A DNA stretch of 38,898 bases from Frankiales bacterium (lineage in GTDB: Bacteria; Actinomycetota; Actinomycetes; Mycobacteriales; Geodermatophilaceae): assembly GCA_025465155.1 (NCBI GenBank), contig JAODNJ010000308.1:1-38898 (forward strand), in the 5' to 3' direction. The notes beneath the pieces are model-generated. The model saw nothing but the letters and a program-made list of their open reading frames with translations. It did not search any database and was not told the origin of the DNA. The number at the start of each line of letters is the position of its first letter. The stretch's first letter is position 1. Both the position numbers and the translations under genes were made by a program. Shown here in pieces: positions 1 through 38,898 of this stretch.

Positions 1-1508
1 GCCGCCGCGCCGTCGGCTGGCGCGACCCCGAGCGCGAGCGCGTCGCGGCGGGCCTGCCACGAGGCCCGGTCCCGCTCGGCGGCGCGCTCGGCCTCTGCCA
101 GCTCGGCCACCGCACGGGCAGCGGCGGCGTACGCGGCCACGGCGTCCTCGTGCGCGGTGACCAGGGCGACGTCGCCGTCCTCCTGCGCCTCCACCGACCC
201 GCGGCGCTCGGCCAGCCGGTCGGCAGCGACCTCGGCGCGGTCGGCGGCCTCGCCGGCGGCGAGAGTGAGCCGGTCGATCTCGGCCTGCCCGGCCACGGTG
301 CGCGAGCGGGCGGCAGCGACCTCGCCGTTGAGCCTGGCGAGCGACTCGCGGCGGTCGGCGAGCGCGCGGGTGGCGGCCACCCAGGCGCGCTCGGCCTCGC
401 TGAGGGCGGTCTCGAGCTCGGCGCGGGTGCCGACGACGGTGGCCAGGCGGGCGCGCTCGGCCTCGAGTCCGGCGGCGAGCTCGGACTCGGTGGCGGCGAC
501 GCGGTCGGCCTCGGCGTCGAGCTGGTCGGGATCGCGCCCGGCGCCCCCGGCCGGGCCGGGGGCCGACAGGTGCCGGTGCCGCTCGGCGGCCAGCTGCGCC
601 ACGCCCCGGAAGCGCTCGGTCAGGGCCGAGAGCCGGTACCAGGTGTCCGACGCGGCCTGCAGGACGGGCGCGCTTCCGGCGAGCTCCGCCTCCAGCGCCG
701 ACTCGCGGCGGGATGCCCCGGCGAGCGTCGCCTCCACCGCCGCCCGGCGCTCGCGGGCCGCCGTCTCGTCGGCGACGTCCTTGTCCAGGGCGTCGCGCAG
801 CTGCACGAGGTCATCGGCGAGCAGCCGGAGCCGGGCGTCACGAAGGTCGGACTGCACCCCAGCAGCGCGGCGGGCCACCTCGGCCTGCTTGCCGAGCGGC
901 TTGAGCTGCCGGCGGAGCTCGGCGGTGAGGTCGCCCAGCCGGTCCAGGTTGGCCTGCATCCCGTCGAGTTTCCGGAGCGCCTTCTCCTTGCGCTTGCGGT
1001 GCTTGAGGACGCCGGCGGCCTCCTCGATGAAGGCGCGGCGGTCCTCCGGACGGCCGGAGAGGACGGCGTCGAGCTGCCCCTGTCCGACGATGACGTGCAT
1101 CTCCCGGCCGATGCCCGAGTCGCTGAGCAATTCCTGGACGTCGAGCAGGCGGACCTTGTCGCCGTTGATCTCGTACTCGCTCTCACCGGAGCGGTACATG
1201 CGACGGGTGATCGACACCTCGGTGTAGTCGATCGGCAGCGCGCCATCGGCGTTGTCGATCGTGAGGGTCACCTCGGCGCGGCCGAGCGCGGGGCGCCCGG
1301 CGGTGCCGGCGAAGATGACGTCCTCCATCTTGCCGCCGCGCAGGCTCTTGGCCCCCTGCTCGCCGAGGACCCAGGCGATGGCGTCGACGACGTTGGACTT
1401 ACCCGACCCGTTGGGGCCGACCACGGCGGTGATACCCGGCTCGAGCCGCAGGGTGGTGGCGGACGCGAAGGACTTGAAGCCCTTCAGCGTGAGGCTCGAC
1501 AGGTGCAC
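1..1508 (-). CDS. smc: Chromosome segregation ATPase SMC, N-terminal part (cut by window edge)
   Basis: SMC is the ATPase core of the condensin complex that works with ScpA/ScpB to compact and segregate the chromosome. The frame read from the GTG at 1508 gives about 502 residues before leaving the window at base 1. The N-terminus carries the ABC head start and a Walker A loop GPNGSGKSNVVDAI near residue 30, followed by the SMC-type stretch VIVGQGQLDAVLSGRPEDRR and then a long, Ala/Glu/Arg-rich coiled coil with SERR-type heptads, as expected for the first arm. The hinge, second arm and Walker B/signature motif lie beyond the window. No good Shine-Dalgarno site precedes the GTG, and a TACGCT box lies 9 bases upstream, so the mRNA may be leaderless. 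It follows the small gene at 1595-1786 after an 86-base gap. Family assignment is very sure; the exact start is fairly sure. Confidence 0.95.
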   Translation of the reverse strand, partial: MHLSSLTLKGFKSFASATTLRLEPGITAVVGPNGSGKSNVVDAIAWVLGEQGAKSLRGGKMEDVIFAGTAGRPALGRAEVTLTIDNADGALPIDYTEVSITRRMYRSGESEYEINGDKVRLLDVQELLSDSGIGREMHVIVGQGQLDAVLSGRPEDRRAFIEEAAGVLKHRKRKEKALRKLDGMQANLDRLGDLTAELRRQLKPLGKQAEVARRAAGVQSDLRDARLRLLADDLVQLRDALDKDVADETAARERRAAVEATLAGASRRESALEAELAGSAPVLQAASDTWYRLSALTERFRGVAQLAAERHRHLSAPGPAGGAGRDPDQLDAEADRVAATESELAAGLEAERARLATVVGTRAELETALSEAERAWVAATRALADRRESLARLNGEVAAARSRTVAGQAEIDRLTLAAGEAADRAEVAADRLAERRGSVEAQEDGDVALVTAHEDAVAAYAAAARAVAELAEAERAAERDRASWQARRDALALGVAPADGAA

Positions 1509-1517
1509 GGGAAAAGG

Positions 1518-1523
1518 AGCGTA
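1518..1523 (-). promoter_or_regulatory. Candidate -10 box of smc
   Basis: Read on the minus strand this is TACGCT, fitting the actinobacterial TANNNT -10 pattern, 9 bases before the smc GTG. A second possible box, TAGCTT, lies at 1552-1557. No convincing -35 is visible. If the first box is used, transcription would begin at or within a few bases of the start codon, in keeping with the missing ribosome site. Inference from pattern and spacing only. Confidence 0.3.
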
Positions 1524-1594
1524 GCCCCTGGCGGCCGGCTATCCGGGCGAGAAGCTACAGGTGGTGCGCGTGTTGCGGGGTGGTGCGGCTGTCG

Positions 1595-1786
1595 TCAGGC
1601 CAGAGCCGGCTCGGCGCTGTCAGCGGACAGGGACAGCAGTTCGTGCGCGATCGCGGCGTCACGCTCGGCGCGCAGCTGCGCCAGCTCCTGCTCCAGCCGG
1701 CGTACTCGGGCGCGCAGGACGGCGTTCTCCTCGACTACTCGGAGCTCTGCGGGAGCGACGACGTGACCGAACAGGGCCTTGGCCAT
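1595..1786 (-). CDS. Small coiled-coil protein upstream of smc, function unknown
   Basis: A 63-residue protein. After a short start (MAKALFGHV) nearly all of it is a charged, Leu-rich heptad stretch (VVEENAVLRARVRRLEQELA and onward to about residue 50) that should form one coiled coil. I recognise similar short MAKALxGHV-type proteins in other actinobacteria but know no function for them. A GAAAGG element about 10 bases before the ATG can serve as ribosome site. It sits between acyP and smc on the same strand, 86 bases before smc and about 150 bases after acyP, so it may be transcribed separately. High third-position GC supports real coding. A structural or septum-linked role would be guesswork. 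Confidence 0.75.
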   Translation of the reverse strand: MAKALFGHVVAPAELRVVEENAVLRARVRRLEQELAQLRAERDAAIAHELLSLSADSAEPALA

Positions 1787-1937
1787 GACTGGAACGGCCT
1801 TTCAGACAGCGAGTGACGTGAGCCAGCGCCCCGGTTGACGGTCGGCGCGGCCTGTGGTGTTTCCAGAGTGACAGGCCCAAGCACGCAGGTCAACGGTCAG
1901 GTTGCCTACTCACTGTGTCGGGTGAGTGTCGTATTCG

Positions 1938-2207
1938 TCACGCTGTGGTGAATCCTCGACTCCCCTGGGAGGGTTCGCTCCGGCGGAGGACACCACTCAC
2001 GGAGCCGGGCGCGTCAGGTCCGTCGAGGGCGGCCACGACGGCGCGGACGGCGTCGTCGGGCCCCTCGAGCACGACCTCCACCCGGCCGTCGGGCAGGTTG
2101 CGGGCCGATCCGGCCAGCCCGGCCGCGGTCGCGCGCCCCTGGACGAACCACCGGTAACCGACGCCCTGCACGTGCCCGGAGACGACGGCGACGACCCGCT
2201 GCGTCAT
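1938..2207 (-). CDS. acyP: Acylphosphatase
   Basis: An 89-residue acylphosphatase, which hydrolyses acyl phosphates such as acetyl phosphate or 1,3-bisphosphoglycerate in the cytoplasm. The sequence shows the family signature [16 protein letters not shown] near residues 11-26, with the phosphate-binding loop and catalytic Arg (R19), and the second signature [20 protein letters not shown] with the conserved Asn (N37). Length equals the usual 90 or so. The ATG at 2207 overlaps the mutM stop as ATGA, so translation is probably coupled; the longer in-frame extension upstream lies inside mutM and is not real. Acylphosphatase between mutM and smc is a known actinobacterial order. Confidence 0.95.
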
Positions 2208-3109
2208 GACGTGCGCCGTGGCCGGGCCGGCGCCGGGCGCGGCCGCGGCTGGCAGGTCGGGCAGCTGTAGCTGGAGCGGTTCATGAACGACTCGCGGCGG
2301 ATCGGCGTGCCGCACCGCGGGCACGGCCGGTCGGCCTGCCCGTAGACGGCCAGGAAGCGGGAGAAGTACCCGCTCTGCCCGTTGACGTCGACGTACAGCG
2401 AGTCGAACGAGGTGCCCCCCTGCGCCAGGGCCTCCCCCAGCACGTCGCGTACGCCGTCGAGCAGGTCGTGCACCTGGCTGGGGGTCAGCCGGTCGGTGGG
2501 CCGGGCACCGTGGAGGCGGGCCCGCCACAGCGCCTCGTCGGCATAGATGTTGCCGACGCCGCCGATGAGCGTCTGGTCGAGCAGCGCGCGTTTCACCTCG
2601 GTGTGCCGGCGGCGCAGCGCGGCGCTGAAGCCGGCCTCGTCGAAGTCGGGGTCCAGCGGGTCGACGGCGATGTGCGCGACCCGCGTCGGCACCCCGGCCT
2701 CCTCCCCGTCCGACCCGGTCTCCTCGACCGCGAGGCCGCCGAACGTGCGCTGGTCGACGAAACGCAGCTCACGTCCGCCGTCGGTGAAGGTGAGCCGGGC
2801 CCGCAGGTGGACCTCGTCGGGCCGGCCCGGCTTCTCCACCAGCAGCTGGCCGCTCATGCCCAGGTGGGCGACGAGTGCCTGCCCGGTGGGGGCGCCGTCG
2901 GCTCCGGCAAGCGGCAGCCACAGGTACTTGCCCCGGCGGTGCGCGGCGGCGACCGTCCGGCCGGTGAGCGCCGCGATGAAGTGGTCGGCGCCTTCCAGGT
3001 GCCGGCGGACCGCGCGCGGATGGTGCACCTCGACCGTGGCCACGGTGCGGCCGGCGACCCAGCGCTCCAGGCCGCGGCGGACCACCTCGACCTCGGGGAG
3101 CTCGGGCAC
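2204..3109 (-). CDS. mutM: Formamidopyrimidine-DNA glycosylase (Fpg/MutM)
   Basis: Bifunctional base-excision repair enzyme that removes 8-oxoguanine and ring-opened purines and nicks the abasic site. The protein (301 residues) begins PELPEVE after the initiator, giving the catalytic N-terminal Pro and Glu. K61 in RRGKYLWL matches the conserved beta-hairpin Lys. Near the C-terminus four cysteines (about C263, C266, C283, C286) form the zinc finger, with FxxSYSCPTC typical of MutM. A Pro/Arg-rich tail of about 14 residues follows. The start is the GTG at 3109, only 5 bases after the rnc stop, and the stop overlaps acyP. The rnc-mutM pair is standard in actinobacteria. Confidence 0.97.
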
Positions 3110-3114
3110 GCCGG

Positions 3115-3858
3115 TCAGCTCCTGGCGGACGCAGCCGCCGGAGCGTTGTCCGACGAGATGGCCCGCCAGGCCACCTCGGCGGCCACCTGCTCGGCGGCCT
3201 TCTTGGTGCGGCCGGTGCCGGTGCCGCGGACCTCGCCGGCCAGCAGCACCGAGGCGGTGAAGGTCTTGGCGTGGTCGGGGCCGTCGTCCTCGACGCGGTA
3301 GCTGGGCGGCCCGAGCCCACGGGCGGCGCCGAGCTCCTGCAGGCTGGTCTTCCAGTCCAGGCCGGCGCCCAGGGTCGCGGACTCGGCCAGCAATGGGTCG
3401 AACAACAGGTGCACGAGTGCACCGGCCCCGTCCAGGCCCAGGCCGAGGTGGACGGCACCGATCAGCGCCTCGAGCGCGTCGGCGAGGATCGAGTCCTTCT
3501 CCCGGCCGCCGGTGGCCTCCTCGCCGCGACCGAGCAACAGGTGCGGGCCGATGCCGCCCGTCCCCAGGGAGCGGGCGACACCGGCCAGCGACGTCATGTT
3601 GACGACCGAGGCCCGCAGCTTGGCCAGCTGCCCTTCGGGCAGGTCCGGCTGGCTGCGGTACAGCTCGTCGGTGACGATGAGGCCGAGGACCGAGTCGCCG
3701 AGGAACTCCAGCCGCTCGTTCGTCGGCAGCCCGCCGTGTTCGTAGGCGTAGGAACGGTGGGTCAGGGCCAGCGTCAGCAGGCCGCCGGGCAGCTCGATGC
3801 CGAGGGCATCGTGGAGCCAGGCGGCCGCTCGTGCGGCGTGCAGGTTCCCGTCCCCCAC
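3115..3858 (-). CDS. rnc: Ribonuclease III
   Basis: RNase III cuts double-stranded RNA, maturing rRNA precursors and some mRNAs. The signature [13 protein letters not shown] lies at residues 47-59 with metal ligands E48, E51 and D55; a second acidic pair (D126, E129) sits in DALEALIGA. The double-stranded RNA-binding domain occupies the last 80 residues and ends [17 protein letters not shown] place the start at the GTG at 3858 (247 residues, the normal size), 25 bases after the rpmF stop. A longer frame back to 3966 exists, but it runs through rpmF in another phase and is probably spurious. The start codon is less certain than the family. Confidence 0.95.
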
Positions 3859-3883
3859 GTGCGACCGGTCCCGGGCGGCCGGG

Positions 3884-4063
3884 TCAGACCGAGAGGACCT
3901 GGCGGCCGGCGTACTGGCCGCAGTTCGGGCACGCCGTGTGCGGCGGCTTGAGCTGGCCGCAGGCACGGTTCGGGCACGGGGCCAGCGTGGGCGCGCTGGC
4001 CTTCCACTGCGACCGGCGGGCGCGGGTGTTGGAGCGGGACATCTTCCGCTTCGGAACGGCCAC
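3884..4063 (-). CDS. rpmF: 50S ribosomal protein L32, zinc-binding form
   Basis: A 59-residue ribosomal protein of the large subunit. It opens [19 protein letters not shown], the L32 hallmark, and has four zinc-ligand cysteines (C30, C35, C45, C48) ending in [12 protein letters not shown]. This is the cysteine-containing (C+) form rather than a zinc-free paralogue. The start is a GTG at 4063 with a strong AGAGGAG ribosome site 8 bases upstream; the longer frame is an artefact. It lies 2 bases after the DUF177 stop and just before rnc, the usual DUF177-rpmF-rnc order. Confidence 0.97.
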
Positions 4064-4065
4064 GG

Positions 4066-4689
4066 TCAGTTCTCCTCTGAGTTGTCGTTCCCGGGCGTGC
4101 CCGGGGACGTGGCGAATCGGTCTGCGAGGCCGGCCCACCGGGGGTCGACCACCTCGTGGGTGTGGTCGGGCGGGAGGTCGTCGAGCCGCTGGCCGCAGTC
4201 GACGCACAGCCCCCGGCAGTCGTCGGTGCAGACGGGAGCGAGCGGCAGGGCCAGGACGACGGCGTCACGGACCATGGGCTCCAGGTCCAGGAAGTCACCC
4301 TCGACCCGGCGCACCTCGTCCTCCTCGCTGGTGGCCTCCGTCGTGCTGCCCGAGTAGGCGAACAGCTCCTGGAGGTCCACCCGCAGGCTGTCCTCGATCG
4401 GCTCGAGGCAGCGGGCGCACGAGCCGACGAGCGGCACATCTGCCTCTCCGGTGACCAGCACGCCCTCCATGACCGACTCCAGGCGCAGCCGGAGCCGGAC
4501 CGGCGCGCCCTCCGGCACGCCGATGAGCTCGACCCGCCAGCCGGCCGGGGCCGGGATCGACTTCTCGATCTCCTGCATGGACCCGGGGCGGCGACCGAGC
4601 TCGCGGAGGTCGACGGTCCAGGGGTTGGCTGTGGAGCGCCGGGCGTCACGCGACGCGGCGCTCGAGCGGTGCGGCAGAGCGGAAGGCAT
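4066..4689 (-). CDS. DUF177 (YceD-like) protein, large-subunit assembly associated
   Basis: A 207-residue protein of the DUF177/YceD family, almost always encoded directly before rpmF. In plants and bacteria the family is linked to 23S rRNA accumulation or processing. Visible features are the domain start [16 protein letters not shown] near residue 22, a CARCLEP motif in the middle, and a second cysteine cluster [14 protein letters not shown] near residues 155-170 that could bind metal. The C-terminus is acidic and Asn-rich. The ATG at 4689 lacks a clear ribosome site, so the start is only fairly certain. It heads the DUF177-rpmF-rnc-mutM-acyP unit, with a possible promoter in the 122 bases before it. 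Confidence 0.92.
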
Positions 4690-4761
4690 GTCAGTACTCG
4701 CGGTCGGCAGTGGGAGGTGGCCGGCCGGGGGGAACCCCTCCGGCGGTCGGACCAGGCTCCG

Positions 4762-4767
4762 AGACTA
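4762..4767 (-). promoter_or_regulatory. Candidate -10 box of the DUF177-rpmF-rnc operon
   Basis: On the minus strand this is TAGTCT preceded by GGG, a good actinobacterial -10 match, in the only sizeable gap (4690-4811) between the SepIVA-like gene and the DUF177 gene. It would give a 5' leader of about 65 bases. No -35 hexamer stands out at 16-19 bases upstream. Pattern-based inference. Confidence 0.3.
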
Positions 4768-4811
4768 CCCGATCCGCGCGCGTCGTTCGCCGGGCAGTCG
4801 TCCCGGGGGGC

Positions 4812-5516
4812 TCAGGGCTCGCGCAGGGCGGTGCGGGCCTTCTCGACCGACCGCATCATCCGCTCGAGCGTCGTCCCGAAGTCGGCCAGCCGGGTGTCGA
4901 CGTACTCGTCGACCTCCGCGCGCATCCGCGTCACCTCGGCCACGGTCTGCGCCCCCAGCTCGTCCGAGCGCGAGACCGCGGTGCGGTAGACCTCGGTCTC
5001 GGTGACCAGACGCTCGTGCTCGGCCTCGGCGGCGGCGATCAGCTCGGCCTGCTGGTTCCGCGCGTCCGCGACCACCGCCGCCCGGTGCCGCTCGCCGTCG
5101 GCGACCAGCCGGTCGGCCTCGGCCTCGGCCTGCGCGAGCAGCTCGTCGGCCTCGGCCTGCGCCCGGGCGAGGATCTCGTCGCGCTGCCGGCGGGCGGTCC
5201 CGAGGATCTCCTCACGCTGCCGGTGGGCCTGCGCCAGCAGCTCGTCGCTCTCGCTGCGGGTCACGCCGGTCAGCCGCTCGGCCTCGGCCTGGGCCTCCTG
5301 GAGGATCGCCGTGCGCTGCTCGACGATCGCCCCTGCCTTGTGCACCTCGGCGGGCAGCGACTCGCGCAGATCGTCGAGCAGGTCGAGCAGGTGGTCGCGC
5401 GGCACCATGCACGACCCCGACATCGGCACGCTGCGCGCGTTCTCGATGACCGACGTCAGCTCGTCGACGGTCTCGTAGAGCCGGTAGACGACCTCGGTAC
5501 CGGCCTGCCGCGTCAC
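4812..5516 (-). CDS. sepIVA: DivIVA-like septation protein (SepIVA family)
   Basis: A 234-residue protein, mostly coiled coil, related to SepIVA of mycobacteria (Rv2927c), a septum-associated DivIVA-domain protein. The N-terminus YRLYETVDELTSVIENARSV followed by VPRDHLLDLLDDLRESLP matches the conserved family start. From residue 60 to 200 there are repeated Ala/Glu-rich segments (QAEADELLAQAEAEADRLVA type) in heptad register, and the end RADVDEYVDTRLADF-like block is a family feature. The GTG at 5516 overlaps the coaD stop as GTGA; the longer upstream frame lies in coaD. Automated annotation may call it an ATP synthase b-subunit homologue because of the coiled coil. The position next to coaD and DUF177 supports SepIVA. 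Confidence 0.88.
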   Translation of the reverse strand: MTRQAGTEVVYRLYETVDELTSVIENARSVPMSGSCMVPRDHLLDLLDDLRESLPAEVHKAGAIVEQRTAILQEAQAEAERLTGVTRSESDELLAQAHRQREEILGTARRQRDEILARAQAEADELLAQAEAEADRLVADGERHRAAVVADARNQQAELIAAAEAEHERLVTETEVYRTAVSRSDELGAQTVAEVTRMRAEVDEYVDTRLADFGTTLERMMRSVEKARTALREP

Positions 5517-5998
5517 GGTCGGCGCCCCTCGGCCTTCGCGATCAGCCGGTCGTTGACCGCCTTGGGCACCAGGCTGGAGACGTCGCCGCCGAAGGTGGCG
5601 ATCTGCTTGACCAGGCTGGAGGACAGGTGACCGACCTGCGGGGCCGTGGGGACGAACAGCGTCTCGATCCCCGCCAGCTCGCGGTTCATCTGCGCCATCT
5701 GCAGCTCGTACTCGAAGTCGCCGACCGCCCGCAGTCCCTTGACGATCACCGGGATGCCGTGGGCCGTGCAGTAGTCGACGAGCAGGCCCTCGAAGCTGTC
5801 GACGGTCACGTTGGAGAGGTCGGAGACCGCGTCGCGCAGCAGGTCCATGCGCTCGTCGACGCTGAACAGCCCCGCCTTTCCGGGGTTGACCAGCACGGCG
5901 ACGACGAGCTCGTCGCACAGGGCGGCGGCGCGGGTGATGACGTCGACGTGGCCGTTGGTGACGGGGTCGAACGAACCGGGGCAGACGGCGCGCCTCAC
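5513..5998 (-). CDS. coaD: Pantetheine-phosphate adenylyltransferase
   Basis: CoaD transfers AMP from ATP to 4'-phosphopantetheine, the penultimate step of coenzyme A synthesis. The protein of 161 residues (normal length) starts RRAVCPGSFDPVTNGHVDVI, containing the nucleotidyltransferase TxGH motif as TNGH, and has the ISS-type end motif in VGHLSSSLVKQIA. The KGLRAVGDFEYELQMAQMNR block is the typical substrate-binding region. The GTG at 5998 overlaps the rsmD stop as GTGA. A longer reading frame upstream of this start overlaps rsmD and can be discarded. The rsmD-coaD pair is conserved across actinobacteria and beyond. Confidence 0.97.
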   Translation of the reverse strand: MRRAVCPGSFDPVTNGHVDVITRAAALCDELVVAVLVNPGKAGLFSVDERMDLLRDAVSDLSNVTVDSFEGLLVDYCTAHGIPVIVKGLRAVGDFEYELQMAQMNRELAGIETLFVPTAPQVGHLSSSLVKQIATFGGDVSSLVPKAVNDRLIAKAEGRRP

Positions 5999-6549
5999 GG
6001 GACGCGACCGTACCGGAGCATCGCCTCTCCGTAGCGGCGCTCGCGCAACGGCACCAGGGGTGTCGGCCACACGAACGGTTCGTCGCGGGCCGACCTCTCC
6101 ACCACCACGACGGCGCCGTCGGCCAGCCACGCCCCCTCGACGAGGCCGCGCAGCACGTCCGTCACCTCGCCGATCGGGGTCGCGTAGGGCGGGTCGGCGA
6201 GCACCAGATCGAAGCGGGTGGGCGCCGGAGCACGGACGACGGCGGGCACGGAACCCGCTACGACCCGGCCCCCGGGCAGCCCGACGGCCGCCAGGTTCGC
6301 CTTCAGGACCGGGAGGACGCGGGCACCGGATTCGACGAAGAGGACCTGGCCCGCTCCGCGGGACAGGGCCTCCAGACCCAGGGCTCCGGAGCCGGCGTAC
6401 AGGTCGAGGACCGAGGCGCCGTCGAGGTCGAGCAGCGTGCCCAGGGAGTTGAACAGGCCCTCGCGGGCCCGGTCGCCGGTGGGCCGCACCCCCGACGGCG
6501 GCACGCGGAGCCGCCGGCCCCCGGCGGCGCCGGAGATGAGTCGCGTCAC
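5995..6549 (-). CDS. rsmD: 16S rRNA (guanine-N2)-methyltransferase RsmD
   Basis: RsmD methylates G966 (E. coli numbering) of 16S rRNA during small-subunit assembly. The 184-residue protein has the family start RLISGAAGGRRLRVPP, the conserved RPTGDRAREGLFNSL, a SAM-binding loop in VLDLYAGSGALGLEALSRGA, and the catalytic DPPY motif in LVLADPPYATP. The start is a GTG at 6549 with GAGG 5 bases upstream. It lies 22 bases after the recG stop and overlaps coaD by 4 bases, making a recG-rsmD-coaD-sepIVA series. Confidence 0.97.
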   Translation of the reverse strand: MTRLISGAAGGRRLRVPPSGVRPTGDRAREGLFNSLGTLLDLDGASVLDLYAGSGALGLEALSRGAGQVLFVESGARVLPVLKANLAAVGLPGGRVVAGSVPAVVRAPAPTRFDLVLADPPYATPIGEVTDVLRGLVEGAWLADGAVVVVERSARDEPFVWPTPLVPLRERRYGEAMLRYGRVP

Positions 6550-6571
6550 ATGGGCCTCGTCACGGGAGAGC

Positions 6572-8758
6572 TCACGCCTTCTCCAGCCACTCCGCGCGCT
6601 CGTCGGTGGCCAGGGCGGCGACCTCGGCGGCCAGGCCCGGATGGTCGGCGAGACCCCGCTGGGTCTCGAGCAGTGCGGTGGCCTCGGCGCGGGCCTGGGC
6701 GATCAGCTCCTCGTCCTCGAGCAGTGACAGCAGCCTGACCCCCGACCGGCTGCCCGACTGCGCGGCCCCGAGGACGTCGCCCTCGCGGCGGGTCTCCAGG
6801 TCCAGGCGGGCCAGCTCGAAGCCGTCGGAGGTGGCCGCCACGGCGGCCAGCCGCTGGCCGGTGGCGGACGCGGTGGGGGCGTCACTGACGAGGAGGCAGA
6901 GGCCCTGGTGCTTCCCCCGGGCCACGCGGCCACGCAGCTGGTGCAGCTGGCTGACGCCGAAGCGATCGGCGTCCATCACGACCATGACGGTGGCGTTCGG
7001 GACGTCGACCCCCACCTCGACCACGGTCGTGGCGACCAGCACGTCGATCTCCCGGGCGGCGAAGGCCCGCATCCGGGCCTCCTTCTCCTCGGCCGGGAGC
7101 CGGCCGTGCAGCACCTCCAGCCGCAGGCCGGCGAGCGGGCCGCTCCGGAGCAGCTCGGCCACGTCCAGCACGGCCAGCGGCGGCCGTCGCCCCGCGCCGC
7201 CGCCGTCCTCCGGAGCGCCGTCGGCGTCCTCGGGCTCGTCGTCGGGGCCGGTCTCCTCCCCGATCCGCGGGCAGACGACGTAGGCCTGCCGGCCGGCGGC
7301 GATCTCCTCGCGCACGCGGGCCCATGCCCGGTCGAGCCAGGCAGGCTTCTCGGCCGTCGGGACGACGCTGCTGGCGACGCCGCCACGACCACTGGGCAGC
7401 TGGCGCAGGGTCGAGATCTCCAGGTCGCCGTAGACCGTCATCGCGACGGTGCGCGGGATCGGCGTCGCCGTCATGACGAGGACGTGCGGCGGCCGGTTGC
7501 CCTTCGCGCGGAGCGCGTCACGCTGTTCGACGCCGAACCGGTGCTGCTCGTCGATCACGACGAGGCCGAGGTCGGCGAACTCGACCCCCTCCTGGAGCAG
7601 CGCATGGGTGCCGACGACGATGCCGGCGCGGCCCTCGGCGACGTCGGCGCGGGCCTCCCGTCGCGCGGCCGCCTTCTGCGAACCGGTCAGCAGCACGACC
7701 CGGGTCCCGTCGGGGGCGCCGTCGAGCTCGCCGGCCCGGCCGAGGGGACCGAGCAGCTCGCGGATCCCGCGCGCGTGCTGGGAAGCGAGCACCTCGGTGG
7801 GCGCGAGCAGGGCGGCCTGCCCGCCGGCGTCGACGACCTGGGCCATGGCGCGCAGCGCGACCACCGTCTTGCCCGAGCCGACCTCGCCCTGCAGGAGCCG
7901 GTGCATCGGCTGCTCCTGGGCCAGCTCGGCGGCGAGCTCCTCGCCCACGGCCCGCTGGCCCTCGGTGAGGTCGAACGGGAGCGCGGAGTCGACGGCGTCG
8001 AGCAGGGCGCCGGCGGCGCGCGGCCGGGCGATCCCGGGTTCCAGCGCCGAGGCGCGGCGTCGCGCGGCGAGCGTCAGCTGAAGCACGAGCGCCTCGTCCC
8101 ACTTGAGCCGGTGCCGTGCCTGTTCCACGTCGCCCCACGACGTCGGCCGGTGGATGTCGAGCAGGGCCGCGGCCAGCCACGGCAACCCGTGCCGTTCGCG
8201 CAGCTCGTCGGGCAGCGGGTCCTGGACCAGGTCGCCGAAGCCGCCGGAGGAGTCGAGCAGCAGCTTGACCGAGCGCTGGATCACCCAGCTGGAGACGTCC
8301 TTGCTGGCGGGGTAGATCGGGATGAGCGCGCGCGCCCAGTCCTCGTCGTCGTCGCCGGTGATCAGGTGGAAGTCGGGGTGGGCGAACTGCTTGGCGCGCT
8401 TGTATTCACCGACCGTGCCGGCGAACAGGCCCCAGGCACCCTCCCGCAGCTGACCGTGCTTGCGGTTGAAGAAGACCAGCTGCATGGAGCCGGCCCCGTC
8501 GCCCACGGTCACCTCGGTCATGAAGCCCCGCCGGTTGCGCATCTGGCGGGTGTTCACGCGGCGCACCTGGGCGAGAACGGTGACCCGGTCGCCCACCTGC
8601 AGGTCGTCGAGCCTGGCGATCTCGCCACGGGTGGCGTAGCGGCGTGGGTAGTGGCGGAGCAGGTCGCGGACCGTCTGCAGGTTCAGCTGCTCGGCCATCA
8701 CCGACGCCGTCTTGGCCCCCAGCACCCGCGAGAGCGGGGTCTCCATCGTCAGCGGCAC
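6572..8758 (-). CDS. recG: ATP-dependent DNA helicase RecG
   Basis: RecG remodels stalled forks and Holliday junctions. From the GTG at 8758 the protein has 728 residues, the usual size. An N-terminal wedge/OB domain (about residues 1-160) is followed by the helicase core with Walker A GEVGSGKT near residue 291, the DEQH box near 403, the MTATPIPRT motif III and, in the second RecA lobe, LRGRVARG (motif VI). An acidic, Gly-rich insertion (PDDEPEDADGAPEDGGGAGR) interrupts the region after PRIGEE; such insertions vary among actinobacteria. I prefer the GTG at 8758 because GGAG lies just upstream; the ATG at 8746 is an alternative. The much longer frame to 9016 runs into fakA and is not real. 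It follows fakA by 13 bases. Confidence 0.96.
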   Translation of the reverse strand: MPLTMETPLSRVLGAKTASVMAEQLNLQTVRDLLRHYPRRYATRGEIARLDDLQVGDRVTVLAQVRRVNTRQMRNRRGFMTEVTVGDGAGSMQLVFFNRKHGQLREGAWGLFAGTVGEYKRAKQFAHPDFHLITGDDDEDWARALIPIYPASKDVSSWVIQRSVKLLLDSSGGFGDLVQDPLPDELRERHGLPWLAAALLDIHRPTSWGDVEQARHRLKWDEALVLQLTLAARRRASALEPGIARPRAAGALLDAVDSALPFDLTEGQRAVGEELAAELAQEQPMHRLLQGEVGSGKTVVALRAMAQVVDAGGQAALLAPTEVLASQHARGIRELLGPLGRAGELDGAPDGTRVVLLTGSQKAAARREARADVAEGRAGIVVGTHALLQEGVEFADLGLVVIDEQHRFGVEQRDALRAKGNRPPHVLVMTATPIPRTVAMTVYGDLEISTLRQLPSGRGGVASSVVPTAEKPAWLDRAWARVREEIAAGRQAYVVCPRIGEETGPDDEPEDADGAPEDGGGAGRRPPLAVLDVAELLRSGPLAGLRLEVLHGRLPAEEKEARMRAFAAREIDVLVATTVVEVGVDVPNATVMVVMDADRFGVSQLHQLRGRVARGKHQGLCLLVSDAPTASATGQRLAAVAATSDGFELARLDLETRREGDVLGAAQSGSRSGVRLLSLLEDEELIAQARAEATALLETQRGLADHPGLAAEVAALATDERAEWLEKA

Positions 8759-8771
8759 GTCACTCCACCCG

Positions 8772-10412
8772 TCACTCGACCCCCACGAGGAGGGGCACAC
8801 CGCCCGGCCCACCGTCGTAACGCGTGACCTCGACCGTGGGGTGCACGGCCGACAGGTGCGCGCAGACGGCGTTGCCCAGGGACTCGTCCGGCCCCACCAC
8901 GAGGGTGGCCAGCTCCCCCCCTGCGCCCAGCAGCCGGTCGAGGAGGCCGCAGGCGACGGTGACCAGGTCGGGGCCGATGACGAGGACGTCGCCCTCGGCG
9001 GAGCCCAGGGCGTCACCGGGCCGGCAGAGGCCGGCCGAGGTCAGCGCCGCCTGCTCCGCGACGGTGACCTCTGCCCACCGGGTGGCCGCGGCGGCCTCGG
9101 CCATGGCGATCACGTCGTCCCCGAAGCGCCGCGCGGGGTCGGAGACGGCGATGGCGGACAGGCCCTGCACGGGCGACCGGGTGGTGACGACGGCGACGTC
9201 GCGGCCCTCCTCGCGGGCCCGGTCGGCGGCGCGGGATGCCAGGGCGATGGAGGCGGGGTCGTTGGGGAGCACGACGACGTCCTGCGCGGCGGAGGCCAGC
9301 ACCTCCGCGAGCACGCGGTCCTCGAGGGCGGCGTCGGCGGCGGCACCCTCGTCGACCACGACCACCCGCACGCCCTCCCCCGTGAACAGCTCCGCGAGGC
9401 CGTCTCCGGCGACGAGGGCGACCACCGCGCGCCGGCCGGCGACGGCTGCGGCCGGCCGAACCGGCGCCAGGGGCGTCACGCTGATCCGGTAGGGCCGGCC
9501 GGCCTCGATCCCGGCCTCGATGGCGGCCCCGATGTCGGACGTGTGGACGTGGACGTTCCACTCCCGACCGGTGGGGGTGTCGACGCCGACGACGACGAGG
9601 CTGTCGCCGAGGCCCGCCAGGCGGCCCTGCAGCCGCTCGACCCGCGTCTCGTCGGTCTGGGCGAGTAGGTACTGGACCTCGCTGCCCGGCCCGGCCGGGG
9701 GCTGGTGCGGCAGGTCCTTCGCGTGCGCGTCGTGCTCGCGGAACGGGCCCCCGGGACGCCGGTCGAGCGCGGGGCGGGCAGGCTCGACGCCGGTCACGGT
9801 GGTCACCAGGGCGTCGAGCACGAGGGACAGCCCGGCGCCGCCGGCGTCGACCACCCCTGCCTCGCGCAGGGCCGCCAGCTGGCCGGGCGTGGCCTCGAGG
9901 GCGGCACGGGCGCCGTCGGCGGCGGCGCGGACGACGTCGGCCAGCTCGGTGCGGCCCTCGGCCACGGCGTCGACCGCCGACTGCGCGCCGGCACGTGCCA
10001 CGGTGAGGAAGGTGCCCTCCGCGGGGTCGGCGACCGCGCTGTAGGCGGTGTCGGCGGCCTTCTGCAGGGCCGCGGCCACGGTGGGGCCGTCGGCAGGGGG
10101 CTGGCCTGCCAGCTGGTCGGCCAGGCCGCGCAGCAACTGGGCGAGGATCGTTCCCGAGTTGCCGCGGGCGCCGAGCACCGCGCCGCGGGCCAGCGCGACC
10201 CAGGCCGACTCGGCCCCCACTCCCTCGTCCCGTTCGCCCCGTTCCAGCTCGGCGAGGCCGGCCTCGGCGGTGAGCAGGAGGTTCGTGCCGGTGTCGCCGT
10301 CCGGCACGGGAAAGACGTTGAGGTCGTCCAGGCGGCTCCGGGATGCGGACAGGGCGACGACCGCGGCGCGGCACCAGTGGCCGGCCGCGGCATCGTCCAG
10401 CGCCTGCAGCAC
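8772..10412 (-). CDS. fakA: DAK2/DhaL-domain protein, fatty acid kinase FakA-like
   Basis: A 546-residue protein with an N-terminal DhaL (DAK2) nucleotide-binding domain and a C-terminal FakA/YloV-type region. In Firmicutes FakA phosphorylates fatty acids presented by FakB; here the substrate is inferred from family only, and no fakB lies nearby. Visible marks are LDDLNVFPVPDGDTGTNLL near residue 30 (metal-binding Asp residues), GARGNSGTILAQLLRG near 85, and DAGGAGLSLVLDAL near 190, all typical of the DhaL fold. The C-terminal half includes VVVGVDTPTGREWNVHVHT and VLPNDPASIALA-like stretches seen in YloV. It precedes recG, the standard actinobacterial order. The GTG at 10412 lacks a ribosome site and has a TACCCT box exactly 6 bases upstream, which suggests a leaderless mRNA. 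Confidence 0.9.
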   Translation of the reverse strand: MLQALDDAAAGHWCRAAVVALSASRSRLDDLNVFPVPDGDTGTNLLLTAEAGLAELERGERDEGVGAESAWVALARGAVLGARGNSGTILAQLLRGLADQLAGQPPADGPTVAAALQKAADTAYSAVADPAEGTFLTVARAGAQSAVDAVAEGRTELADVVRAAADGARAALEATPGQLAALREAGVVDAGGAGLSLVLDALVTTVTGVEPARPALDRRPGGPFREHDAHAKDLPHQPPAGPGSEVQYLLAQTDETRVERLQGRLAGLGDSLVVVGVDTPTGREWNVHVHTSDIGAAIEAGIEAGRPYRISVTPLAPVRPAAAVAGRRAVVALVAGDGLAELFTGEGVRVVVVDEGAAADAALEDRVLAEVLASAAQDVVVLPNDPASIALASRAADRAREEGRDVAVVTTRSPVQGLSAIAVSDPARRFGDDVIAMAEAAAATRWAEVTVAEQAALTSAGLCRPGDALGSAEGDVLVIGPDLVTVACGLLDRLLGAGGELATLVVGPDESLGNAVCAHLSAVHPTVEVTRYDGGPGGVPLLVGVE

Positions 10413-10418
10413 GGCCGG

Positions 10419-10424
10419 AGGGTA
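10419..10424 (-). promoter_or_regulatory. Candidate -10 box of fakA-recG, leaderless spacing
   Basis: Minus-strand TACCCT separated from the fakA GTG by 6 bases, matching TANNNT and the spacing expected if transcription starts at the first base of the start codon. No Shine-Dalgarno site competes. Same layout as at 35388 and 35431. Inference. Confidence 0.4.
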
Positions 10425-10542
10425 CCCACGGGAAGCGACACGGCCGGGAATTCCACGGACCGGGCTCCGCCGTCGGGAGTGGTCTCCCGGCCCGGGGGTG
10501 CCCGTTGCCGGGCCCGTGGCAGCATCGTGGCCGATGACCGGT

Positions 10543-10548
10543 TAGACT
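10543..10548 (+). promoter_or_regulatory. Candidate -10 box of rpmB
   Basis: TAGACT within GGTTAGACTCC, the best TANNNT match in the rpmB upstream region, giving a leader of about 60 bases that contains the ribosome site GGGAG at 10604-10608. A -35 hexamer is not evident. Inference. Confidence 0.35.
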
Positions 10549-10617
10549 CCTGGACGGTCTTCACGCGGGTGCGCCTTCGCCCCGCCGTCTGAACAACTTC
10601 TCTGGGAGTGATCCACC

Positions 10618-10809
10618 GTGGCTGCCGTGTGCGATGTCTGTGGCAAGGGGCCCGGTTTCGGTATGTCGGTGTCGCACTCGCACCGTCGCACGCCGCGCCG
10701 CTGGAACCCGAACATCCAGTCCGTGCGGGCGCTGGTGGCGCCGGGCAACCGCCGCCGCATCAACGCCTGCACGTCCTGCATCCGTGCGGGCAAGGTCGTC
10801 CGCGCCTGA
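10618..10809 (+). CDS. rpmB: 50S ribosomal protein L28, zinc-binding form
   Basis: A 63-residue large-subunit protein. It begins AAVCDVCGKGPGFGMSVSHS, then RRTPRRWNPNIQSVRA, and ends with CTSCIRAGKVVRA. Two CxxC pairs (C5/C8 and C52/C55) mark the zinc-binding C+ form. The GTG at 10618 has GGGAG 9 bases upstream. It is a single-gene unit on the plus strand, divergent from fakA and followed by a strong hairpin terminator, the usual neighbourhood for actinobacterial rpmB. Together with the C+ rpmF at 3884 it means two zinc-using ribosomal proteins lie within 7 kb. Confidence 0.97.
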   Translation: MAAVCDVCGKGPGFGMSVSHSHRRTPRRWNPNIQSVRALVAPGNRRRINACTSCIRAGKVVRA

Positions 10810-10836
10810 TCGCGCGGGCGCCCGCCCGAACCCGGA

Positions 10837-10866
10837 CCCCGGAGGTCGCCGACCTCCGGGGTTCTT
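10837..10866 (+). terminator. Hairpin terminator after rpmB
   Basis: A perfect 11-base-pair stem (CCCCGGAGGTC / GACCTCCGGGG) with a 3-base loop, directly followed by TTCTT. It starts 27 bases after the rpmB stop and lies between two convergent genes, so it may also stop the minus-strand thiL operon, although that side lacks a T run. Confidence 0.8.
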
Positions 10867-10891
10867 CGCGTCTGCCCCGCGACGCGGCCCG

Positions 10892-11524
10892 TCAGGGCAC
10901 CGCCCCGATCCCGCGCGCCCGTGCCGCCGCCACCACCAGGTCGACGACGGTGCCCAGCGGCAGCGCCGTGCTGTCCACCACGAGGTGGTAGTGCCGCGCC
11001 AGCGCCGGATCGGTCCGGTAGAAGTGCCGCACGTAGGACTCGCGGCTGCGGTCGTTGGTCTCCAGGTCCCTCCGGACGTCGGCTGCGGGGCGGCCCGAGC
11101 GCTGGATCGCCACGGCCAGCCGCCGCTCGCGCGGACCGTCCAGCCGCACGTGCAGGCTGTCGGGCCGGTCGCGCAGCACCAGGGCGGCGGCCCGGCCGAG
11201 CACCACGCCGCCCGCTCCCTCGGCGATCTCGGCGAGCACCCGCTCGGTCTGCTGCCGGTAGGACTGCTCGTCCACCGATCCCGCGGTCGGCACGACCCCA
11301 CCCGCGGGATCGGGCATGGTGCCGAGGGACGTGACCAGCCGCCACAGGCCGCGGACCACCGTCTCGTCGTTCGCCTCGGCCTCCTCGACCGGCACGCCCA
11401 GCCGCGAGGCGACCTGGACGGGGATGGCGCGGTCGTGGAACGGCAGCCCCAGCCGGTCGGCGACGGCGGGTGCGACCTCGGCACCTCCGGCACCGTAGGA
11501 GGCCGAGACGGTCACGATGCCCAC
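10892..11524 (-). CDS. Cytidylate kinase-like family protein (AAA_26 type)
   Basis: A 210-residue protein resembling the cytidylate kinase-like P-loop family. The N-terminus VGIVTVSASYGAGGAEVAPA is the family phosphate-binding loop, which is a Gly-rich SYGAGG rather than a classical GxxxxGKS Walker A. Later features are GVVLGRAAALVLRDRP, HVRLDGPRERRLAVAI and the LID-like region with RSRESYVRHFYR, followed by HYHLVVDSTALPL, all recognisable from this family. The substrate is unknown; the relation to CMP kinase is by fold. The GTG at 11524 has a strong GAGGAGG site 7 bases upstream and overlaps the end of the GNAT gene by 13 bases, so it is the last gene of the thiL operon. Confidence 0.85.
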   Translation of the reverse strand: MGIVTVSASYGAGGAEVAPAVADRLGLPFHDRAIPVQVASRLGVPVEEAEANDETVVRGLWRLVTSLGTMPDPAGGVVPTAGSVDEQSYRQQTERVLAEIAEGAGGVVLGRAAALVLRDRPDSLHVRLDGPRERRLAVAIQRSGRPAADVRRDLETNDRSRESYVRHFYRTDPALARHYHLVVDSTALPLGTVVDLVVAAARARGIGAVP

Positions 11525-12090
11525 GAGCTGTCCTCCTCGTCGTCGGTTCCGGGAGCGGGCAGATCCGCGGCCGGCGGGGGCAGATCCTTGCCCAGGAACA
11601 CGGCACCCGGGGCCTCGGCGTAGACGCCGTATCCCGGGACCGGGTGGTAGCCCAACCCCGCGTAGAGCGCCAGGGCCTCGGGCTGACGGCCGCCGGAGTT
11701 GAGCACCACGGCGCGGTGCCCCGCCCGGGCGGCGCTGGCCTCGAGCGCGGTCATGAGCGCCTGGGCCAGGCCCCGGCGCCGGAACGCGGGGTCGACGTAC
11801 ACCCGCTTGACCTCGACCACCCCGGCCCCGTGTACCCGCCAGGAGCCGGAGGCGGCCGGGTCCCCGCCGACCTCCGCGACGAGGAAGAGGCCGGCCGGCG
11901 GGGCGAACTCCGCGGGGTCGACGACGGCCTCGTCACGGCCGCCGTAACGGACGACGTACTCCTGCTGGGTGCGCTCCACCAGTTCGACGGCGACGGGATC
12001 GTCGTACGGGACGGCCCGGAGCACGGCCGTCGCCCCGTCCCGGAGGACGACGGTGGCGGGCACGCCGGCCGGGTCAGGAGAAATGGACAT
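11512..12090 (-). CDS. GNAT family N-acetyltransferase
   Basis: A 192-residue acetyl-CoA-dependent acetyltransferase of unknown substrate. The conserved acetyl-CoA loop appears as RRRGLAQALMTALEASA near residue 110, preceded by VVEVKRVYVDPAF (beta4) and followed by VLNSGGRQPEALALYAGLGY, the typical beta5/alpha4 block. The ATG at 12090 lies within the last 17 bases of thiL, implying coupled translation; a longer frame upstream is the out-of-phase reading of thiL. The C-terminus is acidic (GTDDEEDSSW). Linked with thiL and a kinase-like gene, but nothing in the sequence ties it to thiamine. Confidence 0.9.
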   Translation of the reverse strand: MSISPDPAGVPATVVLRDGATAVLRAVPYDDPVAVELVERTQQEYVVRYGGRDEAVVDPAEFAPPAGLFLVAEVGGDPAASGSWRVHGAGVVEVKRVYVDPAFRRRGLAQALMTALEASAARAGHRAVVLNSGGRQPEALALYAGLGYHPVPGYGVYAEAPGAVFLGKDLPPPAADLPAPGTDDEEDSSWAS

Positions 12091-13108
12091 GCCCGGTCCC
12101 CTCCGCCCCCACCGCCCGCGCGGCCACGTCCGCCGGCTCGCCGTCCACCCGCACCGCGGGCGGCCCTTCCGACACCACGCCGATCCGGGTCCACCCGTCG
12201 GGCAGCGCCGTCTCCGACGGGAAGGTGGCGAGCAGCGCGTGATCCTCCCCACCGGTGAGCACCCAGCCCATGGGGTCGGCACCGAGCGCGGAGGCGACCT
12301 GCTGGAGCGGACCGGGTGGCTCCAGGCACGCCCGCACCAGCGCGGCCCGGTCCAGGTCGAGGACGACGCCGCTCTCGTCGGCGAGATGCCCGGCGTCGGC
12401 CAGCAGCCCGTCGCTCACGTCACACATCGCCGTGGCGCCCGCCTCGGCCGCGGCCGGCCCGGCTGCGTAGGGCGGTTGCGGCCGCCGGTGCGCGGCCACG
12501 ACGGCCGCCGGGCTGGTGAAGCCGCGCCGGAGGACGGCCAGCCCGCACGCCGACCAGCCCAGCCGCCCGGCCAGGGCCACGACGTCGCCGGGCCGGGCTC
12601 CCGACCGGAGGACCGGAGCCCGCCCCCCGAGATCGCCCAGTGCGGTCACCGACAGGACGACGGCGCCGCTGTCGGGTGCCGCGGCCACCAGATCCCCTCC
12701 GACGACCGCCGCGCCCAGCGGTGCGCACTCCTCCGCCATCCCGGCCGCGACCCCCTCCAGCCAGCCGGTGGGAGTGTCCGGCGGGCAGGCCACCCCGACG
12801 AGGAGGGCGGTGGCCGTGGCGCCCATGGCCGCGACGTCGGCGAGGTTGGCGGCCGCGGCCTTGTGGCCCACGTCCTCGGCCGAGGACCAGTCGCGGCGGA
12901 AGTGGCGGCCCTCGACGAGCACGTCGGTGGTCGCGACCACCCGGCGGTCCGGCGCGCGGACGACGGCGGCGTCGTCGCCGGGGCCCACCTCGGCGGCAGC
13001 CGCGGTCCCGGACCGGGCGACCACCCGGTCGATGACGCCGAACTCGCCGACCACCCGCACGGTGTCGGCCGGGTCGACCCGGGGCACGAGGGGGCGGGGC
13101 CGAGTCAC
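12074..13108 (-). CDS. thiL: Thiamine-monophosphate kinase
   Basis: ThiL phosphorylates thiamine monophosphate with ATP to give the active cofactor thiamine diphosphate. The 344-residue protein shows the ordered motifs of the family: GPGDDAAVV near residue 45, ATTDVLVEGRHFRRDW, HKAAAANLADVAAMGA, GGDLVAAAP and CDVSDGLLADAGHLA with metal-binding Asp residues, then VLTGGEDHALLATFP. The start is set at the GTG at 13108, with GGAG 7 bases upstream; the longer frame to 13171 lacks such a site. It heads the thiL-GNAT-kinase-like operon and is divergent from the RAM-domain gene. No thiamine riboswitch fits in the short upstream region. Confidence 0.96.
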   Translation of the reverse strand: MTRPRPLVPRVDPADTVRVVGEFGVIDRVVARSGTAAAAEVGPGDDAAVVRAPDRRVVATTDVLVEGRHFRRDWSSAEDVGHKAAAANLADVAAMGATATALLVGVACPPDTPTGWLEGVAAGMAEECAPLGAAVVGGDLVAAAPDSGAVVLSVTALGDLGGRAPVLRSGARPGDVVALAGRLGWSACGLAVLRRGFTSPAAVVAAHRRPQPPYAAGPAAAEAGATAMCDVSDGLLADAGHLADESGVVLDLDRAALVRACLEPPGPLQQVASALGADPMGWVLTGGEDHALLATFPSETALPDGWTRIGVVSEGPPAVRVDGEPADVAARAVGAEGTGHVHFS

Positions 13109-13130
13109 CTGGTGTCTCCGGTCACTGCGG

Positions 13131-13136
13131 TAGGTT
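13131..13136 (+). promoter_or_regulatory. Candidate -10 box of the RAM-domain gene
   Basis: TAGGTT in the 92-base divergent region between thiL and the RAM-domain gene, fitting TANNNT and leaving a leader of about 60 bases with a weak GAAGGGG ribosome site. Inference only. Confidence 0.25.
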
Positions 13137-13200
13137 GCCGAACTGACCGCCGGCCGGCGGGGACGACGCATCGGCAGCGCTGCCCGAGAAGGGGTCTTCC

Positions 13201-13434
13201 GTGGTCCACGCCTACATCCTGATCCAGACCGAAGTCGGCAAGGCCGCCCAGGTGGCGTCGACCATCAGCGAGATCTCCGGCGTGACCAGGGCCGAGGACG
13301 TGACCGGCCCGTACGACGTCATCGTGCGCGCGGAGGCGGAGACCGTCGACGAGCTGGGTCGCCTGGTCGTGGCCCGGGTCCAGTCGGTCGACGGCATCAC
13401 CCGCACCCTGACCTGCCCCGTCGTCAACATCTGA
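13201..13434 (+). CDS. Stand-alone Lrp/AsnC ligand-binding (RAM) domain protein
   Basis: A 77-residue protein consisting only of the effector-binding RAM domain of Lrp/AsnC regulators, without a helix-turn-helix. The sequence VHAYILIQTEVGKAAQVAST, the GPYDVIVRAEAETVDEL core and the end RTLTCPVVNI follow the domain from end to end. Known single-domain members form ring oligomers and may bind amino acids; a role in this organism is not known. It does not look truncated, because stand-alone copies next to thiL are common in actinobacteria. The GTG at 13201 is the natural start. It is followed directly, in the same frame, by the DUF3515 gene, probably as one transcript. Confidence 0.93.
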   Translation: MVHAYILIQTEVGKAAQVASTISEISGVTRAEDVTGPYDVIVRAEAETVDELGRLVVARVQSVDGITRTLTCPVVNI

Positions 13435-13449
13435 GCCGGTTCCCCTCCC

Positions 13450-14070
13450 CTGACCAACGAGCCCTCCTCGAGCGAGACCCCACCGGACGGGTCCGCTCCT
13501 CGCCGTGAGGACCCGCTCCGCCGCATCGCCCTGATCGCGACCGCGGTCACCGTTCCGGTTCTCGTGGCGCTGGTGATCCTCGTCAACGTGGTCGGCAGCC
13601 GCACCGGCGCCGGGTCCGGCGGCGTCGCGGACGTGTCGGGAGCCGGCAGCTCCTCCTCGCACGGGCAGCTCCCCGTCCTCCCCGTGCAGACCCCGCCCAC
13701 GAGCGCCGGGGCGGACGGCGCCTGCCCGGCGCTGGTCCAGGACCTGCCGCAGCAGGTGGTCGGCGAACCGGCCCGCCGGGTGAGCTCCGCCTCCCCCTAC
13801 GTGCGCGCATGGGGCGATCCCGCGGTCGTGCTCGTCTGCGGCGTCGAGCGCCCTGCGGCGTTCACCGTGGGTGCCCCGCTGATCCAGATCGACGGGGTGC
13901 AGTGGTTCGTCGACACCAGCGACCCGAAGACCGTCGTCTGGACGGCGGTCGACCGGCCGGTCTACGTCCAGGTCCGGGTGCCCGCCTCGACCGACAGCGC
14001 CTCGGTCACCGAGCTCACCTCGCACCTCACCCGGGCACTGCCCTCGCAGGCACCGCGGCCCGGTTCCTGA
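13450..14070 (+). CDS. DUF3515 family membrane-anchored protein, probable CTG start
   Basis: A DUF3515 protein of unknown function, anchored by one N-terminal membrane helix (about IALIATAVTVPVLVALVILV) with the C-terminal domain outside. Conserved pieces include ACPALVQDLPQQVVG, AWGDPAVVLVCGV and VQWFVDTSDPKTVVWTAVD. Between the stop of the preceding gene and the membrane helix there is no ATG, GTG or TTG in frame. The first usual start, GTG at 13564, would cut the helix and remove its positive RREDPLRR flank. A CTG at 13450 (CTG ACC AAC GAG) would give 206 residues with a complete anchor, so I use it. The family is sure; the start is inferred. Confidence 0.8.
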   Translation: MTNEPSSSETPPDGSAPRREDPLRRIALIATAVTVPVLVALVILVNVVGSRTGAGSGGVADVSGAGSSSSHGQLPVLPVQTPPTSAGADGACPALVQDLPQQVVGEPARRVSSASPYVRAWGDPAVVLVCGVERPAAFTVGAPLIQIDGVQWFVDTSDPKTVVWTAVDRPVYVQVRVPASTDSASVTELTSHLTRALPSQAPRPGS

Positions 14071-14242
14071 CCGGAGCGGGAATGCGGGAGCCCGGTCCGC
14101 CCTTGTACGGGGTGCCGGTCCGGACATGCCCCCGGGCCTCACCTTCTGCCGCTGCGAGCGGCCACTCGCCGAGAGGCGGCTGACGGGCCGGCCCCGACCT
14201 TCCGGCCGTCCGGCGCATCCCACCGGGCGGCCGTTCTGCTGT

Positions 14243-14268
14243 CCGAGGGGCCCCGTTCGGGGTCTCGG
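14243..14268. terminator. Possible bidirectional hairpin between convergent genes
   Basis: CCGAG and CCCCG pair with CGGGG and CTCGG around a short loop, with a small bulge. It lies in the 202-base gap between the DUF3515 gene and the lipoprotein gene, which converge, where a terminator would be expected. There is no T run, and the rest of the gap (14071-14242) shows nothing I can name. Confidence 0.3.
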
Positions 14269-14272
14269 GGAG

Positions 14273-14959
14273 TCACGGCCCGGGCAGCCGGCGCACCTGG
14301 GCGCGGACGACCGCGGAGACCTCTCCAAGCGCCGCTTCCGGGGACCCCGAGACGGCGGTGACCGCCACCGTGAAGACGTCGCGGGTGCACCACGCGAAGG
14401 CCGTCGGCCCCCCGAGTCCCGCGGAGACGTCCGGGTGGTCCACGGTCAGCAACCGGCAGCCCGCGGGCAGGCCGCCCGATCCCGGAAGCGGCGTCGCCCG
14501 GTAGTGGGCGGCGTCGTTGCCGACCAGATCAGCGGCGAACTGACGGGCGCCGGTCACAGTCCGGAACTGGTCAAGGAAGACGCTGGTCTCCGGCCCGCCG
14601 TCCCGCCCCCAGAAGCGCTCCCAGCCGAACCGGTAGCCGAACCGCTCCAGCACCCCGCGCTCACGCGGCGGATCGCCGGCGTAGGCGGCCACGTCGCCCA
14701 GGCTCTTCTCGCCCGCCGGCGGCCGTAGCCCGCCGTCGGGCATCCGCGGCAGCCCCGAGGGCACGGACGTGACCACCAGCCGCCCGAGCGCGGCAGCAGA
14801 CGTGGGCGTGGGGACGGAAGGGGCCGTGGCCCCGCGGACGCGCCCGCAGCCGCCGAGCAGCCAGCCGACGGCGACCACCCCGACGGCCAGTGCGGCCAGA
14901 ACGCCGAAGGCGCCGAGCGGGGCGGACCGCGTTCGCGCCTCCGGGCCCCCTCGGGTCAC
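14273..14959 (-). CDS. Putative lipoprotein of unknown function
   Basis: A 228-residue exported protein I cannot assign. It begins with a positive stretch, a hydrophobic segment ([20 protein letters not shown]) and then LLGGCGRV, where LGGC near residue 31 can serve as a lipobox, so it is probably a lipoprotein; a simple anchor is the alternative. The mature part contains [13 protein letters not shown] and [20 protein letters not shown], reminiscent of actinobacterial lipoproteins with a sensor-like fold, and two further cysteines (PAGCRLL and AWCTRD) that may form a disulfide. The GTG at 14959 overlaps the ddl stop as GTGA, so it is the last gene of the plsC-gpsA-CGL-ddl operon. Confidence 0.75.
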
Positions 14960-16095
14960 TCCCCGGGCCGGCTGCCGGTGGCGAGCGCCGTCTGCACCAG
15001 CCGGTCCACCAGTTCGGGGTAACTCACCCCGCTGGCCACCCACATCCGGGGGAACATCGAGATCGGAGTGAAGCCGGGCATCGTGTTGACCTCGTTGACC
15101 ACCAGCCGGTCGGCCCCGGTTGCCGGATCGGCGCCGAGGAAGAAGTCCACCCGGGCGAGTCCTCGGCAGTCCAGCGCCTGGAAGGCGAGGCACGCCGCCT
15201 TCTGCACGGCCGCCGTCTGCTCCCGAGTCAGGCCGGCCGGGACGTCGAAGTCGACGGCATCGTCGAGGTACTTGGCCGAGAAGTCGTACCAGTCGGTGCC
15301 CGGCCGCAACCGGATCTCCGCCGGCAGGCTCGCCCCGGGCGCCCCACCGCCGGGCGAGGCGAGCACGCCGCACTCGATCTCCCGACCGTGCACCGCCGCC
15401 TCGACGATGACCTTGGGATCGACGGCGGCGGCCTCGGCCACCGCGGCGGGGAACTGCGCCCACCCGGTCACCTTCGTGATCCCGATGCTCGACCCCGCGC
15501 GCGCCGGCTTCACGAACACCGGCAGCCCGAGGCGCTCCCGCGCCGCCCCGTCCAGCAGGCCGGGGTCGGCGCACACCGCACCCGAGGCGTCGCGCAGCAC
15601 CACGTGGTCGCCCTGAGGGAGGCCGGCCGCGGCCAGGAGCTTCTTGGTGAACTCCTTGTCCATCGACGCCGCACTGGCGAAGACGCCGGAGCCCACGTAC
15701 GGAATCCCCGCCATCTCGAGCAGCCCCTGGATGGTGCCGTCCTCGCCGTAGGCACCGTGCAGGACGGGGAAGACGACGTCCACCTCGGTGAGCGCCCGGC
15801 CCACGGCGGCACCGGGTTCGAGGACGGCGAGCCCGCGCGCCTCGGGGTCGCCCACGAGCGACACCGCGGTCCCCCCGGTGACCTCGGGCAGCTTCCCGTC
15901 GGTGATCGCAAGGCGCTGGTCGGGGTCGGCCAGAACCCACCGCCCGTCCGTGGCGATGCCGACCGGCACCACCTCGTAGCGCTCGGGGTCGAGTGCGGCC
16001 ATCACGCTGCCCGCCGAGACACAGGAGATGGCGTGCTCGGCGCTGCGGCCGCCGAACACGACCGCGACGCGCACCTTGCCGGGCTTCCCGCTCAT
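14956..16095 (-). CDS. ddl: D-alanine--D-alanine ligase
   Basis: Ddl joins two D-alanines with ATP to make the dipeptide ending of peptidoglycan precursors; cycloserine targets this enzyme. The 379-residue ATP-grasp protein begins [20 protein letters not shown], has [16 protein letters not shown] with the family Glu/Asp, [15 protein letters not shown], then [17 protein letters not shown] (ATP-binding Lys), and ends with [10 protein letters not shown] and [18 protein letters not shown] (metal-binding Glu/Asn). The ATG at 16095 follows the cystathionine gamma-lyase gene by 38 bases, and a TAGGGT box 8 bases before it might add an internal leaderless promoter. The longer frame to 16428 is out of phase with the upstream gene. 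Confidence 0.97.
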
Positions 16096-16103
16096 CGCGG
16101 CCG

Positions 16104-16109
16104 ACCCTA
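16104..16109 (-). promoter_or_regulatory. Candidate internal -10 box before ddl
   Basis: Minus-strand TAGGGT, 8 bases before the ddl ATG, inside the only real gap of the plsC to lipoprotein operon. It fits TANNNT and near-leaderless spacing; a -35 is not visible. Inference. Confidence 0.25.
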
Positions 16110-16133
16110 GCCGAGCGGCCCCGCGGCGCCCGG

Positions 16134-17309
16134 TCACGCGGCGAGCGCGGCGTCGAGGCCGACCGTGAGATCGGCGACGAGGTCGGCGGTGTCCTCGATC
16201 CCGCAGGAGAACCGGACGAAGCCGGCCGGGACGGCGTCGCCGCCCCACTGGGCCCGCCGGTCCACGGTGCTGTGCGCGCCGCCGAAGCTGGTCGCGGCGT
16301 CCCACAGCCGCGAGGCCGCCGTCATCCGCCGGACGGCGTCCACGGAGGCCAGCTCCGCCGAGACGACGCCGTTGGGTCGCAGCATCTGCCGCGAGGCGAG
16401 CGCGAAGGAGGGATCCCCGGGCCGCCACGGCCAGCGGACCGACCGCACGGCGGGATGACCTGCCAGCAGGTCGGCCACCGCGGCAGCGTTCTGCGCCTGG
16501 CGGGCCAGCCGCAGGTCCAGCGTGCTCATCGACCGGTGCCCGAGCCAGGCCTCGAACGGGCCCGGGGTACCCCCGGTGTGGTTCCGCCAGGCCTGGATCC
16601 GCGCGTACAGCTCGTCGTCGCCGGTGCTCACGTGCCCGAGCAGGAGATCGCTGTGCCCGGTGAGCGCCTTGGTGTCACTGCCGATGGTGACGTGCGCCCC
16701 CAGCTCCAGCGGGCGCTGCCCGAGCGGTGTCGCCGTCGTGTTGTCGACCGCGAGGACCGCGCCGCCCGCGCGCGCGGCGCGGGCCACCGCCGCGAGGTCG
16801 CACACGTCCAGCTGCGGATTGCTCGGCGTCTCGAGGAGCACCAGCCGCGCACCGTCGAGGTCGCCGCGGGCAGCGACCTGCTCGATCCCGGTCGTGGGCA
16901 CGTACTGGACCCGCATGCCCAGCCGGGCCAGCTCGTCGGCCGCCAGCAGCCGGGTCGCGTAGTAGCCGTCCGACGGCAGCACGACCCGGTCTCCCGCCGA
17001 TGCGCAGGCCATCAGCACCGCCGCCACCGCGGCCATGCCGGTGGCGAACGCGAGGCTCCGGCCGCGGTCCAGCTGGCCGACGGCCTCCTCGAACGCCCGG
17101 AGGGTCGGGTGCTCGGTGCGTGCGTAGGCGTCGGCACCCTGCGCCCGTGGGGGCAGGTCGCCGAGGTGGAACGGCGCCGCGAACACCGGCGAGGGGCGCA
17201 GCGGCGTGCCCGGCACCGGCGGGGCGTCACCCGCCCGGACCGACCGCGTGCCGTCCCCCCACCCGCCGCCCCGGCCGTCCCCCGACAGGGGCGCGTCCGG
17301 CGCGCTCAC
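16134..17309 (-). CDS. Cystathionine gamma-lyase (PLP-dependent trans-sulfuration enzyme)
   Basis: A 391-residue enzyme of the Cys/Met metabolism PLP family, most likely splitting cystathionine to cysteine, 2-oxobutyrate and ammonia. Visible landmarks are [20 protein letters not shown], the PLP phosphate-binding [46 protein letters not shown] and the Schiff-base Lys in [18 protein letters not shown], then [14 protein letters not shown] near the end. Related lyases and synthases share these motifs, so the exact reaction is by best fit. The first 35 residues ([18 protein letters not shown]) include a short Gly-rich lead before the conserved TRSVRAG. The GTG at 17309 overlaps the gpsA stop as GTGA. 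It sits between gpsA and ddl, which are direct neighbours in mycobacteria. Confidence 0.9.
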
Positions 17310-18301
17310 TCCGGCTTGGCCTCGCGGGACATGATCTCCCCGACCATCCGCGCCGGCTCCTCGCCCTCGTGGCACACCCGGACGACGGCCTCGGCGATCG
17401 GCACCTCGACGCCGTGCGCCCGGGCGAGGTCGAGGATCGAGCGGCAGCTCTTGACGCCCTCGGCGGTCTGCCGGGTGCTGGCGACGACCTGCTCCATCGA
17501 CATCCCGCGGCCGAGCTTCTCCCCGAAGGTGCGGTTGCGGGACAGCGGCGAGCTGCAGGTGGCCACGAGGTCACCCAACCCCGCCAAGCCGGCGAACGTG
17601 GTCAGCTCCGCCCCCAGGACCAGGCCCAGACGCGCCGTCTCGGCCAGCCCACGCGTGATCAGCGACGCCCGGGTGTTGTCGCCGAACCCCAGACCCTCGG
17701 CGATCCCGACGGCCAGCGCGATGACGTTCTTGACCGCGCCCCCGAGCTCGCACCCGATCAGGTCGACGTTCGTGTAGGGCCGGAAGTACTTCGTGTGACA
17801 GACGGTCTGCAGCGCGGCGGCCCGATCCGGGTCAGGGCAGGCGATGACCGTCGCGGCCGGCTGCTCCTCGGCGATCTCCCGGGCCAGGTTCGGCCCCGAC
17901 AGCGCGGCGACCCGGTCGGGGCCGCGGCCGGTGACCTCGCGGATGACCTCGCTCATCCGCTTGGTGGTGCCGAGTTCGATGCCCTTCATCAGGGAGAGGA
18001 GGGCCGCCTCCCGCGGGAGCAGCGGCGTCCACTCCTCGAGGTTGCCCCGCAGCGACTGCGACGGGACGGCGAGGACGACGACCTCCGCGTCCAGCAGCGC
18101 CTCCGCGGGGTCGGCCGTCGCCCGCACCGCGTCCGGCAGCCTGATGCCGGGGAGGTAGTCGGGGTTCTCGCCGTCCTCGGTGATCCGCTTGGCCAGCTCC
18201 GGGCGACGGGCGTGCAGCGCGACCTCGCACCCGGCGTCGGCGAGCACCTTCGCGAACGTGGTGCCCCACGACCCGGCGCCCAGGACGGCCGCGCGCGTCA
18301 C
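17306..18301 (-). CDS. gpsA: Glycerol-3-phosphate dehydrogenase [NAD(P)+]
   Basis: GpsA reduces dihydroxyacetone phosphate to sn-glycerol 3-phosphate, the backbone for phospholipids. The 331-residue protein starts [20 protein letters not shown] with the Rossmann GxGxxG, has [41 protein letters not shown], the catalytic Lys in [33 protein letters not shown] and [17 protein letters not shown]. All match the family from end to end. The GTG at 18301 overlaps the plsC stop as GTGA, joining the glycerol-3-phosphate maker to an acyltransferase. Confidence 0.98.
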
Positions 18302-19224
18302 GCCGCGCTCCCGGAGGCCGACGTCCCGGAGGCGTCGCCCGGCAGCTCAGGAACCGGCCGCGAGTAGAAGGCCGAGGGCGGCTGCTCCTCGCGCAGCTCG
18401 CCGAGGAGGTCGCGGATGCGCGCCATGATCAGGTCGGTCGTCTGTCGCAGCAGATCGCCGGTCAGCGGCCGTCCGTCGCGCACCTCCGCCCGCAGGGACT
18501 CGAGGTCGACCGGCTCGCCCACGTTGTAGTCGGTGGGCGTCCGCAGCCGCACGTGCCACTTCTTGGTGTGGTAGTCGTGCAGCCGCTGCGGCCCCCACTG
18601 GGCGACCGGGACGACGACGGCGTCGGTGGTCAGGGCCAGGCGTGCCACGCCGGTGCGCGCCTGCATCGGCCACCAGTCAGGGTCGCGGGTGACCGACCCC
18701 TCCGGGTAGATCACGACCACCCGGTTCTCCGCCAGCGCGTACTGCGCGGCCGAGACCGACCCCTTGGCGTGGGTGGTGTGCCGGGCCACCGGGATCTGCC
18801 CGGCGGCGCGGAGCAACGGCCCGAGGATCCCCGTGAAGAGCGACTCCTTGGCGAGGAAGTGCGGAATCCGCCCGTTGTCGAAGACCAGCCGGCCGCAGGC
18901 CAGCGGGTCGAGCACGGAGACGTGGTTGGCGACCAGCAGCACCGGCCCGGTCGCCGGGATGCGCTCGCCGTGGCGGTAGCGCAACCTGAACAGCAGCGAG
19001 GCCACGGGGTAGACGACGACGATGGCCAGCCAGATGCCGGGCGGCACCGGCCGGCGGGTGCGCCACTTTCCCGGACGCCGCGGCGGCCGCCCGTCGTCGC
19101 CTCCCCCGGTGTGCGCTGCCCCGGTGTGCGCTGCCCCGGTGTGCGCCTCCTGCGTCACCGGCGCCCTCCCCTCGTCGTCCGCGCCGCCCCCGACGGCACG
19201 GTCCGGCACCGCCGGGGCGCCCAT
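18298..19224 (-). CDS. plsC: 1-acyl-sn-glycerol-3-phosphate acyltransferase family protein (PlsC)
   Basis: A membrane-associated acyltransferase that likely adds the second acyl chain to lysophosphatidic acid. The catalytic NHVSVLD box (HX4D) and the later YPEGSVTRD (block III) are clear, after a hydrophobic segment ([16 protein letters not shown]) that anchors it. The N-terminus is long, hydrophilic and low in complexity, with a threefold AHTGA repeat encoded by a 15-base tandem repeat. I choose the ATG at 19224, which has GAGGGG just upstream (308 residues); a GTG at 19281 would add 19 residues. It heads the plsC-gpsA-CGL-ddl-lipoprotein operon and is divergent from cofC. Confidence 0.92.
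19104..19148 (+). repeat. 15-base tandem repeat, three copies, inside plsC
   Basis: Three units of CCCCGGTGTGCGCTG (third unit ends CCT) at 19104-19118, 19119-19133 and 19134-19148. On the minus strand they encode the repeated AHTGA in the hydrophilic N-terminus of the acyltransferase. The unit is a multiple of three, so copy number can change without a frameshift. Confidence 0.9.
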
Positions 19225-19314
19225 GGGCCCCTCGGTGTGATCCTGCCCATGATCGACCCTGGGCGCGCGGCCTCCCGCCACCGGGTCGCCGTGTGCTCAC
19301 ATGGTGACGTGCGC

Positions 19315-19953
19315 ATGTGGTCGGTGATCATCCCAGCGAAGCGGCTCGCCGTGGCCAAGACCCGGCTGCGCCCGCTGACCGCGGGGAGCTCGCCGTCGGA
19401 GGCGGGGCACGACCGGTGGGTGCTCGCCATGCTCACCGACACGGTGGCGGCCACGCTCGCGAGCCCTTCCGTCCGAGCCGTCGTGGTGGTCACCGACGAG
19501 CCGTCCGCGGCCGCCGCCGTCCGGGAGCTCGGGGCCACGACGGTGCCCGACGAGCCGGACCGCGGACTGAATCCGGCTCTCGTGCACGGCGCGCGCTTCG
19601 CGGGATCGCGCGCCGTCGCCGCGCTCTCCTCCGACCTTCCCGCCCTCCGGGCCGGAGAGCTGACCGCCGCCCTGGCCGCGGCGGAGCAGGCGCCCCGGTG
19701 CTTCGTCGCCGACGCCGCCGGCACCGGCACCACGCTGCTGACCGCCGTGGACACCGTCCTCGACCCGCACTTCGGTCACGGCTCGGCCCGCGCCCACCGC
19801 GACGGCGGGGCGCGGCCGCTCGCCGGCGACTGGCCAGGGCTGACCCGTGACGTCGACGACCCGGCCGACCTCCGCGCCGCCCTGGCCCTCGGTGTGGGCC
19901 CGCGGACGGCGGCCCTCGCCGGCCGGCTGGACCGGCCCACCGCCTGCGCCTGA
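19315..19953 (+). CDS. cofC: 2-phospho-L-lactate / phosphoenolpyruvate guanylyltransferase (CofC/FbiD)
   Basis: This enzyme activates phosphoenolpyruvate (in actinobacteria, FbiD) or 2-phospho-L-lactate with GTP, an early step toward coenzyme F420. The 212-residue protein begins WSVIIPAKRLAVAKTRLRPL, a nucleotidyltransferase start with the conserved Lys and Arg, then VVVVTDEPSAAAAVRELGA, PDEPDRGLNPALVHGARFA and AALSSDLPALRAGEL with the metal-binding Asp, and FGHGSARAHRDGGA near the end. I use the ATG at 19315, with a GTG 6 bases upstream as an alternative. Its place between plsC-gpsA and ppk is conserved in mycobacteria and Streptomyces. Other F420 genes are not in the window. Confidence 0.94.
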   Translation: MWSVIIPAKRLAVAKTRLRPLTAGSSPSEAGHDRWVLAMLTDTVAATLASPSVRAVVVVTDEPSAAAAVRELGATTVPDEPDRGLNPALVHGARFAGSRAVAALSSDLPALRAGELTAALAAAEQAPRCFVADAAGTGTTLLTAVDTVLDPHFGHGSARAHRDGGARPLAGDWPGLTRDVDDPADLRAALALGVGPRTAALAGRLDRPTACA

Positions 19954-20009
19954 GACGGGACCCACGCACCCGCACCCCGCCGTTCACCTGAGTGCGGCAC
20001 GATGACAGA

Positions 20010-22106
20010 GTGCCCCCTGAGCCCACGGTGACCGGGACGGTCGAGCCACGGACCGAGCTTTCCGCCGACCGCTTCCTGAACAGGGAACTCTCGTGGCTGG
20101 ACTTCAACACGCGGGTCCTCGAGCTGGCGGAGGACGACGTCCTTCCGCTCCTCGAGCGGGTCAAGTTCCTGTCGATCTTCGCGAGCAACCTCGACGAGTT
20201 CTACATGGTTCGCATCGCCGGGCTGAAGCGTCGCCAGAGCACCGGCCTGTCCGTCCGTTCGCCCGACGGGTTGACCATCAAGGAGCAGCTGGCGCTGATC
20301 ACCCGGCGCACCCGGGAGCTGGTGCACCGGCACGCCGACGTCTTCCTCAAGGACGTCGAGCCGCGGCTGGCCGACCACGGCATCCGCATCGTCCACTGGG
20401 AGGACCTCGGCGAGACCGACGTCATGCGGCTGCGCGAGTACTTCCGCGACCAGGTCTTCCCCGTACTCACGCCGCTGGCCGTCGATCCCGCGCACCCGTT
20501 CCCGTACATCAGCGGCCTGTCGCTGAACCTCGCCGTGTCGGTGCGGGAACCGGACATCGGGACGTCGCACTTCGCCCGGATCAAGGTGCCGAACAACGTG
20601 CCCCGGTTCGTCCCGGTCGGCCAGGGGGGCCCGGGGGACGCCGAGACGACGTTCCTGCCTCTCGAGGACCTGATGGCCGCGCACCTGCCGCAGCTGTTCC
20701 CGGGCCTCGACGTCGTCTCCCATCACCTGTTCCGGGTCACCCGCAACGCCGATCTGGAGGTCGAGGAGGACCGGGACGAGGACCTCCTCCAGGCCCTCGA
20801 GCGCGAGCTGGCCCGCCGGCGGTTCGGTCCGGCCGTGCGGCTCGAGGTCACCGAGTCGATGGATCCGCAGATCCTCGAGCTGCTCCTCTCGGAGCTCGAG
20901 ATCGGTACCGAGGACGTCGTCTCCGTGCCGGGCCTGCTCGACCTGAGCGCGCTCATGGCCCTCTACGACCTCGACCGCCCGGAGCTGAAGGACCGGCCCT
21001 TCGTGCCGGCCACCCATCCGCGGCTGTCGGAGGGCGAGAGCCCGAAGAGCGTCTTCGCCACCCTGCGCGAGGGCGACGTCCTGGTGCACCACCCCTACGA
21101 CTCGTTCTCCACCAGCGTGCAGCGGTTCATCGAACAGGCCGCGGCCGATCCCCGCGTGCTGGCGATCAAGCAGACGCTCTACCGGACCTCCGGCGACTCG
21201 CCCATCGTCACCGCCCTGATCGAGGCCGCGGAGGCCGGCAAGCAGGTCGTCGTCCTGGTCGAGATCAAGGCACGGTTCGACGAGGAGGCCAACATCACCT
21301 GGGCCCGATCGCTGGAGCGCGCCGGGTGCCACGTCGTCTACGGGCTGATCGGCCTGAAGACGCACTGCAAGACCGCCCTGGTCGTGCGCCGCGAGAACGG
21401 CGTGCTGCGCCGCTACTGCCACATCGGCACGGGCAACTACAACCCGAAGACCGCCCGGATCTACGAGGACCTGGGCGTGCTCACCGCCGACCCGCAGGTG
21501 GGGGCGGACCTGACCGACCTGTTCAACACCCTCACCGGGTACTCCCGGCAGACGACGTACCGACGGCTCATGGTCGCGCCGCACGGCGTCCGGTCCGGCC
21601 TGGTCGAGCGGATCCACCGGGAGGCCCGGAACGCCGCCGAGGGCCGGCCGGCCGGCATCCGGTTCAAGGTCAACGCCCTCGTGGACGAACAGATCGTCGA
21701 CGCGCTCTACGAGGCCTCCATGGGCGGTGTGCCCGTCGAGCTGTTCATCCGGGGTATCTGCACCCTGCGCCCGGGTGTGCCGGGGCTGTCCGACAACATC
21801 CGCGTCCGGTCCATCGTCGGCCGCTTCCTCGAGCACTCGCGCGTCATCGGGTTCACCAACGACGGCGAGCCGGAATGGTGGATCGGGAGCGCCGACCTCA
21901 TGCACCGCAACCTCGACCGCCGGGTCGAGGTCCTCCTGCGCGTCTGCGACGACACGGCCCAGCGGGACATACAGTCGATGTTCGACGCCGCCATGGCCCC
22001 GGACATCGCCTGCTGGGAGCTGCAGAGCGACGGGCGCTGGGTGCGCTCGGGCACGCGCGACTACCAGGCCGAACTGATGGCGAGGGCCGGTGACCGGGTC
22101 GGCTGA
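20010..22106 (+). CDS. ppk: Polyphosphate kinase 1
   Basis: PPK1 makes polyphosphate from ATP reversibly. The protein of about 698 residues carries the whole family pattern: [20 protein letters not shown] and [19 protein letters not shown] in the N domain, the ATP and phosphohistidine region [29 protein letters not shown], then [10 protein letters not shown] with the predicted autophosphorylated His, [20 protein letters not shown], and [12 protein letters not shown] with the second conserved His before [18 protein letters not shown]. The start is unsure: GTG 20010 is preferred, and an in-frame GTG at 19992 would add 6 residues; neither has a clear ribosome site. mutT1 begins inside its last 17 bases. 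Confidence 0.97.
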
Positions 22107-23022
22107 GGGGGAACGGCTGGTACCCGCCGGCGGCGGGGTGGTGTGGCGGCCCGCCGTGGACGGCGGGATCGAGGTGGTCCTGATCCACCGTCCGCGCTAC
22201 GACGACTGGTCGCTGCCCAAGGGCAAGATCGACGCCGGTGAGAACGCGGTCACCGCGGCGGTCCGCGAGGTGTGCGAGGAGACCGGTCTGGCCGCCCTGG
22301 CCGGCCGGCGCAGCATCCGGACCACCTATCCCGTCCGGCAGGGCACCAAGCGGGTGGACTACTGGCTGATGCGCCCCGTCGGCGGTGCGTTCGGCCCCAA
22401 CGACGAGGTGGACGAGCTGCGCTGGCTCGCCCTCCCGGAGGCCGCGGAGCTGCTCAGCCACGATCACGATCGCGCCGTCCTCGCCGACGCCGCCCGCACC
22501 GACATCCCGCGGGAACCCACGCTCCTGCTCCTGCGGCACGCCAGCGCGGGGGAGCGCACCGACTTCGAGGGTCCCGACGAGCTGCGCCCGCTCGACCGGC
22601 GCGGCCGCGAGCAGGCGCGGCGGCTGGCCGAGGTCCTGCCGGCGTTCGGTCCGGTCGCCCTGCTCTCCGCCGACCGGGTGCGCTGCCGGCAGACCCTGGA
22701 ACCGCTGGCCGAGCGGCTGGAACTGGACGTCGGCCGCGCTCCCGAGCTGGGCGAGGAGGAGTTCCAGAGTGATCCGGAAGCCGGGCTGGCGCTGGTGGAG
22801 CGGCTGCTCGAACCCCGCCCGGTGCCGGGGGTCACGGTGGTGTGCAGCCAGGGCGGCGCGATCCCGTCGGTCCTGATGGCGCTGGGCGTCCGCTGGGAGG
22901 GCGCCGCGGGGGCGCTGTGGCCCCCCTCGGCGAAGGGCAGTTTCTGGGCCCTGGGCGGGCGGCCGGGAGCGCTCGCCGCGGACTACTACCGCAACGCCGA
23001 CCCCGACCCGCTCGCCCCCTGA
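22090..23022 (+). CDS. mutT1: MutT1-type Nudix hydrolase with histidine-phosphatase-like domain
   Basis: A 310-residue two-domain protein of the mycobacterial MutT1 type, which hydrolyses 8-oxo-(d)GTP and diadenosine polyphosphates. The Nudix box is complete: G45, E51 and REVCEETGL at 59-67. A second domain from about residue 143 begins [11 protein letters not shown] (RH motif of histidine phosphatases, H150) and continues to a [11 protein letters not shown] stretch, where the expected second catalytic His is Gln (Q254), so phosphatase activity by this domain is doubtful. The GTG at 22090 overlaps ppk by 17 bases, implying coupling. ppk-mutT1 is a conserved pair; both deal with nucleotide phosphates. 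Confidence 0.95.
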
Positions 23023-23044
23023 CGGCCGGAATGGCCATGTCGGC

Positions 23045-23650
23045 TCAGGCCGGGAGAGCGGGCTGGACCTTCGGCAGCCAGGACGGACGGGTGGCCTCGA
23101 AGGCCTCGACGTCGGCCAGGTGACGCTCGGTGAGCCCGACGTCGTCGAGCCCCTCCAACAGCCGCCAGCGGGTGTAGTCGTCGACCTCGAAGGCGATCGA
23201 GGTGGACCCGTACCGCACCTGCCTGGCCTGCAGGTCGACGGTCACCTGCAGCGCCGGGCCGGCCTCGATCGCCTGCCACAGCGCCTCGACGTCGGCCTGC
23301 GGCAGCAGGACGGTCAGCAGCCCCGCCTTGGTGGAGTTGTTCCGGAAGATGTCACCGAACCGGGGGCTGATGACCGCGCGGAAGCCGCCGTCCAGCAGCG
23401 CCCACACCGCGTGCTCGCGGGAGGAGCCGGTGCCGAAGTCGGGCCCGGCCACGAGGATCGACGCGTCGGCGTACTGCGGCTGGTTGAGCACGAAATCGGG
23501 CTCGTTCTTGCGCCAGGCGCTGAACAGGCCGTCCTCGAAGCCGGTCCGCGTGATCCGCTTGAGGTACTCGGCCGGGATGATCTGGTCGGTGTCGACGTTC
23601 GAGCGGCGCAGCGGGGCGGCGGTGCCCGTGTGCGTGGTAAAGGCGTCCAT
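23045..23650 (-). CDS. leuD: 3-isopropylmalate dehydratase small subunit
   Basis: Small subunit of isopropylmalate isomerase, which with LeuC converts 2-isopropylmalate to 3-isopropylmalate for leucine; the pair can also act on citramalate from CimA, encoded at the end of this window. The 201-residue protein begins [20 protein letters not shown], followed by [13 protein letters not shown], and has [38 protein letters not shown] and [18 protein letters not shown], all family marks. The ATG at 23650 is 2 bases after the leuC stop. The longer frame upstream is within leuC. Its stop is only 22 bases from the mutT1 stop on the other strand; hupB, expected here in mycobacteria, is absent. Confidence 0.98.
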
Positions 23651-23652
23651 CG

Positions 23653-25077
<1,425 letters not shown>

Positions 25078-25135
25078 GACTGGTCCTCCCGGATCCGGGG
25101 CCACTCCGTCGGAGGAAGCGACCCCTCTCACTAGT

Positions 25136-25154
25136 CATCCCACCATGTGGGATG
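25136..25154. promoter_or_regulatory. Palindromic operator between leuC and the IclR regulator
   Basis: A perfect inverted repeat CATCCCAC-CAT-GTGGGATG (8-base arms, 3-base centre) ending 13 bases before the regulator's start codon and about 58 bases before leuC. A partial copy, GTGGGACA, follows at 25168. Its place makes it the likely binding site of the IclR protein, controlling itself and leuCD. The perfect symmetry is seen; the binding is inferred. Confidence 0.6.
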
Positions 25155-25167
25155 GCAGTATTGCTGT

Positions 25168-25869
25168 GTGGGACAGCCTAACCCCGTCGCCGTTCTGGAC
25201 AAAGCCGTTGCCATCCTCCGCGCCGTCGCGGAGGAGCCGGCCACGCTCGCCGAGCTCGTGGAGCGCACCGGGCTGCCGCGCGCGACCGCGCACCGGCTGG
25301 CCGTGGCCCTGGAAGGGCACCGCCTGGTCCGGCGGACGGCCGCCGGCACCTGGGCGCCCGGGCCGGCCCTCGCGGAACTCGGCCGCAGCGGCGCCGACCT
25401 CGCCGAGCTCGCCGGTCGGCATCTCGTCGCGCTGCGCGACGCCAGCGGTGAGAGTGCCCAGTTCTACGTGCGCGACGGCGCCTACCGGGTCTGCGTGGCG
25501 GCGGCCGAGCGCACGAGCGGCCTGCGCGACACGGTTCCGGTGGGCGCGCGCCTGCCGATGACGGCGGGCTCGGCGGCGCATGCCCTGCTGGCGTTCGCAC
25601 CGGCCGAGGAGGTGACGCCGCTGCTCCCCGCGGCCAGCTTCACCGCCCGGACGCTGCTCGACGTCCGACGTCGCGGCTGGGCGCACAGCGTGGCCGAGCG
25701 GGAGCCGGGGGTCGCCTCGCTGTCCGCGCCGGTCCGGGACGCGTCGGGGTCGGTGGTCGGCGCGGTGTCGATCTCGGGTCCCGTCGAGCGGCTGGGCCGC
25801 CGGCCCAGTCCGTCGGTGGTCGGCGCGGTGCTCGACGCCGCCGCGGCCCTCACCCGCGCCGTCCGCTGA
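25168..25869 (+). CDS. ndgR: IclR family regulator of leucine genes (NdgR/LtbR type)
   Basis: A 233-residue transcription regulator. Residues 1-70 form the winged helix (PVAVLDKAVAILRAV, TLAELVERTGLPRATAHRLA, ALEGHRLVRR), and the rest is the IclR effector domain, with SAQFYVRDGAYRVCVAAAER, VGARLPMTAGSAAHALLAF and SLSAPVRDASGSVVGAVSIS. The position divergent to leuCD matches LtbR of Corynebacterium and NdgR of Streptomyces, regulators of leucine and other amino acid genes. The start is the GTG at 25168 (VGQPNPVAV); the frame extends 21 bases further up to 25147, inside the palindrome, which is less likely. No ribosome site is seen, so the mRNA may be leaderless. Confidence 0.93.
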   Translation: MGQPNPVAVLDKAVAILRAVAEEPATLAELVERTGLPRATAHRLAVALEGHRLVRRTAAGTWAPGPALAELGRSGADLAELAGRHLVALRDASGESAQFYVRDGAYRVCVAAAERTSGLRDTVPVGARLPMTAGSAAHALLAFAPAEEVTPLLPAASFTARTLLDVRRRGWAHSVAEREPGVASLSAPVRDASGSVVGAVSISGPVERLGRRPSPSVVGAVLDAAAALTRAVR

Positions 25870-26146
25870 CGCCGACGCCGACGCCGCACACGTTGCGCGC
25901 AGCCTCTATCTGGTCGCGGACCTCCGGGAGGCGTCGCGGGTCTGCAGCTTCCTGCGCACCGCCGGCGGCATCATCGTCGTGACGGTCACCCTGGTTCGGC
26001 TGTTCCAGGCCATCCCGGTGACCGGGTCCGGTTCGTTCGGCGCCGTGCGCCGAGGCGCAGCTGCCCGCCGATCGGGGGCGGTGCTCGTCTCGCTCTCCCT
26101 GCACCGGCCGGCCGACTCCTTCCGCCGGGAGCGGTCCACGGAGTAG
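25868..26146 (+). other. Coding-like stretch without a usual start (possible small gene or remnant)
   Basis: Between the IclR stop and the sulfite-oxidase-like gene there is an open plus-strand frame ending TAG at 26144-26146. By my hand count, third codon positions are about 92 percent G or C, first about 70 and second about 58, close to real genes here. It reads RSLYLVADLREASRVCSFLR, then a hydrophobic IIVVTVTLVRLFQAIPVTG. The only usual start in frame is GTG 25979 (55 residues); upstream the frame runs into iclR without a start. A minus-strand frame (26157 to 25906, ATG start, 83 residues) has the same third positions but an Arg/Thr-rich, less protein-like sequence. I recognise neither; a decayed gene is possible. 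A GACGCC triplet-pair repeat stands at 25868-25885. Confidence 0.35.
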
Positions 26147-26149
26147 ACA
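26144..26149 (+). promoter_or_regulatory. Candidate -10 box of the sulfite-oxidase-like gene
   Basis: TAGACA, 6 bases before the ATG at 26156, the same spacing as at 10419, 35388 and 35431; the sixth base differs from TANNNT. No ribosome site is present. Inference. Confidence 0.25.
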
Positions 26150-26155
26150 CCGGGC

Positions 26156-27262
26156 ATGACCGGCACCGAACTCGCCTCCGGCCGGGCGCGGATCGCCGAG
26201 CCGGGCGAGGGCATCGGCCTGGACGAACTCGCCCTGGCGGCGCGCAACCACGGGATGCCGCTGGAGGCGCTGCGCTACGACGTCACCCCGCCCGGACTGC
26301 ACTACGTGCTCACCCACTACGACATCCCGGCCGTCGACCCGGCCGCGTGGCGGCTGGAGATCACCGGTGCGGTGCGCCGCCCGCTCCGGCTGGATCTCGA
26401 CGATCTCCGCGACCGGCCGGCCGTCACCAGTCGCGTGCTGCTGGAGTGCGCCGGCAACGGGCGGGCCCGCTACGAGCCCCGTCCGGTCAGCCAGCCCTGG
26501 CTGCTGGAAGCGGTCGGGACGGCGGAGTGGACGGGCACGCCCCTGGCCCCGCTGCTGGCGGAGGCCGGCGTCTCCCCCGAGGCGGTGGACGTCGTCTTCA
26601 CCGGGGCCGACCACGGCGTCGAGCGGGGCGTCGAGCAGGACTACGCCCGCGGCCTGCCGCTGGCCGAGGCTCTGCGCCCGGAGACCCTCCTGGTGTGGGG
26701 CATGAACGGCGCACCGCTGCCGCCCCAGCACGGCGCTCCGCTGCGCCTCGTCGTCCCGGGGTGGTACGGGATGGCCCAGGTGAAGTGGCTGACCCGCATC
26801 GACGTGACCGACGAGCCGTTCACCGGCTTCCAGAACGCCACCGCCTATCGGATCAAGGTCGATCGCGACGAGGACGGGGAGCCGGTCACCCGGATCCGGC
26901 CGCGGGCCCTCCTGCAGCCACCGGGCTGGCCGGAGTTCATGACCCGCGAGCGGTTCCTGCGCGCGGGCGACACCGTGCTGACCGGGCGGGCGTGGTCGGG
27001 ACGGGCGCCGGTCGGGCAGGTCGAGGTCAGCACCGACGGCGGGACGACCTGGACGGAGGCGGCGCTCGACCCCGGCGACCCGGCGCACCCCTTCGCGTGG
27101 CGGTCGTGGAGCTGCGGGTGGACGGCCCGACCGGGCCGCTGGGAGCTGCTGGCCCGGGCCACCGACGAGACCGGCGAGAGCCAACCGGTCGAGCAGCGAT
27201 GGAACCGTCAGGGCATGGAGAACAACCTGGTCCAGCGCGTGCCGGTCACTGTCCTGGGCTGA
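26156..27262 (+). CDS. Sulfite oxidase-like molybdopterin oxidoreductase, cytoplasmic
   Basis: A 368-residue enzyme of the sulfite oxidase family with a molybdopterin-binding domain (about 25-240) and a C-terminal dimerisation domain (about 250-365). The Mo-ligating Cys is C98 in VLLECAGNGRARYEP; further family marks are GTAEWTGTPLAPLL, FTGADHG, YARGLPLAEAL, HGAPLRLVVPGWYGMAQVKWL and, in the second domain, GRAWSGRAPVGQVEVSTDGG with WELLARATDETG and MENNLVQRV. There is no signal peptide or Tat motif and no heme domain, so it should act in the cytoplasm with an unknown acceptor; sulfite is the family's usual substrate but is not proven. It stands alone on the plus strand, converging with the galactose operon. 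Confidence 0.9.
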   Translation: MTGTELASGRARIAEPGEGIGLDELALAARNHGMPLEALRYDVTPPGLHYVLTHYDIPAVDPAAWRLEITGAVRRPLRLDLDDLRDRPAVTSRVLLECAGNGRARYEPRPVSQPWLLEAVGTAEWTGTPLAPLLAEAGVSPEAVDVVFTGADHGVERGVEQDYARGLPLAEALRPETLLVWGMNGAPLPPQHGAPLRLVVPGWYGMAQVKWLTRIDVTDEPFTGFQNATAYRIKVDRDEDGEPVTRIRPRALLQPPGWPEFMTRERFLRAGDTVLTGRAWSGRAPVGQVEVSTDGGTTWTEAALDPGDPAHPFAWRSWSCGWTARPGRWELLARATDETGESQPVEQRWNRQGMENNLVQRVPVTVLG

Positions 27263-27277
27263 CCGCCGCCGGACCGG

Positions 27278-27586
27278 TCAGTGGCCGGGCGGCCGGTCGT
27301 CGTCCGCCGGGATGTCCGTCGGATCGACGACGATCGGCCGCAGCCGGGTCCAGACGAAGAACGCCAGCCCCACCACGATCATCACGAGCCCGGCCCACAG
27401 GTTGGCGTTGACGCGGCCGGTCCTGGCCTGCTGGGCGGCCCCGTTGTCGACCAGCCCCACGATGACCAGCACGACGCCGTAGAAGCCGATCAGGCCGGCG
27501 ATGATGTTGCGGACGTCGAAGGCCCCGGCGGCGTGCCGCTTGCCGGTCGTGCCGCCGTCCCGGTCGCTTCCTGCCGCGCTGCTCAT
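27278..27586 (-). CDS. Small two-helix membrane protein paired with the symporter
   Basis: A 102-residue protein with two predicted membrane helices (IIAGLIGFYGVVLVIVGLV and LWAGLVMIVVGLAFFVWTRL), a charged cytoplasmic start and an acidic end (DIPADDDRPPG). I know no named family for it. It begins 19 bases after the symporter stop, with a strong AGGAGG site before the ATG at 27586, and is the last gene of the galT-galK-symporter operon. By analogy with small partners of SSS transporters such as YjcH with ActP, it may be an accessory subunit; this is inference from position and topology. Confidence 0.8.
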   Translation of the reverse strand: MSSAAGSDRDGGTTGKRHAAGAFDVRNIIAGLIGFYGVVLVIVGLVDNGAAQQARTGRVNANLWAGLVMIVVGLAFFVWTRLRPIVVDPTDIPADDDRPPGH

Positions 27587-27605
27587 GTCCGGTTCCTCCT
27601 CGCGC

Positions 27606-29273
27606 TCAGCGGAAGATGATGTTCAGGGCGATGACGAGCACCAGCGAGATGCCGGCCAGCTTCGTCGGCGACTGGTACCAGGGCAGCCGATGCGCCTCCG
27701 GGTCGGTGCGGACCTCCTTCGGCGTCTCCGAGTAGACCAGCCCGGCCAGTTCCTCGGCCGGCTTCGGCCGGGTCACCAGGCTCACCGCGACGCTGACCAG
27801 GATGTCGACGACGAACGCGACACTGGCGGCCACGAAGCTGGCGCCCTGGCCGTGCACGCCGATCACCTTCGTCACGCTCAACACGAACACGAGCAGCGCG
27901 GTGAGCGAGCCGGAGACCAGCCCGGCCCACCCGGCGGTCGACGTCATCCGCTTCCAGAACATGCCCAGGATGAAGGTGGCGAACAGCGGGGCGTTGAAGA
28001 TGCCGAACAGCGTCTGGAGGTAGTCCATCAGGTTGCTGAAGTTGCCCGCGATCAGCGCGGTCCCGATGGCGACCACCGTCGCGCCCAACGTGGCCCAGCG
28101 GCCGACGTTCAGGTAATGGCCGTCGGACCGCTCCTTTTTCACGTACTGCTGCCACAGGTCGTAGCTGAAGACCGTGTTGAAGGCCGAGATGTTCGCCGCC
28201 ATGCCGGCCATGAAGGCGGCGAGCAACCCGGCGATGGCGAGGCCCAGCAGGCCGTTGGGCAGCACGTCGCGGATCAGCCCGAGCAGCGCCTGGTTGTAGG
28301 TGAGCGGGCTCGGCTGTCCCGCCTTCAGCTTGGTGATCTCGGGAACCAGGACGCCGGCGATCATGCCGGGGATGACCACGATGAACGGCACGAACATCTT
28401 CGGGAACGAGCCGATGACGGGCGTGGCACGGGCAGCCGACATCGACTTCGTGGCCATGGCGCGCTGGACCTCGACGAAGTTCGTCGTCCAGTAGCCGAAG
28501 GAGAGCACGAAGCCGAGGCCGAAGACGATCCCGATGACCGACAGGACCGGGTTGGTGAAGGTCGTCAGCTGCTCGCCGGGCCATGACCTGAGCTGCTCGG
28601 CTCCGCCCCCGGGCGCGTGCCGCACCTTGTCGATGAACCCGCCGATGCCGCCGACCCGGTGCAGACCGATGAGGGTCAACGGCAGCAGCGCCGCCACGAT
28701 GACGAAGAACTGCAGGACCTCGTTGTAGATGGCAGCCGACAGCCCGCCCAGGGTGATGTAGCTCAGGACGACGGCCGCGGCGACGACCAGTGAGATCCAC
28801 AGCGGCCAGCCGAGCAGCGCGTTCACGATGCTGGCCAGCAGGTACAGGTTGATCCCGGCGATCAGGATCTGGGCGACGGCGAAGCTGATCGCGTTGACCA
28901 GGTGGGCGCCGGGGCCGAAGCGCCGCCGCATGAACTCCGGGACGCTGCGGACCTTCGACCCGTAGTAGAAGGGCATCATCACGACGCCCAGGAAGAGCAT
29001 CGCGGGGACCGCGCCGATCCAGAAGTAGTGCATGGTCGGCATGCCGTACTGGGCACCGTTCGCCGACATCCCGGCGATCTCGACCGCGCCGAGGTTGGCC
29101 GAGATGAAGGCCAGTCCGGTCACCCACGCGGGCAGCGACCGGCCGGACAGGAAGAAGTCCAGGCTGTCGGACACCCGCCGCCGGGCGGCGAAGCCGATCA
29201 TCAGCACCACGCCGAAGTAGACGACGACCAGGGCGTAGTCCACCCAGTTCGCGTTGAGTCGGAGCGCGTTCAC
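27606..29273 (-). CDS. Sodium:solute symporter family transporter (probable galactose/sugar uptake)
   Basis: A 555-residue SSS-family (SGLT-like) permease with about 13-14 membrane helices. The start VDYALVVVYFGVVLMIGFAA and the first-helix motif SLPAWVTGLAFISANLGAVE are typical of the sugar branch, as are GMSANGAQYGMPTMHYFWIG, RRRFGPGAHLVNAISF, ITLGGLSAAIYNEVLQF (the SGLT-like GG-S-A motif) and FGYWTTNFVEVQRAMA. The GTG at 29273 has GAGGAGG upstream. It lies 27 bases after galK and before the small membrane protein, so sodium-driven galactose import is the obvious role, although substrate specificity cannot be read from sequence. Confidence 0.92.
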   Translation of the reverse strand: MNALRLNANWVDYALVVVYFGVVLMIGFAARRRVSDSLDFFLSGRSLPAWVTGLAFISANLGAVEIAGMSANGAQYGMPTMHYFWIGAVPAMLFLGVVMMPFYYGSKVRSVPEFMRRRFGPGAHLVNAISFAVAQILIAGINLYLLASIVNALLGWPLWISLVVAAAVVLSYITLGGLSAAIYNEVLQFFVIVAALLPLTLIGLHRVGGIGGFIDKVRHAPGGGAEQLRSWPGEQLTTFTNPVLSVIGIVFGLGFVLSFGYWTTNFVEVQRAMATKSMSAARATPVIGSFPKMFVPFIVVIPGMIAGVLVPEITKLKAGQPSPLTYNQALLGLIRDVLPNGLLGLAIAGLLAAFMAGMAANISAFNTVFSYDLWQQYVKKERSDGHYLNVGRWATLGATVVAIGTALIAGNFSNLMDYLQTLFGIFNAPLFATFILGMFWKRMTSTAGWAGLVSGSLTALLVFVLSVTKVIGVHGQGASFVAASVAFVVDILVSVAVSLVTRPKPAEELAGLVYSETPKEVRTDPEAHRLPWYQSPTKLAGISLVLVIALNIIFR

Positions 29274-29300
29274 GGGATCCCTCCTCGGGGCTGGAGCGGG

Positions 29301-30464
29301 TCAGGCAAGTCGGCGGGCCCCGTCGGAGGGGACGGCGCGGAACGTGCGCGGCGGACCGTCGCCGCCGGCGGCGAAGCGGGCGGCGACAGCGGCCTCGATG
29401 CGGTCGGTGGCGTCATCGTCGGCCAGCGCGATGACGCTGCCCCCGAAGCCGCCGCCGACCATCCGGGCGCCGTGGGCTCCCGCGTCGAGCGCGGCCTCGA
29501 CGGTGGCGTCGAGCAGCGGCGTGGAGATCTCGAAGTCGTCCCGGAGCGATTCGTGCCCGGCGGTGAGGATCGGCCCGATGGCCCGGGGATCGGCGCTCTC
29601 CCGCAGCGTGGCGACGACCCGGAGGACGCGCGCGTCCTCGGTCACGACGTGACGGGCGCGGCGGAGGAACACCCGGCCCTCCGGTGTGCCGTCGTCGAGC
29701 GGGACGAGTGCCGCGACGTCGGGGACTTCCCGGAGCAGCTCCACGCCGAGGCGCTGCGCCGCCTGCTCGCACTCCTTGCGCCGGTCGCCGTACCCGCCGT
29801 CGGCATGGGAGTGCGTCGTCCCCGTGTCGATGACCAGCAGGGCCAGCCCCGCCGCGGCGAGATCGAAGGGAACCTGCTCGCTGCTGCGGTCGCGGGTGTC
29901 GAGGAACAGCGCCGAGCCTGCGCGGCACAGCAGGGCGGCGGACTGGTCGAGGATGCCGGTGGGTGCCCCCACGTAGTCGTTCTCGGCCCGGCGGGCGATG
30001 TCGACCAGCTGCTCGCGGGAGAGCTCGGGCCGGATCAGGTCGCGCAGCCCCAGGGCGACCGAGCAGGAGAGCGCGGCCGACGACGACAGCCCGGCCCCGG
30101 CGGGGACGTCGCCGTCGACGACGACGCTGAGCCCCCCGTCGGACGCAACCGCATCCCGCAGCTCGGCGACGACGCCGGCGACGTAACCGCCCCAGCCCGG
30201 CGGGGTGCCCGGACGCAGGTCCGCGAGACCGAGCTCGGCGTCCTCGTCGGGATGCTGCAGCGAGGCCAGCGCCAGCCGGCCGTCGCCGCGCCGGCCGATC
30301 GCCGCCCGGGTCGTGTGCGGCAGCGCGACGGGGAGCACGAACCCGCCGTTGTAGTCGGTATGCTCGCCGATGACGTTCGCCCTGCCCGGCGCGGCCCAGA
30401 CCCCCTCAGGGTCGGCGCCGAACCGGTCACGGAACGCCGCAGTGACCCGCTCGATCCCGGTCAT
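29301..30464 (-). CDS. galK: Galactokinase
   Basis: GHMP kinase that phosphorylates galactose to galactose 1-phosphate, the entry to the Leloir pathway. The 387-residue protein has the galactokinase signature PGRANVIGEHTDYNGG at residues 26-41, the ATP-binding GDVPAGAGLSSSAALSCSVA, ENDYVGAPTGILDQSAALL with the catalytic Asp, and MVGGGFGGSVIALA near the C-terminus. The ATG at 30464 overlaps the galT stop as ATGA. The longer frame to 30608 is inside galT. With galT and the symporter it forms a galactose uptake and activation operon; galE is not in the window. Confidence 0.97.
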   Translation of the reverse strand: MTGIERVTAAFRDRFGADPEGVWAAPGRANVIGEHTDYNGGFVLPVALPHTTRAAIGRRGDGRLALASLQHPDEDAELGLADLRPGTPPGWGGYVAGVVAELRDAVASDGGLSVVVDGDVPAGAGLSSSAALSCSVALGLRDLIRPELSREQLVDIARRAENDYVGAPTGILDQSAALLCRAGSALFLDTRDRSSEQVPFDLAAAGLALLVIDTGTTHSHADGGYGDRRKECEQAAQRLGVELLREVPDVAALVPLDDGTPEGRVFLRRARHVVTEDARVLRVVATLRESADPRAIGPILTAGHESLRDDFEISTPLLDATVEAALDAGAHGARMVGGGFGGSVIALADDDATDRIEAAVAARFAAGGDGPPRTFRAVPSDGARRLA

Positions 30465-31552
30465 GCCACCACGACGGCACGCAACTGCTCCGCGACGTCC
30501 TCCGGGTTGGTGTCCGTGATGAACGCGCCCATGCCGGACTCCGAGCCGGCCAGGTACTTCAGCTTCCCGGGCGCGCGTCGGATGGAGAACAGCTGCAGGT
30601 GCAGCCACCAGTCCTCCCGGCCGTCGTTCACCGGCGCCTGGTTCCAGGAGGCGATGTAGGGCATGGGGGTGTCGAAGCGGCGGGCGAAACGGCCGAGCAC
30701 GTCGAGATAGACCCGCACGAAGGCGTCGCGCTCCTCACCGGTCAGCGCGGGGATGTCGGGCACCCGGCGGTGCGGGAACAGCTGGACCTCGTACGGCCAT
30801 CGGGCGGCGGCCGGCACGAACGCCGTCCAGTGCCCGTTGGCGCACACCACCCGCGGTCCACTGCGCTCGCTCCCGACGACCTCGGCGAAGAGGTCTCCCC
30901 CGGAGGTCTCACGGTGCCGGCGCACGGTGCGCAGCACCGAGGCCGCGCGCGGTGGCACGTAGGGGTAGGCGTAGATCTGGCCGTGCGGGTGCGAGAGGGT
31001 GACGCCGATCTCCTCGCCGTGGTTCTCGAACGGGAAGACGTACTCGACCCCGTCGATGGCCGAGAGCTCGGCGGTCCGGTCGGCCCAGACGTCGACCACC
31101 AGGCGCGCCCGGTCGTGGCCGAGTTCGGCGAAGACGCGATCGTGCTGGTCGGTGAAGCAGACGACCTCGCAGCGGCCGAACCCCGGACGCAGCCGTGCCA
31201 GGGGCGCACCCGGCGCCGTCGGCGGCACCTCGCGTTCGACCTCGGTGGCCAGCGACGGGAACCTGTTCTCGAAGACGACGACCTGGTAGGAGCTGTCCGG
31301 GATCTCGGTCGGGCGGCCCGGCCGCGACGGGTCCAGCGGGCACTCGTCGGGCGGCGGGAGGAAGGTCCGGCTCTGCCGGTGCGAGGCGATGGCGACCCAC
31401 TCGCCGAGCAGGGCGTCGTAGCGCAACTGGGAGTGCGTGCTGACCGGCGGGAGGTCGCGGGTGTCCTGCGCGTCGTGCGCCCGCGGGCTGCGGTCGTCGT
31501 CGAAATAGAGGATCTCTCGGCCGTCGGCCAGCCGCCGACTCGTCCGGATCAC
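30461..31552 (-). CDS. galT: Galactose-1-phosphate uridylyltransferase
   Basis: GalT exchanges UMP between UDP-glucose and galactose 1-phosphate. The 363-residue protein carries EWVAIASHRQSRTFLPP, VVVFENRFPSLATE, GRCEVVCFTDQHD and the active-site LSHPHGQIYAYPY, where H190 is the uridylylated nucleophile and H188 a metal ligand. At the place of the usual CxxC zinc pair it has C71-P-L-D74, so one Cys is replaced by Asp. The GTG at 31552 has GGAGGGG about 9 bases upstream. It is the first gene of the operon; its upstream 165 bases hold a possible promoter. Confidence 0.97.
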   Translation of the reverse strand: MIRTSRRLADGREILYFDDDRSPRAHDAQDTRDLPPVSTHSQLRYDALLGEWVAIASHRQSRTFLPPPDECPLDPSRPGRPTEIPDSSYQVVVFENRFPSLATEVEREVPPTAPGAPLARLRPGFGRCEVVCFTDQHDRVFAELGHDRARLVVDVWADRTAELSAIDGVEYVFPFENHGEEIGVTLSHPHGQIYAYPYVPPRAASVLRTVRRHRETSGGDLFAEVVGSERSGPRVVCANGHWTAFVPAAARWPYEVQLFPHRRVPDIPALTGEERDAFVRVYLDVLGRFARRFDTPMPYIASWNQAPVNDGREDWWLHLQLFSIRRAPGKLKYLAGSESGMGAFITDTNPEDVAEQLRAVVVA

Positions 31553-31616
31553 CGTGTTCCGCCCCTCCGACGCCCCCTCCGCCCCGGCCGCCCGGCGTCA
31601 GAGAGCGACGCGGTCG

Positions 31617-31622
31617 ACGCTA
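31617..31622 (-). promoter_or_regulatory. Candidate -10 box of the galactose operon
   Basis: Minus-strand TAGCGT, the best TANNNT match between galT and the tRNA terminator, leaving a leader of about 60 bases with the galT ribosome site. No -35 or sugar-regulator operator is obvious nearby. Inference. Confidence 0.25.
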
Positions 31623-31717
31623 GCTCCGGTCGCGATCTTGGGCCACTCGGAGGCCGGCCGCCGCCGGGGGCACCCGGACGGGGACACGGGGGTGCCGGCC
31701 GGAGGCCGTGGAACGGC

Positions 31718-31750
31718 GAGAGCCCCCGACCGGATCGGTCGGGGGCTCTC
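31718..31750 (-). terminator. Strong hairpin terminator after tRNA-Glu
   Basis: A perfect 15-base inverted repeat, GAGAGCCCCCGACCG and CGGTCGGGGGCTCTC, around a GAT centre, starting 9 bases after the 3' end of tRNA-Glu. No T run follows on the minus strand, which is common in actinobacterial terminators. It separates the gltX-tRNA unit from the galactose operon. Confidence 0.8.
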
Positions 31751-31758
31751 GCACGGTG

Positions 31759-31831
31759 TAGCCCCGAAGGGATTCGAACCCTCGCTACCGCCGTGAGAGG
31801 GCGGCGTCCTGGGCCGCTAGACGACGGGGCC
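31759..31831 (-). tRNA. tRNA-Glu (CTC anticodon)
   Basis: A 73-base tRNA starting GGCCCCGTCGTCTAGC and ending CGGGGCTA. The cloverleaf folds fully: 7-base acceptor stem with a G-U first pair as usual for tRNA-Glu, D arm, anticodon stem CCGCC/GGCGG with loop CTCTCAC (anticodon CTC, complementary to 31795-31797), and T arm GAGGG-TTCGAAT-CCCTT. CCA is not encoded. It follows tRNA-Gln and gltX. Confidence 0.97.
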
Positions 31832-31894
31832 GTGCCGTGCTGCCGGGCCGGAACCCGGCGGCGGGTGCTGCAGTGAGGAGGTGACGCTTCCTCG

Positions 31895-31966
31895 CTGGGG
31901 TACCAGGACTCGAACCTAGACTAACGGAACCAGAAACCGTCGGGCTGCCAATTACCCCATACCCCA
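31895..31966 (-). tRNA. tRNA-Gln (CTG anticodon)
   Basis: A 72-base tRNA with a perfect 7-base acceptor stem (TGGGGTA/TACCCCA) and discriminator G, the D-arm start TGGGGTAATTGGCAG, anticodon CTG in GGTTTCTGGTTCC, and T loop GGTTCGAGTCC. CCA is not encoded. Its first 15 bases are also the last four codons and stop of the CPBP protease gene. Many actinobacteria load this tRNA through GltX and the GatCAB amidotransferase. Confidence 0.96.
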
Positions 31967-33061
31967 AGGGCTGTTCGGCGCCTCGCGGCGCCAGGGAGAC
32001 ACGATACCTGACGCATCCGGGTGGGATGGCACGACCCCCGGGCGCAGGTCCACGGCGGCAGTCGTGAGATCCGGCCGCACCCGGCGACGGAGCACCGCGA
32101 CCAGTGCGACGTAGCCGGCCAGCGCAAGCACCGTCAGCACGACATCGAGCGCCCCGGCTCCCGGCACGCCGTCGGTGGTCGCGCTCTCCCCCAGTGCCCC
32201 GGCCAGGACGAACACCAGCACGTTGTTGACCGTGTGCAGGGCGATCGCCGCCTCGAGGCCGCCGGTCAGGCGGACGACGGCGGAGGCGGCCAGACCCACT
32301 GCGAAGCGGTCCAGGAAGGCGGCCCGGTCCGGAGGCGCGTGCGCGAGCGAGAACAGGATCGCGCTGAGCAGCCCCGCGACGACGGCGCCGATTCGTTCGG
32401 CGCGGAACCAGCCGGCGATCGCCTGGCTCAGGTAACCGCGGAAGACGTACTCCTCGGCCGCCGACTGGAGCGGGGTGGTGAGAAGCACCACGACGAGCAG
32501 CCGGCCGAACTCCGGGACCGGCCCGGTGAACGGCGCACCGAGACCGACCCCGAGCAGGATCGAGAGTGCGATCCCGGGGCCGAGCGTGGCCAGGGCCAGC
32601 ACCGTCCAGGGCAGGAAGAGCCGCCAGCGCAGCCGCCCGCGTACCGAGGACGACCAGCCGATCCGCATCTGGTGCACCGCCGCCCAGACCAGCCATACGA
32701 CCGGGATGGCGACCATGAGCGAGATGTTGGTGACCAGCAGGACCCGCGGGTCGGTGAGGTCCCCGTTCGCCAGCCCGGCCAGGATCCCGCCGCCGGTGCG
32801 CAGGAGCGCGACCACGGCCAGGGCCACGGCCGCGATGGCGCTGACGGCGTAGACGCCGGCGAGGAGCAGCAGGCCCAGGAGCGGCTTCCACCACGCCCAG
32901 GTCCGGGATCTCATGACGTGCAGGAACGGTCGGGGGACGTCGTGCGGTGGCGGCGTGGGCAGCTTCGCCCACGGCGGCGGGTACCCCCGCGGCGGGGGTG
33001 GCGGCCACTGCTGGGGCGGCCACTCGTGGTACGGCCGGTCCTCGGGACCGGGTGTGGTCAT
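31952..33061 (-). CDS. CPBP family intramembrane glutamic endopeptidase
   Basis: A 369-residue membrane protein of the CPBP (CAAX protease and bacteriocin-processing) family. A Pro-rich, Trp/His-containing cytoplasmic start (about residues 1-45) precedes about eight membrane helices. The catalytic motifs are all present: EEYVFR (E203, E204, R208), FSLAH (F237, H241) and HTVNN (H276, N280). Substrate unknown. The ATG at 33061 overlaps the gltX stop as ATGA. The stop TAA lies inside tRNA-Gln, so the last four codons (TGG GGT ATG GGG) are tRNA sequence. The much longer frame upstream is an out-of-phase reading through gltX. Confidence 0.93.
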
Positions 33062-34572
33062 CCTCCGGCGGAGCCGGGGACCAGCCGCCGTGCCGCCGCC
33101 AGCCGGGCGAGCGTGCGCTCGCGCCCGAGCTGCTCCATCGACTCGTACAGCGGCGGTGAGACGGTCCGGCCGCTGATGGCGACACGGACGGGTCCGAACG
33201 CCTGCCGCGGCTTGCGGCCCAGCCCGTCGACGAGCGACTCCTTGAGCGCGGTCTCGATCGCGGGCGCCGTCCACTCGGGGAGGTCGGTGAGCGCGGCGGA
33301 GGCGGCATCGAGCACCTCGGCGGCGTCGGGTCCGGACAGCTGCTTCTCGGCGGCCGCCGGGTCGATCTCCACCTCGTCGGTGAACAGGAAGCCGACCAGC
33401 CCGACCGCGTCGGACAAGACGATCATCCGCTCCTGGGCCAGCGGCGCGATCGCCTCGAGGACCCGCCGCTGCTCGTCCGTCGGCGGGTCGGAGACAAGGC
33501 CCTCCCGGGCGAGGAAGGGCACCACGCGCTCGACGAAGTCCTCCACCGGCAGGGCCCGCAGGTGCGTCGCGTTGATCGCCTCGGCCTTCTTGACGTCGAA
33601 GCGGGCCGGGTTGGGGCTCACCCTGCGCACGTCGAAGGCGGCCACCATCTCCTCCGGCGAGAAGATGTCGCGGTCCTCGGCGATCGACCACCCGAGCAGG
33701 GCGAGGTAGTTCACCATGCCCTCGGGCAGGAAGCCACGCTCGCGGTAGACGTCGAAGTTCGACTGCGGATCGCGCTTGGACAGCTTTTTGTTGCCCTCGC
33801 CCATGACCAGCGGCAGGTGCCCGAAACGGGGCCTGCCCGGCGCGACGCCGATGTCGGTGAGGGCGTCGTAGAGGGCCAGCTGCCGCGGGGTGGAAGGCAG
33901 CAGGTCCTCCCCGCGGAGGACGTCCGTGATGCCCATCAGGGCGTCGTCCACCGGGTTGACGAAGGGGTACAGCGGCACGCCGTTGCCCCGGACCAGGACG
34001 AAGTCGGGCACCGAGCCGGCCGCGAAGCGCACCTCGCCCCGCACGAGGTCGTCCCAGGCCAGGTCGGTGTCGGGCATGCGCAGCCGCAGCACGGGAGCGC
34101 GGCCCTCGGCGCGGAAGGCCGCCTTCTGCTCCTCGGTGAGAAGGCGGTCGGCGTTGTCGTAGCCGAGCTTGGGGTCCTGCCCGGCCGCGAGCCGCCGTGC
34201 CGTGACCTCCTCCGGGGTGGAGAAGGACTCGTATGCGTGACCGGCCTCGAGCAGCCGGGCGGCGACGTCGCGGTAGATCTCGTGGCGCTCCGACTGCCGG
34301 TACGGCCCGTGCGGGCCGCCGACCTCCGGACCCTCGTCCCAGTCGAGCCCGAGCCAGCGCAGGCAGTCGAGCAGATGGCGGTAGGACTCCTCGGAGTCGC
34401 GGGCCGCGTCGGTGTCCTCGATCCGGAAGACGAACCTCCCGCCGGTGTGCCGCGCGTGCGCCCAGTTGAACAGCGCCGCACGCATGACGCCGACGTGCAC
34501 CAGTCCGGTCGGGGAGGGACAGAACCTGGTGGTGACTCCCCCCGACGGGGTGGCCGCGGGATCGGCCGTCAC
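33058..34572 (-). CDS. gltX: Glutamyl-tRNA synthetase
   Basis: Class I synthetase charging tRNA-Glu, probably also tRNA-Gln where GatCAB corrects it. The 504-residue protein opens [20 protein letters not shown] (HIGH motif as HVG), has [57 protein letters not shown] and the KMSKS loop as [10 protein letters not shown], then the anticodon-binding C-terminal part ending near [13 protein letters not shown]. The GTG at 34572 overlaps the FAH gene stop as GTGA. It is followed by the CPBP gene and, strikingly, by tRNA-Gln and tRNA-Glu, its own substrates. Confidence 0.97.
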
Positions 34573-35381
34573 CGAGGACCCCCCGCGGTCGACACGGCGT
34601 CGGCCTCCGTGACGACGTTGGACAGCGCACCCAGCGCCTCGATCGTGCACTCGACCCGCTGCCCGGGCCGGATGGGACCGACGCCGGACGGTGTGCCGGT
34701 GAGCACCACGTCGCCCGGGAGCAGCGTCATGATCTGGGAGATGTAGGAGATGAGCGTGGGGATGCCGAACAGCAGCTGGCTGGTCCGGCCGGACTGGCGC
34801 GGCTCGCCGTCCACGGCGCAGGAGATCTCCAGGTCGGCGGGGTCCTTGCCGAGCGCGGCCAGGTCGGTCTCGATCCACGGGCCCAGCGGGCAGAAGGAGT
34901 CGAATCCCTTCGCCCGCGTCCACTGCCCGTCGCTCTTCTGCATGTCGCGCTCGGTGACGTCGTTGCCGATCGTGTAGCCGAAAACGCTGCCCGGGGCCTG
35001 CTCGGGAGTGACATTGCGGGCACCGCGGGCGCCGATGACGACGGCGAGTTCCACCTCGTGATGGACGTTGGTGCTGCCGTGTGGGATCCGGATGGCATCC
35101 CCGGGGCCGATGACGGACGTCGACGGCTTGAGGAACAGCAGTGGCTGCGTGGGTGCGTCGCCGGTGTTCATCTCCTGGACGTGCTCGGCGTAGTTCTTGC
35201 CGACGCCCACCACCTTGCTCGGCAGGATCGGCGACAGGAGACGGACATCCGCGCGGGCGTAGCGGGCGCCGGTGAAAGAGATCTGGCCGAACGGGTGGCC
35301 GTCGATCTGGGCGACCTGACCGTCCCCGTCGAGGACGCCGAAGGACATGCCCTGGGGTGAGGCGAAACGAACGATGCGCAC
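34569..35381 (-). CDS. Fumarylacetoacetate hydrolase (FAH) family protein
   Basis: A 270-residue FAH-family enzyme; members hydrolyse or decarboxylate acylpyruvates and related 2-oxo acids. The fold markers are [52 protein letters not shown] with the metal-binding Glu residues, [14 protein letters not shown], and [20 protein letters not shown]. The substrate is not predictable; acylpyruvase activity is a possibility. Its place directly before gltX is conserved in mycobacteria (Rv2993c). The GTG at 35381 has no ribosome site, but TAGCCT lies 6 bases upstream, so a leaderless transcript covering FAH-gltX-CPBP-tRNAs is likely. Confidence 0.94.
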
Positions 35382-35387
35382 GCATCG

Positions 35388-35393
35388 AGGCTA
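35388..35393 (-). promoter_or_regulatory. Candidate -10 box of FAH-gltX, leaderless spacing
   Basis: Minus-strand TAGCCT with 6 bases to the GTG at 35381. It faces the TAGCGT at 35431 of the divergent gene, so two mirrored leaderless promoters would lie in the 61-base intergenic region. Inference. Confidence 0.45.
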
Positions 35394-35430
35394 GTCGGCG
35401 TCGCGCGGGGGCCCGCCCCGCCGGTGTCAC

Positions 35431-35436
35431 TAGCGT
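35431..35436 (+). promoter_or_regulatory. Candidate -10 box of the TMEM175-type gene, leaderless spacing
   Basis: TAGCGT with 6 bases (CTGCGC) to the ATG at 35443, no ribosome site. Start of transcription would fall on the A of ATG. Inference. Confidence 0.45.
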
Positions 35437-35442
35437 CTGCGC

Positions 35443-36048
35443 ATGTCGACCGGCCGGATGGAAGCCTTCAGCGACGGCGTCATCGCCATCCTGATCACCG
35501 TCATGGTGCTCGGGCTCCCGGTCCCCCACGGCACGACGTGGGGGGCGTTACGGGACTCGGTTCCCGTGCTGCTCAGCTACGTGCTGAGCTTCGTCTACCT
35601 GGGGATCTACTGGAGCAACCACCACCACATGCTCCAGGCGACCGACCGGGTCAGTGGGCTGATGCTGTGGGCCAACCTGCATCTGCTGTTCTGGCTGTCC
35701 CTGGTCCCGTTCACCACCGAGTGGCTCGGCGAGAACCACTTCGCCGCCACGCCCGCGGCCGCCTACGGCATCGTCCTGCTCGCCGCGGCGATGGCGTACT
35801 TCGCACTCGAGCGGGTGATCATCCGGGACCAGGGAGGGGAGTCCCTGGTGGCCGCGGCCGTCGGGCGCGACCGGAAGGGCAAGGTGTCCCCGCTGCTGTA
35901 CGCCCTGGGTATCGGCCTGTCCTTCGTCAGCCAGTGGCTCGCGATGGCCCTCTTCGCCGGCGTGGCCCTGATGTGGCTGGTTCCCGACCGCCGGATGGAG
36001 CGGACCATCGCCGGGCGGGTGCAGACCACCGGTGAGCCCAGCCCGTGA
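35443..36048 (+). CDS. TMEM175 family (DUF1211) potassium channel-like protein
   Basis: A 201-residue, six-helix membrane protein of the TMEM175 family, bacterial relatives of the lysosomal potassium channel that work as tetramers. The signature [12 protein letters not shown] (RxxxFSD at residues 5-11) begins the pore-lining first helix, followed by [13 protein letters not shown], and [18 protein letters not shown] in the third helix is another family mark. After the second pair of helices there is an IRDQGGES loop, then a final pair ([20 protein letters not shown]). Start ATG 35443 is supported by the RMEAFSD position. It is divergent from the FAH-gltX unit. Confidence 0.92.
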
Positions 36049-36177
36049 GACAGGGACCGCCCGGATGTCCCCCGACCGGGTGAGAACCGGAACGGCGGTG
36101 TGCGGCCGGTCCACCGGGGGTAGAGGGGTCCGGATCGCCGGGCTCAGCGCCCGGCGCCTGAGCTGTCGGGAGGATCC

Positions 36178-36921
36178 ATGGCAGGGGACGACGCACTGCC
36201 CCGTCGGGGCGGCCTCATGCGGGTGACCAGGAGCCGCGGGCTGATCAGCGGCCTCTTGCTCATGCTGCTCGGCGTGTGGGGCGCCTTGATCCCGTTCATC
36301 GGCCCCTATTTCCACTACGCGTACACGCCTGACTCGGCCTGGGCGTGGACGTCCGGCCGCCTGTGGCTGGAGGTCCTGCCGGGTGTCGCGACCTTCCTCG
36401 GCGGCCTGCTCCTGGCCACGACCGCCAACCGCGCGGTCGGCGTGTTCGCCGGCTGGCTGGCCAGCGTCGCGGGCGCCTGGTTCGTCGTCGGCCCCGTTCT
36501 CGGCCGGCTGTGGGAGGGCTCGGAGGGGGCCGCGGGCTCCCCCGTGGGTGGCGCCTCGCGGCAGGTCTGGGAGCAGATCGGCTTCTTCACCGGCCTGGGC
36601 GCCGTGATCCTGTTCCTGGCAGCCCAGGCCCTCGGCCGGTTCACGGTGCGCTCCGTGCGCGACGTCCGGGCCGCCGAGCTCCGCGCGGCGCGCACCACGG
36701 AGCCCGCCCCGACGGCTCCTTCAGCGGCAGCTCCGGCTGCTGCGGGCCCTGCCGCGGCGCCTGCGCCGGCGACCACGGGCAGGGGTCAGGCGGAGTTCGC
36801 CGGCAACAAGACCGTGGACTCCGAGACCCCGCCTGCCCGGACCGACACCGTCGTCCAGCCGCCCGTCGGGGCGTCCAGCGGCGAGGGCGCGACCCGCGCC
36901 GACACCCGGCACACCACCTGA
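36178..36921 (+). CDS. Membrane protein of unknown function with disordered C-terminus
   Basis: A 247-residue protein not recognised by family. About four membrane helices occupy residues 20-160 (for example LISGLLLMLLGVWGALIPFI, VLPGVATFLGGLLLATTANR, VFAGWLASVAGAWFVVGPVL and FFTGLGAVILFLAAQALGRF). Between the first two there is a short aromatic loop (YFHYAYTPDSAWAWTSGRLW), presumably outside. The last 75 residues are Ala/Pro/Thr-rich (PAAAGPAAAPAPATTGRG) and likely unstructured. The ATG at 36178 has GGGAGGA 5 bases upstream. Similar Trp-rich outer loops occur in many actinobacterial membrane proteins. It is 27 bases before the ABM gene, so they may share a transcript. Confidence 0.8.
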   Translation: MAGDDALPRRGGLMRVTRSRGLISGLLLMLLGVWGALIPFIGPYFHYAYTPDSAWAWTSGRLWLEVLPGVATFLGGLLLATTANRAVGVFAGWLASVAGAWFVVGPVLGRLWEGSEGAAGSPVGGASRQVWEQIGFFTGLGAVILFLAAQALGRFTVRSVRDVRAAELRAARTTEPAPTAPSAAAPAAAGPAAAPAPATTGRGQAEFAGNKTVDSETPPARTDTVVQPPVGASSGEGATRADTRHTT

Positions 36922-36948
36922 CGGATCGACCTCCTGTAGGACGGATGC

Positions 36949-37275
36949 ATGATCTTCATCGCCGTCAAGTTCCCGGTCCGGCGCGAGCGTGCCGCCGAGT
37001 GGCTGGAACTCGTGGAGGAGTTCACCCAGGCGGTCCGCGCGGAGGAGGGCAACCTCTTCTTCGAGTGGTCCCGCAGCGTCGAGGAGCCGAACACCTTCGT
37101 GCTCCTCGAGGGCTTCCGGGACGCCGAGGCCGGCCAGGCCCACGTGCGGACCGAGCACTTCCAGAAGGCGATCGGGTGGATGCCCGACGTCGTGTCCGCA
37201 ACGCCGCAGATCATCAGCGTCGACGTCCCGCCGGAGGGCTGGGGCCCCATGGGCGAGGTCCAGCCGCGCGGCTGA
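36949..37275 (+). CDS. Putative antibiotic biosynthesis monooxygenase (ABM) domain protein
   Basis: A 108-residue protein with one ABM/quinol-monooxygenase-type ferredoxin-like fold. The sequence MIFIAVKFPVRRERAAEWLE, then EEGNLFFEWSRSVEEPNTFV, LLEGFRDAEAGQAHVRTEHF and QKAIGWMPDVVSATPQIISV follows the family pattern, with the conserved E-F-H stretch. Members oxidise small phenolic or quinone compounds without a cofactor or have unknown roles; the substrate cannot be told. The ATG at 36949 has GTAGGACGG upstream. It converges with cimA, whose stop is 12 bases away. Confidence 0.88.
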   Translation: MIFIAVKFPVRRERAAEWLELVEEFTQAVRAEEGNLFFEWSRSVEEPNTFVLLEGFRDAEAGQAHVRTEHFQKAIGWMPDVVSATPQIISVDVPPEGWGPMGEVQPRG

Positions 37276-37287
37276 GCCCGGCCGGCC

Positions 37288-38883
37288 CTAGCTGGTGCGC
37301 CCGAGCGCCTTCCGGTGCCGGACGGCGTAGGTGAGCGCGTCGACCAGCGCATGCCACGAGGCCTCGACGATGTTGTCGTGGACGCCGACGGTGGTCCATT
37401 CCCCCACGCCGTCGGTGGTGTCGATGAGCACCCGCGTGGTCGCGCTGGTGCCGCCCTTCCAGCCCAGGATCCGGACCTTGTAGTCGGCCAGCGAGACGCC
37501 GGCCAGCTCGGGGTAGCGACTCACCAGGGCCTGGCGGAGTGCGTTGTCGAGGGCGTTGACCGGGCCGTTCCCCTCGGCGGTGCTGATGATCCGCTCGCCG
37601 TCGACGTGCACCTTGACCGTCGCCTCGCTGACCACGACGCCGTTGCCCCAGTGCTCGACGGAGCTCTTGTAGCTCTCCAGCTCGAAGAGCGGCGCCGGTG
37701 CGTCCGGGAGCTGGGCGCGCAGGAGCAGCTCGAAGGACGCGTCCGCCGCCTCGAACGACCAGCCGTCCGCCTCCAGGACCTTGACCTGGTCCACGACCCG
37801 GCCGATCGCGTCGGCGTGCCCGTCGAGGTCGACGCCGAGCTCGCGGCCCTTGAGCTCGACGGAGGCGCGGCCGGCCATCTCGGTGACCAGGATGCGCATG
37901 TCGTTGCCGACGACGGCCGGGTCCAGGTGGTTGTAGAGCTCCGGGCTGACCTTGATCGCGCTCGCGTGCAGGCCGGCCTTGTGCGCGAACGCGGACGCGC
38001 CGACGTAGGGCTGGTGCTCGTCGGGTGCGATGTTGGCCAGCTCGGCGATGGCGTGGCTGACCCGCTGCAGCTCGGGCAGGCACTCCGGCGGGACCACCGG
38101 CAGGCCCATCTTCGTGACCAGGTTCGCGATCAGCGCGAAGGTGTCGGCGTTGCCGGCCCGCTCTCCGTAGCCGTTCGCCGTCCCCTGCACGTGGGTGACC
38201 CCGGCCTCGACCGCGGCCAGGGAGTTGGCGACGGCGCAGCCGGTGTCGTCCTGGCAGTGGATGCCGAGCCGGCCCGTGGTGCGGCTGCGAACGTCGGCGA
38301 CGACCCGGCCGACGTCCATGGGCAGCATGCCGCCGTTCGTGTCGCACAGGACGCCGACCTCGGCGCCGGCCGCGAACGCCGTCTCGAGCACGCGGACGCC
38401 GTAGTCGGGGTCGGCCGTGTAGCCGTCGAAGAAGTGCTCGCAGTCGAGGAACACCCTCCGGCCGTGGGCCACGAAGAAGGCGACGGTGTCGGCGACCATC
38501 GCGAGGTTCTCTTCCCGCGTGGTGCGCAGCGCGTCCCGCACGTGACGGACGTCGGACTTTGCGACCAGGCACACGACGGGCGTCCGTGCGTCCAGCAGAG
38601 CGCGCACCTGCGCGTCGTCCTCGACCCGTACTCCGGCCTTGCGCGTGGCGCCGAAGGCGACCAGGTGGGCGTGCTCGAGCTTCAGTTCGGTGCGGGCCCG
38701 CGCGAAGAACTCGGTGTCCTTCGGCAGGGCCCCGGGCCAGCCGCCCTCGATGAAGCCCACACCGATCTCGTCCAGCAGGCGCGCGACGGCGAGCTTGTCG
38801 GCCACGCTGTAGCTGACGCCCTCGCGCTGGGCACCGTCGCGCAGCGTCGTGTCGAAGACGTGGAAGTCGAGGTCGGGGGCCAC
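37288..38883 (-). CDS. cimA: (R)-citramalate synthase
   Basis: CimA condenses pyruvate and acetyl-CoA to citramalate, giving a threonine-independent route to 2-oxobutyrate and isoleucine. The 531-residue protein has the HMGL-like TIM barrel start VFDTTLRDGAQREGVSYS with catalytic Arg/Asp, IEGGWPGALPKD, LDCEHFFDGY, LCDTNGGMLPMDV, the metal-binding HCQDDTGCAVANSLAAV and GTANGYGERAGNAD, then the LeuA-like regulatory domain (about 370-510) with ALVSRYPELAGVSLADYKVR and TRVLIDTTDG. 2-isopropylmalate synthase is excluded by the GGWPG and CEHFFDGY patterns typical of CimA. The GTG at 38883 has AGGAGAG upstream; its promoter lies beyond the window. LeuCD at 23-25 kb could process its product. Confidence 0.94.
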   Translation of the reverse strand: MAPDLDFHVFDTTLRDGAQREGVSYSVADKLAVARLLDEIGVGFIEGGWPGALPKDTEFFARARTELKLEHAHLVAFGATRKAGVRVEDDAQVRALLDARTPVVCLVAKSDVRHVRDALRTTREENLAMVADTVAFFVAHGRRVFLDCEHFFDGYTADPDYGVRVLETAFAAGAEVGVLCDTNGGMLPMDVGRVVADVRSRTTGRLGIHCQDDTGCAVANSLAAVEAGVTHVQGTANGYGERAGNADTFALIANLVTKMGLPVVPPECLPELQRVSHAIAELANIAPDEHQPYVGASAFAHKAGLHASAIKVSPELYNHLDPAVVGNDMRILVTEMAGRASVELKGRELGVDLDGHADAIGRVVDQVKVLEADGWSFEAADASFELLLRAQLPDAPAPLFELESYKSSVEHWGNGVVVSEATVKVHVDGERIISTAEGNGPVNALDNALRQALVSRYPELAGVSLADYKVRILGWKGGTSATTRVLIDTTDGVGEWTTVGVHDNIVEASWHALVDALTYAVRHRKALGRTS

Positions 38884-38898
38884 GGGTCTCTCCTGGCT

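Follow-up and report, generated by a model that had tools for sequence, protein, structure and literature searches.

The stop codon of a Geodermatophilus CPBP protease gene lies inside tRNA-Gln, probably through neutral loss of an upstream stop

How does a protein-coding gene come to end inside a tRNA gene, and what does such an ending do to the two gene products? The question is raised by the window, as we call the whole stretch of 38,898 nucleotides analysed here. In it the frame of a membrane protease gene runs on the minus strand from an ATG at 33061 through 369 codons to a TAA at 31952-31954. The frame ends AGC CCT TGG GGT ATG GGG TAA, and its last five codons (31966-31952) are at the same time nucleotides 1-15 of tRNA-Gln on the same strand, with tRNA nucleotide 1 sitting on a codon boundary of the protease frame. 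The preliminary description had placed the CPBP stop codon inside tRNA-Gln with 15 shared bases, and this was confirmed base for base. No published description of a protease/tRNA-Gln overlap was found among titles and abstract openings, in which subscription journals are thinly covered. The features of the locus are as follows.

33058..34572, minus strand: gene read as gltX, 504 aa, upstream of the protease gene (GTG start picked by eye; aligned with relatives)
31952..33061, minus strand: CPBP/Rce1-like membrane protease gene, 369 aa (translation; PF02517; TAA at 31952-31954)
32034..32039, minus strand: GGGGGT block upstream of the −10 box (by eye, uncounted)
32001-32011, minus strand: conserved 11-mer TCAGGTATCGT, which includes the TATCGT box
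32001..32006, minus strand: promoter-like −10 box TATCGT, inside the protease frame and before tRNA-Gln (motif conservation)
31976..31993, minus strand: leader hairpin with a GNRA-type tetraloop, GCGA (fold and longest-stem search)
31952..31966, minus strand: 15-base overlap TGG GGT ATG GGG TAA, its stop being tRNA-Gln nucleotides 13-15
31894..31966, minus strand: tRNA-Gln(CTG) (ARAGORN; Rfam RF00005 at 31895-31966, 53 bits)
31758..31831, minus strand: tRNA-Glu(CTC), downstream of tRNA-Gln (ARAGORN)
31716..31752, minus strand: strong hairpin 3′ of tRNA-Glu, a possible transcript end with no T run after it (inverted repeat and fold)

The protease translation matches the PF02517 profile over residues 188-282 (E 4.5e-15, 56.2 bits against a cut-off of 22.4) and contains an EEYVFRGY stretch, which presumably has catalytic meaning, the activity being predicted. 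Its ATG overlaps the stop codon of the preceding gene (ATGA), which we take to be gltX, encoding glutamyl-tRNA synthetase. The tRNA-Gln gene scores as a tRNA in both ARAGORN and Rfam, with a cloverleaf and a CTG anticodon, and the two tRNAs are the only Rfam matches in the window. The same 73-base tRNA-Gln gene is found in 74 of the 88 family genomes without the overlap. The hairpin after tRNA-Glu is a strong one (31705-31760 folds at −42.8 kcal/mol, z −7.53). As a side observation, two copies of tRNA-Glu lie 3′ of tRNA-Gln in 23 of 26 genus loci, and a single copy in the window and in loci L022 and L026.

We compared the C-termini of orthologous proteases, with the frames anchored by tblastn on the gene body. 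A match was present in 107 of 112 genomes of the family, and 104 of these were scored; three were not, because the match was incomplete and at a contig end (G069), the stretch contained no stop (G096) or it ended short of the tRNA (G093). The overlap is seen in 16 of the 104, all of one genus; the other 88 frames end 10-144 nt short of the tRNA. In that genus, Geodermatophilus, 16 of 26 genomes, the window's included, stop at tRNA-Gln nucleotide 15 and the remaining ten stop 61 or 62 nt before tRNA-Gln. An overlap peculiar to this assembly was thus ruled out by 15 further genus genomes with the same end.

Outside the family, 33 loci fell among the best 80 of 394, 27 of them with a downstream tRNA-Gln and none with an overlap. 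Class-wide scans gave 35 genomes outside the family in which tRNA-Gln adjoins the gene; seven of these overlap, all in a second family (f10), and 28 do not. The first of these scans covered 49 of the 54 matching genomes (window's own excluded, one match each; G127, G148, G150, G232 and G300 left out), and the second used 30 loci among the matches listed. The f10 overlap occurs in 7 of 8 genomes examined and 6 of 7 genera (L200, L201, L205, L206, L208, L211 and L221), and f10 locus L216 stops 22 nt before the tRNA. The surroundings differ in f10, which has another leader and, by eye, TTGTCC and TATCCT boxes within the frame. Hence the overlap is clade-wide in the genus and present in a second family; the preliminary description had named uniqueness to this strain as something that would speak against its reading. 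Separately, the protease match at locus L185 (G057) is split into two pieces that lie in different frames, which may reflect a frameshift or a fault in the assembly.

A tree built from gltX and the protease body (56 rows, tail excluded) joined 15 of the 16 overlapping Geodermatophilus genomes in one clade (100/99), here clade A, and left the window's genome on a long, unplaced branch. A single origin for all 16 was not rejected (AU p 0.376). Over both families the stop loss probably arose more than once, a separate origin in f10 being the simpler reading because all scored relatives of Geodermatophilus within its own family stop upstream. The distance between the conserved DLR codons and the tRNA, counted by hand, differs by 13 nt between clade A and the non-overlapping members of the genus; this is not a multiple of three and agrees with an indel that took the frame past its former TGA. 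In the window this distance is 9 nt less than in clade A.

The first 16 bases of tRNA-Gln are identical in 104/104 scored family loci, overlapping or not. Given that the tRNA 5′ end is the same in both states, the UAA is older than the arrival of the protease gene there. By phase, one frame through the tRNA 5′ end has this UAA at nucleotides 13-15 and another has its first stop at nucleotides 44-46. When the 88 non-overlapping frames were read on past their stops, 12 stopped before the tRNA, 19 at nucleotides 13-15, 28 at nucleotides 44-46, 25 at other positions within the tRNA or past it, and four beyond the locus stretch. With so few stops before the tRNA (12/88), a lost stop usually ends the frame in or after it, and an end at nucleotides 13-15 is one of the expected outcomes once a stop has been lost. 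Every overlap seen in the two families ends at nucleotides 13-15, and none at nucleotides 44-46 or beyond, though these were equally open. By our own estimate the chance of this with two or three origins is roughly 0.04-0.11, which hints that longer overlaps are disfavoured, two or three origins being too few to tell.

The protease tail also covers a conserved promoter-like motif. Of 104 family loci, 100 (16/16 overlapping and 84/88 not) carry TC[AG]GGTANNNT in the last 70 nt ahead of the tRNA, with 30-48 nt between the TA of the motif and the tRNA, and the remaining four, all non-overlapping, retain GGTANNNT; mononucleotide shuffles gave it in 5 of 10,400. The motif holds a −10 box of the TAnnnT type. 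In Propionibacterium acnes, according to the excerpted text of PMC3848588, the most frequent −10 variant is TAnnnT; the promoters studied there include those of tRNA genes, and the majority of tRNA genes have a transcript of their own. The window is like the P. acnes tRNA genes of that excerpt in its TAnnnT variant, and their −35 consensus GnTTnG resembles a GTTTTG seen by eye in several Nocardioidaceae loci. Unlike what the excerpt describes for P. acnes, the box here is also protein-coding and comes without an evident GnTTnG in Geodermatophilaceae. Inspection of the Geodermatophilaceae loci by eye gave no evident −35 box, and a simple sigma-70 consensus scan of 31500-35600 found no promoter. 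By eye, Geodermatophilaceae loci repeatedly show a GGGGGT block some 27 nt upstream of the −10 box, too far away for an ordinary −35 box.

Between the box and the tRNA, 83 of the 86 distinct leaders in the family showed a hairpin with a GNRA-type loop, whose stem varies by G-U pairs and by two-sided changes; the search picked for each leader the longest stem closing a loop of four bases, a method that favours stems, and in 5 of the 86 the stem is of only 3. When the 86 leaders were aligned automatically, RNAalifold did not recover the hairpin, and its stretch in the window reaches a z-score of only −1.18 against shuffles. A narrow hairpin pattern is matched by 10 of the 16 family loci with the overlap and 76 of the 88 without it, and box plus hairpin pattern together occur a single time in the window's genome, at this locus. 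A terminator scan found no T-run terminator in the interval from the protease body to tRNA-Gln; it requires a T run and missed the strong hairpin after tRNA-Glu too, so that other kinds of terminator are possible. The leader hairpin itself was rejected as a T-run terminator for the protease transcript, since 2 of 104 loci have TTTT within 70 nt ahead of the tRNA.

The simplest reading of these sequences is that tRNA-Gln has its own putative promoter, which in the overlapping species is now protein-coding. With this promoter active, tRNA-Gln would not have to be cut from the protease mRNA. The preliminary description had named a separate tRNA promoter in the gap between protease body and tRNA as speaking against a shared transcript; conservation in 100 of 104 loci points to such an element, whereas the sigma-70 scan gave no site for it.

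We then considered whether the tail is under selection as protein. Over the 29 tail codons before the tRNA in clade A (15 genomes), third positions did not vary more than first and second (entropy.46,.50 and.34 for the three codon positions, with 4468 of 5000 shuffles as high), while the last 42 codons of the body gave.36,.31 and.68, with 0 of 5000 shuffles as high. The pooled pN/pS was 1.24 for the tail against 0.53 for these body codons; taken in parts, the clade A tail gave 0.99 on the 5′ side of the −10 box and 2.67 on its 3′ side, and two body stretches 0.53 and 0.35. Hence protein-level selection on the tail was rejected for Geodermatophilus. The open tail frame was also rejected as a sign of selection, since other frames are about as open: the other two are open in 15/15 and 13/15 clade A rows, and in the non-coding stretch of clade B the frames are open in 10, 10 and 9 of 10. 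By a crude count, stop-creating changes make up 3.45% of single substitutions, and the at least 66 changes in the 15 tails might have been expected to make about 2.3 stops, of which none is seen.

The f10 tails gave a somewhat different picture. Codons −20 to −6 had entropies of.63,.37 and.77 (300 of 5000 shuffles as high) and a pN/pS of 0.69; the longer stretch from −31 to −6 gave 573 of 5000 and 0.81, and codons −44 to −32 gave 1721 of 5000 and 1.04. The f10 tail leans to a coding pattern, not significantly, and is not clearly neutral. For the protease body, median dN/dS in members of the genus was 0.362 with the overlap and 0.314 without it. These low values in both states imply that the protease gene is kept in both.

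Overlapping gene pairs can arise by loss of a stop codon, when the upstream frame extends 3′ into the downstream gene as far as the next in-frame stop. We think it likely that the protease gene took this path, as a tolerated accident in which a neutral stop loss left the frame with a borrowed stop, itself maintained by selection on the tRNA. The ancestral stop would have lain some 60-80 nt before tRNA-Gln, and small deletions just 3′ of the conserved D-L-R codons may have removed it or shifted it out of frame (the direction of change being part of the proposal). The frame would then have run stop-free through the promoter-like box and the hairpin leader into the tRNA, where the first in-phase stop is the UAA at nucleotides 13-15. 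Such a change could be tolerated if the extra C-terminal tail did little harm, if the tRNA were made from its own promoter, and if selection on the tRNA kept the borrowed stop from being lost. As in other stop-loss pairs, the protease frame extends 3′ into its neighbour until an in-frame stop; unlike them, the downstream gene here is a tRNA, whose stop is fixed by selection on an RNA.

Neutral stop loss is supported by the restriction of the overlap to one genus among the 104 scored family genomes, 88 of which stop upstream, by the conservation of box and leader in both states, and by a Geodermatophilus tail without protein-level selection on a body of similar dN/dS. It is weakened by the recurrence of the overlap in f10, always at nucleotides 13-15, by an f10 tail that is not clearly neutral and by the absence in clade A of the roughly 2.3 expected stops. 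The part of the proposal that gives the tRNA its own promoter is weakened by the sigma-70 scan and by the lack of an evident −35 box.

The preliminary description had proposed that protease mRNA and tRNA precursor are alternative fates of a single transcript, in which RNase P cleavage would remove the stop codon and leave a non-stop mRNA; this could limit protease synthesis or lead to tmRNA tagging of the product. Since no T-run terminator was found before tRNA-Gln, some protease mRNA probably does run through into the tRNAs, and read-through mRNA cut by RNase P would, in the overlapping species, lose its stop. The codon-boundary position of tRNA nucleotide 1, the presence of a tmRNA (143.8 bits) and the retention of the overlap in two lineages also favour such a switch. 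It is opposed by the conserved promoter-like box before the tRNA and inside the frame, by the occurrence of this box in 84 of the 88 non-overlapping relatives and a tRNA layout that the overlap leaves unchanged, by the lack of tail selection in Geodermatophilus and by a body constraint that is similar with and without the overlap. On balance we regard the switch as unlikely; it is possible for read-through transcripts only, and we found no sign of regulation in the sequences. Of the one-transcript reading, the overlap itself is real and conserved in the clade, but a general mutual exclusion of protease and tRNA fails if the box works. It seems improbable to much the same degree that in the two lineages the protease message normally reads into tRNA-Gln and receives its 3′ end from RNase P, with protease made from unprocessed RNA or through tmRNA rescue. 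If true, this would be a bacterial counterpart of mitochondrial tRNA punctuation, with protease output tied to tRNA maturation. Human mitochondrial mRNAs, in the excerpted text of PMC9674279, are directly flanked by same-strand tRNA, RNase P cleavage sets their 3′ end and the stop is completed by polyadenylation, all on a long polycistronic RNA. The likeness to that account is a same-strand tRNA after the mRNA and an affected stop codon. Unlike in human mitochondria as described there, the tRNA here itself contains the stop and has a promoter-like box ahead of it, and the processing of a joint transcript is putative.

Two further explanations concern the protease itself. If the added C-terminus had a function in the protease, such as that of an anchor or a degron, and protein-level selection kept its frame open, this would fit the 15/15 clade A tails of the same length without a stop and the f10 third codon positions, which vary most, if not significantly. 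The clade A pN/pS values on either side of the box, set against those of the body, speak against this, as does the fact that the conserved parts of the tail are the box and leader, conserved also where they are untranslated; we consider a working tail more doubtful than either RNase P reading. Least credible to us is a protease that is hardly ever translated to its end, such that the position of the stop is irrelevant. A search of the transcriptome and RNA-seq literature (titles and abstract openings) gave no expression data for Geodermatophilus, which leaves room for it, but the median dN/dS of the body, 0.36 with and 0.31 without the overlap, indicates purifying selection either way and argues for a working product.

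The locus offers a clean case of a bacterial gene that takes its stop codon from a structured RNA gene. Gene finders that forbid overlap between a CDS and a tRNA would truncate such protease genes. Furthermore, the overlap allows a direct test of whether RNase P makes non-stop messages, since some related species have it and others lack it while their tRNA and leader are alike.
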